From assembly GCF_000519265.1 (NCBI RefSeq), contig NZ_KI912608.1, positions 3,009,313 through 3,073,312 of the forward strand: a stretch of DNA of 64,000 bases. The letters are read 5' to 3'. Origin of the DNA: Desulfonatronum lacustre DSM 10312. Its GTDB lineage: Bacteria; Desulfobacterota; Desulfovibrionia; Desulfovibrionales; Desulfonatronaceae. Shown here in pieces: positions 1 to 64,000 of this stretch; position 1 is the stretch's first letter, and each line of letters opens with the position of its first letter. The translations under genes were made by a program, and so were the position numbers. The notes beneath the pieces were generated by a model, which ran no database searches, was not told where the DNA came from, and worked only from the letters and a program-made list of their open reading frames with translations.

Positions 1-177
1 TTTGGGAGCAGGGGGCGCCTTGGGGGGGCGGTGAGCGTGTTGCCCTCCACACACCTTGCATTGCACCTTGCCGATTTTTTCATCGATCATGACCACCACA
101 TGGTGGTCCGTGACGGTTTTGCATTTGCGACATGCCGATTCGACCGAACTGCCGGCCTGGATGGTTTCGGTGTTCAT
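1..177 (-). CDS. zinc-ribbon-like protein, 3' end cut by the window edge
   Basis: The reading frame opens with ATG at 177 and runs off the left edge after 59 codons without a stop, so only the N-terminal part is visible. An AGAAGG ribosome binding site sits about 6 nt before the ATG. Two Cys pairs, CRKC near residue 16 and CKVC near residue 40, would form a four-Cys zinc knuckle around a short strand-rich segment (TVTDHHVVVMIDEKIGKVQC). The last visible part is rich in Pro, Ala and Lys. Small CxxC/CxxC proteins of this form are common in Desulfovibrio-like bacteria, usually without a known role. The gene follows a hairpin-U-tract element and a candidate promoter at 282-310. Confidence 0.7.
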   Translation of the reverse strand, partial: MNTETIQAGSSVESACRKCKTVTDHHVVVMIDEKIGKVQCKVCGGQHAHRPPKAPPAPK

Positions 178-233
178 AACGATCCTTCTGAGGGTCACGT
201 CGCTCCGAAGAGTCCGTGACCGCTGTTCCGGGT

Positions 234-267
234 AAAAAAAGCCACAAGGAGCGTTTCCCCTTGTGGC
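234..267 (-). terminator. hairpin plus U tract (terminator or attenuator)
   Basis: The arms gccacaagg (241-249) and ccttgtggc (259-267) form a 9-bp stem, followed on the minus strand by seven U residues (240-234). It lies about 57 nt before the zinc-ribbon start codon and just after a candidate promoter, so it may attenuate that gene rather than end an upstream transcript. Confidence 0.7.
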
Positions 268-281
268 GCGCCAAACTTGAA

Positions 282-310
282 ATCTTATCCGTTTCCCATC
301 AAACAGGCAA
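282..310 (-). promoter_or_regulatory. candidate sigma-70-like promoter of the zinc-ribbon gene
   Basis: On the minus strand TTGCCT (310-305) and TAAGAT (287-282) are separated by 17 bp. The predicted start, near 275, lies immediately before the hairpin at 267-241. This was read by eye only. Confidence 0.35.
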
Positions 311-486
311 TGGCCGCGAAAATCGTCCTCGTGCTCAGCCGGCCCAGCTGGTTGACAACCACTTCCCCGACCCCGCGGTAATCGTGGAATGCACCTCCAC
401 CCTGTTGGTTCCGCCTCTTTGCCGAGGCCTTGGTGCTGGATACCAGCAGCTGAATCCGTCGATTCCGATTCGGCCTCCAGGCGATC

Positions 487-530
487 ACAAATAAACGGGC
501 CGGACTGAAAAGTCCGGCCCGTTTATTTGT
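487..530. terminator. bidirectional terminator, 20-bp perfect inverted repeat
   Basis: Arms 487-506 and 511-530 are exact reverse complements around a gaaa loop. The stem has a GC-rich core and A/T-rich outer parts that supply a U-rich tail in either direction. It ends the cupin transcript, whose stop is at 550. Confidence 0.85.
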
Positions 531-549
531 TCACTGGTGATGGAATTCA

Positions 550-864
550 TCAAATCGGCGGAGCGATGGTCACCAAGGTCCGCATGTCCGTGGTCGCCTT
601 GATGCCGTGGGGCACGCTGATGTCGCAGACCAGGACGTCGCCGGGCTTGGCCGGGAGGGTTCCGTCCTTGGCCAGGAATTCCCCTTCGCCTTCAACGATC
701 AGGATCGAAAGCTGACCTTCAATGTCGTGGGAATGGATGGGCAGTTGCTGCCCGGCCTTGAAGTTGAAGTTCAGGATTTTGAAGTAGGGGGAATCGTGCA
801 CCAGAAACTTGCTCAGCCCCAGGTCGTTGAAGCCATTGGCTTCGAACAGATTGATCTTCTTCAT
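550..864 (-). CDS. small single-domain cupin protein
   Basis: A 104-residue protein starting at MKKINLFEANGF, chosen because AAGGAGT lies about 6 nt before the ATG at 864; the longer frame to 933 has no such site. The core reads as one cupin barrel: motif 1 around QLPIHSHDIEGQLSILIVEGEGEF (metal-binding His pair plus Glu) and motif 2 around GDVLVCDISVPHGIKA. Such proteins bind a divalent metal or small ligand, but the substrate cannot be told from the sequence. It is followed by a strong terminator (487-530) and preceded by the hexamer inverted-repeat element at 934-1034. Its neighbours on the same strand are redox proteins. The fold assignment is firm, the role unknown. Confidence 0.85.
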   Translation of the reverse strand: MKKINLFEANGFNDLGLSKFLVHDSPYFKILNFNFKAGQQLPIHSHDIEGQLSILIVEGEGEFLAKDGTLPAKPGDVLVCDISVPHGIKATTDMRTLVTIAPPI

Positions 865-933
865 GACGGTACTCCTTGGTTTAAAGGTGTTGTATCTCCT
901 CAGCACATCTTGTGTCCCCTCTTGCTCCGGCAA

Positions 934-1034
934 TCGGGGTCGGGGTCGCTATCGGTATCGGAGTCGGAATCGAAACAAGAAGAATTTGGAACGCATCCCA
1001 GCGTTTTCGATCCCGATTCCGATTCCGACCCCGG
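934..1034. repeat. hexanucleotide inverted-repeat element 1
   Basis: Seven consecutive in-phase hexamers of form TCGNNN run from 934 to 975 (for example tcgggg, tcggta, tcggaa, tcgaaa). After a spacer of about 29 nt come four hexamers of form NNNCGA from 1005 to 1028 (tttcga, tcccga, ttccga, ttccga), then ccccgg. The second block is the reverse-complement type of the first, so the whole could fold into a long imperfect hairpin. It lies between the cupin start and the end of the iron-sulfur gene. Reading frames through it give artificial Ser/Asp/Arg-rich repeats. A larger relative lies at 17959-18133. Confidence 0.75.
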
Positions 1035-1072
1035 CAATAGAATTACTTCGTGCTGAGTAGCTGCACTCGCTC

Positions 1073-1891
1073 TTACAAAGGCTGCATGCCCTTGAACTCC
1101 GCCCTGCCTTGAGGAGCTACTCGGCCTTGGCGGGTGATCACGATTTCCTGGTACGGAATGTGTTTGCCGGAGACGAGCAGGGCCCGGCGGACGATTTCGG
1201 CCAGCCCGGCGCAGCAGGGCACTTCCATGGACAACACGGTGATGCTGTTGATCCCGGCCTGGTTGAAGATGTCGACGAAGCGCTCGACATAGCTTTGGGC
1301 GTCGTCGAACTTGGGGCAGCCGAGCATGATCACCTTGCCGGGCAGCAGTTCCTGGTGCAGGGCCGGGTAGGCGGCCGGAGCGCAATCCGCGGCCACCAGC
1401 AGGTTCGCGCCCTTCAAAAACGGTGCGTGCGGGGGGATCAGCCGAATCTGGACCGGCCAGTGGGTCAGGGCCGAGACCGGTTGATCCGTGGAACGCGGGC
1501 CTGAAGCGGCCGCGGAAACGCTGGGCGCGGGCTTGGCCGGGGCAAAGGTGGCCATGGCCGAGCCGGGGCATCCGCAGCCCAGGGTTGGGGCCGCTTTCGG
1601 CTTCGGGTCGGCTTGCGCCTGCTCCGCGGCCTTGAGTTCGTGCAGCCGCTCCTCCACGGCTTCCTCGTCAAACGCGTCGGCCTCGCGTTTGACGACCGTG
1701 ATGGCGTCCTTGGGGCAGGTGCCCAGACAGGCGCCCAGTCCGTCGCAGTATTTCTCGGCCACCAATCTGGCCTTGCCGTCAATGATTTCAATGGCCCCTT
1801 CGGCGCAGCCGGGCACGCAGATGCCGCAGCCGTCGCACAGGTCTTCGTCGATGCGTACGATATCTCTCATTTCTTTCAGGTGCGTCGTCAT
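1073..1891 (-). CDS. frdX: Hcp-associated iron-sulfur protein with ferredoxin domain
   Basis: A 272-residue cytoplasmic protein. I chose ATG 1891 (MTTHLKEMRDIVRIDE) because AAGGAGAG lies just upstream; the frame stays open to 2080 without a site. The N-terminal 70 residues hold a ferredoxin fold: CDGCGICVPGC followed by CDGLGACLGTC, where Leu replaces the usual second Cys. A Pro/Ala linker with a CGCPG element follows, then a domain with CAPAAYP, LGCPKFDD and VPCCAGL that could bind a further cluster. Genes of this layout commonly accompany hcp in sulfate reducers and probably pass electrons to it. An hcp terminator at 2047-2076 and its own palindrome at 1986-1999 suggest a separate promoter. 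Confidence 0.85.
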   Translation of the reverse strand: MTTHLKEMRDIVRIDEDLCDGCGICVPGCAEGAIEIIDGKARLVAEKYCDGLGACLGTCPKDAITVVKREADAFDEEAVEERLHELKAAEQAQADPKPKAAPTLGCGCPGSAMATFAPAKPAPSVSAAASGPRSTDQPVSALTHWPVQIRLIPPHAPFLKGANLLVAADCAPAAYPALHQELLPGKVIMLGCPKFDDAQSYVERFVDIFNQAGINSITVLSMEVPCCAGLAEIVRRALLVSGKHIPYQEIVITRQGRVAPQGRAEFKGMQPL

Positions 1892-1985
1892 GGTTCGGCT
1901 CTCCTTGTTGTCGCGGTTGGCGATCGCGCCGGACGTGCTTCCCGTGCGCGTGCGTCCTGTATGCCGCATTGAGGATTCGGCCGCC

Positions 1986-1999
1986 TTGACCTGGGTCAA
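1986..1999 (-). promoter_or_regulatory. HcpR-type palindrome upstream of the iron-sulfur gene
   Basis: TTGACCTGGGTCAA is a perfect palindrome outside its two central bases. It matches four further sites in this window (3821, 12545, 12600, 46446). A weak -10-like CATACA lies at 1963-1958, which would place the palindrome near -41, the position typical of CRP/FNR-family activation. Confidence 0.6.
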
Positions 2000-2046
2000 G
2001 TTTGGAAAAAGGAATTGTTTTCTCTGGATGCCCAAAACGTAACCAA

Positions 2047-2076
2047 AAACAAAAAAGGGGGCGTTGCGCCCCCCTT
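2047..2076 (-). terminator. terminator of hcp
   Basis: A G/C stem (gggggcg paired with cgcccccc around a tt loop) is followed on the minus strand by a run of U residues (2056-2051 and beyond). It begins about 25 nt after the hcp stop. Confidence 0.8.
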
Positions 2077-2100
2077 TCACTCAGTTTCCTCGCCCCCCAG

Positions 2101-3735
2101 CTAGCCGAGAATGGTCTTCAGGTCTTCGTCCGGGGTGGTGATGGGTTTGATGTTGAAGGTGTCCACCAGGACCTGGAGCACGTTGGGCGAGGTGAAGGCC
2201 GGCAGTGAGGGTCCGAGGCGGATGTCCTGGATGCCCAGGTGCAGCAGGGTCAGCAGGATGGCCACGGCCTTTTGCTCGTACCAGGACAGGACCAGGGACA
2301 GGGGCAGCTCGTTCACGCCCACGCCGAAGGCCTTGGACAGGGCCACGGCCACCTGGATGGCCGAGTAGGCGTCGTTGCACTGGCCCATGTCCAGCAGCCT
2401 GGGCAGGCCGTCGATGGCGCCCAGATCCTTGTCGAAGAAACGGAACTTGCCGCAGGCCAGGGTCAGGACCACGCAGTCCGACGGGACCTTTTCCACGAAC
2501 TCGGTGTAGTAGTTGCGGCCGGGCTTGGCCCCGTCGCAGCCGGCCACCAGGAAGAAGTGCCGAATCTTCTTGTTCTTGACCAGGTCGATAACCTTGTCCG
2601 CCGCGGAAAGCACCGCGTTGCGGGCAAAGCCGGTCATCACGGTCTTGTCGGGACCTTCCTCGGTGAAGCCGGGCATTTCCAGGGCCTTGGCGATCACCGG
2701 GCCGAACTCTCCGTTTTTGACGTGTTGCACTCCGGGAAAGCCCACCAGACCGGTGGTGAAGATGTTGCCCTTATAGCTTTCCTGAGGGCGCTGGATGCAG
2801 TTGGTGGTCATCAGAATGGCCCCGGGAAAAGCGCTGAATTCCTTCTGCTGGTTCTGCCAGGCCGTGCCGTAGTGGCCATGAAAGTGCGGGTAGGCCTTCA
2901 GCTTGGGATAACCGTGGGCCGGGAGCATTTCACCGTGAGTGTAGATGGTGATGTCCTTGCCTTCGGTCTGCTTGAGCAACTCTTCCAGATCCTTCAGGTC
3001 GTGACCCGAAACCAGGATGGCCTTGCCCTTTTTCGGCCCCAGGGGAACGGACGTGGGAACCGGGTCGCCGTAGGCGCCGGTATTGGCCGCATCCAAAATT
3101 TCCATGGTTTTCAGGTTGACTTCGCCGCAGCGCAGCACCAGGCCCAGCCAGTCCTGCAGCTCCAGATCCGTGCGGGTCATGGTGGCCAGGGCTTCATGAA
3201 TGAAGGCGTAGACGGAGTCGTCCGTTTGCCCGAGAATGCGGGCATGATCCGCGTACGCCGAGACTCCCTTGATGCCGAACAACAGGGTGTGCTTCAGGGA
3301 GCGCTTGTCCGGGTCGGTCACCTTGTCGTTGTGCAGCCCGTGCTCTTCGCCCTGGTGGACCAGTCCGTCCATGCTCGGGGCGGGTTCAAACGCGGATTCG
3401 GGTGAATCGAATTCCGCGACGCCGCCCGCGGCCTTGACCCTGGCCCGCAGCTCCTCGCGATAGGCCACGGCCTGCTTGATCAGGGGCACGAACCGCTCCG
3501 GATCGAAGTCCACGTTGGTCAACGTGGAAAACAGCGCCTCACAGGCAAAGGCATCGGCCTCGGCGCTCTTCACGCCCACCTTGCGGCCCTCATGGGCCAC
3601 CAGTCCCAGCCCTTGCAGCGCATACACCAGCAAGTCCTGCAACGCGGCAACGTCCGGCTGTTTGCCGCACACGCCGACCTTTTCGCATCCCTGTCCCTTG
3701 GCCGTCTGTTCACACTGGTAACAAAACATGGTCAT
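2101..3735 (-). CDS. hcp: hybrid cluster protein (hydroxylamine / NO reductase)
   Basis: A 544-residue protein, the usual length for class I Hcp of anaerobes. The N terminus carries CYQC, C17 and C23, the CX2CX8CX5C spacing that binds the proximal [4Fe-4S] cluster in Desulfovibrio-type Hcp. Downstream motifs typical of the hybrid 4Fe-2S-2O cluster include GHDLKDLEELL, THGEMLPAHGYP, TTNCIQRP, GCDGAKPGRNYY, LACGKFRF and GQCNDAYSAI. AGGAGG precedes ATG 3735. Family members reduce NO or hydroxylamine and counter nitrosative stress. A palindrome at 3821-3834 sits near -41 relative to a plausible -10 (TATAAC, 3799-3794), consistent with control by the CRP/FNR-family factor HcpR. The iron-sulfur gene downstream is the likely electron donor. 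Confidence 0.97.
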   Translation of the reverse strand: MTMFCYQCEQTAKGQGCEKVGVCGKQPDVAALQDLLVYALQGLGLVAHEGRKVGVKSAEADAFACEALFSTLTNVDFDPERFVPLIKQAVAYREELRARVKAAGGVAEFDSPESAFEPAPSMDGLVHQGEEHGLHNDKVTDPDKRSLKHTLLFGIKGVSAYADHARILGQTDDSVYAFIHEALATMTRTDLELQDWLGLVLRCGEVNLKTMEILDAANTGAYGDPVPTSVPLGPKKGKAILVSGHDLKDLEELLKQTEGKDITIYTHGEMLPAHGYPKLKAYPHFHGHYGTAWQNQQKEFSAFPGAILMTTNCIQRPQESYKGNIFTTGLVGFPGVQHVKNGEFGPVIAKALEMPGFTEEGPDKTVMTGFARNAVLSAADKVIDLVKNKKIRHFFLVAGCDGAKPGRNYYTEFVEKVPSDCVVLTLACGKFRFFDKDLGAIDGLPRLLDMGQCNDAYSAIQVAVALSKAFGVGVNELPLSLVLSWYEQKAVAILLTLLHLGIQDIRLGPSLPAFTSPNVLQVLVDTFNIKPITTPDEDLKTILG

Positions 3736-3793
3736 GATCCGCCTCCTCTGAATCTATGGTTGGTGAAAGGGTCTTTCGTCGAACACGATTCCA

Positions 3794-3834
3794 GTTATAC
3801 AGTAGTTCGTACGTCGCGCCTTGATCTATGTCAA
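3794..3834 (-). promoter_or_regulatory. hcp promoter with HcpR-type operator
   Basis: On the minus strand the palindrome TTGATCTATGTCAA (3821-3834 on plus) lies 5' of TATAAC (3799-3794). Counting from that -10, the palindrome centre falls near -41, the class II CRP/FNR arrangement. The rest of the 249-nt gap to the RND gene shows no other feature. Confidence 0.6.
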
Positions 3835-3984
3835 AAAGCTCCAAAGCCGCTTGAGAGTATTGGATTTTTTGACAAAAATCACCAACGATATCAAATAGTT
3901 GAGTCGTATGCCAAACCATGGCAAACATGGCCGGGATGCCCGCCTTCTTCGGGCTTGATATGGGGCACCGCGTTATCACGCCGT

Positions 3985-6900
3985 TCATTTTTGGGAATCT
4001 CTTTTCTCCAGAGCCACGAACAAGGTCGGGATGACGATCAGGGTGAGGACCGTGGAGGCGGTGACGCCGCCGATGATCACGGTGGCGATGGGAGAAAACC
4101 GCTCCGCGCCCACGGCCATTTCCAAGGCCAGGGGGAGCATGCCCGCGATGGTGGACAGACTGGTCATCATGATCGGCCGAAATCGGGTGCTCACTGCCTC
4201 GATGACGGCTTCCTCAGGTTCCAGGCCGTCCTGAATTCTGCCGCGGGCCAGGTCCAGCAGGATGATGGCGTTGTTCACCACGATGCCCACCAGCAAGATG
4301 ATGCCCAAAAGCGCGGGCATGGACACGTATTTTCCGGCAATGATCAAGGCCGCGCCGACCCCTGTGAACTGCAGGGGAATGGCGGACATCACGGTCAGGG
4401 GGTGCTTGAAGCTGGAAAACTGGATCACCAGGATCAGATACACGGCCAATCCGGCCAGGGCCAAGGCGCGCAGCATGCGTGCGCGGGCTTCCGCGAAATC
4501 GCTCTGCTCACCAGCCAGAACCGTCTGATACCCGGGTGGGGGAGTGAACTCCCGCAACCGGGCGGAGACGTCTGCGACCACTTCGGAAAGCGGGCGTCCG
4601 AAATGAAATCCATGCACCTCCACGGTGCGTTGTCCGTTTTCCCGGGTCAGGATGCGCGGCCCCAAACCGTGCTCCAGCCGAGCGATTTCACGCAGCGGAA
4701 CCGGGCCGCGGGGCGTGTTCAGCAGGATGTTTTCCAGGTCTTCCAGGTGTTGCCGATTCGCATGGGCATAGCGCACCACGATGTCCAGGTCACGGCGCGG
4801 GGATTGACGCAGGTTCGTGGCCACTTGGCCGTCCAGGGCCTGATGCGCGATGCGGGCGGCCTGGCTTCCGGTCAGGCCCAGTTCCGCGACCCGTTGATGG
4901 TCCAGATGGACCTTGATTTGCGGCGTGTCCAGGCTCCAGTTCGCGTACAGGTCGGAAATTCCGGGGACGCCGCCCAGGTGGCGCAGCAGTTCTTTCGCGG
5001 TTCGATCCAGCAGGACCGGATCGTTGCCCGAAACGCGCACGACGATGGAGGCGCTGGTGGAGGCCCTGGCCGTGCCGCCCATTTCCTTGGGCACCCCGAG
5101 GGTCACGCCGGGGGTGCGTTCCAGAATGCGGCGGACCTGGTCCATGATCTGCCACTGGCTTTCCAGACGCTCGGTGCGTGGGGTCAGGTCCACGGCGAAT
5201 TCGGCCTGGTTCACGCCCATGGCCCCGCGGTCCCCCATGGCCCGGGCGCCGACTTCGTGTCCGGCGCGCAGCGTGGTGCGCAGGACGACGGGATTGTCCA
5301 CCAGAAACCGTTCCGCCACGTTCACGGCCCGTAGAGTGTCTTCCAGTGGAGTGCCCGGCGCGAGATCCACCAGCACCCGGAAACTGCCCGAGTCGAACCG
5401 AGGCAGCATCTCGCTGCCGGACAGGCGCAGCATGGCCAGCCCGGCGATCAGCAAGGCCGCGGCCAGGATCAGGGTCAGCCGGGGATGGCGCAGGGAGGAC
5501 CGCAGACCGGCCAGGTACAGGACGCGCACGCCGGAAAACCAGCGGGTCAAAATCGCGCCCAGCCCGGCCTGAAAGCCCGTTTCGCGGGGCGGCTTGAGCC
5601 AGTACGCGCCCAGCAGGGGGATCAGGGTCACGGATATGAAAAAAGACGAGGCCAGGGCAAAGGCCAGAGTCATGGACAACGGGCCGAACATCTTGCCGAT
5701 GAAGCCGCCCAGAAACATCAACGGCAGGAGCACGCCCAGGGTGGTCAGGGTTCCTCCCAGCTTGGCGGCGAACAACTCCGACACGCCGTCCACGGCCGCG
5801 GTTCGCGGGGCCTTGCCCAGCACGGCCATTTGGCGGTGAATATTCTCCAGGATCACGATGCCGTCGTCCACCAGCAGCCCGATGGCCAGAACCAGGGCGG
5901 ACATGGTGACCATGTTCAGATCCAGCCCGGCCAGCTGCATCAGGGAGAACGTGGCCAGGAAGGCCGTGGGGATGGACAGAGCGATGATCGCTGCTTGGCG
6001 CAGATTGGCCAGAAACAGGAACACGATGAGCACGGTCAGGAGCACGGCGAAAAACACCGTGCGGGTCATGTCCGCGATGACCCGTTCCGTGAACTCCGAA
6101 TCATCCCCGGCAACGGCCATGTCCACCCCGGGGTGGCCCAGGCGTAACTCGGCCAGGGCCTCGCGCACCAGCCGGGCCGTTTCCACGGTGTTGGCCTCGT
6201 CGCGCTTGATCACCTGCACGGCGATGGCCGGTCGGCCGTCATGGCGAAAGGCGGAGCGATCCTCTCCGGGCCGGAACCGCACGTCGGCCACGTCGCCCAG
6301 GAAAACCCGCTGATCGCCCTTGGCGACAAGAACCAGACCGCGGGCGTCCTCGGGGCCGCGGATCGGCTCCTCGAACCGGATCACGCTTTCCAGCCCGCCG
6401 TGCTCGATGCGTCCGCCCGGAGCGGAAATGTTCCAGTTTCGCAGAGTGCGGACAACGTGGTCGAAATCCAGCCCCAGGGACTCCAGCCGGTCCCGATGCA
6501 CGGCCACGTGCAGCTCGCGTTTGGACCCGCCGAAGACGTCCACCGCGGCGATGCCGGGAAGACGCTGGATGCGTTCCCGGATTTCGTTGTCCGCGAGTTC
6601 CCGCACCTCGTCCAATGGTATTTCAGGGGGCGTGCCCGGCGAGCTCAGGGCCACGGTGATGATGGGCTTGTCCGATGTGGAAAATTCCAGCACCTGGGGC
6701 TCGCCCACGGCGGCGGGCAGGTCGCGACGCACGCGGCCGACCGCGTTCTGGACATCCACCGCGGCCAGGGCCGAGACCCTGTCGTACTGGAATTCCAGGC
6801 GGATCACGGACAGATTGGTCTGGCTGGTGGAACTGATCCGCGTCACGCCGTCCAGTCCGGTGAATTCCTCCTCCAGCAACTTGGTCAGGTCTAGGTCAAC

Positions 6901-7074
6901 GTCTTCGGCGGCCATGCCGGGGTATTCGGTGATCACGGTCACCGTGGGCGGGTTGGTGTCCGGAAACAATTGGACCGGAAGCTGGAATCGCGCCTGGACG
7001 CCCAGGATCATCACGGCCGCGAGCAGGGCGAGGACAGCGTGTTTGTGCCGCAAGACCAGCTCCGGCCAACGCAT
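3985..7074 (-). CDS. RND-family efflux transporter (AcrB/MexB-like)
   Basis: About 1029 residues, the normal size for an RND inner-membrane pump. TM1 (HAVLALLAAVMILGV) precedes a porter domain with FPDTNPPTVTVITEYPG. In TM4, GLLVDDGIVILENI has the paired Asp of the proton relay; the second half repeats the layout (GIVVNNAIILLDLARG). I prefer ATG 7074 to the GTG at 7080 because AGGAAGG is well spaced from the ATG. The start overlaps the stop of the adaptor gene, showing translational coupling. No outer-membrane channel gene is adjacent. The substrate cannot be inferred; the protein is closer to hydrophobe pumps than to CzcA-type metal pumps by general look only. Confidence 0.93.
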   Translation of the reverse strand: MRWPELVLRHKHAVLALLAAVMILGVQARFQLPVQLFPDTNPPTVTVITEYPGMAAEDVDLDLTKLLEEEFTGLDGVTRISSTSQTNLSVIRLEFQYDRVSALAAVDVQNAVGRVRRDLPAAVGEPQVLEFSTSDKPIITVALSSPGTPPEIPLDEVRELADNEIRERIQRLPGIAAVDVFGGSKRELHVAVHRDRLESLGLDFDHVVRTLRNWNISAPGGRIEHGGLESVIRFEEPIRGPEDARGLVLVAKGDQRVFLGDVADVRFRPGEDRSAFRHDGRPAIAVQVIKRDEANTVETARLVREALAELRLGHPGVDMAVAGDDSEFTERVIADMTRTVFFAVLLTVLIVFLFLANLRQAAIIALSIPTAFLATFSLMQLAGLDLNMVTMSALVLAIGLLVDDGIVILENIHRQMAVLGKAPRTAAVDGVSELFAAKLGGTLTTLGVLLPLMFLGGFIGKMFGPLSMTLAFALASSFFISVTLIPLLGAYWLKPPRETGFQAGLGAILTRWFSGVRVLYLAGLRSSLRHPRLTLILAAALLIAGLAMLRLSGSEMLPRFDSGSFRVLVDLAPGTPLEDTLRAVNVAERFLVDNPVVLRTTLRAGHEVGARAMGDRGAMGVNQAEFAVDLTPRTERLESQWQIMDQVRRILERTPGVTLGVPKEMGGTARASTSASIVVRVSGNDPVLLDRTAKELLRHLGGVPGISDLYANWSLDTPQIKVHLDHQRVAELGLTGSQAARIAHQALDGQVATNLRQSPRRDLDIVVRYAHANRQHLEDLENILLNTPRGPVPLREIARLEHGLGPRILTRENGQRTVEVHGFHFGRPLSEVVADVSARLREFTPPPGYQTVLAGEQSDFAEARARMLRALALAGLAVYLILVIQFSSFKHPLTVMSAIPLQFTGVGAALIIAGKYVSMPALLGIILLVGIVVNNAIILLDLARGRIQDGLEPEEAVIEAVSTRFRPIMMTSLSTIAGMLPLALEMAVGAERFSPIATVIIGGVTASTVLTLIVIPTLFVALEKRDSQK

Positions 7075-7076
7075 GG

Positions 7077-8306
7077 TCACCTTCCTCCCTCGGGCTCCTG
7101 GGGCGCTTTCGGCTCTCGAGCTTCTCCGGGTTCTGAAGCAACAAAGACCGCCTCTCCCGTGGCCAATCGAGGATTAAAGGTGGTGATCAACCTCTCGCCG
7201 GGAGCCAGACCGGACAGCACCTGAACCCAGCCCTGCCGGGATGGACCCAGCTCAAGATCCCGGCGCACGGCGACCCCGCCTTCCACGACAAAGGCCCTGG
7301 CCGAAGTCTGCCCTCGGTGGATGGCCCTAGCCGGGATCAGGATCACCTCCTCTTCGTCCGTGTGCTCCAGCACGGCGCGCACGGCCATGCCGGGACGCAC
7401 GGTCCCGCCGGGGTGACCGGTCGATGCGTCCGGAGGAAAAAAAGCGCTCAGGGTCAGATTACGTGTGGCCGGGTCCAGGGTCGGATGCACCAGCTCTACC
7501 CGGCTGGGCCAGGTTTGGCCCACTGCCGGAACGCCCAGGGACACGGGTTGCCCGGCATGAATGTCGGACGCATCGCCCTGGGATACAGCCACCACGGCCT
7601 TAAGCCGTTCCTGGCTGGTCAACGCGATCAGGGGCGCTCCGATGCCGACGAACTCCCCTTCGTGCACGAACACTTCCTGCACGAGTCCGGCAAAAGGAGC
7701 CTGCTCACGGGCATAGTCGACCTTGGCCCGGGCAAGATCCAGAGCGGCTCGTGCCTCACGGGCCTGGGCTTGCAAGGCGTGTACGCGCTGCCGCGCAGCA
7801 TCCAGGGCCGCCTGGGCGATGCCGTCCTGGCGGAAGAGTTCGTTTTCCCGCAGCAAGGTGGTCTGCGCCAGGTCCAGCTCCCCGGCGATCCGTTCCTCCA
7901 AAGCCATCAGGCGCTCCACCTCCCGGCGCGATTCCGTGTCGTCCAGGAGGACGAGCTCCGCGCCCCGGGATACGGCCTGACCTTCCCGCAAGGCGAAGGC
8001 AAGCACCTTGCCCGGAACCCTGGCCGAGACCACGGCTCGCGTGTCCGCCTCCACCGTGCCCTGATACTCCCGGGTCAGGACGAAGGGCGCGGTTTGAACG
8101 GACATGACCTCCACGGCAATGGGCGGAGGGATTCGGGCCGGTTCCGGATGCAGACGCGCTTGCATCCGCTGCGCAACGCCCAGGCCGATCCATACGACCA
8201 AGCCGATAAGGAGCAACGCCACGATCAGGCGCGACGCGACGGATGTCATGCCTCCCGTCGACTCAACGGCGACCCCGTCCGCATGACTCATGTCCACTTG
8301 CTTCAT
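7077..8306 (-). CDS. RND periplasmic adaptor (membrane fusion protein)
   Basis: A 409-residue adaptor. An N-terminal transmembrane anchor (SRLIVALLLIGLVVWIGLGVAQ, about residues 26-47) is followed by a lipoyl half-motif (GTVEADTRAVVSARVPGKVLAFALREGQAVSRGAELVLLDD), a long alpha-helical hairpin (RLMALEERIAGELDL to ALDLARAKVDYA), the second lipoyl half (APFAGLVQEVFVHEGEFVGIGAPL) and beta-barrel and membrane-proximal domains ending in GLAPGERLITT. It links the pump encoded immediately downstream to an outer-membrane channel. It lies 33 nt after the histidine kinase gene, so kinase, adaptor and pump probably form one transcript. Confidence 0.93.
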   Translation of the reverse strand: MKQVDMSHADGVAVESTGGMTSVASRLIVALLLIGLVVWIGLGVAQRMQARLHPEPARIPPPIAVEVMSVQTAPFVLTREYQGTVEADTRAVVSARVPGKVLAFALREGQAVSRGAELVLLDDTESRREVERLMALEERIAGELDLAQTTLLRENELFRQDGIAQAALDAARQRVHALQAQAREARAALDLARAKVDYAREQAPFAGLVQEVFVHEGEFVGIGAPLIALTSQERLKAVVAVSQGDASDIHAGQPVSLGVPAVGQTWPSRVELVHPTLDPATRNLTLSAFFPPDASTGHPGGTVRPGMAVRAVLEHTDEEEVILIPARAIHRGQTSARAFVVEGGVAVRRDLELGPSRQGWVQVLSGLAPGERLITTFNPRLATGEAVFVASEPGEAREPKAPQEPEGGR

Positions 8307-8339
8307 GCCGCATCTCTTTGTGATGGTTGCTACACGAGG

Positions 8340-10049
8340 TCATGCCCGCCCTTTTGGCAGCGTAAAAAAAACGGTCGTTCCCTGTCCTGGTTTGCTTTCC
8401 ATCCAGATTCGACCACCGTGCTTTTCGATGAACTGTTTGCAGATGACCAGGCCGAGGCCGGTACCCTTTTCGCCTTCCGTCCCAAGCTGGCGCTTGTCCC
8501 TGGAAATGGTGAAGAGGTTCGACAGCTTTTCCTTGTTTATGCCGATACCGCTATCCTTCACGGCCATCTGAATAACGTCGCCTTCTTGTCGGGCCGTGAC
8601 GAGAATTTCTCCGCCACGGGGCGTGAATTTCACGGCATTGAAGAGCAGATTGCGAATGACGGTGTTGATCATCGGCTTGTCGATCATGGCCGTCATGTCG
8701 CGGGGGATATCAATGATGATGGAGATGTCCTTCTGGTCGGCCACGCCCTGGGTCGAATTCAGGCTGATGCTCGCCAGTTCATGCATACTGGATGGCTCAA
8801 GGATAAACTCCATGTTGCCTTGACCCATGCGCGCCCATTGCATCAGATCATCAAGCAGAGCCATCATGTGGTTTGTGTTTTTGTGCAACTCTGAAGCCAG
8901 ACGGGTTACCTCCTGTTCGGAAAAGACATCAATATCCTCGGCAAGCATCTGTGTTGAGGTCATCAGTCCGGTCAAAGGGGATTTCAGGTCATGGGCGATA
9001 ATGGAAAAGAGTCTGTCTTTGTCCTCATTGGATATCCGCAACTGCTGGTTGACCAGCCTGATCATCTCTTCGGCCTGTTCGCGTTCAGCCATTTCTCTTC
9101 GCAGCTTGGCATTGGACGTTTCAAGTTCCATCGTCCGTCGGCGAACACGATCTTCAAGTTCGTTTCGTTCAATTTGGAGAGCTTTGGACATGCTGTTGAA
9201 CGTGTTGGCGAGGTCGACCAGTTCCGTGCCTTTTGGCGGCTTGATCTGCTCTCCCAGGTGCGCGGGGTCCGTGGCAATGGCCTGGGCCTTGTCGCGAAGA
9301 TACCCCAACGGATTGAATATCCAGCGTTTGTTCAGGATCACGGTCACGCAGAAAAGGCCCACGAGTACGGTCCCGAACGCAATGGCCAACTGCAAGGTGA
9401 GTTGATTGACGGAGGTGTATGCCGCCTCAAGAGGAATCCGAATGGACACGGCTGAGACGACCTCGTCCTCTGTCCGATGAAAGCTGCGCTCCGAGCCGTA
9501 AGCTTCCACCATGCCCCGCGGGGCACGCTCCGGTTCGGAGTGGCAACGAAGACATGTTGCTTCCATGGTTTCGCCGCGTTGCAGAACGGTGAAGTAGGGT
9601 TCACCGTCGAATATCCGGATTTCAGACAGAAGATCCAGTTCGTCGTCCCGGTTCAGCCTTTTAATGAACTCCCGCTCCAGGGCGTCGGCTTCGTTGTCCG
9701 GGTGACGCGCGTCGATCGCCGCCTCCTTGTAATAATAAGGAATGTCATGCAATCCTTTAAAGTACTCTTCCATTTCACGCACGGCATATGATGAGGACAT
9801 CCATACCGGTTCGAACTGTTCGCCCAGTTCAGGCGCGTTCGTCGCGGCGAAGTCAAACAGGATCGGCTTGAGTTGATGCGAGAAGTAGGTATGTACGGCC
9901 AGCCTGGAATCCAGAATCACCTGGGCCTTGTCTTGGGCTTCCCGCAAGGCATGCTCTTTCATTCTGGCATTCACAAAGAGAATCGTGATCAAGGCGGCGA
10001 CAAGAATGACTCCCCCTATAGTCAAGGCCAGGCGGGAATTTATGCTCAT
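8340..10049 (-). CDS. membrane histidine kinase with Tll0287-like haem sensor domain
   Basis: A 569-residue kinase. TM1 (residues 8-27) is followed by a periplasmic region that reads as a Tll0287-like (DUF3365) domain, with a CLRCH haem c-type motif at 166-170. TM2 (about 215-235), a HAMP segment (WIFNPLGYLRDKAQ) and a coiled coil (290-330) lead to HisKA, with the phospho-acceptor in FSIIAHDLKSPLTG, and HATPase boxes (NTVIRNLLFNAVKFT, DSGIGI, GTGLGLVICKQFIEKHGG). The strong site AGGAGG precedes ATG 10049. No response regulator adjoins. Haem-bearing sensors of this type often sense redox state or diatomic gases, which would suit the nearby hcp; that link is inference. Confidence 0.9.
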   Translation of the reverse strand: MSINSRLALTIGGVILVAALITILFVNARMKEHALREAQDKAQVILDSRLAVHTYFSHQLKPILFDFAATNAPELGEQFEPVWMSSSYAVREMEEYFKGLHDIPYYYKEAAIDARHPDNEADALEREFIKRLNRDDELDLLSEIRIFDGEPYFTVLQRGETMEATCLRCHSEPERAPRGMVEAYGSERSFHRTEDEVVSAVSIRIPLEAAYTSVNQLTLQLAIAFGTVLVGLFCVTVILNKRWIFNPLGYLRDKAQAIATDPAHLGEQIKPPKGTELVDLANTFNSMSKALQIERNELEDRVRRRTMELETSNAKLRREMAEREQAEEMIRLVNQQLRISNEDKDRLFSIIAHDLKSPLTGLMTSTQMLAEDIDVFSEQEVTRLASELHKNTNHMMALLDDLMQWARMGQGNMEFILEPSSMHELASISLNSTQGVADQKDISIIIDIPRDMTAMIDKPMINTVIRNLLFNAVKFTPRGGEILVTARQEGDVIQMAVKDSGIGINKEKLSNLFTISRDKRQLGTEGEKGTGLGLVICKQFIEKHGGRIWMESKPGQGTTVFFTLPKGRA

Positions 10050-10183
10050 ACGTCCTCCTGTCGTTCATCGAAAAGAACCGGTGCTTCATGATTGCCGTCG
10101 GTGCACGGTGCAGGTGCATCGTCTCTCTACGCGGTTAGGACATTCAGCGTACGGCACGGAAGAGCCGTGTCAAGCAATAGCCT

Positions 10184-12301
10184 CTACCCCTTGGCCATGA
10201 CCTCCACCAGACGTTGCAGTTCCTGAGCCTGTTCAGCCAACTCGTTCACCGCCGAGGCCGACTCGTCCATTCCCGCTGCGGTTTCGTCGGCAACCTGGTT
10301 GACCTCGGAAATGGCCCGATTGATTTCCTCGCTGGCCGCGGACTGTTCCTCGCTGGCCGCGGCGATGGAGCTGACCTGATCCGATGTGTCCGCCACCAGC
10401 TCGACGATCCGCTCCAGGGTCTTGCCGGAATCGTTGGCCAGGCCCGTGGCGTCCTGGATGATGGTCACGGACTGATCCACGCTCTGGGCGTTGACCTGGG
10501 TCACGGACTGGATGCCATGGATGGCCTGTTCCACTTCCTTGGTGGCGACCATGGTCTTTTCGGCCAGTTTGCGCACCTCGTCGGCCACCACGGCGAAGCC
10601 GCGTCCGGCGTCCCCGGCCCGGGCCGCCTCAATGGCAGCGTTCAGGGCCAGAAGGTTGGTCTGGTCCGCGATGTCGTTGATCACGCCGATGATCCGTCCG
10701 ATGCCGTCCGCGGCCTTGGCCAGCTCGCCCATGTTCGTCTTGAGTTCCGTGGCTTGATCCTGGACCCGGCCGATGGCGCCCACCACCTTGCGCACCGCGT
10801 CCGCTCCGGCCAGGGCGTCCTGGCGGGCCGAATCCGCGGACTGGGCCGCGTTGGAGGCGTTTCTGGCCACTTCCAGAACCGTGGCGTTCATTTCCTCCAT
10901 GGCCGTGGCCGTTTCGGTGATCCGCTCTTTCTGTGTTTTGGCTCCCTGGGACGAATGCTCCACTTGGGCGCTGAGTTCCTGGGAAGCGGAGCTGAGCCGC
11001 TCCACCACGTGTTCGATCTTGGCCGCGGCCTGGATCATGCCTTCCTTCTTGGCCCGCTCGGCCTGGGCCCGGGCCGCCTCGGCCTCGGATGTGGCCTGTC
11101 TGGCCCGTTCGGCCTCCTGGGCCGCTTCCGTGGTCTTGGCCTCGGCCTCGGCGATTTTCTCCTTCAAGGCGTCGACCATGGTCCGCAGCGCGTCGCACAA
11201 CACGCCGATCTCGTCGCCCTGGCGGATGGTCAGTTTCTGGCTCAGGTCCCCCTGGGCCACGGCCCGGGCGAAGCTCACGGTCCGGCTCACGGGACCGGAA
11301 ATGCCGCGCATGATGGCCGCGGCCAGCAACCCGGTCACGACCAGGGCCGCCGCGATCAGCGCGGACACCAGCGCAAAGGCGCTCCTGGCCTGTCTGGCCA
11401 AGTCCTCGGCCATGGCTTCCATGTCCCGAGCCGAGGTGTCCTCAATACGCTTCAACCCCTCAATGCGCGACGTGGAGTCACGGAACCATTGCCCCGCGTC
11501 TCCGGCCAACGTCCCGCCCTCCATGCTGGAGAAGACGCGATCCCGCCACGGCGCCACCCGCGGGCCGTGTTCGTTCATGACGTTCGTTAAGGCTGTTCGC
11601 TGGGTCGGCGGCGCGTAGGCGACGAACACGTCGAACAGTTCATCCTGACGGACCAACACGTTCAGCCAGCGCCGTAACTGTTCTCCGGTCATCCTTTGCG
11701 CGGTGAAGATATTGGACAGAATAGCCCGTTCCTGGCCGGCATATTCCTTGGCTTGCAACAGGGCCGCGTAGGCCACGGCGACCCGGGTGGCGTCGCTGTC
11801 GTCGGTGGCGTTGGGCATGGCCCGGATCGAGGCCATCAGGCTTTCAATTAATCCGGTATACTTGTCCACGGTTTGAATACCGGTGATGTTGCGCGCGGAA
11901 ACCTCGGCGCGGAACTCCCGCAGTCGCCCCAGTTCACGGGACTGCGCCTGGGCCTGGGACCGCACGTTCTCCAGCCCTGCCAGCCCGGTGTCCACGAAAT
12001 CCTGAAAAGCCGCCAAGCTCTGGTCCGTGCGACGAAGCTGCGCGTTCAGCTCAGCGCCGAACTCGCGGCCCTGGGAACTGACGAATCCGGCGGAAAGCCC
12101 CCGCTCCACCTGCATGTCGTGGATCAGGTTGCCGATTCTGACCGAAAGCAGGATCATTTGCTCCAGCCGCTGCATGTCCGCCATGGTTTGCCGACGCTCC
12201 TTGAGCACTACGCCGGATATGATCAGCATGGCCGCGATGGGCACGATAATCAACAGCATCAGTTTGACGCTGATCCGCAAGTCGCCCAATATTCTTTGCA
12301 T
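10184..12301 (-). CDS. methyl-accepting chemotaxis protein with NIT (nitrate/nitrite) sensor
   Basis: A 705-residue chemoreceptor. TM1 (residues 11-32) is followed by a periplasmic helical region with [17 protein letters not shown] and [18 protein letters not shown], the pattern of NIT domains, which respond to nitrate or nitrite in characterised members. TM2 (about 310-335), HAMP ([24 protein letters not shown]), a coiled coil and the signalling tip follow ([42 protein letters not shown]). It has no CheR-docking pentapeptide at its end ([10 protein letters not shown]). It shares its strand with the kinase-pump operon but is separated by 134 nt. Its sensor fits the nitrogen-oxide theme of hcp and the palindromes. 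Confidence 0.92.
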
Positions 12302-12544
12302 TCCGCACCTCCGTCGCTTGATTGTCGGCCTGATTATCGGCTTGGTCGTCCGCCCCGTCGCCCGGAGCAGTTCATGATCGCATTTATCTTCCCGTCTGAA
12401 CCACTTTCCTGGAAATCCGTCAACACGTCGGGTTAGTATCGAAGATTTGGCACAAGCTCTTTCGAGTCTCTCCCCGGCACGTCACCAAAGACGAATCGTC
12501 CAACGAGCTTGTCTCGACTCTGGCCCTCGCGGCAATCCCGCGCC

Positions 12545-12613
12545 TTGATCTGAATCAAATTGTGTAACGTTGAAGAGCAAAAAGGGACGAGATCAAAAAT
12601 TGATCCAGATCAA
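12545..12613 (+). promoter_or_regulatory. two HcpR-type palindromes before the NapH-like gene
   Basis: TTGATCTGAATCAA (12545-12558) and TTGATCCAGATCAA (12600-12613) lie 55 bp apart. A TATCAA element at 12637-12642 could be a -10, placing the second palindrome near -42 for the plus-strand gene at 12676. The first might instead serve the divergent chemoreceptor gene. The remainder of the 374-nt intergenic region (12302-12675) shows no gene. Confidence 0.55.
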
Positions 12614-12675
12614 GGCCGGCGCGAAGATTTTCGGCCTATCAATGAGTCTCTCTTCCCTCGGACCACGGAGCCCGT

Positions 12676-14019
12676 ATGACCTCGCCCACATCTCCATTGC
12701 GCACCACCCTGCGTACTTTTGGAGCCTTGACCCTGCCGACCTTGTCCTGCCTGTTGCTGGCGGCCCATTACCTGCGTTCCGGCGACCTGGGAATGGTGGC
12801 GGTCTGCCTGGCCTTGCCCGGCCTGTTTTTTCTTCGCCAGGCCTGGGTGCGTCCGGTGCTGCAAGCGGCCTTTGCAGCGGGCATGGCCGTCTGGGTACTG
12901 GCCATGATGGACCTGATCCAGTTTCGCCAAGTGGTCGGCCTGCCCTGGCTGCGGCTGGCCCTGATCCTCGGCTCGGTGGCCATGGTCACGGGCAGCGGAG
13001 CCTTGTTTTTCGAAACCCGCGTTCTTCGAGAACGCTTCCGCCGAAGGCCGGAAGCGGCATTGGTCCAGGCCGGGGCGTTTCTGCTCACGGTTTGCGCTTT
13101 GGTGCTGGCCCAGGCCAAGGTTTCCTTTCCGATCCTGCTCGCGGACCGCTTTTTCCCGGGCTTCGGCGTGCTCCAAATTCTGGGCATGGGCCTCTATGCG
13201 GCGTGGATCGCGGGCAAGCTGACGGATCCGGAGAGGGCTCCGCTGGTGCGTGCCCGGATGTGGCTGTTCTTTTCCCTGGTCTTTTTCGGCCAACTGGCCC
13301 TGGGTTTAGCGGGATGGGAGCGGTTCTTGATGACCGGGGACCTGCATCTGCCGGTTCCGGCCTTGATCCTGGCCGGACCGATCTATCGCGGGGAGGGGAT
13401 CTTCATGCTCACTCTCTTTCTGAGCACGGTTCTCCTGGTGGGGCCGGCCTGGTGCAGCCATCTCTGCTACATCGGGGCCTGGGACCACCAGGCGGCCTTG
13501 CGGACCAAACGTCCGCAAGGCCTGCCGTCCTGGGCCTTCCCTGCCCGCCTGAGTATTTTCGCGCTTGTGATGGTTACGGCCCTGGGGTTGCGCCTGATGG
13601 GCGTACACTGGACCTGGGCCGTGACGTTGGCCGCCGGATTCGGACTGGTGGGAGTGGGGATCATGGCCGCAATATCCCGTAAAGTGGGCGTGATGGCCCA
13701 TTGCACGGTCTTTTGTCCGATAGGGTTGGCCGCGGTGGCCCTGGGGCGACTGCTGCCCTGGCGGCTGCGCATCAACCGGGACTGCGACGCCTGCGGTCGC
13801 TGCGCCCGGGTCTGCCGGTACGGCGCCCTGGAGCCGGAACACCTCGTCAACCGGAAACCCGGCCTGTCCTGTACCCTCTGCGGAGACTGCATCCACCGCT
13901 GCCGCGACGGTCGGTTGACCTACGGCTTTGCCCGGCTCTCGTCGGTCGCATCTCACCAATTGTTCGTCCTGCTGATCAGCACCTTGCATGCCGTGTTCCT
14001 GGCCACGGCCAGGATTTGA
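12676..14019 (+). CDS. NapH/NosR/CcoG-like polyferredoxin membrane protein
   Basis: A 447-residue membrane protein with about nine to ten helices. The motif WCSHLCYIGAWD in the middle and CTVFCPIGL further on are the CX3CP-type motifs of the NapH/NosR family. A cytosolic ferredoxin module follows: CDACGRCARVC and CTLCGDCIHRC, two [4Fe-4S] sites, then a final helix. Relatives move electrons between quinol and redox enzymes of nitrogen-oxide or cytochrome metabolism. It stands alone, with two HcpR-type palindromes upstream, which suggests induction with hcp. ATG 12676 follows a weak GGAG. The exact partner is unknown. Confidence 0.85.
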   Translation: MTSPTSPLRTTLRTFGALTLPTLSCLLLAAHYLRSGDLGMVAVCLALPGLFFLRQAWVRPVLQAAFAAGMAVWVLAMMDLIQFRQVVGLPWLRLALILGSVAMVTGSGALFFETRVLRERFRRRPEAALVQAGAFLLTVCALVLAQAKVSFPILLADRFFPGFGVLQILGMGLYAAWIAGKLTDPERAPLVRARMWLFFSLVFFGQLALGLAGWERFLMTGDLHLPVPALILAGPIYRGEGIFMLTLFLSTVLLVGPAWCSHLCYIGAWDHQAALRTKRPQGLPSWAFPARLSIFALVMVTALGLRLMGVHWTWAVTLAAGFGLVGVGIMAAISRKVGVMAHCTVFCPIGLAAVALGRLLPWRLRINRDCDACGRCARVCRYGALEPEHLVNRKPGLSCTLCGDCIHRCRDGRLTYGFARLSSVASHQLFVLLISTLHAVFLATARI

Positions 14020-14111
14020 TTCGAGTCGAAAAGAATGGTTCGGATCAAAAATCAGGGTTGACGCCGCAATGCACGCGCATTACCTTCAACCAATGCCATG
14101 AAGGAGGTATC

Positions 14112-14429
14112 ATGCCAGCATCAACTTTGTTTGAGTCAACTCTGACAGAACGCTACCAAACCACCATTCCCAAGGTCGTTCGGGAAACCCTTGGACTCGG
14201 GAAAGGGGATAGGCTCAGGTACAGCATTGACGCGGGGGAAGTGTTCATTGCTCGTGTCGACGAGGAGGAAAATGATCCCGTGCTGGAGGAATTCCTCGCA
14301 TTTCTGGTCCGAGACATGGAACAACATCCAGAACGGATTCAGGCGATAGACAGTGGTCTAGCCCAACGGATCACGTCGTTGGCGCAAAATATTCAAGTGG
14401 ATCTTGACCAGCCGTTGGAAGAAGATTGA
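14112..14429 (+). CDS. prlF: PrlF/SohA-family antitoxin
   Basis: A 105-residue protein. Its N-terminal half (STLTERYQTTIPKVVRETLGLGKGDRLRYSIDAGEVFIARV) is an AbrB/SpoVT-like swapped-hairpin DNA-binding domain; the acidic C-terminal half would wrap the toxin. AAGGAGG lies just before ATG 14112. Its stop codon overlaps the start of the next gene (TGATG), the usual coupling in toxin-antitoxin pairs. In E. coli PrlF neutralises the RNase YhaV and represses their operon. The stretch before it shows no clear operator by eye. Confidence 0.9.
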   Translation: MPASTLFESTLTERYQTTIPKVVRETLGLGKGDRLRYSIDAGEVFIARVDEEENDPVLEEFLAFLVRDMEQHPERIQAIDSGLAQRITSLAQNIQVDLDQPLEED

Positions 14430-14902
14430 TGAGCGACGCTGCACGGCCACTCGTCGTCAATGGATGGTCAATTTACGCCCACCCTTTGTTCCTGGACCAG
14501 TTAGAACGGCTTGCCGCGCAAGTGGCAAGTCTGAGGGACAAGGACCCACGAGGGTACCAGAAAAAAAATATCGCCAAACGTCTTGCCGCCATCTCCAAGC
14601 TGGCCTTCGAGATCATTCCCCAAGACCCGCGGCGTCCGGAATACCGCCAGGGCGGAACGCTGGGCGGCCAACGCAAGCACTGGCTCCGAGCCAAGTTTTT
14701 TCAACAATACCGGCTCTTCTTCCGTTATCATCAGAAAAAGCGAATCATTCTCTATGCCTGGGTCAACGACGAGCAGACAAAAAGGGCGTACGACAGTGGA
14801 AACGACGCTTACAAGGTCTTCCGGAAAATGCTCGACAAAGGATGCCCTCCGGAAGACTGGGAAAGCCTTCTGGCCCAATCGAAGGCGCACTCGAAGACAT
14901 AA
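14429..14902 (+). CDS. yhaV: YhaV-family ribosome-dependent mRNA interferase toxin
   Basis: A 157-residue protein, close to the usual 154 for YhaV. Features of the family are seen in order: NGWSIYAHPLFLDQLERL, KLAFEIIPQDPRRPEYRQGGTLG, HWLRAKFFQQYRLFFRYH, KRIILYAWVNDEQTKRAYDSGNDAY and VFRKMLDKGCPPEDW. This is a RelE-superfamily RNase fold. The ATG overlaps the antitoxin stop, and the toxin is intact, so the pair is probably active. It converges with trkH, whose stop lies 35 nt away. Confidence 0.92.
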   Translation: MSDAARPLVVNGWSIYAHPLFLDQLERLAAQVASLRDKDPRGYQKKNIAKRLAAISKLAFEIIPQDPRRPEYRQGGTLGGQRKHWLRAKFFQQYRLFFRYHQKKRIILYAWVNDEQTKRAYDSGNDAYKVFRKMLDKGCPPEDWESLLAQSKAHSKT

Positions 14903-14936
14903 TCGGCACAACAGCGCCTGCTCAGGACTTTAACCG

Positions 14937-16388
14937 TCACGCCCTCCAGAAGGCCGGCAGCAGGAAGATGATCACGGCGTAGAGTTCCAGCCGTCCCAGG
15001 AGCATGCCCCAGGCGAGCAGCCACTTGGCCGCGGCGGGCAGGTGGGCGAAGTTCTGCGCCGGCCCAACGTCGCCGAAGCCCGGGCCGATGTTGCCCATGG
15101 CCGCGATGGCCGCGCTGAAGGAGGTGACCATATCCAGCCCCATGGCCGCCAACAGCAGGGACAGCACCAGGTACAGGGCCGCGAACAGGCCCAGAAAACC
15201 CCAGATTCCGCTGATTACGCTTTCCTCCACGGGCTTGCCGCTCATCTTGACCTGGACCACGGCCTGGGGATGGATGACCCGGAAGCTTTCCCTGTACATA
15301 TGCCTGGCCGCCAGGAGCACGCGCATGCACTTCACCCCTCCGGAAGTGGACCCGGCGCATCCGCCGATGAACATGGCCGCGAAAAGAAGAGCCCCTGCCA
15401 GTGGCGGCCAAAGGGCGAAGTCCGCCGTGGCGTAGCCGGTGGTGGTGATGATGGAGACCAGGTTAAAGGCACTGTACAGGAACGCTTCACCCAGGGTTTC
15501 GTAGGTCCGGTTTGTCCAAAGCGTCACGCCGATCACGGCAATGGCGCCCAGGACCAGCAGAGTGAAGAATCGAGCTTCGGAATTGCGCCACAACGCCAGA
15601 GGACGTCCGCGCAGGGCTTGGTAGTGCAGAGCGAAATTGATCGCGCCCAGGAACATGAACACCGTGACCACCAGATGCAGATAAGCGCTCTGGTAATGGC
15701 CCATGGACAGATTCTTGGTGGAATAGCCGCCCGTGGCAATGGTGGCGAACATGTGGCACAGGGCGTCGAAGAGGTTCATCCCGCCCAGAAGCAGCAAACC
15801 CACCAGCACGGCGGAAAAGAGCAGGTAGACCTTCCACAGCGACAGGGCCGCGGCCCGGACCCGGGGCTTGATCCGGTCCTGTCTGCCGCCGGAAAATTCG
15901 GCCCGGTAGAGGTGCATGCCGCCCACCCCGAGGATGGGCAGTACGGCCACGGACAGCACGATGATGCCCATGCCGCCGATCCATTGGGTCATGCTGCGCC
16001 AGAACAGCAGACCCGGAGCCACGACTTCGATATCCGTGAGCACGGAGGAGCCCGTGGTGGTGAAGCCGGAGACCGACTCGAAAAAGGCGTCCGTAAAGGT
16101 GTCGAACACGCCGCCGAGGTAGAAAGGCAGGGCCCCGACCAGCCCGGCGCTGATCCAGCACAGGGCCACCACGCTCATGGCCTCCCGGCTGGTCACGGTT
16201 TCCGGAGCGTGCTTGCGCCAAACCAGGTACAGCGCCAGCCCCGCGAGGCTGACCGAGACCATGGAGACCAGCAGGGGCGTGACGCCCGCATCCCCGTAAT
16301 ACAGCGAACAAGCCAGGGCCGGGAGCATGAGCAGGCCCACGGCGGCGATGATCACGCCGGTGTAGGAGAGGATGCCTCGCCAGTGCAT
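14937..16388 (-). CDS. trkH: Trk-type potassium uptake protein TrkH
   Basis: A 483-residue protein starting at MHWRGILSYTGVIIAAVG; this ATG has an AAGGG site and gives the standard TrkH length, unlike the longer frame to 16466. Four K+ filter-like loops are visible: SGFTTTGSSVL, FATIATGGYSTKN, NLVSIITTTGYATAD and AIAAMGNIGPGFGDVGP. The protein moves K+ across the inner membrane. The next gene upstream encodes its regulatory subunit TrkA, 82 nt away on the same strand, so the two form a complete K+ uptake system, probably for osmotic adaptation. Confidence 0.95.
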   Translation of the reverse strand: MHWRGILSYTGVIIAAVGLLMLPALACSLYYGDAGVTPLLVSMVSVSLAGLALYLVWRKHAPETVTSREAMSVVALCWISAGLVGALPFYLGGVFDTFTDAFFESVSGFTTTGSSVLTDIEVVAPGLLFWRSMTQWIGGMGIIVLSVAVLPILGVGGMHLYRAEFSGGRQDRIKPRVRAAALSLWKVYLLFSAVLVGLLLLGGMNLFDALCHMFATIATGGYSTKNLSMGHYQSAYLHLVVTVFMFLGAINFALHYQALRGRPLALWRNSEARFFTLLVLGAIAVIGVTLWTNRTYETLGEAFLYSAFNLVSIITTTGYATADFALWPPLAGALLFAAMFIGGCAGSTSGGVKCMRVLLAARHMYRESFRVIHPQAVVQVKMSGKPVEESVISGIWGFLGLFAALYLVLSLLLAAMGLDMVTSFSAAIAAMGNIGPGFGDVGPAQNFAHLPAAAKWLLAWGMLLGRLELYAVIIFLLPAFWRA

Positions 16389-16470
16389 ATGTTTCCCTTG
16401 CAATAACCTGTGAGGGGTGGCTTGTGGTTGTTGCGGACGAATCTCCAGGCACAGGCCACGGATCACGACC

Positions 16471-17835
16471 TCAGATGTATTCCAGTTTGACGGCCAGGAC
16501 CCGCTCCACTTTGGAGATGTTCGCCCGGGTGGAGAGGATCACGATTCTGTCACCGGGCCGGATCACGCTTTCCCCGTCCGGAATGATCACCTCTTCGCCG
16601 CGGATCACGCAGAGAATCAAGGCGCCCTTGGGGAAGCGCAGGTCCTTGATCGGCTTGTGGACAATGGGCGACTTTTCTTGGGCCACGGCTTCCAGGGCCT
16701 CGGCTTCTTCGCCGCGGATGAAGACCGAGGAAATGACCTTGCCCCGGCGGACATGGCGGTAAATGGTGTGGACCGCGGATATCCGGGGACTGATCACGTT
16801 TTCCAGGCCGATGGCCCGGACCAGGGGAATGTAGGCGAACTTGTTGATTCGGGTGATGGTCTTGGCCGCGCCCAGCCGTTTGGCCAGCAGGGAGAGCAGG
16901 ACGTTGGTCTCCTCGCCGCCGGTCAGGGCGATGAAGGCGTCGGTTTCCCGGATGCCTTCCTCCTGAAGCAGGTCCCCGTCCGAGCCGTCGCCGTGGAGCA
17001 CGATGGTCTTGTCCAATTCTCCGGCCAGCTTTTCACAGCGTTGCGGGTCGCGTTCAATGAGCTTGACGGACAGGCCTTTGCGTTCCAAGGCCTTGGCGGC
17101 CAAGAGCCCCACGCTGCCTCCGCCGACGATCATGGCGTTGCGGACCTTTGTCGTGCAAGGGGAAAACAGAGGCAGGACGCGCTCGACCCGGTCGCCGGCG
17201 CAGATGAAGTAGACCACGTCCTCCCTGCGCAAGGCGTCCGGGCCGGTGGGTATCAGCAACCTCTCGTCGCGGACAATGGCCGCGACGATGAACCGGTCGT
17301 CCCGGTAGCGATCCGGGATATCCATCAGCCGCACGCCGATCAGCGGGCTGTCCGGACAGACCCGCACCCCGATCAGCTTGACCCGTCCCCCGGCGAACGG
17401 GTTGACCTCCATGGCCCCGGGAACCTCCAGCATCCGTTCCAGGGCCAGAACCACTTCCTGATCCGGATTGATCACATGAGCGATGTTCAGGATTTCCCGG
17501 GTCAAGGTGGATTTGTAGTGCAGGTATTCCTGGTTGCGGATCCGGGCCAGTTTGGTCAAGTCCGGGGCCAGGGCCCGGGCGAACAGACAGGCCGTGAGGT
17601 TGGTTTCATCGCTGTCCGTGACCGCCAGCAGCAGCTTGGCCTGCTGAATCCCGGCCTGCTCCAAGAGCACCGGGCTGCTCCCGGACCCCAGAATGGTCTG
17701 CACGTCCAGGTGATCGTTGATCCGCCTGAGAGCCTCCGGGCTCTTGTCGATGACCACCACGTCCTTGTGCTCCAGTGAGAGGCGTTGAGCCACGTGAAAG
17801 CCGATTTCCCCGGCCCCGATGATCACAATGCGCAT
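16471..17835 (-). CDS. trkA: Trk system potassium uptake regulator TrkA
   Basis: A 454-residue cytoplasmic gating subunit built from two RCK repeats: a first Rossmann domain MRIVIIGAGEIGFHVAQRL with TrkA-C, and a second, NAMIVGGGSVGLLAAKAL, with a C-terminal TrkA-C ending RVLAVKLEYI. Each binds NAD(H) or a nucleotide through its GxGxxG loop. ATG 17835 begins exactly at the Rossmann strand; AGGAG is 11 nt upstream. Upstream of the gene lies the large hexamer inverted repeat (17959-18133), shared with the divergent antiporter gene. Confidence 0.95.
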   Translation of the reverse strand: MRIVIIGAGEIGFHVAQRLSLEHKDVVVIDKSPEALRRINDHLDVQTILGSGSSPVLLEQAGIQQAKLLLAVTDSDETNLTACLFARALAPDLTKLARIRNQEYLHYKSTLTREILNIAHVINPDQEVVLALERMLEVPGAMEVNPFAGGRVKLIGVRVCPDSPLIGVRLMDIPDRYRDDRFIVAAIVRDERLLIPTGPDALRREDVVYFICAGDRVERVLPLFSPCTTKVRNAMIVGGGSVGLLAAKALERKGLSVKLIERDPQRCEKLAGELDKTIVLHGDGSDGDLLQEEGIRETDAFIALTGGEETNVLLSLLAKRLGAAKTITRINKFAYIPLVRAIGLENVISPRISAVHTIYRHVRRGKVISSVFIRGEEAEALEAVAQEKSPIVHKPIKDLRFPKGALILCVIRGEEVIIPDGESVIRPGDRIVILSTRANISKVERVLAVKLEYI

Positions 17836-17958
17836 ACGGCGGATGCTCCTTGTCGAAATTGCCGGCCCGTTTCGTAAGCCTTCCAAATGGGCTCCATACG
17901 CCCGGCAGGACCATCACGCAAGAAAACCCTCCGGAGGCTCCACGGCAAGTTTGTTCTC

Positions 17959-18133
17959 ATCGAAATCCAAATCGAAATCCAAATCGCGATCCAAATCGCG
18001 ATCCAAATCGCGATCGAAATCGCGATCGAAATCGAAACTTGAAAAATGCTGTGCATCACCCCGTGATTGCGTCATCTTCTTGGACATGATGTTCGATTTC
18101 GATCACGATTTCGATTTCGATACCGATTCAGAT
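17959..18133. repeat. hexanucleotide inverted-repeat element 2
   Basis: Thirteen in-phase hexamers run from 17959 to 18036, alternating atcgaa, atccaa and atcgcg. A 55-nt spacer contains a small hairpin (gcatcac ccc gtgattgc). Seven hexamers of the opposite orientation run from 18092 to 18133 (ttcgat, cacgat, accgat, tcagat). The arms could pair as a long stem. It occupies most of the 470-nt divergent gap between trkA and the Kef-like gene and has the same design as element 1 at 934-1034, with different hexamers. It is not a CRISPR array, since it has no unique spacers. Confidence 0.8.
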
Positions 18134-18305
18134 AGCGGGTGAGAGTCGAACAAATCTGCCCCCTCCGGTGGCCATTGACACCCTTTCTTGATGTTTGCGT
18201 GGGGTTTTGTCACAAGCCGCTTGGCGATTTGGACGCCGCGGATTACCGCGACCATCTTGGTCGCTGTTTTTCGCGCCATTTATCTCTCTTTCCGGAGTTC
18301 AATCA

Positions 18306-19882
18306 ATGCTCATTATTTTAGTCAGCTTCGCCTTTGTCTTCGGCTTGGCCCTGACCCGGAGCTGCCGCCCATGGTCGGATTCCTCGTGGCCGGGTTCGCC
18401 TACAACATGGCCGGTCTTCTGCCGCCTGCCGGACTGGATATGGTGGCGGACCTGGGCATCACGTTGTTGTTGTTTTCCATCGGACTGAAGCTGGACGTCC
18501 GCGGTCTGCTCAAGGCCGAGATCTGGGCCGGCGCCACGGCTCAGATGCTCCTGACCACGGCCTTCATGTGCGGGGTTCTGCTCTTGGGGCAGTACTGGCT
18601 GGATACTCCGCTAATGGACATGACCTGGCAGACGATTTTGGTGCTGGGTTTCGCCCTGTCCTTTTCCAGCACGGTGTTCGCGGTCAAGGTGCTGGAGGAG
18701 AAAGGCGATCTGACGGCCTTTTACGGTCGGATCGCCATCGGGATTCTGATCATGCAGGACCTCTTCGCCGTACTTTTTCTGAGCGCTTCAGAGGGCAAGG
18801 TCCCAAGCGTCTGGGCCTTGAGCGTGCTGGCCCTTCCGTTGTTGCGACCGGTGCTCTACCGGCTCCTGGACATGGCCGGCCGGGGCGAGCTGTTCATCCT
18901 GTGCGGACTGTTTATTGCGCTGGGCGTCGGGGCCGAAGGCTTTGCCCTGGTCGGCCTGAAGCCGGATCTCGGCGCGTTGGTGGTGGGCGTGCTGATCGCC
19001 GGGCATCCCCGGGCCTCGGAACTGTCCAAGGCCCTTTTCGGCTTCAAGGAATTGATGCTGGTGGGCTTTTTTCTCTCCATCGGCATGACGGGCTTGCCCA
19101 CGCTGGAAATGCTGGTCGCCTCCGTGCTGCTCTGCCTGCTCCTGCCCGTGAAAACGGGCATCTATCACTTCATCGTCAGCCGCTTCGGCCTGCGGGCGCG
19201 TTCCAGCCTCTTCGCCTCGTTGTCCCTGACCAACTATTCGGAATTCGGGCTGATCGTGGCGGCCATTGCCGTGGGCCAGGGGCTGCTCTCCGCGGACTGG
19301 CTGCTGATCACGGCCATGACCGTAAGCATCAGCTTCGCCATTTCCGCTCCGCTGAGCACCCATTCCGAGTTCGTCTACCGCCGGATGTTCACCTGGCTGT
19401 GTCGATTTGAGCGGGATTATTGCCACCCTCACGACGCACCCATCGACCTTGGCGAGGTGAAGGCCGTGGTTCTGGGAATGGGGCGCATCGGCACCGGAGC
19501 ATACGACGAGCTCCAAAAAACCTATGGCAAGCAAATCTGTGGCGTGGAGCACGCCCCGGAGCGGGTGGACTTCAACCGCGGGCAGGGCCGCAACGTGATC
19601 CTGGGCGATGCCTGCGACACCGAGTTCTGGCTGAAACTGCGCAAGGACATCCAACTGGAGTTGGTCATCCTGGCCATGCCCAACCACCAAGGCAACATCT
19701 ACGCGGCGCAACAGCTGCGCAACCTGGGCTTCAACTGCCAAGTCGCGGCCATTGCCCGGTTCCCGGAGGAAGTGGAAGAACTGTCCGCCATCGGCGTCTG
19801 CACGGCCTTCAACATGTACGAACAGGCCGGGACGGGCCTGGCTCGCAGCGCTCTTGAAGGATGCCGGTTGGCGCAAGAGTGA
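18306..19882 (+). CDS. Kef/CPA2-type cation:proton antiporter with TrkA-N domain, frameshifted
   Basis: The natural start, ATG 18306 (MLIILVSFAFVFGLALTR), is in another frame than the rest. The frame must slip by one base near 18359 to continue as ELPPMVGFLVAGFAYNMAGLL, the family's conserved second-helix sequence. After that the protein is intact: about 12 helices (GITLLLFSIGLKLD, FSSTVFAVKVLEEKGD, NYSEFGLIVAAIAV) and a Rossmann domain (AVVLGMGRIGTGAYDEL). CPA2 antiporters exchange K+ or Na+ for protons. A one-base loss, either a mutation or a sequence error, explains the break; no slippery heptamer is evident. An in-frame ATG at 18371 would give a protein lacking TM1. It adjoins trkA divergently. 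Confidence 0.85.
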
Positions 19883-20041
19883 CGGCGGAACGGTTCAAGC
19901 AAAGCTGCCGCCGCGTTGCTTTCTTCCTTGTGGACGTGCCAGGCGAAGGATTGGTGAAAACGGATGAGAAGCAAATTCATGAAGAGTCGACAGGCCAAGG
20001 TCGGGGCCGCTCCGGGTACCATGGTGCATGTGGGGGAGCGA

Positions 20042-21031
20042 ATGGCCGACAAGACTTCTTTGCGGGTGGTGACGTACAACGCGGCGGAGGTGCGGACCTG
20101 GCCTCCCCGCGACAGCGCCGAGGGCATTTTCCCATCCATTGGGCAGGGGGTCACGTGGATCAACGTGGACGGCCTGCACCAAGTTGACGTGGTCACAACC
20201 CTGGGTCGCGAATTCAACCTGTCCGCCCTGGTTCTGGAAGATATCCTGAACACCGATCACCGGCCCAAACTGGAGATCCACGACGACTTCCTGTTTATCG
20301 TCGTCAAGATGCTGGTTCCCGAACCAGCCCGTGACTCCTTCCGTGTCGAACAGCTCAGCCTGATCCTGGGCGATGCCTTTCTGCTGTCGTTCCAGGAATC
20401 GGAAGGGGACGTTTTCGATGCGATACGCCGGCGCATCACCATCGGCAAAGGTCGCATCCGCCAGAGTGGTCCCGACTATCTGGCCTATGCCCTGCTGGAC
20501 GCCGTGGTGGACAATTACTTTCTGGTCCTGGAAACCATCAGCACGGAATTGGAACGCCTGGAGGAAGCCCTGCTGTCCGCCCCCGGGCCGAGCGACCTGC
20601 ATCGTTTCCACCGCCTGCGACGGGAGGCGATCCTTTTGCGCCGGATCATCTGGCCGCTCCGGGAGGCCCTCGCCGGCCTGATCCGCGACGACTCCGCCCT
20701 GATCAAGCCCGAGACCCGCGTCTTTTTACGCGACGTTCACGACCACGCCGTTCAGGCCATGGACATCGTGGAAAGCCTCCGGGACCTGGCGTCCAGCCTT
20801 TTGGAACTGCACCTCTCCCGAAACAGCCAGCGCATGAACGAGACCATCAAGGTGCTCACCCTGATCGCCACGATCTTCATCCCCCTGACCTTCATCGCCG
20901 GAGTCTACGGCATGAATTTCGAATTCATGCCCGAACTGCGCTGGCCATGGGGCTATCCCTTGATCCTGCTGTTCATGCTGGGCGTGGCCGTGACCATGCT
21001 GCTGTATTTCAAGCGCAGACACTGGTTGTAG
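20042..21031 (+). CDS. CorA/ZntB-family divalent metal ion transporter
   Basis: A 329-residue protein if translation starts at ATG 20042 (MADKTSLRVVTYN), which has GGGGAG 3-4 nt upstream; the frame is open to 19964. An N-terminal cytosolic alpha/beta domain (LVLEDILNTDHRPKLEIHDDFLFIVVKML) leads to a long helix (RMNETIKVLTLIATIFIPLTFIAGVYGMNF) with the signature YGMN between two C-terminal helices. The final YFKRRHWL is typical. CorA proteins carry Mg2+, Co2+ or Zn2+. The Kef-like gene ends 159 nt upstream; co-transcription is possible. Confidence 0.93.
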   Translation: MADKTSLRVVTYNAAEVRTWPPRDSAEGIFPSIGQGVTWINVDGLHQVDVVTTLGREFNLSALVLEDILNTDHRPKLEIHDDFLFIVVKMLVPEPARDSFRVEQLSLILGDAFLLSFQESEGDVFDAIRRRITIGKGRIRQSGPDYLAYALLDAVVDNYFLVLETISTELERLEEALLSAPGPSDLHRFHRLRREAILLRRIIWPLREALAGLIRDDSALIKPETRVFLRDVHDHAVQAMDIVESLRDLASSLLELHLSRNSQRMNETIKVLTLIATIFIPLTFIAGVYGMNFEFMPELRWPWGYPLILLFMLGVAVTMLLYFKRRHWL

Positions 21032-21090
21032 CTGCAAATAAATCTCCCGAGAGTCGATGTCGGCGCTTGCGCAGCAGGCCGGGAAACATT

Positions 21091-21111
21091 ATATCGAATT
21101 TCGATATCGAA
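21091..21111 (+). promoter_or_regulatory. palindromic operator before the PadR gene
   Basis: atatcgaatttcgatat (21091-21107) is a perfect palindrome around a central t, and overlaps a second one, ttcgatatcgaa (21100-21111). It lies 16-36 nt before the PadR start and is a natural autoregulatory site. Confidence 0.55.
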
Positions 21112-21126
21112 TAAAGGCGGTCTGCC

Positions 21127-21495
21127 ATGCCCCGAGAAAGCTCCACCAAAATGTTGGAACACCACGACCTGCTCTCCGGGCTGGTCCGGCTGCACGTGCT
21201 GCACCACGCCGCGGAGCAGGAAATTTACGGGCAGTGGATGATCGACGAGCTGGCCGAGCACGGGTATCGGCTGAGTCCGGGGACCCTGTACCCGATGCTG
21301 CACGCCATGGAACGCAAGGGGTACCTGGTCTCCCGCACGGAAAAGAACGGGAAGGTGACGCGCAAGTTCTACCGGGCCACGGCAAAGGGGCTGGAGGGTT
21401 TGGCCGTGGCCAAGGAACGGCTGCGGGAGCTTGTGGGCGAAACCATGCCGGAGCATGCGGAAGTTCGGAAACAAGGCGCTCCGAAAACCGGTTAG
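21127..21495 (+). CDS. PadR-family transcriptional regulator
   Basis: A 122-residue winged-helix protein. The pattern LSGLVRLHVLHHAAEQEIYGQWMIDEL, RLSPGTLYPMLHAMERKGYLVSR and RKFYRATAKGLEGL is the PadR signature (recognition helix SPGTLYPML). PadR proteins are usually local repressors that leave DNA on binding a ligand. It sits 12 nt before fetA, so it probably controls the iron exporter pair and itself through the palindrome at 21091-21111. Confidence 0.92.
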   Translation: MPRESSTKMLEHHDLLSGLVRLHVLHHAAEQEIYGQWMIDELAEHGYRLSPGTLYPMLHAMERKGYLVSRTEKNGKVTRKFYRATAKGLEGLAVAKERLRELVGETMPEHAEVRKQGAPKTG

Positions 21496-21507
21496 GGAGA
21501 TCAACGG

Positions 21508-22149
21508 TTGTTTGAATTCATCGACGTGCACTATGACAACATTCTGGACCTGCCGCACCTGGTGCTCGGCACGGAACAGGTCACCTCCCTGGTGGGGGCC
21601 AGCGGCAGCGGCAAGACCACGGTGTTGCGCCTGCTGAACAAGATGATCTCGCCCACCCGCGGACGTATCCTGTTCCAGGGCGAGGACCTGACTCAAAGGG
21701 ACTCGGTCCGCCACCGTCGCGACGTGGTCATGCTTTCCCAGAGTCCGGCGATCTTCGAGGGCACGCTGGGGGACAATCTGCGGGCCGGGTCGCGGTTTCA
21801 GGAAAAGGAACCGCCCGGCGACGGTGATCTGAAAAGATTATTGGAGCAGGTCCGCCTGGCCAAGCCCCTGGACGAGGCGGCAGACAAGCTTTCCGGCGGG
21901 GAGCGCCAGCGGCTGGCCCTGGCCCGGGTGCTCCTGCTGGAACCCCGGGTCTATCTGCTGGACGAGCCCTCCTCGGCCCTGGACGAGGAAACCGAACAAC
22001 TGATCTTCGACATGCTCACCGCCCATGTCCGGGCAGCGGGCAAGACCATCATCATGGTCACCCATTCCAAGGCCATGGCCCGGAAGTACTCGGACACGAT
22101 CATCGAGATGTCCGGGGGGAAAGTGCGTCGAGAGGAGGCTCGTCCATGA
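21508..22149 (+). CDS. fetA: FetA-like ABC transporter ATP-binding protein
   Basis: A 213-residue ATPase starting with TTG at 21508, preceded by GGGAG. It has Walker A (GASGSGKTT), Q-loop (VVMLSQSPAIFEG), signature (KLSGGERQRLALARVLL), Walker B (VYLLDEPSSALD) and H-loop (IIMVTHS). The short length and pairing with a UPF0014 permease identify the FetAB/STAR family, which in E. coli exports iron and gives resistance to peroxide. Its end overlaps fetB by four bases. Confidence 0.88.
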   Translation: MFEFIDVHYDNILDLPHLVLGTEQVTSLVGASGSGKTTVLRLLNKMISPTRGRILFQGEDLTQRDSVRHRRDVVMLSQSPAIFEGTLGDNLRAGSRFQEKEPPGDGDLKRLLEQVRLAKPLDEAADKLSGGERQRLALARVLLLEPRVYLLDEPSSALDEETEQLIFDMLTAHVRAAGKTIIMVTHSKAMARKYSDTIIEMSGGKVRREEARP

Positions 22150-22922
22150 ACGACGTCATTGATCTGACCATGCTCCAGGTCGGCCTGGCCTACATCTTCG
22201 TGCTTATCGTCCTGGCCATCGTCCGTTTCCGGGGCATCGGCCGCGAGAAGGAAATCGTACTGTCCTCGTTGCGCATGACGCTGCAACTGGTCCTGGTCGG
22301 GTACGTGCTGGTCTACGTGTTCGACAATCCGAGCCCGTACGTCACCGGCCTGATCATCGTGGTCATGGAAGCGTTCGCGATCCACACAATATTCCGGAAA
22401 TTCCGGGACAGGCTGACCAATCCCCTGCGCAAGGTCATCGCCTTTGCCATGTGCTTCGGCACCCTGACCTGCATCGTCTATTTCCTGCTGGTGGTGGTCC
22501 GCGTCACGCCCTGGTACGAACCCAGGTACTTCATACCCATCGCCGGGATGATCATCGGCAATTCCATGACCGGCATCTCCCTGGGCGTGAAGTCGCTGCT
22601 GGAGGGCATGACCACCCGCAAGCACCTGGTGGAGGAAGCCCTGATTCTCGGCGCCACGCCCAAAGCCGCCACCCGAGGGATCGTCAACGGGGCCTTTGAC
22701 TCGGCCATCATGCCGACCATCAACTCCATGGTCGGCATGGGCATCGTTTTTCTGCCGGGAATGATGACCGGCCAGATCCTCTCCGGCACCGTCCCGACCA
22801 CGGCCATTGCCTACCAGATCGCCATCATGCTCGGCATCCTCGGCGCCGTGGCCCTGACCATCATCACCATGCTGCAGCTGGGCTGCCGCACGTTTTTCAA
22901 CAAGCAGGACCAGTTGGTGTGA
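22146..22922 (+). CDS. fetB: FetB-like permease (UPF0014)
   Basis: A 258-residue membrane protein with about seven helices. Family motifs are RFRGIGREKEIVLSSLRMTLQLVLVGYVL, GMIIGNSMTGISLGVKSLLEGM, EALILGATPKAATRGIVNGAFDSAIMPTINSMVGMGIVFLPGMMTGQILSG. It overlaps fetA by four bases and is its only plausible partner. The pair probably exports iron or another metal, useful for an anaerobe under oxygen stress. Confidence 0.9.
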   Translation: MNDVIDLTMLQVGLAYIFVLIVLAIVRFRGIGREKEIVLSSLRMTLQLVLVGYVLVYVFDNPSPYVTGLIIVVMEAFAIHTIFRKFRDRLTNPLRKVIAFAMCFGTLTCIVYFLLVVVRVTPWYEPRYFIPIAGMIIGNSMTGISLGVKSLLEGMTTRKHLVEEALILGATPKAATRGIVNGAFDSAIMPTINSMVGMGIVFLPGMMTGQILSGTVPTTAIAYQIAIMLGILGAVALTIITMLQLGCRTFFNKQDQLV

Positions 22923-23007
22923 CGCGGAACCGATTCCCCCAGGAGCGGCTTTCAAGTTTTTCCTCTGAGCATCAAGGACACACCGAACTCTCATCAGGAG
23001 TTGACCA

Positions 23008-24225
23008 ATGGATGACCATCCAACGAACACCCGGCGAATTTGGGAGGTTTTCAAGGCCTTTCTTGCTTTAGGCCTGACCTCCTTCGGCGGTCCCATCGCC
23101 CATCTGGGTTATTTCCGGACGGAGTTCGTGGCTCGGCGGAAGTGGCTGAACGAGTCGAGCTACGCCGATCTGGTGGCCATGTGCCAGTTCCTGCCCGGCC
23201 CGGCCAGCAGCCAGGTCGGGTTCGCCCTGGGGCTGATGCGGGCAGGGCCGTTGGGGGCCGCCGCGGCCTGGCTGGCCTTCACCCTGCCCTCGGCCGTGAT
23301 CCTGGTGCTCTTCGCCTACGGGGCCGCGGTCATGGGCGGGCCCATCGGCATGGGCGTGATTCACGGGCTGAAGATCGTGGCCGTGGCCATCGTGGCCCAT
23401 GCGGTCTGGGGCATGGCCAAAAACCTCTGTCCGGATCGGGAACGGGCCGGGATCGCCCTGGGGGCCGTGCTGATCATCGTCTTCACGGGCGGGGCCCTGG
23501 GCCAGGTCGCCGCCATCATCGTCGGGGCCCTGGCCGGATTGTGGTTGTGCCGGGCCAAGGCGGACCACTGCGCGGAGCGGGCCCATTTTCCGGTTTCCCG
23601 GGCCGCCGGCTTTGTTTCCCTGGCGCTTTTCCTGCTCCTGCTGCTGGGACTTCCGTTGCTGACAACACTCACCTCGGCCCAGGGGCCGGCCCTGGTCGAT
23701 TCCTTCTACCGGGCCGGGGCCCTGGTCTTTGGCGGCGGCCACGTGGTCCTGCCGCTTCTGGAAGCCGGAGTGGTGCAGCCCGGCTGGGTCACGCCGGATC
23801 AATTCCTAGCGGGCTACGGCGCGGCCCAGGCCGTGCCCGGACCGCTGTTCACCTTCGCGGCCTATCTCGGCGCGGTGGTCGAACCGGCCCCCAACGGCCT
23901 GCTCGGAGCCCTGCTCGCCCTGGTCGCGGTTTTCGCGCCGGGTTTTCTGCTCCTGGTGGCCGTGCTGCCGTTCTGGAACGACTTCTGCCGCGTCGAGGGC
24001 GCGCAGGCCCTGATGCGCGGGGCCAACGCCGCTGTGGTCGGCATTCTCGGGGCGGCCCTGTACCACCCGGTCTGGACCAGCGCCATTCTCGGGCCGTATG
24101 AATTCGCCCTGGCCCTGACGGGGTTCGTGCTGCTGGAAAAGTGGAAAGCCCCGTCCTGGGCCGTGGTGATCATCTCCGCACTGGGCGGCTTGCTGATCAG
24201 CCTGGCAAAGGGAACGGCCCTGTAA
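23008..24225 (+). CDS. chrA: chromate transporter, ChrA family
   Basis: A 405-residue two-repeat CHR protein with about 10 helices. The N-terminal half carries TSFGGPIAHLGYFRTEFV, MCQFLPGPASSQVGFALG; the C-terminal half repeats it as VFGGGHVVLPLLEAGVV and GYGAAQAVPGPLFTFAAYLGAVV. ChrA proteins extrude chromate, and some family members may carry other oxyanions, so in a sulfate reducer the natural substrate is uncertain. AGGAG precedes ATG 23008. It stands alone and converges with the hydroxylase gene, 39 nt away. Confidence 0.93.
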   Translation: MDDHPTNTRRIWEVFKAFLALGLTSFGGPIAHLGYFRTEFVARRKWLNESSYADLVAMCQFLPGPASSQVGFALGLMRAGPLGAAAAWLAFTLPSAVILVLFAYGAAVMGGPIGMGVIHGLKIVAVAIVAHAVWGMAKNLCPDRERAGIALGAVLIIVFTGGALGQVAAIIVGALAGLWLCRAKADHCAERAHFPVSRAAGFVSLALFLLLLLGLPLLTTLTSAQGPALVDSFYRAGALVFGGGHVVLPLLEAGVVQPGWVTPDQFLAGYGAAQAVPGPLFTFAAYLGAVVEPAPNGLLGALLALVAVFAPGFLLLVAVLPFWNDFCRVEGAQALMRGANAAVVGILGAALYHPVWTSAILGPYEFALALTGFVLLEKWKAPSWAVVIISALGGLLISLAKGTAL

Positions 24226-24264
24226 TGCAGCGCCACGGATGGACAGACTGGAGCCGGCCGGCCC

Positions 24265-25047
24265 TCACACAAACGGCATGAGCAGCAGCTTGCGGAGTTT
24301 TTGGAAGTTCGCGTCGCGGAAAATGTTCAGGCCGATGGGCATGTGTTCGTGGCCCTGGGCGGGCTGGTCCTGGTAGGTTCGAAACAGGCGGTCCCACCAG
24401 GGGAAGTTGAACCCGAAGTTCCTGTTCGCTTCCTTCATGTTCGTGGAGTGGTGAACTCGGTGCATGTCCGGCGTGACCACCAGCCGCCGCAGCCGGGCGT
24501 CCGCGGCCAGGGGCAGACGGATGTTGGAGTGATTGAACATGGAGACGCCGTTAAGCATGATTTCAAAGACGATCACCGCCAGGGCCGGTGGCCCCAGGAC
24601 AAGTACAACCAGCAACTTGATGCCCATGGACAGGATGTATTCCAGGGGGTGAAAGCGCACCCCGGTGGTCAGGTCGAAGACCGTGTCCGCGTGGTGCACT
24701 CTATGGATGCGCCACAGGGGTATCCAATAGTGCAAGGCCCGGTGCTGGAAATAGATGACCAGGTCAAGCAGCAGCAGGCCCGCGATGAACTGCCCGGGAT
24801 AGGGGAGGGGCACGTTGTTCAGCAGCCCCCAGCCCCGCTCCGTCGCCAGCAGGGCCAGCCCCACGGGCAGGACCGGAAACAGGATGCGCAGCAGCAGCAA
24901 GGAGCCCGCGACCAGGCCGAGGTTGCCCACCCAGCGGATCATCCGTTGGGGAGGCGTTCGCCGACGAGGAAAGAGGTGCTCGGCGATCCCGAAGAGCAGC
25001 AAAGCGCCCGCGAAAAACGCCAAACGCCACCAGTGTTCGTGTTCCAT
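24265..25047 (-). CDS. sterol desaturase / fatty acid hydroxylase-family protein
   Basis: A 260-residue membrane protein starting at MEHEHWWRLAFF; ATG 25047 has GGAGAA at the right spacing, and the frame extension to 25173 overlaps the upstream gene. Three His clusters for a di-iron site are present: HRALH, HRVHH and a second HRVHH, plus HSN. The fold has about four helices. Family members use O2 to hydroxylate lipids, so its presence in an anaerobe is notable. It is the last gene of the selenoprotein operon, 47 nt after the previous stop, so it may share its regulation. The substrate is unknown. Confidence 0.85.
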   Translation of the reverse strand: MEHEHWWRLAFFAGALLLFGIAEHLFPRRRTPPQRMIRWVGNLGLVAGSLLLLRILFPVLPVGLALLATERGWGLLNNVPLPYPGQFIAGLLLLDLVIYFQHRALHYWIPLWRIHRVHHADTVFDLTTGVRFHPLEYILSMGIKLLVVLVLGPPALAVIVFEIMLNGVSMFNHSNIRLPLAADARLRRLVVTPDMHRVHHSTNMKEANRNFGFNFPWWDRLFRTYQDQPAQGHEHMPIGLNIFRDANFQKLRKLLLMPFV

Positions 25048-25094
25048 GCGCTTCTCCGCGATGCCCGGTTGATGGCCTTTCTCCGAACCGCCGG

Positions 25095-25409
25095 TCAGGA
25101 GAAAATGCGGCTCAGGAAGCCTTTTTTCACCTTTTCCGGTTCCGGCAGGCCCAGGTGTCGGCAGATGCAACACTCCAGCTCGTGCTCATCCACGTCCTTG
25201 CCCTCGACCACGATCTCGTCGTTGACCATTACAGCCGGCGCCACGGGCAGATCCAAGGCAAAATACTCGTCAGTGGAGTACTCCGCGATGGGCTTGGAAA
25301 TGGTCTCCACCTCAATGGCGTATTTCTCGCCCAGACCGGGCGAGATTTTCAGGAAATGCTTTCAAGGTTTGCCTCGTGGTTCGTTCAGAAAAAACCGTAC
25401 CAGGACCAT
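25095..25409 (-). CDS. thioredoxin-like selenoprotein A (UGA = Sec16)
   Basis: The frame from ATG 25409 reads MVLVRFFLNEPRGKP, then UGA (25364-25362), then KHFLKISPGLGEKYAIEVE and on to a stop at 25095, giving 104 residues with Sec at 16. AAGGAGG precedes the ATG. The protein is a close paralog of selenoprotein B immediately upstream, with the UGA at the same residue. The downstream half (DLPVAPAVMVNDEIVVEGKDVDEHELECCICRHL) resembles the cis-Pro loop region of thioredoxin-like folds. The sequence just after Sec lacks a CxxC partner; two Cys pairs occur near the C terminus. A hairpin with a GGUCU loop follows the UGA. Function unknown; a redox role is inferred. Confidence 0.82.
25325..25345 (-). 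promoter_or_regulatory. candidate bacterial SECIS hairpin of selenoprotein A
   Basis: An 8-bp perfect stem (TCTCGCCC / GGGCGAGA on the minus strand) closes a GGTCT loop. The loop begins 24 nt after UGA 25364-25362. A GGUCU apical loop is the classic SelB-binding feature of E. coli fdhF-type SECIS elements. Confidence 0.75.
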
Positions 25410-25700
25410 TCAATGGCCTCCTTGGATTGTGGGGTCCGCGTCCAATTGATCCCGCACCGCCGCGAAAATCTGACCTTCCTCCATAAAACCGCCGCTGATG
25501 AGCACGTGGTCGTTGATCATGATTCCGGGAGCCACCGGCAGGCCGAGACTTTTGTACGCCTCGGTGTGAAACTCCTCGCGGGGTTTGGAGACGATCTCCG
25601 TTTCCACGCCGTTAAGCCGGCCCAACCTGGGCAGCACGGACAGATAGTGCTGTCAGGTCTTGCCCCGGGGTTCATTCAGAAAAAAACGCACCTTGACCAT
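25410..25700 (-). CDS. thioredoxin-like selenoprotein B (UGA = Sec16)
   Basis: ATG 25700 lies 7 nt after GGGAGG and 2 nt beyond the stop of the rhodanese-DsbD gene. The frame reads MVKVRFFLNEPRGKT, UGA (25655-25653), QHYLSVLPRLGRLNGVETE and ends at 25410, one base before gene A starts: 96 residues with Sec at 16. The segment before UGA matches gene A almost residue for residue, which shows that it is coding. GLPVAPGIMINDHVLISGGFMEEGQIFAAV gives the cis-Pro loop and last helix of a thioredoxin-like fold. No other Cys is present, so the selenol would act alone or with a partner protein. Family not recognised. Confidence 0.83.
25620..25632 (-). promoter_or_regulatory. candidate bacterial SECIS hairpin of selenoprotein B
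   Basis: A short stem GCCC/GGGC (minus strand) closes an AGGTT loop containing GGU. The loop starts 24 nt after UGA 25655-25653, the same spacing as in gene A. Confidence 0.55.
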
Positions 25701-25702
25701 GA

Positions 25703-27457
25703 TCATTCCTCCCGTGAATCGGTGTTGAGCAGTTGATCCATGCGCCCTGCGAAAGCCTCAGGGGCGAGAAAGTCCACCAGCCGCAGGTCCGGGCGCTCTC
25801 GGCCCCGGGCGTCGAGAAAGACGATGGTCGGCACGCCGCGGACCCGGTACTCGCGCAACAGCCGCTCATGCAGCGGATTGCCGCCCCGGGTCACGTCGAT
25901 CTTGATCATGACCATGTTCCGAGCGCGTTCGACCACGTCCGGATGGTGGAAGGTCACGGCTTCCAGCTCCCGACACGGCGCGCACCAGGTGGCGGAGAAG
26001 TCGATGATGACCGGCTTGTCCTGTTCCCGGGCCTGTTCCAGCAGTCTTTCGGAATAGGGCTGCCACTCCACCCCGGCGCCGCGTACGGCCCAGGAACCCA
26101 CCAGGAGCACGGCCAGAAGCAGCCCGGCCAGGCCCACGCCGTTCTTGATCCAGGGGAAAGCTCGAAAGGTAGCCGTGGAGCGGTCCACCCAGGCCAGATG
26201 CACGGCCGCGGCCATGGCCACCCCGACCATCAGGAACAGGCCCCAGGGCTCGCCCAGCAGCGGGCGGACGAAATAGGCGGCCATGCCCACCAGGACCCAG
26301 CCCATCAGCTTGCGCACCCAGATCATCCATTCCCCGGAGCGGGGCAAACGCTGGAGGTTGCCGGAAAACACGGCCAGCACGAACAGCGGGATGCCCAGAC
26401 CAAGACTGAGGGTGAAAAAGACCAGAAAGCCGATCCAGGGGCTGCCCATGGTCGCCACCCAGGTCAGCAGACCCAGGACGAACGGCCCGATGCACGGCGC
26501 GGCCACCACGCCCAAAGTCAGGCCCATGAACAGGGTGCCCACGTACCCGGCCCGGGATTTGGACGCGGCCCGGGTCAGGGCCGCGGGCATGCGCAGCTCC
26601 CAGAAGCCGAACAGGCTCATGGCAAAGGCCACCAAAACCAGGGCGATGACCCCAAGGACCAGAGGATTCTGGAGCAGCCCGCCCATCAAGCCCCCGGTCA
26701 TGGCCGCCACCGTGCCCAGGATGGAATTGGTCAGGGCCAGTCCGCCGATGTACAGCAGCCCGTGGGCGATCAGCCCGGCCTTGCCCTGCTCGTCCCGCCC
26801 GGCGAAATAGGACACGGTGATGGGAATCAGCGGATAGACGCAAGGCGTCAAATTCAGGGCCATGCCGCCGAAAAAGATGCCCAGCAGGGTCCAGACCATG
26901 GCCCAGCCGGACAAGGGGCCCGGCGCTTCCGGAGCAAACGGGGCCTCGGCGTGGCCGTCGTCGAACTCTGGCAGGGTGGCTGCCGTGGGATACCCTTTCT
27001 CCTCCCACTCCCGAAAACCCAACGGATCGCGATAAACGTTCACATAACCCAAGGAGACGGCCACCCGGGCCGCCGAGTCGCTGCGGACTCAGGCCAGACC
27101 GTCTCAGTAAAAGACGATGGTCCGCTCCTTGTCCTCGCCCAGGACGGCCCGCAGGTCGTCTTTCTTGCTCCATCTGGCCCACCAGGTGGGTTCCATGGAA
27201 AAGACCACGGCCCCTTCCATGTGCCCGGGGGCGAACTCCCATTCCTGGCGGGTGTCCACCAGCAGCAGGTCCGGGTCCCTCTGGTACAGCTCCCAAAGCT
27301 CGTCCGTGGTGATCACGCCGTACCCGCCGCGCTCGGCCTCGGCCAGGACGTCGTCCCAGCCGGCGTCTTGCGGCGTCACGGCCCGGCTGGTCAGCCACAG
27401 GGCGCTTCCGGCGGCGATCACGAAAAGAAGAAGTCCGAGTACGATGCGCTTCGACAT
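25703..27457 (-). CDS. rhodanese-DsbD-thioredoxin fusion selenoprotein with two Sec
   Basis: The frame from ATG 27457 (site AAAGGAGG) continues through UGA at 27106-27104 and 27091-27089 to a stop at 25703, giving 584 residues. Residues 1-24 form a signal anchor. A rhodanese domain follows (about 40-165) whose catalytic loop reads TIVFY-U118-DGLA-U123-VRSDSAARVAVSLGY; related rhodaneses carry Cys at both positions. About eight helices of the DsbD/CcdA type follow (190-455), with redox Cys in LTPCVYP (206) and AAPCIGP (322). The C-terminal thioredoxin domain has WCAPC (492, 495). Both soluble domains should be periplasmic. I infer electron flow from cytoplasmic thioredoxin through the membrane domain and WCAPC to the selenol rhodanese. 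Confidence 0.88.
27057..27073 (-). promoter_or_regulatory. candidate bacterial SECIS hairpin of the rhodanese fusion
   Basis: A CGGCC/GGCCG stem (plus a G-U pair) closes a CGGGT loop on the minus strand. The loop starts about 21 nt after the second UGA (27091-27089) and 36 nt after the first, so one element may have to serve both. Confidence 0.5.
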
Positions 27458-27486
27458 GACGGCCTCCTTTGGGGTTGGAATGCGGC

Positions 27487-27948
27487 CTACTTGATCCGGC
27501 CTTCATGCCGCAGCTTTGCCAGGAGGAAGTCGGCCCCGGAGCGGGAAAGCCCTACGGCTTCGGCCACCTGGTCCGCTTCCAGAGTGCCCGAACGGGCCAT
27601 GTGCAGCACTTCCTCCTCCAGCTCTTCCAGCCAGTTCTCGAACAGCACCAGGATTTCCGGGTGAGCGATGGCCATCAGCTGCCGGGAGCGGGCCACCTTG
27701 TCCACAAGGCTTTGGCACATTTTTGTTGGATCGACACCTTCGTCCATGCATTCGGCCAGTCAGAGGTGGACCATGCTGCTGACCTTGTCTTCCCCCTGTT
27801 CCGTGCCTTGCCCCCCGGTCATGCCGACGATGATTGTCAGCCGCTGTTCGTCGGAAAGCAGGGGAAAGACCTCCGCGGCCGCGTCGGCCACGACCCGGGC
27901 CGCCTCTTCCGGAGGCATGGTGCGTAGGATGTTGCGAAAGTTGTTCAT
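27487..27948 (-). CDS. unknown selenoprotein with Sec63-x3-Cys67
   Basis: The frame from ATG 27948 runs MNNFRNILRTMPPEEAARV to SSMVHL, UGA (27762-27760), LAECMDEGVDPTKMC and on to 27487, giving 153 residues with Sec63 and Cys67 four residues apart; another Cys is at 78. The first 60 residues are helical. The last 80 include a predicted helix pair (PEILVLFENWLEELEEEVLHMA) and a winged-helix-like end (LEADQVAEAVGLSRSGADFLLAKLRHEG). Without readthrough the locus would be two unexplained fragments in one frame. I do not recognise the family. It lies 18 nt after the ArsR gene and 29 nt before the fusion gene, clearly in one operon. Confidence 0.78.
27727..27746 (-). promoter_or_regulatory. candidate bacterial SECIS hairpin of the unknown selenoprotein
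   Basis: TGGA-CGA and TCG-a-TCCA (minus strand) form a 7-bp stem with one bulged A around an AGGTG loop holding GGU. The loop begins about 20 nt after UGA 27762-27760. Confidence 0.6.
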
Positions 27949-27966
27949 TGTCGCTTGTCTCCGTGG

Positions 27967-28293
27967 TCAAAAGGATTTTTTCTCGGCAAGCAGAGCCTGG
28001 GCCAACGCGCTCAAGGTCCGCAGGATGAACAGGATTTCCTCGGAAGCCAGGGTGTAGAAGATGAAGGGCCCGCGCCGCTCCACCCGGACCAGCAGGGCCC
28101 GCTTGAGTTCCTTCAGGTGATGCGAGACCAGGGGTTGGGAAAGGTCCAGGACCTCGGCGATCTGGTTCACGGACTGCTCTCCTTGACCCAGGTGACACAA
28201 AATCCGCAGCCGGTTGGCGTCGGACAGCACCTTGGACAGAAAGGCCGCGTCGGCGAGTTGCTCTCGGGGAATGCAGGCAGGCTTCGTCATCAT
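27967..28293 (-). CDS. ArsR-family winged-helix regulator
   Basis: A 108-residue protein with the ArsR fold: LSKVLSDANRLRILCHLGQGEQSVNQIAEVLDLSQPLVSHHLKELKRALLVRVERRGPFIFYTL. The recognition helix is QPLVSHHLKELK. A Cys sits in the RILCHL helix, as in persulfide-sensing BigR/SqrR and in ArsR-type arsenic sensors, and another is at residue 7; the second conserved Cys of SqrR is not seen. It heads the selenoprotein operon, 18 nt before the next gene, and is the likely repressor. The inducer might be sulfane sulfur, a metalloid or selenium; this is inference. Confidence 0.92.
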   Translation of the reverse strand: MMTKPACIPREQLADAAFLSKVLSDANRLRILCHLGQGEQSVNQIAEVLDLSQPLVSHHLKELKRALLVRVERRGPFIFYTLASEEILFILRTLSALAQALLAEKKSF

Positions 28294-28313
28294 GACCTCA
28301 ACGAGAAATAAGC

Positions 28314-28335
28314 ATATAAACAGATATTGATATAT
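28314..28335 (-). promoter_or_regulatory. AT-rich candidate ArsR operator
   Basis: atata (28314-28318) and tatat (28331-28335) flank a 12-nt AT-rich core with further gatatt/gatata repeats, directly upstream of the ArsR start. ArsR-family operators are often AT-rich inverted repeats of this size. Not otherwise verified. Confidence 0.4.
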
Positions 28336-28465
28336 TGACTGGAAACGATACGGTCAAGGGCTGGAGCGAAATGGATTTCAACTCGCGGTTGACTTAAATT
28401 GATGGATTGATTCATAGATGAAGGAACTATTCAGCACATCCTGGGTAGAGCCTCATCCCGATGCT

Positions 28466-28541
28466 GGATTCCCGCCTTCGCGGGAATGAGTTTTTTTCCC
28501 TGTTGCCTGAATCAGTCGTACCCGCGAAGGCGGATATCCTG
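28466..28541. repeat. pair of REP-like cccgccttcgcggg sequences in a 471-nt gap
   Basis: attcccgccttcgcgggaat (28466-28485) is a hairpin followed by seven T residues and resembles the widespread dispersed repeat with core CCCGCCTTCGCGGG. A second partial copy, in the opposite orientation, is acccgcgaaggcgg (28519-28532). The first with its T run could end plus-strand transcripts. The rest of the gap 28294-28764 holds the ArsR operator and a promoter region for the cytochrome gene; no gene is seen there. Confidence 0.6.
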
Positions 28542-28764
28542 GACGCTTATACTCGGATGAACCGGTAGTTACGAACAAACATAATCGCAATTTCCGTCCG
28601 GGATTTTTTCCCGTCTCCCGGGATTTTCTTCGTCTAGAATTAGGAGATTCCCCTACAGACAAGACCAACCTACATGCTATTGAGTTGGTATGCTTTTCAC
28701 GCCCAGGCGCACGGCTGCGGTCAATTATCAGTTCCACCCCAACATCCTTATCAAGGAGGTCGGC

Positions 28765-30081
28765 ATGAAGCGCAAGATTACCGTACTGGTTATGGCGGGT
28801 TTTTGGATAGCGGCCGTGGGGCTTTTCGCCTGCGGCAGGGAGCAGGCCGTGGATGTTCGCGAGGTCAAGGCCCAGCCCAAGGAATTCGTCGGATCGGACA
28901 CCTGTCGCAACTGTCACCTGGAACACTACGACTCCTGGAGAATGACCCTGCACAGTCGGATGCTCATCGACGTGCGGGAGAACCCTTACGCCATCCTGGC
29001 GGATATGAACCCCGACCTGATCCGGGCCGACCTGGAAAAGGTCAAGGACCGGCTCAAGGTTCCGGTGGAGGACGTCTACATCCCGACCAAGGATGAAATC
29101 CTCTACACCATCGGCACGCAGTGGAAACAACGCTACATCGTCCAGAAAGACGGCAAATATCATGTGGCGCCGGTCCAGTACAATATCGCCACCAAACGCT
29201 GGGTCAACTATTACGACGACGCCTGGGACAAGCGGGACTGGCTGGTGCGCTGCGGCGGTTGCCACGCCACGGGCGTGGACCTGGACAACTACACGTTCGC
29301 CGAGACATCCATCGGCTGCGAGGCCTGCCACGGCCCCGGCTCGCAACATACGGCTCTTCCACGCACTGCTTTGTTCGAGAAACGGGAAACCATCATCAAC
29401 CCGGCCAAGCTCACCGCGGGCATCGCCGTGCAGATCTGCGGCTCCTGCCACACCCGTGGCAATGCCAAGCATGAAACGTACCCTGAAGCCGGCTGGCCCG
29501 TGGGGTTCACCCCGGGCATGGTCATGGAGCCGATTTATGAAAGCTCCTACGACAAGGCGGACATGCGGCGTCTTTACCCGGACTACGCTTCCCGCTCACA
29601 CCACCAGCAGTATATAGACTGGATGCAGTCCGAGCATGCCGTGCAGGGCGTGACCTGCACCTCCTGTCACTCCGTACACCGTCTGGGTATTTCCCCCACC
29701 AGGTTCCAGACCAAGGAAGCCGGGTCCAGCCAGTGTCTGAGCTGCCATACCATGGTTAACGCCAATCGGGCCCATTCCATCCATTCCTTCGCCAACTGCC
29801 TGGGCTGTCACATGCCGCGCATCGCCAGCACGGCCGAGCCCAACGACATCCGCAGCCACACCTTCAACGCCAGGGCGCCCATGGACACCATTGACGACCC
29901 GAACCTGCCCAATTCCTGTCAGATTTGCCACTATCACAAGGACGACGATCTGGCCGAGTTGCAGCGTAAGTATGAAATCCTGACCCAGTTGCCACAGCCC
30001 CAAGGAATGATGATTCCCGCGGTAACGTACGATACATTCACGGAACGTCCCGGAACCGCTCCCGTGGCCAGCCCGGAATAA
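28765..30081 (+). CDS. octahaem c-type cytochrome lipoprotein
   Basis: A 438-residue exported protein starting at MKRKITVLVMAG; ATG 28765 follows AAGGAGG. A lipobox (VGLFAC) suggests a lipid anchor after cleavage near residue 22. Eight CXXCH motifs are present in order: CRNCH, CGGCH, CEACH, CGSCH, CTSCH, CLSCH, CLGCH and CQICH. The layout, with CEACHGPG early and a spread second half, resembles cytochrome c-554-like multihaem proteins. The two genes downstream encode a trihaem cytochrome and a cytochrome b, so this is probably the periplasmic end of a quinol-linked electron-transfer complex. The electron acceptor is not known. Confidence 0.92.
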   Translation: MKRKITVLVMAGFWIAAVGLFACGREQAVDVREVKAQPKEFVGSDTCRNCHLEHYDSWRMTLHSRMLIDVRENPYAILADMNPDLIRADLEKVKDRLKVPVEDVYIPTKDEILYTIGTQWKQRYIVQKDGKYHVAPVQYNIATKRWVNYYDDAWDKRDWLVRCGGCHATGVDLDNYTFAETSIGCEACHGPGSQHTALPRTALFEKRETIINPAKLTAGIAVQICGSCHTRGNAKHETYPEAGWPVGFTPGMVMEPIYESSYDKADMRRLYPDYASRSHHQQYIDWMQSEHAVQGVTCTSCHSVHRLGISPTRFQTKEAGSSQCLSCHTMVNANRAHSIHSFANCLGCHMPRIASTAEPNDIRSHTFNARAPMDTIDDPNLPNSCQICHYHKDDDLAELQRKYEILTQLPQPQGMMIPAVTYDTFTERPGTAPVASPE

Positions 30082-30117
30082 TGTTCAGGGGAGATTCAAA
30101 CCAACAAGGGGGATGTC

Positions 30118-30792
30118 ATGATCATCAAAAAAGCGACGCCCCTGCTCTTCATTCTGATGCTGCTCCTGCCCGAACCGGTGTTCGGGCAGGAGGAGATGGC
30201 CTCCCGGTACTACCGCTATCGCAGCACGGAAATGAGTACGGGCGTTTACGAGGAGTACGAAGTCCGACCCCGGTCCATGGGCCGGGTCGACGCCGTCGGG
30301 GAAGTTCAGGGCCGAGGCCTCAGCAGGATCGACGAAGAGGAAAGCCGGGCCTTGAACCGGATGTTTCTGAACGACGCGCACCAGGGGCTGCGGTTTTACG
30401 AACAACGCCGCTGCGTGTCCTGCCATGTCGAGGAGGCGCGCAACAACCGCCACTACGTCCGGCACGGCATCACCTGTCGCCAGTGCCACGGCGAGGAGCC
30501 CATCGCCAGCAGCAACCACTTTTTTTCCCGGTTGAACAACATTCGCCAGCATACCCACGTCTGCGCCAAATGCCACGAAGGAGCCTCCGCCTCCTTTGCC
30601 CTGTACAAGGTGCACGAGCCCAATCCGGCCATGATCAGCACCGCGGACGTTCTTCCGCTGCTGTTTTATGCCTTCTGGATCATGATCGCCGTGGCCGTGG
30701 GCACCTTTGCCCTGTTCCTGCCGCACACCTTCTTGTGGGGCGTGCGGGAACTGTTCATCAAGAAAGCGAGGTCCGACGATGAGCAGCACTGA
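30118..30792 (+). CDS. membrane-anchored trihaem c-type cytochrome
   Basis: A 224-residue protein. A signal peptide (MIIKKATPLLFILMLLLPEPVFG) leads to a periplasmic domain with three CXXCH sites: CVSCH, CRQCH and CAKCH. A C-terminal helix (VLPLLFYAFWIMIAVAVGTFALFLP, about 178-202) anchors it, with a short basic tail inside. It lies 36 nt after the octahaem gene and overlaps the cytochrome b start by 14 nt. It may bridge haem b in the membrane and the octahaem protein. Confidence 0.9.
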   Translation: MIIKKATPLLFILMLLLPEPVFGQEEMASRYYRYRSTEMSTGVYEEYEVRPRSMGRVDAVGEVQGRGLSRIDEEESRALNRMFLNDAHQGLRFYEQRRCVSCHVEEARNNRHYVRHGITCRQCHGEEPIASSNHFFSRLNNIRQHTHVCAKCHEGASASFALYKVHEPNPAMISTADVLPLLFYAFWIMIAVAVGTFALFLPHTFLWGVRELFIKKARSDDEQH

Positions 30793-31621
30793 GAGCAGCA
30801 CTAACGCCAAAATCCGGATCAAGCGGTTCACCGCGACGCAACGATTGTTTCACTTGGTGCTCATGGTCACCTTCCTGGTCCAGTCCGCCACCGGGCTGGC
30901 CAGGATGTACCACGAGACGGCCTGGGGGCAGGGTCTCGGGAATATTTTCGGCGGATTCGAGGCCTCCCTGACCGTGCACATCTACGTGGGCATCTTCATG
31001 GTCTGCGCGTTCGTGGTCCATGTCCTCTATGCACTGCTCAACATGGTCATCAACCGAACCGGCCTGTTCGGGCCGGATTCCCTGCTGCCCCGGTTCGCCG
31101 ACCTGAAGCAGGCCGGGCAGCACGTGGGCTGGATTCTCGGTCTTTCCAGGCATCCGCCGTTGGATCGCTGGGGATACTGGGAAAAATTCGACTATTGGGC
31201 TGTTTTCTGGGGTATGGTCATCCTGGGCGGGACCGGCCTGCTCCTGGCCTATCCCCTGGCGTCCAGCAACTACATGCCCGGCTGGGGGCTGAACGTGGCC
31301 TTCTGGGTGCACCGCATCGAGGCCATCCTGGCCATGGCCCATATCTTCGTCATCCACTTCTTCATCGCCCATCTGCGGCGCAGCAACTTCCCCATGGACC
31401 GGACCATCTTCCAGGGCAGCGCGGACCTGCGCGTCGCCGCGCACGAACGTCCGGCCTGGTTGGCCCGGCTGAAGGAATCCGGCAAGCTGGACCAGATGAT
31501 CGTGGGGGAGGCTCCGGTCTACAAACGGGCCGTCTTCCTGATCATCGGCTTCGCCGCCGTGGCCGCCGGCGTGTACATGCTCATCGGCGGGCTGGTTCAC
31601 GCGCCCCTGATTACGTGGTGA
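30779..31621 (+). CDS. membrane cytochrome b subunit
   Basis: A 280-residue protein starting at MSSTESSTNAKIRIKRFTATQRLFHL; ATG 30779 follows GAGG and overlaps the previous gene. Four helices with His residues suited to haem b are seen: RLFHLVLMVTFLVQSATGLA, LTVHIYVGIFMVCAFVVHVLYAL, WAVFWGMVILGGTGLLLA with WVHRIEAILAMAHIFVIHFFIAHL. A fifth helix ends the protein. It resembles the b-type subunits of formate dehydrogenase/hydrogenase and the octahaem-type complexes of sulfate reducers. It probably oxidises or reduces menaquinol for the two cytochromes c. Confidence 0.88.
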   Translation: MSSTESSTNAKIRIKRFTATQRLFHLVLMVTFLVQSATGLARMYHETAWGQGLGNIFGGFEASLTVHIYVGIFMVCAFVVHVLYALLNMVINRTGLFGPDSLLPRFADLKQAGQHVGWILGLSRHPPLDRWGYWEKFDYWAVFWGMVILGGTGLLLAYPLASSNYMPGWGLNVAFWVHRIEAILAMAHIFVIHFFIAHLRRSNFPMDRTIFQGSADLRVAAHERPAWLARLKESGKLDQMIVGEAPVYKRAVFLIIGFAAVAAGVYMLIGGLVHAPLITW

Positions 31622-31653
31622 TGAAAGAGAAACAACCGGCGTACCCCAACACC

Positions 31654-31692
31654 AAAAACGCCCCTCCGCTCGACGAGCGGAGGGGCGTTTTT
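31654..31692. terminator. bidirectional terminator between cytochrome b and msrAB
   Basis: A 19-bp perfect inverted repeat (31654-31672 and 31674-31692) has a GC-rich core and A5/T5 ends, so it gives a U tract in both directions. It separates the convergent cytochrome and msrAB genes. Confidence 0.9.
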
Positions 31693-31717
31693 ACGACATC
31701 GGTGCATCCGGTTATCT

Positions 31718-32899
31718 TCACTGATCCACTTCACTGATCAGGGCGCCGTAGCCCTGCTCTTCCATCTCTTCGATTGGGATGAACCTCAGCGCCGCGGAGT
31801 TCATGCAATAACGCAGGCCGGTTGGAGCCGGACCATCGGCGAATACGTGTCCCAGATGAGAGTCCGCGTAGCGGCTGCGGATTTCGGTGCGAACCGAAAA
31901 AAAGCCTCTGTCTTCTTTCTCCACCACCCAATCCGGGTTGATAGGTTTGGTAAAGCTGGGCCAGCCGGTGCCGGAGTCATACTTGTCGCGGGATGAGAAC
32001 AGCGGTTCGCCGGATACAATATCCACATAGATACCCGGCCGCTTTTCATCATTGTATGCGTTCTTAAAGGGGGGCTCCGTACCGTCTTTTTGGGTGACGT
32101 TGTACTGCACCTTGGTCAGCCGAGCCCTGAGTACCCTGTCGTCCGGTTTTTCAAAGGTAGCGGGGTTGAATCCCTCCACCTGGATTTGCCGACGGTTGGA
32201 TTCGCCACGATCAGCCTGCCCGGGGCCATCACCGATTTGCGGACGATACCGGGAGTAATCTACTTCCATATCTTCTCCCCAGACGGATTCGATGAATTGG
32301 TAGCGTCCCGAGTTGAAGGTATAATACTTGTAGCGCAGCGGATTTTTCTTGGAGTAATCCTGGTGGTACTCCTCGGCCTCGTAGAAGACTTTGAAAGGGA
32401 CGATCTCGATCACGACCGGAGCGGCATAGCGGCCGGACTCCTCCAGTGCCTTCACTGAGGCTTCCGCGGCCAGTTTCTGCTCCTGGTCATGATAGAAAAT
32501 CGCCGGGCGATATTGCCTGCCGCGGTCCACGTACTGGCCTTCGGCATCCGTGGGGTTGGCGGTCCGCCACAGCGCCTGAAGCAGTCCTTCGTAGGTGATC
32601 ACCGTTGGGTCATAATAGACCTGTACGACCTCGGTATGGCCGGTGCGACCACCCGCGACCTCCTTGTAGGTCGGGTTTTTCTCTTCGCCTCCGCTGTAAC
32701 CGGATACCGCCTCGACCACGCCGGGGACTTTTTCAAAGGCTTCCTCCACACACCAGAAGCACCCACCAGCGAAGGTGGCAAGAGCCAGATCACGATCGAC
32801 CGGGGCATACTTCGAGTCCATGTCGCTGGAAGCGCTCAGTTGGAATCCCGCCAATGCCATGACAGCCGCTGTGAACATCAGGAACAGATACCGTTTCAT
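31718..32899 (-). CDS. msrAB: exported bifunctional methionine sulfoxide reductase MsrA-MsrB
   Basis: A 393-residue fusion with a signal peptide ([24 protein letters not shown]). The MsrA domain starts at [15 protein letters not shown], with the catalytic Cys in GCFWC and EYHQDY. The MsrB domain contains [20 protein letters not shown] and the catalytic [11 protein letters not shown]. The usual CxxC zinc pairs of MsrB are absent. The protein repairs oxidised Met of periplasmic proteins, both S and R forms. A two-component system lies just upstream on the same strand, 81 nt away, and may induce it, as reported for other periplasmic Msr systems. Confidence 0.95.
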
Positions 32900-32980
32900 A
32901 ATCTTAACCTCCTGTTTGTGAATACAGTAATCTGTTTTGCATGAAATTCATCACAGCCGGTTCACCAGTTGATAACATTT

Positions 32981-34468
32981 TTATAACGACGGCTCAGTGG
33001 GAATGTAGACCGGTAACAGGATGCAGAAGGATGCGCCCCCCGCGGCACGATTTTCAACACGGATATCACCGCCCTGAAGCGCCATGATCCTGCGGGCAAT
33101 CGCCAAGCCGAGCCCGGCATGGCCGGCGCCGGAAGACGCACCCCGATAGAAAGGCTCAAAGATATGTGGCAGGTCCTGCTCTGGAATGCCCGGGCCGGTG
33201 TCGTGCACGCAAACCCCCGGTACACCGCCCTCCTGACCAACGACCACTTCAATATGACCCCCAGCGGGGCTGTAAGCAATGGCATTGCCGATCAGATTAT
33301 CCAGCACCCGTTCGGTCATGGCAAGGTCCGCGTAGGCTGTCGGCAAATCCGGATCTCCGCTCAGGGTAAGCTCCAGTTGACTGTCCCGCGCTGCCTGGCC
33401 GTGTTTCTGAACCACGTCGTGCACCAGTTCCGCCAGTGGGAACGGCTCCGGCACGGGCTGCTTCTCACGGGCCTCAAGGGCGGCAAGCTCAAAAAGCTCA
33501 TCAACCAGGCGGCTTAAATGCCGACCTTCCTTGAGGGCGATATCAAGCAAGCGGTCCTGTTCTTGCGGACTAAGACGATCGCGTCGTAATTTCAGGCTTT
33601 CGATGTAGCCCTGCATGGAAGCCAGCGGTGTGCGCAGATCATGGGACACCTGGGCGACCAGCTGACGGCGCTGGGCATCCTTTTCCGTCAGCTGTTCGAT
33701 CTGGGAGGCAATCCGGCGCGCCATCTCGTCAAAGGTAACGCCCAGGTAGTCGATCTCGTCACGCACCACGGGCCGCTTGTCGCGCCAAGTGACGGGCGGC
33801 TTCCGGCTCATGTCGCTGTTCTCGAAGGCCTCCACCAACCGCGTCAAGTCTGTCAGGCGGCGGGTCAGCAAACGAAAAATCGCCAGCCCCGCGACCAGCA
33901 CCACCGCCAGGCTGACCAGCAAAGCCCAGGCGCTCAGCGCCAGCACCCGCCCACCCCGTGCCATGGTTTCCGCGGCATCGTATTCCTCACCGCGCAGCAC
34001 CACATAAAGATATCCATCCGGATTCTCTTCCGACGGCACCGGGGTCACGGAAAAAACTTTCTGTCGATCATGACTACGGGGATCGTCGCCCAGTACGGGG
34101 TAACGGTTCATGTCCTCCAGCAGTCGGCGAAGCGGTTCCAGCGAGACCTGTTTCCGTTTGATCTTTGCCGGATCAGCCGAATAGGAAAGGATGGTTCCAT
34201 CCAGATCCAGCAGATATATTTCGATGCTCGGGTTGATGGTCATGTACAGTGCGAACAGCTCTTCCAGGGCACTCCGGTCAAGCTGTCCCTCGCTGACCAG
34301 GTTCCTGTCCGACACCAGATTCCTTGCCAGGTCCCGGTGCAACTCCTGGTTTACTGACGCACTGTATTCACGCAACGAATAGAGGCTGATAAAGGTATAC
34401 AGCAGGCCGACGGCCAGTAACAACACAAACAGCCCCGCGGCCAGCCGGGTGTAGAGCGTTTTCAGCAT
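32981..34468 (-). CDS. sensor histidine kinase (OmpR-partner type)
   Basis: A 495-residue kinase: TM1 (about 9-31), a periplasmic sensor region without a recognised domain (ELHRDLARNLVSDRNLVSEGQLDR, with NPSIEIYLLDLDGTIL), TM2 (about 180-200), HAMP, HisKA with LVAQVSHDLRTPLASMQGY, and HATPase boxes NLIGNAIAYSPAG, VHDTGPGIPEQDLPHIFEPFYRG and GHAGLGLAIARRIMALQGG. It starts 4 nt after the response-regulator stop. The pair sits before msrAB, so oxidative or hypochlorous damage is a plausible signal. Confidence 0.92.
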   Translation of the reverse strand: MLKTLYTRLAAGLFVLLLAVGLLYTFISLYSLREYSASVNQELHRDLARNLVSDRNLVSEGQLDRSALEELFALYMTINPSIEIYLLDLDGTILSYSADPAKIKRKQVSLEPLRRLLEDMNRYPVLGDDPRSHDRQKVFSVTPVPSEENPDGYLYVVLRGEEYDAAETMARGGRVLALSAWALLVSLAVVLVAGLAIFRLLTRRLTDLTRLVEAFENSDMSRKPPVTWRDKRPVVRDEIDYLGVTFDEMARRIASQIEQLTEKDAQRRQLVAQVSHDLRTPLASMQGYIESLKLRRDRLSPQEQDRLLDIALKEGRHLSRLVDELFELAALEAREKQPVPEPFPLAELVHDVVQKHGQAARDSQLELTLSGDPDLPTAYADLAMTERVLDNLIGNAIAYSPAGGHIEVVVGQEGGVPGVCVHDTGPGIPEQDLPHIFEPFYRGASSGAGHAGLGLAIARRIMALQGGDIRVENRAAGGASFCILLPVYIPTEPSL

Positions 34469-34471
34469 GAA

Positions 34472-35173
34472 TTATTCCCGAAAGCGATAGCCCACCCCCC
34501 AAACGGTCTGGATAAACTCCGGTCGGGCCGGATTCGTTTCGATCTTGCCCCGCAGGCGATTGATGTGGGTATTGACGGTATGCTCGTAACCTTCGTGGGT
34601 GTAACCCCACACCGTGTCCAGCAGCTGGACACGGCTGAACACCCGGCCAGGATGGCTGGCAAAGTGCCAGAGCAGCTCAAACTCCCGTACGGTGAGTTCC
34701 ACCTCCCGGTCCCTTACAAACACCCGGCGGCGCACCGGATCAATCCGCAGACCTTCGACCGTCAACTCGTTATTGCTGGTTCCTACGGCCGACGCGGATG
34801 CCATGGCATCCACCCGCCGGAACAGGGCCTTCACCCTCGCGGAGAGTTCGGCCACGCTGAAGGGTTTGGTGAGGTAATCATCCGCTCCGATTTCCAGCCC
34901 CAGAACCCGGTCCAACTCCGTGTTTTTAGCCGTCAGCATCAGCACCGGAACATACCCCGATCCGGCCCGGATCTCGCGACACACGGACAACCCATCCATT
35001 CCAGGCAACATCAGATCGAGAATCACAAGGTCGATATCCCCTTCACGAAACCGTTCAAGACCCGTATCACCCCGGTCACAAAGAACGGGGTTCATGCCAA
35101 GCTCGGCCACATGCATCCGTACGAGTTCACCAATACCCGGATTGTCCTCAATAATCAGTACGTTTCGAGTCAT
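34472..35173 (-). CDS. OmpR/PhoB-family response regulator
   Basis: A 233-residue regulator starting at MTRNVLIIEDNPGIGE; ATG 35173 has AGGA at the right spacing, whereas the longer frame to 35212 has none. The receiver has the acidic pair, the phospho-acceptor in DLVILDLMLPGMDG and the Lys in DDYLTKPF. A winged-helix DNA-binding domain follows (ELTVREFELLWHFASHPGRVFSRVQLLDTVWGY, HINRLRGKIE). It is the cognate partner of the downstream kinase. Confidence 0.94.
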   Translation of the reverse strand: MTRNVLIIEDNPGIGELVRMHVAELGMNPVLCDRGDTGLERFREGDIDLVILDLMLPGMDGLSVCREIRAGSGYVPVLMLTAKNTELDRVLGLEIGADDYLTKPFSVAELSARVKALFRRVDAMASASAVGTSNNELTVEGLRIDPVRRRVFVRDREVELTVREFELLWHFASHPGRVFSRVQLLDTVWGYTHEGYEHTVNTHINRLRGKIETNPARPEFIQTVWGVGYRFRE

Positions 35174-35266
35174 AGCTTCCTGCTCTGGCACCCCTTGAAG
35201 GTCCCCGGTCATTTCATGGAATCAGACTCATGCATGCTGTCGTGGTTCAGTTTCATCTCGTCCACT

Positions 35267-36094
35267 CTATTTCTCTGTCTGAGTGAAATCCAAAATTTCC
35301 TTTAGTACCTCATCAGGCCTTTCCTCAATGACGAGGTGGCCAGCATCATCAATAACGCGAAGAGTCGACTTCGGGATCATGCCGTGAAGCGCTTGCCCTC
35401 GCTCCAGCGGTATCCAGCTGTCTTCGCGTCCCCACAGAATCAGGGTAGGAGTAGTGATGGTATGATAAAGCGCTTGAGCCTCATCGGTATATTTGGAATC
35501 CGCCTGAGCCATTTGGCGATAAAAAGCGGCTTTCCCGTTTTCGCCGGTCCATGGCAAAACAATGCCGTCAAGTGTCGCTTCATCAAGCGGCTTGAAAGCA
35601 GCCGTTTGCACATAAGCCCGGACCACCGCTTCATGAATATAGTCCGGCAACCCTGCAAACGCGGCTTCATGGGCCTTTACATGCCGGAAAAAGGGCGATC
35701 CCCAAGGAGAGACAGCGACCGGGTCAATCAGAATGATCTTTTTAAAGCGCCGACCATTGAGAAGATGAGTTCTGAGGGCTGTTGCGCCGCCGAAATCATG
35801 ACCAACGACAATCGGATCATCCAATTCCCATTGGTTCAGCAAACAATCCAGAACCTTGTTTTGTACACCCAATGAGACATCACCGTCATCTTTGCTCGAC
35901 TGGCCGTAGCCCAGCAAGTCATAAAAGAAGACGGTGTACTCCCTGGATAACCGCTGGATCAAGTGACGTAGATTGAATGAGGACCAGGGTGTTCCGTGTA
36001 CAAGGACCATTGGCGGGCCGTCACCCAACCGCCCATAACGAATTTCACGCCTTTTATAGTCAAAAGATTTAGAAAGTTCCCAGCTATTCATCAA
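35267..36094 (-). CDS. alpha/beta hydrolase, haloalkane dehalogenase-like
   Basis: A 275-residue soluble hydrolase. The oxyanion motif LVHGTPW and nucleophile elbow VVGHDFGG place Asp, not Ser, as nucleophile, as in haloalkane dehalogenases and epoxide hydrolases. The catalytic His lies in DDAGHLVIEERP and an acid near LILWGREDSWIP. AAGGAG precedes ATG 36094, which starts just after an attC-like site, so the gene could be a captured cassette that has lost its own downstream site. The substrate is unknown. Confidence 0.85.
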   Translation of the reverse strand: MMNSWELSKSFDYKRREIRYGRLGDGPPMVLVHGTPWSSFNLRHLIQRLSREYTVFFYDLLGYGQSSKDDGDVSLGVQNKVLDCLLNQWELDDPIVVGHDFGGATALRTHLLNGRRFKKIILIDPVAVSPWGSPFFRHVKAHEAAFAGLPDYIHEAVVRAYVQTAAFKPLDEATLDGIVLPWTGENGKAAFYRQMAQADSKYTDEAQALYHTITTPTLILWGREDSWIPLERGQALHGMIPKSTLRVIDDAGHLVIEERPDEVLKEILDFTQTEK

Positions 36095-36112
36095 TCAGAC
36101 TCCTTTTTCTAA

Positions 36113-36185
36113 ATAACGCTCCGCACAATCGGATGGAAATGAAGCGCAGCGTAATTGCAAATCTGAGCTAATGCGTTTGTTGGCC
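36113..36185 (-). other. integron attC-like recombination site 2
   Basis: Read on the minus strand it starts GGCCAACAAACGC and ends GGAGCGTTATT, close to the AACAAA-GCG ... GGCGTT design of attC sites. The core shares gcgcagcg (plus strand) with site 1 at 37797-37867. The stop codon of the HEPN-like gene (36168-36170) falls inside the site, as is usual in integron cassettes, and the hydrolase starts 19 nt after it. The outer triplet boxes are degenerate. Confidence 0.5.
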
Positions 36186-37787
36186 TGTGTTTTCTTTAAG
36201 CCAAGCCCGGTTCCATGCAATACGATACCCACCTAATTGTTCAATAGTAGAACCAATTATATCAGGACTTCGTATTCTTTTAATCCGCTTTATTTGAATT
36301 GTGCAAACTAAATGAGGACCTAATCCAAACCCTGAGAGACGTCTGCGACGATAATCTTTACAGAAGACGCTAATACGTGCGTAACCCAAGGGAAGAAAGC
36401 GGATAATTTTGTACATTGGCGTTTTTTTTCGTGCTTCCGAGAGAGCTTTTCTCACCGCTTTCCTTCGAATTTTTCGAATAATATCTTGTGTTATTGAGCT
36501 ATTATGACATTCTATGAAGATGCTCCCATTAAGTACAACCCCCCAGCCATTCCTATGGGTATTTGCTTCTCGGATATATATTTCAGGTTGGCCAATTTGC
36601 CTTTTTATTTCTGATATAGCAATTGGCATATTAAGTTTGAAACTCAACATAATATTCTGAATCCGGGCAACGAAGCGGGGTATTTTTATTCGTGGGACAT
36701 AATAAACTAAATCGTTTTCAAGTACGCCTTTGTAATCTTCAAGAATGGTATCTTGCTTATTCCTTAATTCATGGAGCTTTTTGCCATCGAATGCCGCCCA
36801 ACCAGGCCAAGCTGAAGATGAACGAATGGAAAAGAAATATCGATCATAGCCTGGCGCAAAACTTTCAACAAGAATTCCTGTCTGAAATGTAGATATCTGA
36901 ACCTTTCCGTGATCAGCAGTGTTTGGTCTTGCATATATTATAAGTTGGTTCAATCCCGTGAATTTAGAAGGTGTACATCCCACAACCTCCCACCACGGGG
37001 TTTTGGTTTCCGCTTTAAGCTCCTCCAGTAGCAATTGTTGAGGTAATTGGTATCCATTTGGTTGATGTGCTAAAAGGAAAAGGGAAAGTGCAAGAGCCAG
37101 AGAATTGCAGGAATCAAGAAGATCATCAAATAGCCTAACGATATCTCTATCGCTATATTTTTCTTCATTTCCTTTCTTGTCACGGTACAGAATTTCGTTC
37201 TGAAGATATGTAATGCCACCGTGGGCAATGGCATTTCGGACTATGTGTTTGTATGGGGTGACAACATCAAACAATACAGTTCTTATTATTATCTCCTCGA
37301 CGATTGGGAATAAATCTAAGCCATCTGTTCCTCTTCCACGATCAATACGTGAAAAATAGGCAACGATACGACAAAATGGAGTGAAAACGGATTCTGTAAG
37401 CCTAAGGTAAGAAGGGTGTACTTGTTGATCGATGAACCTAATGACCTCAATATCATCAAGTTTCTTAAAAAAATCATGCCAGTCTAAGTTGTTCATTTCT
37501 TCGAGATGAAGGAATGTACGGTTCAATTCAGCATCATGATCAGTCAGATATTGTTTCAATGCACCTTGATTAGCTCGATTTCTATCTTCCAACCACCCAA
37601 AGAGTTTACTGTAAACAAGTTGCGAATAAAAACGCTGTGGCGTTCTTTCAATGTATTTGTGAATAGAAAGGAAGTGATCGTGTGGACAACTTTCCAACTC
37701 AGGAAAGTGTTCCTTGATATCGCTACGTTTTCGTGCGTGAGTGTTCCGTAGCAGGGGATTTTCAAGTATGTTTCTCAAAGCTTCCAT
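36168..37787 (-). CDS. AT-rich protein of unknown function with HEPN-like motif
   Basis: A 539-residue cytoplasmic protein of no family I recognise. Its base composition is far more AT-rich than its surroundings, a sign of transfer. The segment VVTPYKHIVRNAIAHGGITY holds an Rx4H motif (RNAIAH), as in HEPN RNases of defence systems, within a predicted helical region (about 115-260). The C-terminal third is basic (RKIRRKAVRKALSEARKKTP). attC-like sites lie on both sides, and a type I restriction system follows upstream, so a role in phage defence is a reasonable guess. It may instead be a non-catalytic HEPN-like fold. Confidence 0.8.
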   Translation of the reverse strand: MEALRNILENPLLRNTHARKRSDIKEHFPELESCPHDHFLSIHKYIERTPQRFYSQLVYSKLFGWLEDRNRANQGALKQYLTDHDAELNRTFLHLEEMNNLDWHDFFKKLDDIEVIRFIDQQVHPSYLRLTESVFTPFCRIVAYFSRIDRGRGTDGLDLFPIVEEIIIRTVLFDVVTPYKHIVRNAIAHGGITYLQNEILYRDKKGNEEKYSDRDIVRLFDDLLDSCNSLALALSLFLLAHQPNGYQLPQQLLLEELKAETKTPWWEVVGCTPSKFTGLNQLIIYARPNTADHGKVQISTFQTGILVESFAPGYDRYFFSIRSSSAWPGWAAFDGKKLHELRNKQDTILEDYKGVLENDLVYYVPRIKIPRFVARIQNIMLSFKLNMPIAISEIKRQIGQPEIYIREANTHRNGWGVVLNGSIFIECHNSSITQDIIRKIRRKAVRKALSEARKKTPMYKIIRFLPLGYARISVFCKDYRRRRLSGFGLGPHLVCTIQIKRIKRIRSPDIIGSTIEQLGGYRIAWNRAWLKENTGQQTH

Positions 37788-37796
37788 TTAATTGAA

Positions 37797-37867
37797 GGCC
37801 AACGCCGCGCTCTGCGGCAAATCTGGAGCGCAGCGGAAAATTTGTCCGGCAGCGCTTTGTGTAGGTC
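37797..37867 (-). other. integron attC-like recombination site 1
   Basis: On the minus strand it reads ACAAAGCGCTGCCGG at one end and GCAGAGCGCGGCGTTGGCC at the other. The halves are imperfect complements, gccggacaaatttt pairing roughly with gatttgccg around cgctgcgct. This fits attC folding. It lies 10 nt before the HEPN-like gene start and 21 nt beyond the hsdR stop. No integrase gene is in the window. Confidence 0.6.
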
Positions 37868-37887
37868 TCTCGCATCACCGGTGCACA

Positions 37888-40800
37888 TCAAGATTGAACC
37901 GCGTTCTCCGTCGACAACTCAGCTTGTCGCAACACGAGCTGTGTCGCGCCCTCCGCGAGGTCTGGCGGGTATCCGTACTTGGCCAGCAGCCGCCGCACGT
38001 TGCGCCGCAGGCTTGCCCGCACCGACTCGCGCTGGGTCCAGTCGAGCTTGGGCATGTTTCTGACCATCTCGGTGAGCTCCCGGGCCATGAGTCGGAGCGT
38101 GTCGCTTTGTATCGCCTCTCGGGCCGATTCGTTCTCCGCCAGCGCGTCGTAGAAAGCGGTTTCCTCGCTGCTCAGGCCGAGTTCCTCGCCGTGCTTCCGG
38201 GCGTCGCGCAGGTGCTTCGCCAGGTCGATCAGGCGGGTGATCATCTCGGCGGTGGAGATCGCCTTGTTCGTGTAGCGCAACATGGCGTCTTCAAGGGCCT
38301 CGCGGAACTTCTTGCTCTGGACAAGGTTCGTGCGCTCGGTGATGCGAATCTGGTCGTTGAGCAGCTTGCGCAGTGTCTCCAGGGCCAGGTTCTTCTGCTC
38401 CAGCGCCGCCACCCGACCGAGGAACTCGTCGCTGAGGATGTCGAGGCGCGCTTCCGACAGGCCCGCCACGGCGAACAGGTCGATCACCTCGTCGGCATCG
38501 ACCGCGCCGCCGATCACTTGGCGCACGGCCGCGTCGATGTCGCGCTGGCGAGCGTGGCCCGGGCCGCCGCCGCTATCGTCGGCCAACCGCTTGCGGATCA
38601 TCGCCACCGCGCGCTGAAAGAAGGCCAGATGCGGCGTGATGGCTTCGGTCTCGGGGCGCGGCACCGCCAGTGCGAAGGCTGCTGACAGCTCCTTGACCAG
38701 CGTCCTCAGGCGCTTCCAACCATCCTTCTGGCCGAACACGTGGTCGATGGCACGCAGGTACACCGGCAGGACGTCTCCGGGCGTCGCGTCGAGTGCCTGC
38801 TCGTAGTCGCAGCCGTGGAAGAAGCCGCGCAGCTTCTCGAACGCCGCCTGCATCGCGGGCACCGCTTCGTCCTGCACCCTCCGGACGGCCTCGCCCGTGC
38901 CACCGGCCTGGGTGTAGGTCGCCAGCGCGTCGGCCAACTGGTCGGCCAGCCCCAGCAGGTCCACGATCAAGCCGCCGGGCTTGTCGCCATAGACGCGGTT
39001 CACGCGCGCGATGGCCTGCATCAGGTTGTGCCCGGCCAGCGGCTTGTCCAGATACATGGTGTGCGCCGGCGGGCAGTCGAAGCCGGTCAGCCACATGTCG
39101 CAGACGATCACCAGCCGCAGGTCATCGTCCGGGGCCTTGAAGCGCTCTGCCAACCGCTTGCGCGCCGCCTTCGTCCGCACATGGCTGCGCAGCGGCTCGG
39201 GATCGTCGGCTGTTCCGGTAACCACCACCTTCATCGCGCCGCGCTCGTCATCCGCGTCGTGCCAGTCAGGGCGCAGTACGCGTATCGCCTCGTACAGCCG
39301 CGCGGCGATGTCGCGGCTCATGGTCACGATCATTGTCTTGCCTTCCATGGCTGCCCGGCGCTTCTCCCAGTGCGTGACGATGAACGCCGCCAGGCGTTCA
39401 ATACGCTCCTGGGCGCCAACCAGCGACTCCAGCGGAACGCGAATCCGGTCCTCCGCCGACTCCCCGTCGCGGTCGGTATTGGCCGCGTACTCGAGCTTTT
39501 CCTCGGCGACGCGCGAGCCTTCCTCGTTCACCTTCAGCTTGATGATGCGCGACTCGTAGTAGAGCGGCCGGGTGGCGCCGTCCTCGACGGCCTGGCGGAT
39601 GTCGTAAACGTCCGCGTACTCGCCGAAGACGTGGATCGTGTTCTTGTCGTCGCGCTCCAGCGGCGTGCCGGTGAAGCCGATGAAGGTGGCGTTGGGCAGC
39701 GCCTCGCGCATCCAGCGCGCGCCGCCCTCGACAAAACCGTACTGGCTGCGGTGCGCCTCGTCGGCCATCACCACCACGTTGGATCGGTCCGACACCACAC
39801 CGTGCGCCTCGGCAAACTTCTGAATCGTCGTGAACACCACGCCCCCCGCCGCGCGGTCGAGCAGCGCCTTCAGTTGCTCCCGGCTCTCAGCCTGGACGGG
39901 AGGCTGGCGGAGCAGCGCACGCCCTGCGGCGAAGGTGTCGAAGAGCTGATCGTCGAGATCGTTGCGGTCGGTGATCATGACCACCGTCGGGTTGGTCAGG
40001 CGCGGTTCGCGGATCAGCGCACCGGCCAGCATCAGCATGGTCAGCGACTTGCCCGACCCCTGGGTGTGCCAGATCACGCCGCCGCGACCGTCGCCCTCAC
40101 CTGAGGGCGGCCTGAGACTCGTCAGCACGCTGGCCCGCGCCTTGCGCACCGCGCGGAACTGGTGGTAGCCCGCGATTTTCTTGGCGATGTCGCCTCTTTC
40201 GTCCTCCTCGAAGGTGACGCAGGTCCGCAGGTAGTCCACCAGCGCCCGCGGCTCGAACAGCCCCCGGATCAGCGCCTCCAGCGTTGGCGCGCCGCCGCCG
40301 TCGTCGTGCAGCGGACGCCAGGGCATGAAGCGGCTGCGCCCGCTGGTGATCGAACCGACGCGGGTCAGCATGCCGTCCGAGACCGCCAGCAGCAGGTTCG
40401 GCACGAACAGGTCGGGGGCGGTCTGCATGTAGCGGTCGAGCTGGTCGATGGCGACGCCGAGGTCGGCCTGGGTGTCGGTCGGGTCCTTCAACTCGATGAC
40501 CGCGACCGGCAGGCCGTTCAGGAATACCGTCAGGTCCGGGCGGATAAGTTTTTGTGAAGCTCCGGCGACACTGAGCTGGCGTACCACGAGGAGATCATTC
40601 GCCGTCGGCTTGTCGAAATCGATGAGGCGCGCGCGTCCTCCGCGTGTTTCACCGTTCCCATGACCAATTCGGGCATCACGGTATTCGACCTCGACGCCAT
40701 CGGTGAGCAGCGCATGGAACCAGCGATTGTTCTGAAGCAGCGTGGGATGCGGCGGGCGCGACAGAATGCGCACCACCTCCTCGACGGTGTCGTGGGGCAG

Positions 40801-40974
40801 GTCCGGGTTGAGGCGATGCAGGGCCGCGCCGAGGCGGCCATTCAGCACGACCTCGGTGGCTTTGCCACGCTCGCCTGCGTCGTCAATCTCGACGCCGCGT
40901 TTGGTGGCCGCGCCGATTGCGCCGAAGTAGACGGCGGCGACATCCTCGACGCTGTGTTCCGAAACAGCACTCAT
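37888..40974 (-). CDS. hsdR: type I restriction enzyme HsdR subunit
   Basis: A 1028-residue motor-nuclease. The RecB-like nuclease motif is seen as DLTVFLNGLPVAVIELKDP (about 150). The SF2 helicase follows: HTQGSGKSLTML (Walker A), MADEAHRSQ (DEAH box), FTGTP, VTMSRDIAARLYEAI, and DMWLTGFDCPPAHTMYLDKPL with QAIARVNRVY (motif VI). The C-terminal helical region binds the methylase core. ATG 40974 overlaps the four-helix gene by four bases. The whole reading frame is intact. Confidence 0.95.
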   Translation of the reverse strand: MSAVSEHSVEDVAAVYFGAIGAATKRGVEIDDAGERGKATEVVLNGRLGAALHRLNPDLPHDTVEEVVRILSRPPHPTLLQNNRWFHALLTDGVEVEYRDARIGHGNGETRGGRARLIDFDKPTANDLLVVRQLSVAGASQKLIRPDLTVFLNGLPVAVIELKDPTDTQADLGVAIDQLDRYMQTAPDLFVPNLLLAVSDGMLTRVGSITSGRSRFMPWRPLHDDGGGAPTLEALIRGLFEPRALVDYLRTCVTFEEDERGDIAKKIAGYHQFRAVRKARASVLTSLRPPSGEGDGRGGVIWHTQGSGKSLTMLMLAGALIREPRLTNPTVVMITDRNDLDDQLFDTFAAGRALLRQPPVQAESREQLKALLDRAAGGVVFTTIQKFAEAHGVVSDRSNVVVMADEAHRSQYGFVEGGARWMREALPNATFIGFTGTPLERDDKNTIHVFGEYADVYDIRQAVEDGATRPLYYESRIIKLKVNEEGSRVAEEKLEYAANTDRDGESAEDRIRVPLESLVGAQERIERLAAFIVTHWEKRRAAMEGKTMIVTMSRDIAARLYEAIRVLRPDWHDADDERGAMKVVVTGTADDPEPLRSHVRTKAARKRLAERFKAPDDDLRLVIVCDMWLTGFDCPPAHTMYLDKPLAGHNLMQAIARVNRVYGDKPGGLIVDLLGLADQLADALATYTQAGGTGEAVRRVQDEAVPAMQAAFEKLRGFFHGCDYEQALDATPGDVLPVYLRAIDHVFGQKDGWKRLRTLVKELSAAFALAVPRPETEAITPHLAFFQRAVAMIRKRLADDSGGGPGHARQRDIDAAVRQVIGGAVDADEVIDLFAVAGLSEARLDILSDEFLGRVAALEQKNLALETLRKLLNDQIRITERTNLVQSKKFREALEDAMLRYTNKAISTAEMITRLIDLAKHLRDARKHGEELGLSSEETAFYDALAENESAREAIQSDTLRLMARELTEMVRNMPKLDWTQRESVRASLRRNVRRLLAKYGYPPDLAEGATQLVLRQAELSTENAVQS

Positions 40975-41636
40975 GACTGCCTCCGGGGCTGTTGGCGGGT
41001 TCGATAGAGCCGCTCAGTGAAGCCGCCTTCCTGCTCAAAGGCGGCGGCCTGCGCCTGAACTTGACGGTCCAGCAACGAGATCGCCACGCCGATCAGAACC
41101 AGCGCCGCATTGGCCGCAGCGCCAGAATACATGGATTGCATGGATTGCATGGACGGCATGGACCGGGCATCAAGTCCGATCTGTCCATCGATCTGTCCAT
41201 CGGGTCCAGCCAATCCATGATCTCGAACCCAGATCGCCACCTCGTCCACGGTGGTGCAGCGGCGGGCCACCAGCATCTTGCGCCGCGGGTCGTCCGGCAC
41301 CCACAGCGCCAAGCCCCGCTGGCGTAGGAAATCCTCGTAGTCCAGGCGCAGTTCTTCGAGGCTGGCCTTGGCCACGTTGGTCAGCTTCAGTTCCATTTTC
41401 TTCGAGGTGCCGCTGGCCACGCTCCCCTCGGCGATATTCTGCACCCCCGAGCGCGCCGCCTGCACCATCTGGTCGTGGGTGCGGCTGCGCCGGTCGATGT
41501 AGCGGTTGCAGAAGCGCACGGTCACGTCATAGGCCAGTTGCGCCACCTGGAAGCTCTTCAGCCGCCGGTATCCCCCATGCTTCGGCAGCAGCGGCTCCCG
41601 CCCATCCCCCCGACCCCGCCCATCTCGTCCATTCAT
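40971..41636 (-). CDS. four-helix bundle protein inside the type I R-M operon
   Basis: A 221-residue protein whose core (FQVAQLAYDVTVRFCNRYIDRRSRTHDQMVQAARSGVQNIAEG, then KMELKLTNVAKASLEELRLDYEDFL) is the S23/Avd-like four-helix bundle, of the class with an added C-terminal segment. It overlaps hsdS upstream and hsdR downstream by four bases each, so it belongs to the operon. A Met/Ser repeat (SMPSMQSMQSMYS) near residue 180 comes from tandem 9-nt repeats at about 41130-41160. Its role in restriction is not known; chaperone or assembly functions are possible. Confidence 0.85.
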   Translation of the reverse strand: MNGRDGRGRGDGREPLLPKHGGYRRLKSFQVAQLAYDVTVRFCNRYIDRRSRTHDQMVQAARSGVQNIAEGSVASGTSKKMELKLTNVAKASLEELRLDYEDFLRQRGLALWVPDDPRRKMLVARRCTTVDEVAIWVRDHGLAGPDGQIDGQIGLDARSMPSMQSMQSMYSGAAANAALVLIGVAISLLDRQVQAQAAAFEQEGGFTERLYRTRQQPRRQS

Positions 41637-42973
41637 GGCGCCGCCTCCACACGGACCTGGCCGCTCAGCAACTTGGGTAGAAGGTAGTCGCGCATCTCGG
41701 CGAGCTTGGCGGATTCGTCGTGATTCTTAGCCACAAGTGCAAACAGCGAGTCGGCGATACCAGCGAACGCCTCCCGAGTTGATGCCGGGGGCACGGTGAC
41801 CGGTCGATTGAGGACATCCCCGGGTCGCACCCGTTGATGGCTGTTTGATGTGCCGGATGCACCCTGTGCGAGTTCCTCGCGAAAGGCGGCCTGTTGGAAC
41901 TGGCAATACAGGTAGTGCCGATCCGAGATCTGGCTCGGCACAAAGACCATAAACTCAGTCGATGCGATCTGTTTCCTGCCGCGAGGCCTTGGTGGAAGCC
42001 ATACCCTCGCGATTCGCGGGTTCAGCTTAGACAGAAGTACACACCCCTCTACGACGAGGAACTTGTTGCTCTTGATGGCGCTTCCCGCCTCGACGACAGG
42101 ACGCATCCCTGCATCGAATGCGGGGATGCTGAAATGATCGACAATCTCATCAGGGCTCTCCTGCGGTTTGACCTGTGTCTTCGAGATGGTTGCCAGGTCA
42201 CTAATCGTTCCGGCATCCCACCCCTCCGGCACGGGGCCGATGGCGGAGTCGACGAAGCGGGTAGGCAGGGCGTCGAAGACGGGCTTCGGCATGGAAGGGA
42301 AGGCGGTCGCGCCGCCAGCCTTGGCCTTGACCGGCTCGAAGTCCACGAACCACGCCCGGAAGATCGCCCGCGCCAGCCGCTCCAGCGCCCGTGCCGTCCG
42401 CCGGTTCTGCTCGATCTTGTCGTCCAATGCGCCGAGGACGGCGGCGATGGCGCGTTGTTCGTTGGTTGGGGGCAGCAGAAATGGAAGCGCCCCTAATATC
42501 GAAGTATTCAGATTGGGCATCGTTGCGCCAACGGCATGACGCACAACCCACTCACGCGACGCGGGATGACTCAGAAAATACGATGCATAGCGTGGATCTA
42601 CGACTCCTTCGCCAAAGCGGACTCGAAGACAACCGGTTCCGCAGAGCCAGCCGTTCTCCTTTTCCGTAATCAGCGCCCTGCGTTCCACGTCACCACGTCG
42701 GCTGTAGACGATGTCACCTGGTTTCACGAGATACCGAGAAAGCCTCTCTGCATCGCCTGGGGTGATGCGAGCAATCCCTCCCTCATCTACGCGGTCTTGA
42801 GAGATGTTCTGCGGCATGATTGAAGGCACGCCAATCGCCACGTAATCAGATGCGTGAAGCTGACTTCCGAACGGGCCCGTCTGGATGTCACCACCGCCAC
42901 GGCGGCAGACTTCGCCCATGAGTTCCCACTCCCAATTCGCGGGAGCTGATTGAAACAGTGCATCAGCCGCCAT
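41633..42973 (-). CDS. hsdS: type I restriction enzyme specificity subunit HsdS
   Basis: A 446-residue subunit with two target-recognition domains. The first runs from [27 protein letters not shown] to [11 protein letters not shown] and the conserved helix [35 protein letters not shown]. The second runs from [26 protein letters not shown] to [12 protein letters not shown] and helix [32 protein letters not shown]. It determines the bipartite DNA target. It overlaps hsdM by 11 nt and the four-helix gene by 4 nt. Confidence 0.94.
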
Positions 42974-44645
42974 TCTGCAAGCCTCCCAACCGCTCCCGCA
43001 CCACCGCCATCAAACGCTCCCCCTCCCCAAAGCACTCCTCCAACTCCGCCAACAAGCGCGGGTACTTCTCCGCGAACGGCTCGCCGTCGTCCTCCTGCGC
43101 CTCGGCACCGACGTAGCGACCGGGGGTGAGCACGAAGCCGTGCTTGCCGATGCCTTTGATGGTCTCGGTCTTGCAGAAGCCGGGGATGTCGCGGTAGGCC
43201 CACTTGCCGTGTTCGGCCTCGTCCCACCATTCGGGCGCGGGCTCGCCGCGCCATTGGCGGAAGGCGTAGACGATGCGGCCGAGGTCGGAATCGAAGTTTG
43301 GGTCGCCCATGCCGTCGGCCAGCATGCTCTCGCCGTCGTCGCCGCCGGTCAGTACGCGCAGCGTCCGGGTCTGCATGGTGCCCAGTTTGCGCGCGTCGAT
43401 GAACAGCGTTTCGCCTGTGCGGTCGCGCCCGCCATGCTTGAGGTTCTTGCCTGTCTTGTCGCGGGTCAGGAACCAGAGGCAGGCGGGGATCCCGGTGGTC
43501 AGGAAGAGTTGGGCCGGAAGCGCGACGATGCAGTCCACCAAATCGGCTTCGACGATGCGCCGGCGGATGTCGCCCTCGCCGCCGGAGCCGGTGGAGAGCG
43601 AGCCGTTGGCCATGACGAAGCCGGCCACCCCGCCGCCGTGGCCATTGGGCGGCGCGAGGTGGTGGATGAAGTGCTGGATCCAGGCGTAGTTGGCGTTGCC
43701 GACCGGCGGCGTGCCGTAGCGCCAACGCACGTCGTCGGCCAGGAGCTTGCCCGACCAGTCCGAGATGTTGAATGGGGGATTGGCAAGGATGTAGTCGGCC
43801 TTGAGGTCGGGGTGCAGGTTGCGCAGGAAGCTGTCGGCGGGCTGCGAGCCGAGGTTGGCCTCGATGCCGCGGATGGCGAGGTTCATGTGCGCCAGTCGCC
43901 AGGTGGTCGGGTTCGACTCCTGGCCGAAGATCGAGATGTCGGTCTTCTGTCCGCCGTGGGCCTCCACGAAACGTTCCGACTGCACGAACATCCCCGCCGA
44001 ACCGCAGCACGGGTCGTACACGCGGCCCTCGTAGGGTTCGAGCATCTCGACCAGCAAGCGCACGATGCATCGCGGCGTGAAGAACTCGCCGCCGAGCTTG
44101 CCCTCGGCCTGGGCGAACTTGCCGAGAAAGTACTCGTAGACGCGGCCGAGCGTGTCGCGGGCCTTGGCGCGGTCGCCCTTGAAGCCGATGTCGGCGATCA
44201 GGTCGATCAGGCCCTTCATCTTCTCCGGCGCGATGCCGCGGCGGGCGTAGTCGCGCGGCAGCTTGCCCTTGAGGTTCGGGTTGTCGCGCTCCACGGCGAG
44301 GATGGCATCGTCGATCAGCGTGGCGATGTCAGGCCGCGCGGCCTGGTTTGGGAGGTTCTGCCAGCGCGCCTCGGGCGGCACCCAGAAGACCCGCTCGGCG
44401 GTGTACTCGTCGCGGTTCTCCAGCAAGCCTTCGAGTTGTGGGCCGGTGATGCCGTCGGCTTCCAACTCGACCTTGAGCTCATCGCGACGGGCCTCGAAGG
44501 AGTCGGAGATGTACTTCAGGAAGAGCAGGCCGAGGACCACGTGCTTGTACTCGGCGGCGTCGATCTGCCCGCGCAGGGCATCAGCCGATTTCCAGAGAAT
44601 CTCGGCGCGGGCCAAATCGGTGTTGTTCGTCTCAGTTTTCGCCAT
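42963..44645 (-). CDS. hsdM: type I DNA methyltransferase HsdM
   Basis: About 560 residues from ATG 44645 ([48 protein letters not shown]). The frame is open to 44687, where ATGAGTAAGGAGG might be an alternative start. The N6-adenine methylase fold shows [15 protein letters not shown] (SAM site) and [15 protein letters not shown] (NPPF). [10 protein letters not shown] and [15 protein letters not shown] follow. It methylates the site set by HsdS and protects host DNA. It heads the hsdM-S-four-helix-R operon. Confidence 0.94.
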
Positions 44646-45039
44646 CAGGGTTTTCCCAGGTCGTTCCAATCCCCCCTCCTTACTCATTCCTTGGACATTT
44701 TACGCGCCATATCCTAATTTCTCCTGGGCCTTGATCTTTATGGATTACGCGCTGGAACGTCACCTGCAATTCCAACAGGAGACAAAAGACGAGCGGGCGG
44801 TTCAATTCTTCAAGTGTCGGGATGTTTTGAATCCATCACAGGAAACCGGTAAAATACCGAATGGTTGGACTTTTAAACTACAATTGGAGTGGAAGCAATC
44901 GCATGACGGAGGAGAAGGCATCATCGTCGAGTCGAGCGCAATCGCCGTGTCGCGGACGCATCGTGAACGACTGCGGACCCTGCACGCACAGGACCGCAAA
45001 GCCGGGCTGTCGGGCGCGGTCATTGAGGAAAAGATCGCC
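44646..45039. other. intergenic gap between hsdM and the patatin gene
   Basis: The 394-nt stretch divides divergent genes and must hold two promoters. It is somewhat AT-rich at 44740-44900. A 46-codon frame (44903-45043) overlaps the patatin start by four bases but has only a weak, distant GGAG and no recognisable product. No repeat or RNA gene was found. Confidence 0.5.
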
Positions 45040-45906
45040 ATGAAGCTGACAAACGCGGGCCTGGTGCTGGAAGGCGGGGGGCTGCGGGGGGTGTTTACGT
45101 CCGGGGTGTTGCGGCGGCTCATGGATGAGGGGCTGTGGTTCGCCTCGGTGTACGGGGTGTCCATGGGCGCGTGCAACGGGGCCAACTACGTGGCCCGGCA
45201 GCCGGAGCGCAACCGGATGGTGAACATCGGGTTCGTGCGGGACCGGCGCTATCTGAGCTGGATGCGGCTGCTGCGCGGCGGGGATTTGTTCGGCATGGAG
45301 TTCATCTTCCGGGTCATTCCGCGGCGGATCATCCCCTTTGACTACGCGGCGTTCCGGGACAGTCCCGTGACGTTCTGGGTCGGCCTGACCGACTGCGAGC
45401 AGGGGGAGGCGGTCTGGTTGGAGAAGGGCGGGTTCGCCCGGACCGACGACTCCGTGGACGAGGTGTTCCGGGCCACGGCCAGCCTGCCGGTGATTTCCTC
45501 CCCGGTGCGCTACGAAGGGCGGATGGTCATGGACGGCGGCATCGCCGACCCGGTCCCCGTCCGCGTCTGCATGGACCAGGGCCACGCCAAGCGGGTGATC
45601 GTGCTCACCCAGCCGGACGGGTACGTCAAAAAGCCGGGTAAAAGCGGCTGGGCCTGCAGATGGCGGCATCCCGAGCTTGCGGGCATGCACCGGATGCTGG
45701 CCCGCCGCCATGACGTCTACAACGAGACCCTGGCCGCGATCCGGGACATGGAGGCCCGAGGCGAGGCCTTTGTCATTCGGCCGGACACGACCATGGGCGT
45801 GGGCCGGATCTGCCGCGAACCCAGGAAGCTTTACGACCTCTACGACCACGGCTATTTCACGGCCCAGAGCCGGATGGACGCCTTGCGGGCGTATCTGGCG
45901 GCTTGA
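45040..45906 (+). CDS. patatin-like phospholipase
   Basis: A 288-residue enzyme from ATG 45040 (MKLTNAGLVLEGGGLRGVFTSGVLRRL). The oxyanion motif EGGGLRG, the nucleophile GVSMGACNG (GxSxG) and the catalytic Asp in MDGGIADPVPV are all present. Bacterial relatives of this length hydrolyse lipids or act on membranes. The frame extends far upstream, but the conserved domain starts at once after this Met. The next gene follows at 50 nt, so co-transcription is possible. Confidence 0.92.
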   Translation: MKLTNAGLVLEGGGLRGVFTSGVLRRLMDEGLWFASVYGVSMGACNGANYVARQPERNRMVNIGFVRDRRYLSWMRLLRGGDLFGMEFIFRVIPRRIIPFDYAAFRDSPVTFWVGLTDCEQGEAVWLEKGGFARTDDSVDEVFRATASLPVISSPVRYEGRMVMDGGIADPVPVRVCMDQGHAKRVIVLTQPDGYVKKPGKSGWACRWRHPELAGMHRMLARRHDVYNETLAAIRDMEARGEAFVIRPDTTMGVGRICREPRKLYDLYDHGYFTAQSRMDALRAYLAA

Positions 45907-45955
45907 ATCAGGGCCGACCCTCACGGTTCTTTCCACTCATCAGCCCAAAGGATGA

Positions 45956-46417
45956 ATGCAATTGCTGCACATCTACATTGATGCCGACTCATGTCCGGTC
46001 AAGCAGGAGGTGTATCGCGTCGCAAGCCGGTACCAGCTTGATGTGACGCTGGTGGCCAATTCTCGGATGCACGTACCCCGTGAACAGCGGGTGGCGCTCA
46101 TGGTGGTGAAAGGCGGTTTTGACGCGGCTGATGATTGGATTGTCGAGCACGTCGGCATCCACGACATTGTGGTCACCGCCGACATCCTGCTGGCCGACCG
46201 CTGCCTGAAAAAGGGTGCGCTCGTTGTCGGCCCAACCGGAAAACCCTTCACCGCCGAAAGCATCGGCTCAGCCGTGGCAATCCGGGACCTGATGGCGGAA
46301 CTTCGCAGCTCCGGGGAGATGACGGGAGGGCCTGCGCCGCTCAAAAAACAGGATCGCTCACGTTTCCTGCATCAGCTCGATGAAATGATCCAATCGATCC
46401 GTCGCGAACACCGGTGA
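45956..46417 (+). CDS. YaiI/YqxD-family protein (DUF188)
   Basis: A 153-residue protein with the PIN-like DUF188 signature: [62 protein letters not shown] and [23 protein letters not shown]. Acidic residues ([12 protein letters not shown]) are placed as in nucleases of the PIN fold. No function is established for the family. It lies 50 nt after the patatin gene. Confidence 0.92.
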
Positions 46418-46445
46418 GGTTTGGCTTGAGCCGGTTGATCCGGAA

Positions 46446-46459
46446 TTGATCCAGGTCAA
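46446..46459 (+). promoter_or_regulatory. HcpR-type palindrome before the sulfite reductase gene
   Basis: TTGATCCAGGTCAA is nearly identical to the four other sites. A TAGAGT element at 46481-46486 may be the -10, placing the palindrome centre near -41, the same geometry as at hcp. Confidence 0.6.
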
Positions 46460-46522
46460 GGATCGTGTCCGTCGCTGTGGTAGAGTCGCTCGAAACCAAG
46501 CACCAACGACAAGGAGACGATC

Positions 46523-47254
46523 ATGTCCAAGACCCTACCTTTGAAATCCTACAACATCCTGCCCGGTCCCAAAATGGGCCTGATCACGCCGGAGTATCTG
46601 GAGTCCGTGGCCGCGGCGGTGCGCAAGCACGACATCCCCCTGCTCAAGATCACCTCGGCCCAACGGCTGGCCATCGGCGGGCACGGGCCGGAGGCCGCGG
46701 CGGATATCTGGCGGGCCTTGGGGTTTCCGGACGGCCCGAAAAAGCCCGTCGGCGTGCATTACATCCAGGCTTGTCCGGGCTCGCGCTGGTGCAAGTTCGG
46801 CCAACTGGATTCCCTGGAACTGGGCCGCAAGGTGGATTCGGCGATTATGGGCATGGAATTGCCGGCCAAGACCAAGTTCGGTCTCTCCGGGTGCGGCATG
46901 AACTGTTGCGAGAGTTATATCCGGGACGTGGGGCTGTTCGGGAAGAAAAAAGGCTGGACCCTGATCTTCGGCGGCAACGGCGGCGGACGCCCCCGGGTCG
47001 GGGACGTGATCGCCAGGGACCTGACCGACGACCAGGCCGTGGAACTGACCCGGGCCTGTTTGAATTTCTACGCCGCCAAGGCCAAGCCCCGGGAGCGGAC
47101 CGCCCGGTTCATGGAACGGATCGGGGTGGAGGTGTTCAAGCGAGCGGTGCTGGGGGAGGGGACCGCCTACTTGGACGGGCGGCTCAGTTCGACGGCTTCG
47201 GCTGGCAAAGATGCTTCAGGAGGAGGGGGAGCCAGTTCTCCTGAGGCGTGTTGA
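46523..47254 (+). CDS. sir: small assimilatory-type sulfite reductase
   Basis: A 243-residue sirohaem protein, matching the small (about 23-27 kDa) low-spin sulfite reductases of sulfate reducers. The Cys set binding the [4Fe-4S]-sirohaem pair is CPGSRWC and CGMNC (in KFGLSGCGMNCCESYIRD). GGNGGGRPRVGD is a cofactor loop. AAGGAG precedes ATG 46523. The C-terminal 25 residues, rich in Gly and Ser, lie antisense to the end of the transposase-like gene and may be a recent extension. An HcpR-type palindrome lies upstream. The physiological role of these enzymes is still debated; nitrite reduction is possible. Confidence 0.88.
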   Translation: MSKTLPLKSYNILPGPKMGLITPEYLESVAAAVRKHDIPLLKITSAQRLAIGGHGPEAAADIWRALGFPDGPKKPVGVHYIQACPGSRWCKFGQLDSLELGRKVDSAIMGMELPAKTKFGLSGCGMNCCESYIRDVGLFGKKKGWTLIFGGNGGGRPRVGDVIARDLTDDQAVELTRACLNFYAAKAKPRERTARFMERIGVEVFKRAVLGEGTAYLDGRLSSTASAGKDASGGGGASSPEAC

Positions 47255-48023
47255 AGCGGAATTCGAGTTCCTTGAGATACAGCGGGCAGCATTCCGGGGT
47301 GAAGCAGCGGTAGCGGGTCAGCCAGGCCTCCGCGAACCGCCAAAATGTCCGGTCCGCGTCCAAGGGGAGGGATTCCTGATTCCACTTCTTGGCGAACAGT
47401 TTACGCAGGTTGCCGCAGCAGGCGAAAAACAGGGCCTCGCGGCCCTCGGCGGGTTCGGTGTAGACAAGGGTGCGCCAGATGCGCTTGCGTAACGGACGTC
47501 CGAGAATTTCCCGGACATCCAGGTCGGGAAGCAGCTCAAAGCGAATGCTTCCGGGCGATCGGCGCAACGCGAACACCGGGGCTCCCCTGCCCAGGCAGTG
47601 GTCATTTCCGGCGGCGTTGTTCTTGCGGCAGTGCTTGCGCAGTTCCCCTTGTTCGTCGAACAGCGGCGCAAAGGACGGGTCTCCGGCCAGGAGGCTGAAC
47701 CGCAGCGTGTTCACCGCCTTGAGCGTGGTTTCGTAGGAAGCCTGGACTTCTCCGGCCATTTCCGTGACCGGGACGCCCTCCACGAACAAGCGCATCAGGG
47801 CCATCCACTGGGCTCGTGAGAGCGCGCACCGATTCAGCCAGCGGCCGGTGAAGTCGTGAAAGGTGTACACGCACTCCCCACAACGGTAGCGACCGTCCTT
47901 GAGCGGATAGACGGATCGCTGTCCGCAGCGGGGGCAGCGCACTTCGCCCTCGGGCCAGCAATGGGTCGCGAAAAGCGTTTGTTGCGGGTTTCGGTCCGAG
48001 GTGAACGCGCCGCGGCAGGCCAT
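47184..48023 (-). CDS. IS1595-type transposase-derived zinc-ribbon protein
   Basis: A 279-residue protein from ATG 48023. The N terminus has a zinc ribbon (CPRCGQRSVYPLKDGRYRCGEC) and the fold of IS1595/ISXO2 transposases (WMALMRLFVEGVPVTEMAGEVQASYETTLKAVNTLR), and the end has LKELEFRFN. The middle lacks the expected DDE pattern: instead of DESYFGG it reads FDEQGELRKHCRKNN, and HHRVNHS is missing. No terminal repeats were noticed. It sits 5 nt after a ferredoxin stop, so it is probably a domesticated protein of the ferredoxin operon. Its 3' end overlaps sir by 71 nt, convergently. Confidence 0.75.
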   Translation of the reverse strand: MACRGAFTSDRNPQQTLFATHCWPEGEVRCPRCGQRSVYPLKDGRYRCGECVYTFHDFTGRWLNRCALSRAQWMALMRLFVEGVPVTEMAGEVQASYETTLKAVNTLRFSLLAGDPSFAPLFDEQGELRKHCRKNNAAGNDHCLGRGAPVFALRRSPGSIRFELLPDLDVREILGRPLRKRIWRTLVYTEPAEGREALFFACCGNLRKLFAKKWNQESLPLDADRTFWRFAEAWLTRYRCFTPECCPLYLKELEFRFNTPQENWLPLLLKHLCQPKPSN

Positions 48024-48028
48024 TGCCC

Positions 48029-48223
48029 CTATCCTTCCCAGTGAATGCACTCCACCGGGCAGTTGTCCACGGCCTCCTGAATCTGATCTTCCGGGCCACC
48101 CTCTTCCTGAATCACCTCCGCCTTGCCCGTCCCGATGTCCAGGTGAAACACTTCCGGACACATCTCCTCGCAAACTCCGCACCCGATGCATTCGTCTTGG
48201 TCAATGAGCACTTTTCTGGCCAT
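48029..48223 (-). CDS. ferredoxin, one [4Fe-4S] cluster
   Basis: A 64-residue Desulfovibrio-type ferredoxin. CIGCGVCEEMCPEVF gives three ligands and NCPVECIHWEG the fourth. Such proteins carry electrons between cytoplasmic enzymes such as pyruvate:ferredoxin oxidoreductase and sulfite reductases. AAAGGAGG lies before ATG 48223. The nearby sulfite reductase may use it. Confidence 0.95.
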   Translation of the reverse strand: MARKVLIDQDECIGCGVCEEMCPEVFHLDIGTGKAEVIQEEGGPEDQIQEAVDNCPVECIHWEG

Positions 48224-48445
48224 GATAGTCCTCCTTTGGAGTCAATCCGGACGTCGAACTCGTTCCGGCTTCGTCGCGAACATCTCGCGCGGCCCGGGAT
48301 TTGATTCGCGTATTGTACCAGTCCGAGGTTTTAAGAGTGAACCAGGCGTTTGTCCACCCTGCTTGACAGATCATCCGTCCCCCACATAACTCCCTGCTGA
48401 AAAATTACCGCCTCGAACCTCAAGCCTTTCCCCTGGAGTTGCATC

Positions 48446-49723
48446 ATGCGCATCCTGCTCGTCGGATCCGGTGGCCGCGAACACGCCCTGGCCTGGAAAC
48501 TCAAGCAAAGCCCTCTGGTCGAGACCTTGCTCATCGCGTCCGGAAATCCGGGCACGGTCGGGATGGGGGAGAATTTACCGATCACGGACGACGACATACC
48601 CGGCCTGGTCCGCGCCGCCCGGGAACACAAGGTGGACATGGTGGTCCCCGGCCCGGAACTGCCTCTGGTCCTGGGGCTCAAGGACGCTCTGGCCAACGAA
48701 GGCATCGCCTGTTTCGGACCCAGCGCCTTCTGCGCCCGGCTGGAGGGAAGCAAGGTCTTTGCCAAAAACATGATGCGCAAGGCCGGGATCCCCACGGCGG
48801 ACTTCCAGGTTTTCGAGGAAGCCCACGAGGCCAGGGAGTATGCCAAAAAGCACTCCTTGCCCATGGTGATCAAGGCGGACGGGTTGGCCGCGGGCAAGGG
48901 AGTGATCATCGCCAAGACCCGGGAAGAAGCCCTGGAGGCCATTGACGCGATCATGGTCCGGCGGATCTTCGACGCGGCCGGGGAGCGGCTGATCATCGAG
49001 GAGGCCTTGGTGGGCGAAGAAGCCTCACTGCTGGCCTTTTGCGACGGAAAGACCGTGGTTCCCCTGCCCTCGGCCCAGGACCACAAGCCCGTGGGCGAAA
49101 ACGACACCGGCCCGAACACCGGGGGCATGGGCGCCTACTGCCCGGCCCCGATCCTGCCCGAGGACAAGCTTGCCGCACTGACCGAGACGACCATCACTCC
49201 CCTGACCCGGTTGCTGGCCGAAAAGGGGCAACCCTTTCAGGGGGTCATCTATGCCGGACTGATGTTCACGGCCAAGGGGCCGTACGTGTTGGAATACAAC
49301 GTCCGCTTCGGAGACCCGGAATGCCAGCCGCTGATGGTCCGCCTGGAGTCCGACCTGGCGAAAATCATGTCCGCCTGCTGCGAAAAACGGCTGGCCCAGG
49401 TTCCGGTGCGGTGGTCGGAAAAGACGGGGCTGTGCGTGGTGTTGGCCGCGCCGGGGTATCCCGGGGCCTACCCCAAGGGCATGCCCATCTCCGGATTGGA
49501 CCGGGCCGAAGCCGTGCCCGGGGTCACCGTGTTCCAGGCCGGCACGGCTCTGAGGGAGGGGCGGCTCGTAACCTCCGGAGGCCGGGTCCTGGGCGTCACC
49601 GCCCTGGCCCCGGGCTTGGCCGCGGCCAGGGCCGCCGCCTATCAGGCCGCGGATTTGATCGATTTCGAAGGCAAATATCTGCGCCGGGACATCGGGGCCA
49701 AGGGCATCGACCGGGCTGGGTGA
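48446..49723 (+). CDS. purD: phosphoribosylamine-glycine ligase
   Basis: A 425-residue GAR synthetase, the standard length. MRILLVGSGGREHALAWKLKQS opens the protein, followed by PGPELPLVLGLKDAL, the ATP-grasp domain (KVFAKNMMRKAGIPTADF, PMVIKADGLAAGKGVIIA, IIEEALVGEEASLLAFCDG), NTGGMGAYCPAP and EYNVRFGDPECQPLM. It makes GAR in purine synthesis. It is a single gene with a terminator downstream. Confidence 0.97.
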   Translation: MRILLVGSGGREHALAWKLKQSPLVETLLIASGNPGTVGMGENLPITDDDIPGLVRAAREHKVDMVVPGPELPLVLGLKDALANEGIACFGPSAFCARLEGSKVFAKNMMRKAGIPTADFQVFEEAHEAREYAKKHSLPMVIKADGLAAGKGVIIAKTREEALEAIDAIMVRRIFDAAGERLIIEEALVGEEASLLAFCDGKTVVPLPSAQDHKPVGENDTGPNTGGMGAYCPAPILPEDKLAALTETTITPLTRLLAEKGQPFQGVIYAGLMFTAKGPYVLEYNVRFGDPECQPLMVRLESDLAKIMSACCEKRLAQVPVRWSEKTGLCVVLAAPGYPGAYPKGMPISGLDRAEAVPGVTVFQAGTALREGRLVTSGGRVLGVTALAPGLAAARAAAYQAADLIDFEGKYLRRDIGAKGIDRAG

Positions 49724-49740
49724 GGGCCCGATCTTCCACA

Positions 49741-49799
49741 AAAAAAGCCCCGGGGTTCGGACCGCATTCCTCGCGGACGCCGAGCCTCGGGGCTTTTTC
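49741..49799. terminator. bidirectional terminator after purD
   Basis: An aaaaaagccccg arm near 49741 pairs with the matching cggggcttttt arm ending near 49799, with a partly paired loop between. It serves both purD and the convergent methyltransferase gene. Confidence 0.85.
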
Positions 49800-49819
49800 T
49801 TCCAATTCTCCCTGGCCGA

Positions 49820-51037
49820 TCAGTCCTGGACCGTCCCCATGACCACGCAGACCGGATCGCTGGTCAGGGTCTGGTCGATGTGCGGGTCGTCCTCGGGCCG
49901 CCACCAGTTGCGGATGCTTACGGTTCGCAAATCCGTCAAGGCCGGGAGGGTCTGAAAATACTCCAAAACCAGGCCGATGCGCTCAAATTCATGCAGATCC
50001 ATCCACATCCGCACGGCCTTGGTCGGGAACCAGCGGCTGGAAATCCCCACCAGCAGCATCCCGCCGGGGCGCAGCACCCTGGCGCACTCGGCGATGACCG
50101 CCTGTGGGGAGGTCAGGTACTCGATGGACAGGCTGCATGTCACGGCGTCGAAGCTCTTGTCCGGAAAGGGCAGCTTGGGGGCCGCGTTCAGATCGTGGAC
50201 CACCCGGTCGGCCAGGCGGGGGTTGGCTTCCATTTCCTCCAGGTTCAAGCCCAGTCCGGTTACGTGGAGGTCGAGATGTTCCGGAATGTGGGACAGGACA
50301 CTGCTCATCAGGTCCAGAACCTTCGCGCCTGACGGCAAGGAGGACAGGGAGTCGGCGTAGGTTTGCTCCAGAAACGCCCCGGCCTGGGCGTCCACGTGGC
50401 CGATGATCCGGGGCGCGGCGTAGAACAGCGTGTCCTCAGTTTCATCCAGGCGGCGCAGTCCATTTTGCAGATCAAAGCTGGTCGGGCGTCCGTGGCGGCG
50501 CTGCATGCCCGGCCCGCTGTCCGCGATTTCCTCCAGCCAGCAGGTCAGCCGCCCTCCGGTTTCCGTGGCCTTGTCCGCCAAGTCCAGGATCGTGGCCCGC
50601 AGGGTTAATGGAAAGCCTGCCAGGGGATGGTTCAGGTCCACGACCATGTTCGAGGCATCCAGCTCGATAATCCGTCCTGGTCGGGAGTCCTGCGGGTACA
50701 CCCCGAGCATGTCCCCCAGTATTCCTCGTGGGTAAAAACGGCCCCGGGCCGGTTCGATGACCCGTCCGCCCACGGTCCGGCGCTGGAATCGGGACCGGGG
50801 TACGCGATGGATCAGCTTCGGGTCATGATCCGGGATGGCTTCTCCGGGTTGATACGTTTTCTCCACCGTGTCGCCCACTGCCTTGCCCAGAAGGGCTTCC
50901 TTGAATCCGGGCGGAAATACGTCTCGCCAGAGGTTCACGCGCCGGGCCAGATACCGCTCCTGATGCCGGGCTTGTGGGCTTTGCCATTCCAGGGCCAGTT
51001 CCAACGTCGTCAAACTGTGTTCACCAAGTCCGCTCAC
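49820..51037 (-). CDS. SlyD/FKBP-like domain fused to a SAM methyltransferase
   Basis: A 405-residue cytoplasmic protein. The middle section has the FKBP/SlyD end motif (GRIIELDASNMVVDLNHPLAGFPLTLRATILDL, about residues 115-150), with an earlier FPRG-type segment (FYPRGILGDMLGV). The C-terminal 200 residues form a class I methyltransferase: AKVLDLMSSVLSHIPEHL, VVHDLNAAPKLPFPDKSFDAVTCSLSIEYL and ARVLRPGGMLLVGIS. The SAM-binding first loop is DLMSS in place of the usual DxGxG. I infer a chaperone-like substrate grip on the methylation target. The substrate is unknown. Confidence 0.8.
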   Translation of the reverse strand: MSGLGEHSLTTLELALEWQSPQARHQERYLARRVNLWRDVFPPGFKEALLGKAVGDTVEKTYQPGEAIPDHDPKLIHRVPRSRFQRRTVGGRVIEPARGRFYPRGILGDMLGVYPQDSRPGRIIELDASNMVVDLNHPLAGFPLTLRATILDLADKATETGGRLTCWLEEIADSGPGMQRRHGRPTSFDLQNGLRRLDETEDTLFYAAPRIIGHVDAQAGAFLEQTYADSLSSLPSGAKVLDLMSSVLSHIPEHLDLHVTGLGLNLEEMEANPRLADRVVHDLNAAPKLPFPDKSFDAVTCSLSIEYLTSPQAVIAECARVLRPGGMLLVGISSRWFPTKAVRMWMDLHEFERIGLVLEYFQTLPALTDLRTVSIRNWWRPEDDPHIDQTLTSDPVCVVMGTVQD

Positions 51038-51098
51038 AATCTCCTTCTTTGCTCACCCTGTGTTGGGTTCAGAGGTTAATTGGTCAGGTGGGCCAAAT

Positions 51099-51129
51099 GC
51101 AAAGGGGCGGCTAAAAGCCGCCCCTTTGC
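51099..51129. terminator. terminator downstream of the EF-G-like gene
   Basis: gcaaaggggcggct (51099-51112) and agccgcccctttgc (51116-51129) are perfect complements around aaa. This ends the EF-G-like transcript; an A/T-rich flank is present on both sides but no long U run. Confidence 0.75.
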
Positions 51130-51228
51130 AACCGAACACGAGGAGTTCTCCCCTGTTCCGGCAGCTTAAGTGCAGAGATAGTACCTCAATCGGCCCGGTC
51201 AAGCCTCAGGCAGGCTCCGGTCCTTGAT

Positions 51229-51264
51229 CCGGGCAAAGCCCCGGGCAAAACCCCGGGCAAAGCC
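51229..51264. repeat. three tandem 12-bp repeats next to the EF-G-like stop codon
   Basis: ccgggcaaagcc, ccgggcaaaacc and ccgggcaaagcc fill 51229-51264 exactly and abut the stop codon. In the gene's frame after the stop they would read GFAR three times, then a further stop about 23 codons on. Confidence 0.85.
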
Positions 51265-53325
51265 CTATTCATCCTTGACCTTGGACTCGGCCACCACCTT
51301 TTCCGCCACTGGCGGCGGGCATTCCTCGTAGTGGTCGAATTCCATGACAAAGGTGCCCTGGCCTCCGGTCATGGAGCGCAGGGTCGGGGCGTACTCCAGG
51401 ACTTCGGACATGGGCACGTGGGCCCGGATTTCGGTGACCCCCGCGTGGGAGTCCGTGCCCAGGACCTTGCCCCGGCGGCTGGACAGGTCGCCGATAATGT
51501 CGCCCATGAACTCGTCCGGGGTGTACACGGTCATCAGCACGATGGGCTCCAGAAGCTGGATCTTGGCTTCCTCGGCCCCTTTCTTGAAGGCCAGGGACCC
51601 GGCCACCTTGAAGGCCATTTCCGAGGAGTCCACGGTGTGGAAGGAGCCGTCGAACAAAGTGACCTTGAAGTCCACCAGGGGATATCCGGCCAGGACCCCG
51701 CGCAGGGAGGACTCCTGGATGCCCTTGTCCACGGCGGGGATGTACTGTCGGGGAATGGCTCCGCCGACGATGGCGTCCACAAATTCGTAACCCGCGCCAC
51801 GGGGCAAAGGCTCCATCCGGATCCAGCAGTCCCCGAACTGGCCTCGCCCGCCGGACTGCTTCTTGTGTCGGCCCTGAACTTCGGCCCGACCCTTGATGGT
51901 CTCGCGGTAGGGTACCTTGGGCGGCTTGAGCACGATGTTCACCTTGTAGCGGCGGCGGCACTTCTCCACCGCGGTCTCGATGTGCATCTGGCCCATGCCG
52001 GACAGCAGCATCTCCCCGGTTTCCTGGCCACGGGAGAGGCTCAGGGTCACGTCTTCGTCCAGGAGCTTCTGGACCGCGGCGTAGACCTTGTCTTCCTCAC
52101 CCTTTTCCTCCGCGCCCAGGGCATAGGTGATCATGCTCGTGGGCAGTTGCGGGGCGGCCAGTCGGAAGGGCTTTTTCTCGTCGCACAGGGTGTCCGCGGT
52201 GGCGGTGCTCTTCAGCTTGGCCACGGCGACGATGGCCCCCGGCCCCAGGGGTTCCTTGCACGGCGTGGTGGTTTTGCCCTGGAGCATCAGGAGCTGCCCC
52301 AGCCGCTCCCTGGCGTCCTTGCCGGGGTTGAACAGGGCCATGTCCGGGGTGACGACGCCGGAGAGCACGCGCAACACGCTGAGCTGACCGGTGAAGGGAT
52401 CGGCGATGGTCTTGAAGACAAAGCAGGCCGCCGGAGCGTCGGGACTGGAGGGGCGCTGTTCGCCATCCGCTCCGGTCCAGTCGGCATGGTCCAGGGGAGA
52501 GGGCATCAGGTCCTGGATCACGTCCAGGATCAACGGGCCGCCCCGGTTGGCCAGGGCCGCGCAAACCGTCACCGGCACCAGCTCGCCGGAGAGCACGCCC
52601 TTGCGTAGAGCGCCCAGCATTTCCGGCAGGGTCAGCGTACCCTCTTCCAGATACTTTTCCATCAGTTCCTCATCGCTCTCGGCGATGTTCTCCATCATGG
52701 TCTCCCGGAGGGTCGCCACCTGGTCGGCCAGGTCCCCGGGCATTTCACCGGGCTTGAGGTTCCCGGCATCGTCGAACAGCAAGGCCTGCTCGGCCAGAAC
52801 GTCCACAACCCCCCTGAAGTCGGTCTCCGAGCCCAGGGGCAGATGCAGCAGGACCGGCTTGATGCCCAGGATGTCCTGCAATCCGCCAAAAGCCATCTCG
52901 AAATCGGCCCGATCCCGGTCCATTTTGTTGATGACCACCATGGCAGGCAGACCGGCCTTTTTCACTTCAGCCCAGAACCGCTTGGTCAGGGGCTTGACGC
53001 CGTCCACCGCGTCGATCACGAAGACCGCTCCGTCAGCGGCGCTCAGAAGGTAGGGCAGGTCGCCGCAGAAATTGTTGTCCCCGGGCGCGTCGATGAGAAA
53101 ATGCTGGTTCTTTTTCCAGGAGTAATGGCCGAATCCGGGCTGAATGCCGCCCCGTCGCTTGACTTCCTCGGGTTCGTAATCCAGGCAGGTGGTGCCCTCG
53201 TCGATCTTGCCCAGGCGATTTGTCACCGAGGTGTTGAACAACAACATTTCGGCCACGGATGTTTTTCCGCTGCCTCCATGTCCGACCAGGGCGTATGTGC
53301 GTTGGGTGCTGAGCTTATCCTGCAT
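51265..53325 (-). CDS. elongation factor G-like translational GTPase (paralog)
   Basis: A 686-residue EF-G-family GTPase. G1 is GHGGSGKTS, G3 IDAPGDNNF and G4 NKMDRDRADF; domains II to V follow (GAIVAVAKL, GMGQMHIETAVEKCRRRYKVNI, TIKGRAEVQGRHKKQSGGRGQFGDC, IVLMTVYTPDEFMGDIIGDLSSRRGKVLGT). DAPG in place of DTPG and the shorter domain II are marks of the second EF-G type rather than the main translocase. The acidic end (KVVAESKVKDE) is followed by an unusual tandem repeat. It may act in ribosome recycling or stress. Confidence 0.9.
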   Translation of the reverse strand: MQDKLSTQRTYALVGHGGSGKTSVAEMLLFNTSVTNRLGKIDEGTTCLDYEPEEVKRRGGIQPGFGHYSWKKNQHFLIDAPGDNNFCGDLPYLLSAADGAVFVIDAVDGVKPLTKRFWAEVKKAGLPAMVVINKMDRDRADFEMAFGGLQDILGIKPVLLHLPLGSETDFRGVVDVLAEQALLFDDAGNLKPGEMPGDLADQVATLRETMMENIAESDEELMEKYLEEGTLTLPEMLGALRKGVLSGELVPVTVCAALANRGGPLILDVIQDLMPSPLDHADWTGADGEQRPSSPDAPAACFVFKTIADPFTGQLSVLRVLSGVVTPDMALFNPGKDARERLGQLLMLQGKTTTPCKEPLGPGAIVAVAKLKSTATADTLCDEKKPFRLAAPQLPTSMITYALGAEEKGEEDKVYAAVQKLLDEDVTLSLSRGQETGEMLLSGMGQMHIETAVEKCRRRYKVNIVLKPPKVPYRETIKGRAEVQGRHKKQSGGRGQFGDCWIRMEPLPRGAGYEFVDAIVGGAIPRQYIPAVDKGIQESSLRGVLAGYPLVDFKVTLFDGSFHTVDSSEMAFKVAGSLAFKKGAEEAKIQLLEPIVLMTVYTPDEFMGDIIGDLSSRRGKVLGTDSHAGVTEIRAHVPMSEVLEYAPTLRSMTGGQGTFVMEFDHYEECPPPVAEKVVAESKVKDE

Positions 53326-53445
53326 TCGGCCTCCTTCAGGGATTGTGTTGGGTAAGGGTTGACGCCGTCAGGCGATGATGATGCGCTGTTATAAGCTTTG
53401 CACCTATAGAGACGGGGTTGGAAGAATGTCAAGGGAGGCTCTCAA

Positions 53446-54504
53446 ATGACAGGCTGGATAAGGGTTTATGCGTCCCAGCTGGATTGTTCGGGGACCAGTT
53501 TGTTCTGGGCCGGTCCTCCTCCCGAGGAGTTGTGCCGGTCGTTGCTGGCCGTGGGGCAGTTGGACCCCGTCCTGGTCCGGGTCCAAGAGGACCGGGAAGG
53601 GCAGAGGAATCGGGAAGGCCGGAAGGACGGAGGAGGCCAGGGGGAGGGCGGCTACAGGCTGTTGTCCGGATACCGCAGGGCGACCTTTCTGGCCCAAGCG
53701 GGCCGGGAAATCGCGGCGAGGTGTCTGCCCGGGCCGGGATCGCCGCTGGAGGACGGACTGCTCTACCTGCACGCCAATATTCATCGGCCCCTGGACGAAT
53801 CCATGCGCGTCCAGGCTCTGCGGTATTTTCAGCCGCTGCTTGAACCGGAAGAGCTGACCCGGCGCGTTGCTCCCCTGCTGGGCGTCCCGCCTCGCTCCGG
53901 GATGTGGCGAAAGTATCTCACCTGGCTCGAATTACCCGCGTCCTGGGACGATCTGCTGTACGCCGGCAACGTCCCCCTGGCCGCGGGAACGACTCTGGCT
54001 ACGCTCCGTCAAGACGAACTGGAAGCGTTGCGGCCGTATTTTACGGCCTGGAAATGGTCCCAAGGCCGGGCCGTTCAGTGGCTGACCCTGCTCAAGGAAA
54101 CGGCATTGGGCCGCGGGTGGTCCCTGAGCCAGGCCCTGGAAGCCGCCGCAGCCCAGCAGGTGCTGGAAAGCGGTCTCGCCCCCCAGGACGCCCTGCAAAA
54201 TCTGACCACTCAGGCCAAGGCACTCCGCTATCCCCACCTGGACCGGATGGAACGCCGCTTCGCGGATCTGGCCAAACGATTTTTCGGCTCGTCCCGCTGG
54301 GACATCACCCCCAGCCCGAACTTTGAATCCGACACCGTGGAACTGCGTTTGCGGGCCCGAAGCGTCGAGGAACTCCGGGCCGGGGTCCAGGCCCTGGACC
54401 AGGCCCTGGACCGGGCCCTCGGAACGAGCGCGACGCCGGAGAGCTCCGGGGACTCTTTGGAGGGACTGTTTCGGATCAGCCGGGAGGAGAGAGCCGGACC
54501 GTGA
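53446..54504 (+). CDS. ParB N-terminal domain-like protein
   Basis: A 352-residue protein. The first 110 residues resemble a ParB/Srx fold: ELCRSLLAVGQLDPVLVRV, then GYRLLSGYRRATFLAQAGREIAARCL. A Gly/Arg/Glu-rich insertion (EDREGQRNREGRKDGGGQG) splits it. The remainder is helical (ESMRVQALRYFQPLLEPEELTRRVAPLLGVPPRSGMWRKYLTWLELP), like the HTH region of ParB, with a C-terminal helical tail. It has no ParA neighbour, so chromosome partition is unlikely; a DNA-binding or nucleotide-hydrolysing role is possible. Confidence 0.65.
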   Translation: MTGWIRVYASQLDCSGTSLFWAGPPPEELCRSLLAVGQLDPVLVRVQEDREGQRNREGRKDGGGQGEGGYRLLSGYRRATFLAQAGREIAARCLPGPGSPLEDGLLYLHANIHRPLDESMRVQALRYFQPLLEPEELTRRVAPLLGVPPRSGMWRKYLTWLELPASWDDLLYAGNVPLAAGTTLATLRQDELEALRPYFTAWKWSQGRAVQWLTLLKETALGRGWSLSQALEAAAAQQVLESGLAPQDALQNLTTQAKALRYPHLDRMERRFADLAKRFFGSSRWDITPSPNFESDTVELRLRARSVEELRAGVQALDQALDRALGTSATPESSGDSLEGLFRISREERAGP

Positions 54505-54528
54505 CGTTCGGTCTCTTTTCTCCGAACG

Positions 54529-54888
54529 TTACTTCTTCTCCAACTCGGTCGTCAGCCATTCCTTGATTTCCGGGCTCAGCTCGTGAATCCCCTTCAGTCC
54601 GCCGATGGACTCCAGGTACCGCTTGGCCAGATCCTCGGGCAGCCGTTTCTCGCACAGGGTCGTGGAGCCGTAGTTGGTCATCTTCATCAGCACCACCTTA
54701 GGCTCCTCCCAGGTGTCGATAACGAAGTAGATCGAGTACTCGTTCGAGCCCCGCACGGGCTGACGCATGGCGTCGTGCCAGTTGTTGTTGCCCCATTCCA
54801 GGAACATGGTCACCGCGTCCTCGTGGATCATGTCCCAGTTGACCTCGTTCAGCCACACCTTGCAGGCGTCCAGATCGCTCATGCTCAT
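54529..54888 (-). CDS. conserved hypothetical protein of sulfate reducers
   Basis: A 119-residue soluble, acidic protein (MSMSDLDACKVWLNEVNWDMIHEDAVTMFLEWGNNNWH) with no signal peptide and no recognised domain. A conserved-looking strand region (YSIYFVIDTWEEPKVVLMKM) is followed by helices (LPEDLAKRYLESIGGLKGIHELSPEIKEWLTTEL). AAGGGG lies before the first of two close Met codons. I recall similar proteins, also unnamed, from Desulfovibrio. It converges with the ParB-like gene. Confidence 0.8.
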   Translation of the reverse strand: MSMSDLDACKVWLNEVNWDMIHEDAVTMFLEWGNNNWHDAMRQPVRGSNEYSIYFVIDTWEEPKVVLMKMTNYGSTTLCEKRLPEDLAKRYLESIGGLKGIHELSPEIKEWLTTELEKK

Positions 54889-54919
54889 TGCCCCTTTGCG
54901 GTTTGGGTTGTGTCTTGGG

Positions 54920-55069
54920 TTATACTTGGGTTGCGTGTTCGACTACAATCAGTTCGTTCACCGGAAAATCCAGCTTCGCGGCCCGCCCACCGGCTCCCCC
55001 CTTGGGAAGGCCCGCGCTCCCAGAGAGGAGCACCGAGAGGAGCACGGCGAGCAGCGCCGCCAGGAGCAC
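54920..55069 (-). CDS. possible 49-residue exported peptide
   Basis: A GTG at 55069 opens a frame with a strongly hydrophobic N terminus (LLAALLAVLLSVLLSGSAG), followed by a Gly-rich turn and VNELIVVEHATQV, stopping at 54920. It lies between two same-strand genes. The leader region consists of repeated ggagcac units and the start site is only AAGG 11 nt upstream, so it could be chance. Confidence 0.25.
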   Translation of the reverse strand: MLLAALLAVLLSVLLSGSAGLPKGGAGGRAAKLDFPVNELIVVEHATQV

Positions 55070-55103
55070 TGCAATAATGCCTTACCGATCTCTGATCGCT
55101 TCC

Positions 55104-55310
55104 TCAGCCGTATTGCCTTCCCGGCTGCCCCTGAAAGAATTCGTTGACCGCCTGGCTGACGTAGAGTTTGACCTCTTGCTCGCCTTCCTCCAGCAGAACG
55201 TTCGACTCGGCGAACAGGCCCAGATCCTCGGCCACGTCCTCCCAGTGTTTTTTCATTTTCGCGATATCGGGATCCCCGACATCAAACCGCCTGATGGCTA
55301 CCCAAGACAT
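55104..55310 (-). CDS. small conserved hypothetical protein
   Basis: A 68-residue soluble protein starting at MSWVAIRRFDVGDPDIAKMKKHWEDVAEDLGLF; GGAGG lies 4 nt before ATG 55310, and the longer frame has no such site. Mostly charged and helical, ending EVKLYVSQAVNEFFQGQPGRQYG. No domain recognised. It shares its strand with the 119-residue gene 216 nt downstream. Confidence 0.75.
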   Translation of the reverse strand: MSWVAIRRFDVGDPDIAKMKKHWEDVAEDLGLFAESNVLLEEGEQEVKLYVSQAVNEFFQGQPGRQYG

Positions 55311-55519
55311 GGTCGCCTCCTTTATTGTTGTTGGTTGGTGTACACGAATAGGATCGGCCCGAGTGCGCAATGTGCGTCATGGACGCACATTGCGTCGCGA
55401 GCCGCATCGAATCGCCCAGCAATAATTGCCCCCATGGTTCAAGTCAATTTTGTTGCATTTCTCCCTGCCCGAGGCTATGCGTCGAGGTCATGTCGGGTTG
55501 CTTTTCTCAGGATGCAAGC

Positions 55520-56608
55520 ATGTTGAATGGTATTCCGGTAACGCTGGATGGAACGGATGGAGTTGAGATGGAATCAAGGACCGTGGAGGAGAACAAGAGC
55601 GAATACGTCGGGTCCGTTCTCCTGATCGAACCCGATGCGGGCATGGCCCGGGCCATGGAGTCCGAATTGGCCAGGGGCAAGTTCGCCGTCCGCGTGGTCC
55701 GGAGCCACCTCGGGGCCTTGGGAATGATTGAGGATCTGCGAGAACCGCACGTGGTGCTCGTCCCGGCCGAAGCCACGGATATCGACGGGTTTGATTTCGT
55801 CCACCTGGTTCGACACCGCAACCGCTTCCTGGGGCAGTGCCTGCCGATCATCATGGTCGGTTCCGGGGACAATTTCGCCAGAATTGCTCGCAGTGACGAT
55901 GGCGGGATCGACGATTTCCTGTTGCGTCCGTACTTTCCTGGAGAACTGGCCTGGCGGGTGCGCAAAGCCTGGAAGGTTCTGGAGAAGCGGCGCCAATCAG
56001 CCTCCCTGGAATACATGGACACGTCCTCCGGCATCCTGACCCCGGCCGGGCTGAAGCGCGCCATCCATGAGGAGTTGAACAAGTCGTTTCGTAAACGGGC
56101 CTGTTTTTCCCTGGCGGTGATCGCGTTTCATCGCTTGGAAGACGTGCATCTGAACTACGGGCTGATGATGGCCGAATGGATGGAGCGGGACCTCTCCGTT
56201 AAAGTCCGGCTTTCCCTACGCAGTTACGACCGGTTGGGCAAAATTGAGTTCGGGAGGTATTGTGTGCTGGCCCCGGACGTGGACCGGGAGCACCTGCAAA
56301 TGCTGAGCTATCGCCTGAGCGAACAGGTCAGGGATTGGAACGAGTCCGTGTCCAGGAATTCCCATATTCGCACACCCCTGGAGCCGAAAATCCGCCCTCT
56401 GACCGTTCTTCCCCAATTTGAACCCCACCATCTGACCAAGGCCGCGACCTTGCTCTGGGACTGGGTAGAGCAGCATGAAGGCCATGTGGATATTCCCCGG
56501 GCCGAGTTTTCCGAAATTGCCCTGACCCCGAAGGTCGTCATGGAACGTCTTTTACCCGGCTTTTCATCCGGCAGCGGTATTCCGCTCGACCATCCGCAAC
56601 GCCCATGA
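55520..56608 (+). CDS. receiver domain fused to a degenerate GGDEF-like domain
   Basis: About 362 residues from ATG 55520 (or 314 from ATG 55568, which has GGAG). The receiver-like domain reads GSVLLIEPDAGMARAMESELARGKFAVRVVRSH, but in place of the phospho-Asp strand it has VVLVPAEATDIDGFDFVHLVRHRN, so phosphorylation is doubtful. LEYMDTSSGILTPAGLKRAIHEELNKSFRKRACFSLAVIAFHRLEDVHLNYG has the start of a GGDEF fold without the GGDEF catalytic loop (RLGKIEFGRYCVLAP). It overlaps the PilB-like gene by four bases, suggesting joint control of pili or secretion. Confidence 0.75.
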   Translation: MLNGIPVTLDGTDGVEMESRTVEENKSEYVGSVLLIEPDAGMARAMESELARGKFAVRVVRSHLGALGMIEDLREPHVVLVPAEATDIDGFDFVHLVRHRNRFLGQCLPIIMVGSGDNFARIARSDDGGIDDFLLRPYFPGELAWRVRKAWKVLEKRRQSASLEYMDTSSGILTPAGLKRAIHEELNKSFRKRACFSLAVIAFHRLEDVHLNYGLMMAEWMERDLSVKVRLSLRSYDRLGKIEFGRYCVLAPDVDREHLQMLSYRLSEQVRDWNESVSRNSHIRTPLEPKIRPLTVLPQFEPHHLTKAATLLWDWVEQHEGHVDIPRAEFSEIALTPKVVMERLLPGFSSGSGIPLDHPQRP

Positions 56609-58701
56609 CCGTCGCCCCGACCTCCCCATTGCAAGGCGAAGTGTTGTTTCGCCAAGGACGCTTTCAGGATGCGGTGCAATCCTTGCTGGATGAATATCGT
56701 GGAGGCAGGAAGACCTTTGCGGTAACCACCCTGCTGATCCAATCCATGCGTGCCCTGGGGCAGCACCGGGAAATGGCCGACTTTCTGGCCAAGGCGGTGA
56801 TGGAATCCTCGCTTTCCATGCCCGAGCAAGCCGCGCTCTACTATCAGCTGGGTCAGGCCTTGTTCCAGGCCAAGGACATGACCCAGGCCAAGCAGGCTTT
56901 TTGGCAGGCCCATCGGCTGAACCCGAACCATCCGGGACTGGCAGAAAAATTGAAAGCCATCGGCCATCGGGAGCTTCGGCCGCAACACCGCTACAGCCTG
57001 TTGGTGTCCCGTGGCCTGCTGACCGAGGACCAACTCGCGGAAATGACCCAGGCCGCCAAGGATGCCGGCGAGGATCTGGACCAATATCTGCTCAGGGAAG
57101 TGAAGCTGGACAAGACCGTGCTGGGCGAGTCCTTGTCCGCGTTCTACGAAGTGCCCTTCGTGCCCTTTGATCCGAATGTCGACGCGCCCTTTGAACTGCT
57201 GGAAAAACGCAAGCTGGACCCGGATTACCTGAAACGTTCCGGCTGGACCCCGCTGGCTGTGGACGGCAACTCCATCACCGTGTTGATGGCCAACCCTTTT
57301 GATCACGCCCGGCTGGACGAGATCCGGTTCATTTTCGGCACCAGCCGGATCGAGCCCAAGGTCGCTCTGGCCTTGGACATCCAGGGTTTCATCGACTTGT
57401 TCTACCGCAGCCTGGGGTCCGAAGAACTGATGGAACTCGGGGACTCAATGGAGGCCCAGACCGACGAGGAACTTGAAGCGGACCTGGACGAGGAAACCGG
57501 GGTCTCGGACTCCGAGGTCGTGCGCCTGGTCAACGCCCTGCTGGTGGAAGCCTGGCGCCGCAACGCCTCTGACATTCACATCGAGCCCGACCCTCAGAAT
57601 CGCTATTGCACGGTGCGCTTTCGGATTGATGGCAGTTGCCACGAATTCCGCAAGATCCGCGCGGGGATGGCCAAGCCGCTGATTTCCCGGGTCAAGATCA
57701 TGGCCCATCTGAACATCGCCGAGCGTCGGCTGCCCCAGGACGGCAAGATCAAGATGCGCCTGCCCGAACTGGGCAAGATTGTCGAATTCCGGGTGGCCAT
57801 CCTGCCGACCATCGAGAATCACGAAGACGTGGTTCTGCGTGTGCTGGCCTCGGGCAAGCCCTTGCCTTTGGAACGGCTGGGCATGTCCGACGAGAACCTG
57901 GCCAAGTTCAAGTCCTCGGTTTACAAGCCCTATGGGCTGATCATCGTGGTCGGGCCCACCGGTTCCGGAAAAACCACGACCTTGCATTCGGCCATCAGCT
58001 ACATCAACACCCCGGAGCGCAAGATCTGGACCGCGGAGGACCCGGTGGAAATCACCCAGGAAGGGCTGCGCCAAGTTCAGATCAATCCGAAAATCGGCCT
58101 GGACTTCGCCACCACCCTGCGCTCTTTCCTCCGGGCCGACCCGGACGTGATCATGATCGGCGAGATGCGCGACGCGGAGACCGCGCACATCGGGGTCCAG
58201 GCTTCGCTGACCGGGCACATGGTCTTTTCCACCCTGCACACCAATTCCGCGCCCGAAACCATCACCCGTCTGCTGGACATGGATCTTGACCCCTTCAATT
58301 TCGCGGACTCCCTGCTCTGCGTCGTGGCCCAGCGCCTGATCAAAACCCTGTGCCCCCAGTGCAAGGAGGCCTATCGTCCGGACAAGCAGGAGGTGGACGA
58401 CCTGGCCAAGGAGTTTGGGCCGGGCTTTGAGCAGTACATTCCCATGTCCCGGGAAATCTCCCTGTATCGGGCCAAGGGCTGCGGGCAGTGCAACCATGGG
58501 TACCGCGGCAGAACGGGGGTCCACGAACTGATGACCAGCTCCACGCAGATCAAGAACCTGATCAAGCGCCGCGGCCACACGGAAGAAATTCGGGACCAGG
58601 CCGTGGCCGACGGGATGCTGACCCTGAAGCAGGACGCCCTGCTCAAAGTGCTCCAGGGTTTCACGGACATGGCCCAGGTGCGCTCGGTCAGCGGATGGTA
58701 A
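56605..58701 (+). CDS. PilB/GspE-type assembly ATPase with TPR N terminus
   Basis: A 698-residue protein. The first 130 residues hold TPR-like helices (ALYYQLGQALFQAKDMTQAKQAFWQAHRLNPNHPG). An MshEN-like domain follows (LLVSRGLLTEDQLAEMTQAAKDAGEDLDQYLL), then the AAA-type motor: GPTGSGKTT near 450, Asp box and Walker B (LRADPDVIMIGEMRDAETA), His box (GHMVFSTLHTNSA), and a zinc-binding CPQCKEAYRP and CGQCNHGYRGRTG. It powers type IV pilus or type II secretion assembly. No other pil or gsp gene lies nearby, so the partners are elsewhere. Confidence 0.93.
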   Translation: MTVAPTSPLQGEVLFRQGRFQDAVQSLLDEYRGGRKTFAVTTLLIQSMRALGQHREMADFLAKAVMESSLSMPEQAALYYQLGQALFQAKDMTQAKQAFWQAHRLNPNHPGLAEKLKAIGHRELRPQHRYSLLVSRGLLTEDQLAEMTQAAKDAGEDLDQYLLREVKLDKTVLGESLSAFYEVPFVPFDPNVDAPFELLEKRKLDPDYLKRSGWTPLAVDGNSITVLMANPFDHARLDEIRFIFGTSRIEPKVALALDIQGFIDLFYRSLGSEELMELGDSMEAQTDEELEADLDEETGVSDSEVVRLVNALLVEAWRRNASDIHIEPDPQNRYCTVRFRIDGSCHEFRKIRAGMAKPLISRVKIMAHLNIAERRLPQDGKIKMRLPELGKIVEFRVAILPTIENHEDVVLRVLASGKPLPLERLGMSDENLAKFKSSVYKPYGLIIVVGPTGSGKTTTLHSAISYINTPERKIWTAEDPVEITQEGLRQVQINPKIGLDFATTLRSFLRADPDVIMIGEMRDAETAHIGVQASLTGHMVFSTLHTNSAPETITRLLDMDLDPFNFADSLLCVVAQRLIKTLCPQCKEAYRPDKQEVDDLAKEFGPGFEQYIPMSREISLYRAKGCGQCNHGYRGRTGVHELMTSSTQIKNLIKRRGHTEEIRDQAVADGMLTLKQDALLKVLQGFTDMAQVRSVSGW

Positions 58702-58775
58702 GCAAACCTTTCAACGAATCAGAATCGAAATTCGCGGCCGAACAGCCGTGGATAATCTTGAGGAGAACGTCGTAA

Positions 58776-59099
58776 ATGGAACTATCGTCCGTCGTTGAAC
58801 TGCTTTTCACGGCCCAGGGCCCGTCCGAATGGGCCCACTGGCCCTTTGGCCCGTCGTTTGTCGGAAGCTGGCTGAACATGCTCACGAAGTTCGTCTTCAT
58901 CGGCCTCGTGCTGGCCTTGATGATGTACCTGCTGCGGTATTTGTTCGGACCCGGCGGTCCCATGAGGGATGAAGGCCTGGACGCATCCCCTGATGAGCAG
59001 GTCCTTGAGCAGGCCTTGGCCGTGTTGCGCAAACGGATGATGGAAGGGCGCATCGAACCCGAGGATTTCGAACGGGCCAGGAAACTCATGGAGCAGTGA
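58776..59099 (+). CDS. single-pass membrane protein with SHOCT-like C terminus
   Basis: A 107-residue protein. A transmembrane segment (MLTKFVFIGLVLALMMYLLRYLFG, about 35-58) is followed by an acidic linker and a SHOCT-like motif (EQALAVLRKRMMEGRIEPEDFERARKLM). GGAG lies 9-10 nt before ATG 58776. Function unknown. It lies just before the HD gene. Confidence 0.8.
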   Translation: MELSSVVELLFTAQGPSEWAHWPFGPSFVGSWLNMLTKFVFIGLVLALMMYLLRYLFGPGGPMRDEGLDASPDEQVLEQALAVLRKRMMEGRIEPEDFERARKLMEQ

Positions 59100-59104
59100 C
59101 CGGC

Positions 59105-59872
59105 ATGGACATGGAAGCCCCAGTCCTTGCCTTGGTGGGCTTTGCCCGGGAACATTTCCCCGCTGATGCGCAAGACCGGGCCAACATGGCCCTCAAGCTG
59201 GATCACTGCCTGCGGGTCTTTCAGGAGGCCGAAACGATCACGACCCGGGAAGGCCTCTCCCCGAACGCGACCCGCCGGTCGCTGTGGGCCGCCTTGTTCC
59301 ACGACGTGGGACGGTTTCCGCAGTACGTAGCCTATAAAACCTTCGACGACCGCAAATCCACGGATCATGGACGTCTCGGGGTCCGGACCCTGAAGCGACG
59401 CAGCCTGCTGGAATCCCTGGACGAACAGGACCGCAAAGCCGTGCTGACGGCGGTGATCCTGCACAACAAGCGCTTCTTGCCCCCTGATCTGCCGGACCAG
59501 GCCGCGGTCCCGGCCCGGGTGGTCCGGGACGCGGACAAACTGGACATCTTCCAGGTGATGCTTGAACATCTGCGTCCCGGCGCATGGAACAACCCGGTGG
59601 TCACCCTGGGATTGCGCGACGAGCCCGGCGTTTGCACGGATGCGCTGGTGGACCAGATTCTGGCCCGAAAACTGGGCGACTATGCCAGGATGCGCACGCT
59701 CAACGACTTCCGGCTGCTGCTGTGCAGCTGGGCCTTCGATCTGAACTTCCCCGCCTCCAGACAGGCCGTTCAAGAGCGCGGCTACCTGAACGAACTTCTA
59801 GACGAACTCCCGGACCTGCCCAAAATTCGTCGCGTGCGGGAAACCGTGCTTTTTGCTTTGGAACGGAAGTAA
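59105..59872 (+). CDS. HD-domain phosphohydrolase
   Basis: A 255-residue metal-dependent hydrolase. His in KLDHCLRVF, HD in LWAALFHDVGRFPQY, HNKRF further on and D in VVRDADKLDIFQVML make the HD fold. I chose ATG 59105; a GTG at 59096 is also in frame. HD enzymes cleave nucleotides or phosphate esters. The substrate is unknown. Confidence 0.85.
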   Translation: MDMEAPVLALVGFAREHFPADAQDRANMALKLDHCLRVFQEAETITTREGLSPNATRRSLWAALFHDVGRFPQYVAYKTFDDRKSTDHGRLGVRTLKRRSLLESLDEQDRKAVLTAVILHNKRFLPPDLPDQAAVPARVVRDADKLDIFQVMLEHLRPGAWNNPVVTLGLRDEPGVCTDALVDQILARKLGDYARMRTLNDFRLLLCSWAFDLNFPASRQAVQERGYLNELLDELPDLPKIRRVRETVLFALERK

Positions 59873-59968
59873 TCGCCGTTTCAGGGCCGGAACCGTCTCT
59901 CGCCAAATAAAAACACTCCGCCCAGCATGGCGGCCGGAGAGCAGCGCTGTCCAGACGCCACGCCGCGG

Positions 59969-60127
59969 CTACAGCAGATCGTTGATGTTGATGGGCTTGC
60001 CGCAGTTTGGACAGCGCATCAGTTTGGTCATTTTGGCCCGGGGTTGATACAGGTGCCGGATGCCCTTCTTCGTGATCACATACGCCACCATGACCGGATG
60101 ACCGCATTCACAGAACCGCTGTTGCAT
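59969..60127 (-). CDS. small zinc-ribbon protein
   Basis: A 52-residue protein, MQQRFCECGHPVMVAYVITKKG to CPNCGKPININDLL, with two Cys pairs (CEC and CPNC) for one zinc. AAGGAGA lies 8 nt before ATG 60127. An operator-like TTTAC-AAAA-GTAAA lies 18 nt upstream of the start, and the same motif stands before the S24 repressor gene next door, so the two are probably co-regulated. Function unknown. Confidence 0.75.
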   Translation of the reverse strand: MQQRFCECGHPVMVAYVITKKGIRHLYQPRAKMTKLMRCPNCGKPININDLL

Positions 60128-60144
60128 TGGAATGTCTCCTTGTG

Positions 60145-60158
60145 TTTACAAAAGTAAA
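60145..60158 (-). promoter_or_regulatory. palindrome TTTAC-AAAA-GTAAA before the zinc-ribbon gene
   Basis: TTTAC (60145-60149) and GTAAA (60154-60158) are perfect inverted repeats around aaaa. It resembles the site at 60831-60844 upstream of the repressor. Confidence 0.55.
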
Positions 60159-60178
60159 TCAACAGGGCAAAAAAAATA

Positions 60179-60808
60179 TCAGGCGTAGCTCCGACTGCTC
60201 CACAGAACCCGACCAATGACCCGCAACGTCTCGACCTCGTCGCCCTGCAAGGTGACCGGCTGATAGCGTTGATTGGTGCTGTAAAGCGTAATCAGGCCGG
60301 GACGGGCCTGGACTCTTTTGATCTGCAACACGTCCGCCAAGCCGACCACGTAGAGGTTGTTGTTCAGAACTCCGGTTTGGCTTTGATCAAGCAGGATGCT
60401 GTCGCCGGGTTCCAACTCCGGAGACATGCTGTCGCCGACCACGTCCATGACCACCATGTGTTCCGGCCGGCCTTTCCTGGCGACCCATTTCCGATCAAAA
60501 GGAATTTCATCGACGATATTGTCCCGCACGTCCAAGGAACCGATGCCGGCGCAGGCCCTGGCCGAGACCTTGGGGATGTATCGGGTCTTGTGCTTGTCGG
60601 CCTGATACACCGGTCCGATTCCGGTTTTCAGCCACTCCGGATTCACCCCGAACATGCTGGAAAGGGTCAGTGCCCAGCCTTTGGGCACGCCTCGCGTCTT
60701 GGCCAGGGTGATGGCCGGGGGTTCGATGCCCAGGAGGTTGGCCAAGTCTTTTTGGCTGCCGATCTCGGCGACCTGGGATGCGCGTTTGAAGAAATCGTCG
60801 AATTTCAT
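60179..60808 (-). CDS. CI/LexA-like repressor with S24 peptidase domain
   Basis: A 209-residue phage-type repressor. An HTH region (GSQKDLANLLGIEPPAITLAKTRGVPKGWALTLSSMFGVNPEWL) is followed by a LexA/CI S24 domain with Ser in VVGDSMSPELEPGDSILL and Lys in DVLQIKRVQ. It could self-cleave on DNA damage, as CI and LexA do. The Ala-Gly cleavage site may be ACAGIGS, which lies at the expected linker. A palindrome precedes the gene. No prophage genes are near, so it may be a chromosomal stress repressor. Confidence 0.88.
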   Translation of the reverse strand: MKFDDFFKRASQVAEIGSQKDLANLLGIEPPAITLAKTRGVPKGWALTLSSMFGVNPEWLKTGIGPVYQADKHKTRYIPKVSARACAGIGSLDVRDNIVDEIPFDRKWVARKGRPEHMVVMDVVGDSMSPELEPGDSILLDQSQTGVLNNNLYVVGLADVLQIKRVQARPGLITLYSTNQRYQPVTLQGDEVETLRVIGRVLWSSRSYA

Positions 60809-60830
60809 GGGGTAGCCTTGGGACGGACTG

Positions 60831-60844
60831 TTTACAAAAGTTAA
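60831..60844 (-). promoter_or_regulatory. palindrome TTTAC-AAAA-GTTAA before the repressor gene
   Basis: TTTAC (60831-60835) and GTTAA (60840-60844) match the site before the zinc-ribbon gene with one mismatch. It lies about 23 nt from the repressor start, in the promoter region. Confidence 0.5.
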
Positions 60845-60929
60845 CGACTTGTCAAGCCCCTAGGCATCCTCCATGATGAGCTATCATTTTCCAGCAGATG
60901 GGAATTGTTTGAGAAAGGAGGGAACACTC

Positions 60930-61001
60930 GTGGCGATTATTTCCAAGGACAGATTGGAAGTGATGACGTTGCACTGGAAAAGCTACTTTGATGAGGACTG
61001 A
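60930..61001 (+). CDS. possible 23-residue leader peptide before the aminotransferase
   Basis: AAGGAGGG lies before a GTG at 60930 that opens MAIISKDRLEVMTLHWKSYFDED, stopping 6 nt before the aminotransferase ATG. The strong site suggests it is translated, probably coupled to the gene. It may also be a remnant of a longer gene. Confidence 0.4.
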   Translation: MAIISKDRLEVMTLHWKSYFDED

Positions 61002-61007
61002 AACGCT

Positions 61008-62117
61008 ATGCACCTGAAACCTTTTCGATTGGAGCGATATTTCGCCAAATATGAATTCACGGCTCCATTTCTGCTCTGTACCTCGGACAGCGAGAGCATG
61101 TCTCTGGGCGAACTGCTGGCCATGGAACCCGATGCCGAGCGGCGTTTCCAGGCGCTTTGGCTGGGCTACACGGAATCGCTTGGCGATCCTGAACTGCGGC
61201 GCGAAATCGCGGCGCTGTACGACACGGTATCCGCGGAGCATGTTCTTGTTCACGCCGGGGCTGAAGAGGCGATCTTCAACTTCATGCATGTCGCGCTGGA
61301 GCCGGGGGATCACGTCGTCGTGCATGCGCCGTATTATCAATCCCTGGGTGAGGTGGCCCTGAGTATTGGCGCGCATGTCGTCCCGTGGCGCGGCGATCCG
61401 GAGCGGGGCTGGGCCCTGGAGATCGACGACCTCGTGCCGCTGTTGACCCCGCGCACGAAATTGGTGGTGGTTAATTTCCCACACAATCCAACGGGCTTTC
61501 TGCCGTCCGCGGCATTTGTCGGGGAACTGGCCGCGCTGTCCAAACAGCATGGCTTCATCACCTTTGCCGATGAGGTCTACCGGGGCCTGGAGCTTGATCC
61601 TTCCCGTCGCTTGCCGGGCTTCGTGGACCTGGACGAACGGGCCGTCTCCCTGGGGGTGATGTCCAAGGCCTACGGCCTGGCCGGATTGCGCATCGGTTGG
61701 ATTGCCACCCACGACAGGGAGCTGTATCGGAAAATGGCCGCCTTCAAGGACTACACCACCATCTGCAACAGCGCTCCCAGCGAGTTTCTGGCCGCCTTGG
61801 CGCTACGCAACGCCGCTGGGATCATCCAGCGGAACCTGGAAATCGTCCGCTCCAACCTGGATACTCTGGACGCCTTTTTCGCCGAACATGCCCGCTGGTT
61901 CGACTGGCAACGACCTCCTGCCGGTACGGTGGCCTTTCCGCGACTGAAAGGCACCGATGTGGACAGGTTCTGCGCCGATCTCGTGGAGCGGGCCGGGGTG
62001 CTGTTGCTTCCGGGAACACTGTATGAGCCGGGGTTGAACCATTTCCGGGTCGGATACGGTCGACGCAACCTGCCTCAGGCCTTGAACCAACTGGCTTCCT
62101 ATCTGGCGACATCCTGA
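61008..62117 (+). CDS. PLP-dependent aminotransferase, class I/II
   Basis: A 369-residue enzyme. VNFPHNPTGFLPS is the substrate and PLP-binding segment, FADEVYRGLEL the Asp/Tyr motif, and VMSKAYGLAGLRIGWIA holds the Schiff-base Lys (near residue 222). HAPYYQS and VGYGRRN complete the fold-type I set. The start has no strong site of its own, which fits coupling to the short frame upstream. The amino acid substrate is unknown. Confidence 0.92.
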   Translation: MHLKPFRLERYFAKYEFTAPFLLCTSDSESMSLGELLAMEPDAERRFQALWLGYTESLGDPELRREIAALYDTVSAEHVLVHAGAEEAIFNFMHVALEPGDHVVVHAPYYQSLGEVALSIGAHVVPWRGDPERGWALEIDDLVPLLTPRTKLVVVNFPHNPTGFLPSAAFVGELAALSKQHGFITFADEVYRGLELDPSRRLPGFVDLDERAVSLGVMSKAYGLAGLRIGWIATHDRELYRKMAAFKDYTTICNSAPSEFLAALALRNAAGIIQRNLEIVRSNLDTLDAFFAEHARWFDWQRPPAGTVAFPRLKGTDVDRFCADLVERAGVLLLPGTLYEPGLNHFRVGYGRRNLPQALNQLASYLATS

Positions 62118-62165
62118 AGCCGGGCTGAAACCGCGCTGGCCGGGCCTTTTTGGTACAGCGACATT

Positions 62166-63677
62166 TCACGTTGACGTCTCGACGTATTGCCGCAATCGGC
62201 TCTCCCGTGCTTCGGAGGCCAGGGCCTTCCAGATGTTGTAGCACATGAACAGCAGGACGAAGTTGAACGGCAGGGCTGCGGTGATGGCCATGCGTTGCAG
62301 GGCGGTCAGGCCTCCGGAAACGAGCAGGATGGCGGCAACGGAGGATTGGGTGATTCCCCAGGTGATTTTCTTGGCCAGGGAGGGGTTGGGCGATCCTTTG
62401 CTGGTCATGATGCCCAGGACAAAGGTGGCCGAGTCCGCCGACGTCACGAAAAAGACGATCAACAGTACCAGGGCGGCGTTGGACAGGATCAGCGCGCCGG
62501 GAAAATGGTCGAAGACCAGAAACAGGCCCGTGGACACGTCGTTTTGGACCGCCATGCCGATGTTCGTCCCTTGTTCCAGCTCCAGGAACAACGAGGCCCC
62601 TCCGAACACGCTGAACCAGACAAAGGTCAGCAAGGTCGGCACCAGCAGGGCTCCGCTGACAAACTCCCGGATGGTCCGGCCACGGGAAATCCTGGCCACG
62701 AAGATGCCCACGAAGGGCGACCAGGCGATCCACCAGGCCCAGTAGAACAGGGTCCAGTTCTTGTACCATTCCTGTCCCAGGAACGGATTCACCGCCAGGC
62801 TCATTTCCAGCACGTTGCCCACGTATCCGCCGATGGTGTCGGTAAACACATTGAGAATGTACGAGGTCGGTCCGGCGATCAGCATGAACAGAAGCAGGAC
62901 AAAGGCCAGGAGGATATTGGTCTTGCTCAGGGTCTGAATGCCCTTGTCCAGGCCCACCGCGGCGGAAACCATGAATAGAAGCGTCGTAACCAGGATGATC
63001 AGCAGCGTGTAGCCGGTGGAGGAAGGCAGGCCGTAGAGGTGTTCCAGGCCGCTGTTGATCTGGATCGCGCCAAGCCCCAGGGAGGTGGCGATTCCGAAGA
63101 TGGTGGCGAAAACGGCCATGATGTCGATGAAGTGGCCGATGGGACCGTAAATACGGTCGCCGAGCATGGGATAGAAGCAGGAACTGATCAGGGGCGGCAT
63201 GCCGCGACGGAAGGAAAAATAGGCGATGCCCAGGCTCATCACGATATAGATCGCCCAGGGATGCAGGCCCCAGTGAAAGAAACTGTAGCGCATGGCGAAC
63301 GTCGCCGCCTGTCCGGTTTCCGGCTGGATGAATTCCGGCGGGTCCATGTAGTGACTCAGGGGTTCGGCCACGCCCCAGAAAATCAGGCCGATGCCCATTC
63401 CAGCGGCGAACAACATGCTGAACCAGCCGAAGTAGGTGTACTCGGGCTTTTCATGATCCCGCCCCAATTTGATCTCGCCGTATCTGCTCAAAGCCAGGAC
63501 CAGGCAGAACACCAGGAAGAAAAAGCCGGAGAGCATGTACGCCCAGCCGAAATGGGCGATGATCGCCCCGTGGAGGGCGGCGGAAGTACGGTCCAGAAAT
63601 GCCGGATCAATCACCCCGGCAAGAACGAACACGACGACAATGACCAACGAGGTCAGAAAGACCTTGTCTTGGAACAT
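62166..63677 (-). CDS. BCCT-family betaine/choline/carnitine transporter
   Basis: A 503-residue carrier starting at MFQDKVFLTSLVIVVVFV (ATG 63677, GGGAG upstream). About 12 helices are seen. Signature segments are MGIGLIFWGVAEPLSHY, YSFFHWGLHPWAIY, WTLFYWAWWIAWSPFVGIFVARISRGRTIREF and FFVTSADSATFVLG. BCCT carriers import quaternary amines with Na+ or H+, often as compatible solutes, which agrees with Trk and the antiporter for osmotic adaptation. It lies 48 nt before the UspA stop. Confidence 0.95.
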   Translation of the reverse strand: MFQDKVFLTSLVIVVVFVLAGVIDPAFLDRTSAALHGAIIAHFGWAYMLSGFFFLVFCLVLALSRYGEIKLGRDHEKPEYTYFGWFSMLFAAGMGIGLIFWGVAEPLSHYMDPPEFIQPETGQAATFAMRYSFFHWGLHPWAIYIVMSLGIAYFSFRRGMPPLISSCFYPMLGDRIYGPIGHFIDIMAVFATIFGIATSLGLGAIQINSGLEHLYGLPSSTGYTLLIILVTTLLFMVSAAVGLDKGIQTLSKTNILLAFVLLLFMLIAGPTSYILNVFTDTIGGYVGNVLEMSLAVNPFLGQEWYKNWTLFYWAWWIAWSPFVGIFVARISRGRTIREFVSGALLVPTLLTFVWFSVFGGASLFLELEQGTNIGMAVQNDVSTGLFLVFDHFPGALILSNAALVLLIVFFVTSADSATFVLGIMTSKGSPNPSLAKKITWGITQSSVAAILLVSGGLTALQRMAITAALPFNFVLLFMCYNIWKALASEARESRLRQYVETST

Positions 63678-63724
63678 ACGAGACTCCCATCTGTTGGGAT
63701 GGTTGGCGGGCTTTGTCAATACAG

Positions 63725-64000
63725 TCAGGGAATCAGCAAAACGGAACTGGACACCCCGGATGTGACCCGAGAGCAGGTGGAACCGAGCAGTTTGGAAGGG
63801 AACGGTTCATTGAGTCGCCCCAGGACGACCAGATCGGCCTGGATCTGCTCGACGACATCAATGATGTGTTTGGCCGGTGAGCCGATCCGGGAGATCAGGG
63901 CGACTTCCTGGAAGTCGTCCGTGAATTTTGCGCGCAGCTCATTGAGCAACATTTCGACGTTTTCCCTGCGCAGCTGCTCCGTGTCCGGGTCAGAGGCCCG
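63725..64000 (-). CDS. universal stress protein family, N terminus beyond the window
   Basis: The frame is open at the right edge and stops at 63725, giving the last 91 residues. VALISRIGSPAKHIIDVVEQIQADLVVLGRLNE and LLGSTCSRVTSGVSSSVLLIP are the UspA C-terminal elements, with a GS-like ATP-binding loop. It lies next to the betaine carrier on the same strand, so it may be part of the same osmotic or stress response. Confidence 0.85.
   Translation of the reverse strand, partial: RASDPDTEQLRRENVEMLLNELRAKFTDDFQEVALISRIGSPAKHIIDVVEQIQADLVVLGRLNEPFPSKLLGSTCSRVTSGVSSSVLLIP

Follow-up and report, generated by a model that had tools for sequence, protein, structure and literature searches.

A 'three selenoprotein operon' with TsoA, TsoB, TsoC, TsoX and TsoY is listed in a 2026 review (PMC13188914) citing Haft and Tolstoy 2025; as cited there, the Tso system was named in 2025 (Haft and Tolstoy, mSystems e0141724). 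NCBIfam holds named models for TsoA, TsoB, TsoC and TsoR (accessions in the list below), and our literature search found no further paper on Tso function. We compared with this system a run of genes in a window of 64,000 nt (the whole stretch of DNA analysed here), taken from a Desulfonatronum genome that forms a single contig of 3.76 Mb. The initial annotation had described six closely spaced minus-strand genes between 28293 and 24265, four of them with five in-frame UGAs, and all of its coordinates proved exact; its view that the gene set was undescribed does not stand, given the review and the NCBIfam models, which cover every gene of the run except the last. The genes are as follows.

27967..28293, minus strand: tsoR, ArsR-family regulator without a conserved cysteine (82-TsoR alignment); NF045707, 132 bits against a cut-off of 115
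27487..27948, minus strand: tsoA, predicted LULAxC selenoprotein, Sec63 at TGA 27762-27760; NF045695, 201 bits (200.6) against a cut-off of 170
25703..27457, minus strand: tsoB, signal anchor, rhodanese, DsbD-type membrane domain and thioredoxin with CAPC; NF045694, 971 bits against a cut-off of 805
25410..25700, minus strand: tsoC1, predicted NEPxGxxU selenoprotein, Sec16 at TGA 25655-25653, divergent clade in the tree; NF045708, 103 bits against a cut-off of 45
25095..25409, minus strand: tsoC2, predicted NEPxGxxU selenoprotein, Sec16 at TGA 25364-25362, main clade, predicted thioredoxin-like fold; NF045708, 142 bits against a cut-off of 45
24265..25047, minus strand: last gene of the run, fatty-acid-hydroxylase-family membrane protein (PF04116, 106 bits), tso-linked in ten loci

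Judged by its sequence, the locus is the tso (three-selenoprotein) operon in a TsoR-A-B-C-C form, with a membrane hydroxylase-family gene added. The tso genes adjoin in one operon behind TsoR, the same order is found in many loci, and several of the starts are preceded by ribosome-site-like sequence (aaaggagg, gggagg, aaggagg). The five in-frame TGAs, which start at 27762, 27106, 27091, 25655 and 25364, are spread over four neighbouring genes. That these genes are complete only when UGA is read through, as initially proposed, is confirmed by the family profiles, which continue through the TGAs (TsoA residues 5-150, TsoB 9-576 and both TsoC), and by the retention of UGA at the same columns across loci. 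Within the genus Desulfonatronum, a TsoA match was found in only 4 of 8 genomes. In another Desulfonatronum (L055:642-1267) the tsoA frame is broken and tsoB is down to a short match, the same remnant is present in a same-genus genome (L095, G003), and at L094:9423-10078, also in a genome of this genus, an intact tso operon is followed downstream by the remnants of a second tsoB end and a second tsoC.

We followed the UGA codons through 87 non-redundant loci, obtained by merging 38 loci from a contig collection with those of the 46 genomes, out of 395 sampled from the phylum, in which TsoA or a relative is present (33 above the model cut-off). Firstly, U stands in the Sec column of 85 of 91 TsoA sequences, the three Cys that align there seemingly coming from distant, badly aligned relatives, and of 59 of 60 TsoC sequences; among the approximately 31 TsoB sequences with letters at the two Sec positions, 30 have U at both. 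The initial annotation had expected Cys homologues at these positions; no clear Cys orthologue of TsoA, TsoB or TsoC was found among the ~87 loci in searches that read U as C and should find one. The Tso families hence look Sec-only, and the absence of Cys forms suggests a chemistry that truly requires a selenol, in what would be a selenium-expensive system. Secondly, the Sec machinery called for by the initial annotation is encoded in the genome: selA (611 bits), selB (366 bits), selD (333 bits) and a tRNA-Sec with anticodon UCA. The selD gene (L018, G000:C1:15288) has an in-frame TGA near its own start (SAAGUASK) and likely encodes a selenoprotein itself. Thirdly, folding of the stretches that follow the UGAs gave these predicted elements.

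27727..27746, minus strand: tsoA, predicted SECIS-like hairpin, apical loop AGGTG, 20 nt past the UGA; loop and spacing kept in most orthologues
27053..27103, minus strand: tsoB, two successive predicted hairpins after both UGAs, with loops CGCAGC and CGGGT, whose statistics are less strong than those of the tsoA and tsoC loops
25614..25652, minus strand: tsoC1, post-UGA stretch with a predicted SECIS-like hairpin, loop GGT
25324..25361, minus strand: tsoC2, post-UGA stretch with a predicted SECIS-like hairpin, loop GGTCT

We dropped the generic bSECIS rule, which uses loop, spacing and MFE: in this GC-rich window 158 of 300 random TGAs satisfy it, and tsoA itself does not. Because random TGAs so often satisfy the rule, the window alone would not reveal a SECIS-like signal, and a comparison of orthologues was used in place of the rule; Rfam SECIS_1 (RF00031) gave zero matches here and zero in all control genomes and is therefore uninformative. 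An apical loop N0-1G[GU] is present in 68 of 78 TsoA sequences (usual spacing 20 nt) and 57 of 59 TsoC sequences (usual spacing 25 nt), against 8 of 73 real TGA stops of the same genes taken as a control. Synonymous codons are frozen exactly at the predicted SECIS loops: GGT for Gly +8 of TsoA in 73/78 (background 16%), AGG for Arg +9 of TsoC in 53/53 (background 14%), CCC for Pro +8 of TsoC in 55/55, and GAC for Asp +9 and GCC for Ala +12 of TsoB in 30/30 each; the loci being related, p-values of the loop and codon statistics overstate independence. Such freezing is beyond the reach of amino-acid conservation and can be explained by an RNA signal. We conclude from these codons that the putative SECIS-like RNA elements of the tso genes are under selection, which is strong sequence evidence for Sec decoding of the Tso families. 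The sel genes, the SECIS-like signals and the frozen codons thus indicate, indirectly, that the four tso products carry selenocysteine.

TsoB carries Sec118 and Sec123 within its rhodanese domain, in the motif UDGLAU (UxxxxU; TGAs 27106 and 27091). Pfam recognises Rhodanese, DsbD_TM (PF02683, 144.7 bits) and Thioredoxin_7 with CAPC; hydropathy places a signal anchor at residues 5-23 and, with a simple threshold, recovers only 6 of the expected membrane segments. From the N-terminal MSKR, read by the positive-inside rule, and the DsbD precedent, the rhodanese and thioredoxin domains are probably periplasmic. The two TsoC proteins are paralogues with U at residue 16 in each, as the initial annotation had recognised; they are 42% identical. 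They fall in different old clades, each with relatives in other families (tree with midpoint rooting only), so that tsoC1 would be no recent duplicate. The predicted TsoC model (pLDDT 92.9) has a thioredoxin-like fold, for which a fold search returned thioredoxins at Z 8-9.6 (rmsd ~2.5, ~80 residues aligned); Pfam Thioredoxin_3 matches below its cut-off only. In our reading of the model, the Sec of GxxU may take the place of the second cysteine of CxxC.

TsoA, with LULAEC in the window, is all-helical in the predicted model and ends in a winged-helix-like part; its invariant residues are U63, C67, G71, P74, M77, F103 and W106. The model is less certain for the N-terminal part that bears the Sec (pTM 0.49), and the fold search found winged helices only, matching the C-terminal third; by sequence, neither TsoA nor TsoC had a significant match among solved structures. 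In many loci there is no TsoB in the vicinity of TsoA, whether or not TsoC is present, which suggests that the membrane step is not always locally coupled and that the cytosolic part can do without TsoB or use one encoded elsewhere in the genome. More distant relatives of TsoA were also seen. Some have a Met-rich stretch and U (MVERUM; L139:8904-9146, L140:8896-9138, L142:3829-4071) and adjoin a VTT gene and a TsoR-like ArsR, as well as an ArsM-type selenoprotein gene in L139 and L140. Short TsoA-like proteins in L136, L137, L141 and L143 keep the C-terminal domain, but begin with a Met-rich stretch and lack a UGA within the matched part. A second class of TsoA-like selenoproteins (UINECTD or similar) occurs at L065:6062-6550, L083:2794-3279, L134:3223-3723, L131:5651-6124 and L135:5-460; in L065 and L083 a normal tso operon occupies the other strand, and the gene of this second class has its own ArsR.

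TsoR has an ArsR-type winged helix (PF01022, 51 bits; NF033788, general ArsR/SmtB, 81.5 bits against a cut-off of 55). Two features precede its gene.

28309..28338, minus strand: operator-like palindrome of 30 bp (TCAATATATCAATATCTGTTTATATGCTTA) upstream of tsoR, the sole such site in the window
28329..28357, minus strand: sigma-70-type promoter TTGACC-17-TATATC, its -10 inside the palindrome; the sole match of a pattern search for which 0.01 matches would be expected in the window

In about 50 of 82 loci, the DNA before tsoR has a palindrome with a consensus near CATATAAAT-N4-ATTTATATG that scores above 10, which no shuffle did. The natural inference is that TsoR binds this palindrome and represses its own operon. 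The initial annotation had placed the locus under ArsR control; the ArsR-fold regulator in front and the conserved palindrome over the promoter uphold this, and cysteine-based sensing of arsenic, metals or persulfide finds no such backing. The alignment of 82 TsoR has no conserved cysteine, the best Cys column reaching 31/82, which makes it unlikely that TsoR senses its signal in the usual way, through a metal thiolate or a cysteine pair, and classical arsenic/metal or persulfide sensing through TsoR cysteines is not supported. We claim no regulon beyond tso, since weak genomic palindromes are about as many as control matches; one other site with two mismatches lies at 1532013, near an unrelated-looking small gene. 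A 117-aa protein of no known family is encoded directly upstream of tsoR in seven loci (L086:6668-7021; also, among others, L062, L064, L088, L092 and L102). The putative operator offers a direct handle for finding the inducer of Tso.

Among the neighbours, a hydroxylase gene is near tso in ten loci of several families. Close homologues of this hydroxylase occur in 16 of the 46 tso-positive and 44 of the 349 tso-negative genomes (Fisher p 3e-4, relatedness ignored), within ~4 kb of tsoA in four of those 16; the link with tso looks real but optional, that of a frequent, dispensable neighbour. A VTT-domain protein is encoded near tso in 18 loci, on the same strand every time, and an SQR-like flavoprotein, a NapH-type ferredoxin, an ArsM-like methyltransferase, DUF5714 and TsoY in 7-9 loci each. 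These neighbours point to redox chemistry of thiophilic substrates, without choosing between sulfane sulfur and metal(loid). Two further features of the window were noted.

28690-31621: divergent cytochrome operon for three proteins, namely a multihaem cytochrome c, a smaller protein with haem motifs and a cytochrome b that resembles formate dehydrogenase gamma
31718-32899: msrA/msrB-like fusion gene, its product starting with a signal-like stretch

The cytochrome operon was rejected as a part of Tso, blastn having found no matching DNA in the other tso loci compared.

The odds seem to us slightly in favour of a scheme in which tso encodes a transmembrane selenol reductase (TsoB) and cytosolic selenol partners (TsoC and TsoA), in an operon repressed by TsoR. 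The anatomy, decoding signals, promoter and palindrome are seen in the DNA; electron flow, topology and repression belong to the proposed scheme. TsoR would bind the palindrome and keep its own operon silent. Electrons from cytosolic thioredoxin would pass through the DsbD-type membrane domain of TsoB to the periplasmic CAPC thioredoxin, and from there to the Sec118-xxxx-Sec123 pair of the rhodanese domain; once reduced, these selenols would act on a thiophilic substrate in the periplasm, either sulfane sulfur or a soft metal(loid), by reducing or accepting it. Two cytosolic selenol partners would belong to the same path: TsoC, with its thioredoxin fold and single Sec, and TsoA, a helical protein with a UxxxC motif. 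Of the membrane-linked selenol relay in the initial annotation, the membrane link agrees with the rhodanese and DsbD-type domains of TsoB, and the relay itself is a reasonable proposal. For the substrate, sulfane sulfur and a thiophilic metal(loid) are our best guesses.

The first of these is a serious possibility that falls short of probable: Tso would reduce persulfide or polysulfide, or move it across the membrane, in sulfur-metabolising anaerobes. The rhodanese domain of TsoB speaks for it, as do the SQR-like flavoprotein and NapH-type ferredoxin that adjoin tsoA-tsoC in several Desulfobulbaceae-type loci and the TauE family in two neighbours. However, BigR/SqrR-type persulfide sensors use conserved cysteines, which TsoR lacks, and the SQR-like neighbours score far under the cut-off of the SQR selenoprotein model. 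Rather less likely is a system that detoxifies or transforms As, Se, Te or Hg. The ArsR family of the regulator, the ArsM-like methyltransferases in 7 loci and the distant TsoA relatives, some Met-rich, that adjoin ArsM-type and MbdU-type selenoproteins would fit such a role, but TsoR has no conserved metal-binding cysteine, a Pfam scan found neither a transporter nor a known resistance gene in the window's operon, and these links belong to the distant relatives, the core operon being without them. We consider it unlikely that Tso is a selenium version of DsbD/ScsB for general periplasmic thiol or oxidant repair: DsbD_TM, the CAPC thioredoxin and the nearby msrAB gene agree with this, yet TsoB misses the DsbD model (257 bits against a cut-off of 330), a rhodanese stands in place of the N-terminal domain, and the operon includes neither a periplasmic Dsb partner nor one for c-type cytochrome maturation. 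Finally, we give next to no probability to a reading of the TGAs as ordinary stops, as debris of frameshifts or as errors of sequencing: UGA is usually a stop and the generic rule alone is no proof, but dozens of assemblies have these TGAs in common, the frames are open on either side of them, and the synonymous codons downstream are frozen.

Returning to the transmembrane selenol reductase, a fuller version is more tentative, and we hold it doubtful as a whole: Tso would be a distinct transmembrane reductase that carries cytosolic electrons to a periplasmic di-selenocysteine rhodanese site, uses exclusively selenoproteins, is controlled through a dedicated palindrome by an ArsR repressor without conserved cysteines, reduces a thiophilic substrate in a step not yet described, and has a lipid-modifying accessory in some lineages.

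Compared with described systems, TsoR shares the ArsR fold with BigR/SqrR and other ArsR/SmtB regulators, but reaches only 52 bits with the BigR model (cut-off 155) and lacks a conserved cysteine. TsoB shares with DsbD (PRK00293 / NF001419) the DsbD-type membrane domain with its cysteines and the C-terminal CxxC thioredoxin, but scores 257.5 bits, under the cut-off of 330 of NF001419, and has a di-Sec rhodanese domain in place of the N-terminal acceptor domain. TsoX and TsoY (NF045809 and NF047643) are further selenoproteins, present in 8 and 4 of 49 searched genomes with tsoA or a relative, often near tsoA; the profile search did not find them in the window's genome. We conclude that Tso is a known but uncharacterised system and that the observation is sound, to which our analysis adds mostly support: the conservation of UGA, the frozen codons, the palindrome, the lack of a conserved cysteine in TsoR, the hydroxylase link and the two TsoC clades. 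With the described Tso system the locus shares five core genes that all exceed their cut-offs, the arrangement of these genes as one operon, and the UGAs in the defining motifs; it differs in having two TsoC of different clades and a terminal hydroxylase gene, each of which is also found in other loci.

Follow-up and report, generated by a model that had tools for sequence, protein, structure and literature searches.

On the minus strand of the 64,000-nucleotide stretch of DNA analyzed here (the window), the tsoB gene runs from position 27457 to position 25703, and its ATG is preceded, 5 nt upstream, by a strong Shine-Dalgarno sequence (AAGGAGG) read directly from the sequence. With TGA translated as selenocysteine (Sec), the product comprises 584 residues followed by a TGA stop and contains two internal UGA codons, UGA1 (27104..27106, Sec118), at the rhodanese catalytic position, and UGA2 (27089..27091, Sec123), within a two-residue loop insertion, both inside the segment FY-U-DGLA-U-VRS. 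A first-pass annotation of this DNA had given the coordinates 25703-27457 correctly, without the strand, and the single frame that it described, joining this loop to helices with LTPC and AAPC motifs and to a WCAPC thioredoxin, is borne out by the translation and by Pfam. The product matches the NCBIfam model NF045694 ('rhodanese/DsbD fusion-like selenoprotein TsoB') with 971.4 bits against a cut-off of 805, over residues 9-576 and model positions 6-571 of 572. All TsoB membership traits are present, namely a full-length score above the cut-off, the UxxxxU loop and the TsoA, TsoC and TsoR neighbors, and, judged by its sequence, the gene is a member of this already named family with nothing of substance setting it apart. 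A 2026 review tabulates TsoA, TsoB (UxxxxU, two Sec) and TsoC (PMC13188914) and, according to the same review, the Tso selenoproteins are to be credited to Haft and Tolstoy (2025, mSystems 10:e0141724). The literature searched, to which that original description did not belong, contained no stated function for Tso selenoproteins.

The operon reads TsoR-TsoA-TsoB-TsoC-TsoC, all on the minus strand, and the order TsoR-TsoA-TsoB-TsoC is preserved in most loci. The tsoR gene (27967..28293; NF045707, 132.2 bits, cut-off 115) encodes an ArsR-type regulator, and tsoA (27487..27948; NF045695, 200.6 bits, cut-off 170) an LULAxC selenoprotein with Sec63. The first tsoC copy (25410..25706; NF045708, 103 bits, cut-off 45), encoding an NEPxGxxU selenoprotein with Sec18, has its start overlapping the tsoB stop (ATGA), and is followed by a second copy with Sec16 (25095..25409; NF045708, 141.9 bits, cut-off 45). 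The view that TsoB is a 'self-contained' reductase, as first annotated, becomes doubtful because the gene sits in a conserved operon alongside a regulator and members of two other selenoprotein families. The commonest additional gene, found downstream and on the same strand in 21 of the 61 loci with enough sequence, encodes a VTT-domain membrane protein (PF09335), and genes for DsrE-family, GcvH-related and thioredoxin proteins lie near a few TsoB copies. No gene for a periplasmic partner or for a substrate was found to recur in the Tso operons, and no peroxidase or metal gene did so either.

In TsoA, Sec63, C67 and C78 are invariant, and a fold search with its modeled C-terminal half returned only weak, non-significant winged-helix matches (E 0.13 and above). 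No conserved Cys was found in TsoR, and a role for this protein as a dithiol persulfide sensor was rejected since it lacks a conserved Cys pair; that TsoA might act as a selenium-based redox co-regulator of TsoR is a guess. Around the operon, the second tsoC is followed on its own strand by a fatty-acid-hydroxylase-like gene that matches OlsE weakly (24265-25173, minus), and similar genes occur downstream of tsoB in four other loci (L042, L084, L090 and L107). Pointing away from tsoR on the plus strand are two multihaem cytochromes c and a cytochrome b561-type protein (28690-31621), and an MsrA-MsrB fusion (peptide methionine sulfoxide reductase; 31718-32899, minus) is located near the operon yet outside it.

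Four parts can be recognized in TsoB, all encoded on the minus strand: an N-terminal membrane helix (residues 2-24, 27386..27454), taken as a signal anchor from the AlphaFold2 model, hydropathy and charges; a rhodanese domain (residues 50-153, 26999..27310; PF00581, E 9.5e-13, 48.9 bits against a cut-off of 22.2); a DsbD-type membrane domain (residues 189-400, 26258..26893; PF02683, DsbD_TM, E 3.4e-42) with redox cysteines C206 (LTPC) and C322 (AAPC); and a thioredoxin or gamma domain (residues 464-550, 25808..26068; PF13899, Thioredoxin_7) with C492 and C495 in WCAPC. Pfam and the AlphaFold2 model (mean pLDDT 84, the rhodanese being modeled with high confidence) together set the limits of these parts at residues 2-24, about 34-157, 185-459 and 465-582. 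Foldseek matches of the model include DsbD gamma (1uc7, E 5.7e-8), the rhodanese 6mxv (3.2e-5) and the polysulfide-sulfur transferase Sud (1qxn, 2.7e-4). Eleven K/R residues fall in the inside loops and none in the three short outside loops, a positive-inside pattern that puts the N-terminus inside and therefore both the rhodanese and the thioredoxin outside, so that the two likely share the same, non-cytoplasmic side. Family alignment and structure modeling, as proposed in the first-pass annotation, thus recovered both the DsbD-type and the rhodanese parts, and neither a cytoplasmic rhodanese nor the lack of a sulfurtransferase fold, which it had named as findings that would speak against its reading, was encountered.

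Scored against the NCBIfam DsbD model (NF001419, PRK00293), TsoB reaches 257.5 bits over residues 187-576, below the cut-off of 330. The DsbD_N domain (PF11412) was not found in TsoB by Pfam and was found in sister DsbD proteins (L140, L142 and L016), indicating that the rhodanese occupies the place of the alpha domain, which agrees with the earlier proposal that a selenol rhodanese had replaced DsbD alpha. Also, a tree built on the membrane-thioredoxin part separates TsoB from a group of DsbD proteins with an alpha-type N-terminus; the tree is midpoint-rooted and leaves the branching order among them unsettled.

Relatives were collected from a scan of the genomes of 84,980 species, which yielded 80 TsoB loci, nearly all titled deltaproteobacteria or Desulfobacterota and one titled Nitrospirae. 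Within the phylum of the window, 22 of 395 sampled genomes encode a TsoB above the cut-off. UGA occurs at both positions in all 102 pattern-matched loci and in eight UGA-type relatives that the pattern missed, both counts including some genomes fetched twice; coincidence can thus be dismissed as the origin of the two codons. Two Sec in one loop are rare among proteins generally, as first noted, but they are the rule within the TsoB family. Invariant in 49 diverse relatives are C206, C322, C492, C495, Sec118 and Sec123, both Sec being Cys in one homologue (L147:4026-5762, FYCAGPDCVRS), whose frame is open throughout and which lacks Tso neighbors. The in-frame UGA codons thus align with Cys of a homologue, the pattern expected of a selenoprotein. 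The genome that carries this Cys/Cys homologue also encodes the two-Sec form, and no further Cys/Cys copies were found in the family of that genome. Sec machinery is present in the genome of the window, with a tRNA-Sec of 82 bits and a SelB of 366 bits (cut-off 242). A third Sec in the thioredoxin motif was considered and rejected, the short reads at some loci being a start-codon artefact and WCxPC being intact in the loci checked.

Several loci deviate or stand alone. One tsoB gene (L117:8001-9605) keeps both UGA codons and has a short deletion just past the loop (RSD joined to PLGFPEW) with loss of hairpin 2 (see below), reflecting either gene decay or a fault in the assembly. A congeneric genome carries, downstream of its intact operon, a broken duplicate of a tsoB C-terminal piece (L012; G003:C1:347464-347771). 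The genome of the window itself carries a second rhodanese gene with one in-frame TGA (L003; G000:C1:432145-432531, minus), near a TGA-free two-rhodanese gene, and this is probably another rhodanese selenoprotein.

Two SECIS-like hairpins follow the UGA codons. Hairpin 1 (27075..27090, minus; GAGUC-CGCAGC-GACUC) begins 13 nt after UGA1, and hairpin 2 (27057..27073, minus; GCGGCC-CGGGU-GGCCGU) 15 nt after UGA2, which places them at +16..+31 and +33..+49 when counted from the T of UGA1. Among 71 TsoB genes of under 88 % protein identity, the pairs of hairpin 1 are complete in 61 (19.2 +/- 4.0 expected, z 10.6; imperfect in the other ten) and those of hairpin 2 in 67 (10.0 +/- 2.7 expected, z 21.4), the expectation coming from 200 draws in which synonymous codons were redrawn from each gene's own usage and the z values ignoring shared ancestry. 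Hairpin conservation is thus far beyond what the protein and codon use explain. Fourfold-degenerate sites of the same genes have a mean entropy of 1.55 bits, and the lowest three of 176 sites (codons 130, 132 and 124) are where both hairpins are located; since synonymous sites elsewhere in the gene vary strongly, ancestry alone is unlikely to be the cause of this conservation. The pair 35-47 is seen as GC, AT, CG and TG across TsoB genes, and when offsets from -330 to +180 were scanned, a perfect stem of 5-6 bp in >80 % of genes occurred only at these two hairpins.

Both hairpins fit the bSECIS model, which calls for a loop of 3-9 nt with G in the first two positions, a stem of 4-16 bp and a UGA-to-loop distance of 16-37 nt (PMC13188914). 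Hairpin 1 has a 6-nt loop (CGCAGC), 5 bp and 18 nt from UGA1 to the loop; hairpin 2 has a 5-nt loop (CGGGU), 6 bp and 21 nt from UGA2 to the loop. Each UGA therefore appears to have its own SECIS hairpin, although hairpin 2, which also lies 36 nt from UGA1, may have a shared role. Folded freely, the entire 62-nt stretch takes a form other than the two hairpins; with a ribosome at UGA1, part of this stretch would be occupied. An Rfam search of the window gave no match at gathering thresholds.

These features bear on whether the UGA codons are read through at all. Plain gene calling splits the gene into ORFs of 117 and 453 aa, as would be expected if translation stopped at the first UGA and an internal GTG (27064) started an ordinary DsbD devoid of the rhodanese. 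However, both UGA codons are kept in every UGA-type locus read, with coding conserved on both sides, no Shine-Dalgarno sequence was seen before that GTG, and Sec machinery is present. Termination at the first UGA, which the first-pass annotation had listed as a finding that would undo its reading, is rejected by the conserved UGA pair, the open Cys/Cys homologue and the conserved hairpins after each UGA, and we consider it extremely improbable. TsoB is thus almost certainly a genuine membrane protein in which a two-Sec rhodanese is fused to a DsbD-type relay, and this architecture is well supported. Of the initial interpretation, the architecture and topology hold, while the novelty that it implied does not, the TsoB family having already been named (NF045694).

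Alignment with 6mxv and 1qxn places Sec118 at the catalytic Cys position, and the two-residue insertion brings in Sec123. The loop is therefore of UX6R form, as opposed to the CX4R of typical rhodaneses, and its Arg is replaced by Val in two loci (L013 and L014), so that sulfurtransferase chemistry should not be assumed for TsoB. ArsR-rhodanese fusions with the motif YCRGPYCVL, and the same loop register as TsoB, are encoded near nine TsoB copies, and TsoA is absent from eight of the nine loci (Fisher p = 0.001, without correction for ancestry). A literature search on CRGPYC rhodaneses, or on ArsR-rhodanese proteins together with selenocysteine, gave nothing useful.

DsbD passes electrons outward from cytoplasmic thioredoxin to periplasmic partners. 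The beta and gamma parts of TsoB, with all redox cysteines conserved, suggest by analogy that electrons probably flow outward through this protein as well. We propose, with moderate confidence, that TsoB is a DsbD-type relay in which a diselenol rhodanese has replaced periplasmic alpha and reduces a sulfane-sulfur or other chalcogen substrate. Each of the two Sec residues would be inserted at a UGA served by a separate hairpin. Cytoplasmic thioredoxin, or the thioredoxin-like TsoC of the operon, would reduce the membrane pair C206/C322, which would in turn reduce the periplasmic WCAPC (C492/C495) and, through it, the U118-U123 pair of the rhodanese. U118 could then attack a chalcogen substrate of the sulfane-sulfur or a similar kind (persulfide, polysulfide or thiosulfate, and perhaps Se or Te species), and U123 could resolve the intermediate, so that the chalcogen would leave in reduced form and the relay would re-reduce the resulting diselenide.

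In this scheme the domain order, conserved redox residues, Sec positions, hairpins, operon and likely topology are computed results. The chalcogen substrate proposed in the first-pass annotation is plausible, and assignment of the substrate to this class is offered tentatively. It is favored by the match of the rhodanese to Sud (1qxn), by the loop register shared with the ArsR-rhodanese proteins and by the DsrE-family and sulfur-carrier-type genes near a few copies; on the other hand, the UX6R loop, the variable Arg and the want of a recurring substrate gene argue against it, and TsoR, having no Cys pair, does not point to persulfide.

The rhodanese stands exactly where sister DsbD proteins have their alpha domain (C-x5-C), U-x4-U being a similar pair, and the genome holds one more DsbD-like gene, free of TGA, so that TsoB need not do the general job. 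TsoB could accordingly be a specialized DsbD whose diselenol rhodanese hands electrons to one periplasmic protein partner (disulfide or selenenylsulfide) with no chalcogen chemistry; yet a rhodanese fold whose catalytic position carries a selenol suggests chemistry on small molecules, and no periplasmic protein gene recurs in the Tso operon, making this unlikely.

Selenols frequently serve in the peroxide defence of anaerobes. U118 might accordingly react with peroxide or an electrophilic metal or metalloid and U123 resolve the product, which would make TsoB a selenol peroxidase or a protein that detoxifies oxidants, metals or metalloids. TsoR belongs to the ArsR type, often metal-responsive, and the VTT-domain gene that follows in 21 of 61 loci recalls the selenite link reported for a DedA-family protein (PMC8679861). 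Still, TsoR has no conserved Cys ligands, the operon has no recurring peroxidase or metal gene and the MsrAB fusion of the window lies outside it, and we regard this role, too, as doubtful.

Building on the preferred reading of TsoB as a chalcogen-reducing relay, a broader and speculative picture, which we think improbable as a whole, is that Tso is a transmembrane chalcogen-handling system whose enzyme and sensor use one loop type. TsoB, with its diselenol rhodanese, would reduce sulfane-sulfur or selenium species outside, drawing its power from the cytoplasm, while the ArsR-rhodanese, or TsoR with TsoA as redox co-regulator, would read the same species inside; the tandem SECIS hairpins, with UGA2 at the foot of hairpin 1, would allow two Sec five residues apart to be decoded in turn. 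As far as checked, the paired hairpins, the Cys/Cys homologue, the replacement of alpha as seen against sister DsbD proteins and the link to ArsR-rhodanese regulators are new. The hairpins offer a natural case of a bacterial mRNA that encodes two Sec close together, of use in studies of SelB and in the engineering of multi-Sec proteins. Also, the alpha replacement, topology, redox residues, natural Cys/Cys version and same-register regulator suggest assays, making Tso function testable.

Compared with known systems, TsoB has in common with DsbD an eight-helix membrane domain, two redox Cys and a C-terminal periplasmic thioredoxin of the gamma fold (1uc7), and differs from it in having a two-Sec rhodanese instead of alpha (DsbD_N). 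With 6mxv and Sud (1qxn) it shares the rhodanese fold and a catalytic position aligned to Sec118 (the rhodanese part matching 1qxn in both sequence and fold), but these are single-domain proteins, whereas the TsoB loop is two residues longer, bears a second Sec and is fused to a membrane relay. The ArsR-rhodanese proteins (YCRGPYC) have the same C/U-x4-C/U spacing in a lengthened loop and are found in Tso operons, yet they are predicted DNA-binding regulators with Cys where TsoB has Sec. From the NF045694 family, finally, TsoB does not depart, having the same full length, the UxxxxU loop with two Sec and an operon with TsoA, TsoC and TsoR.
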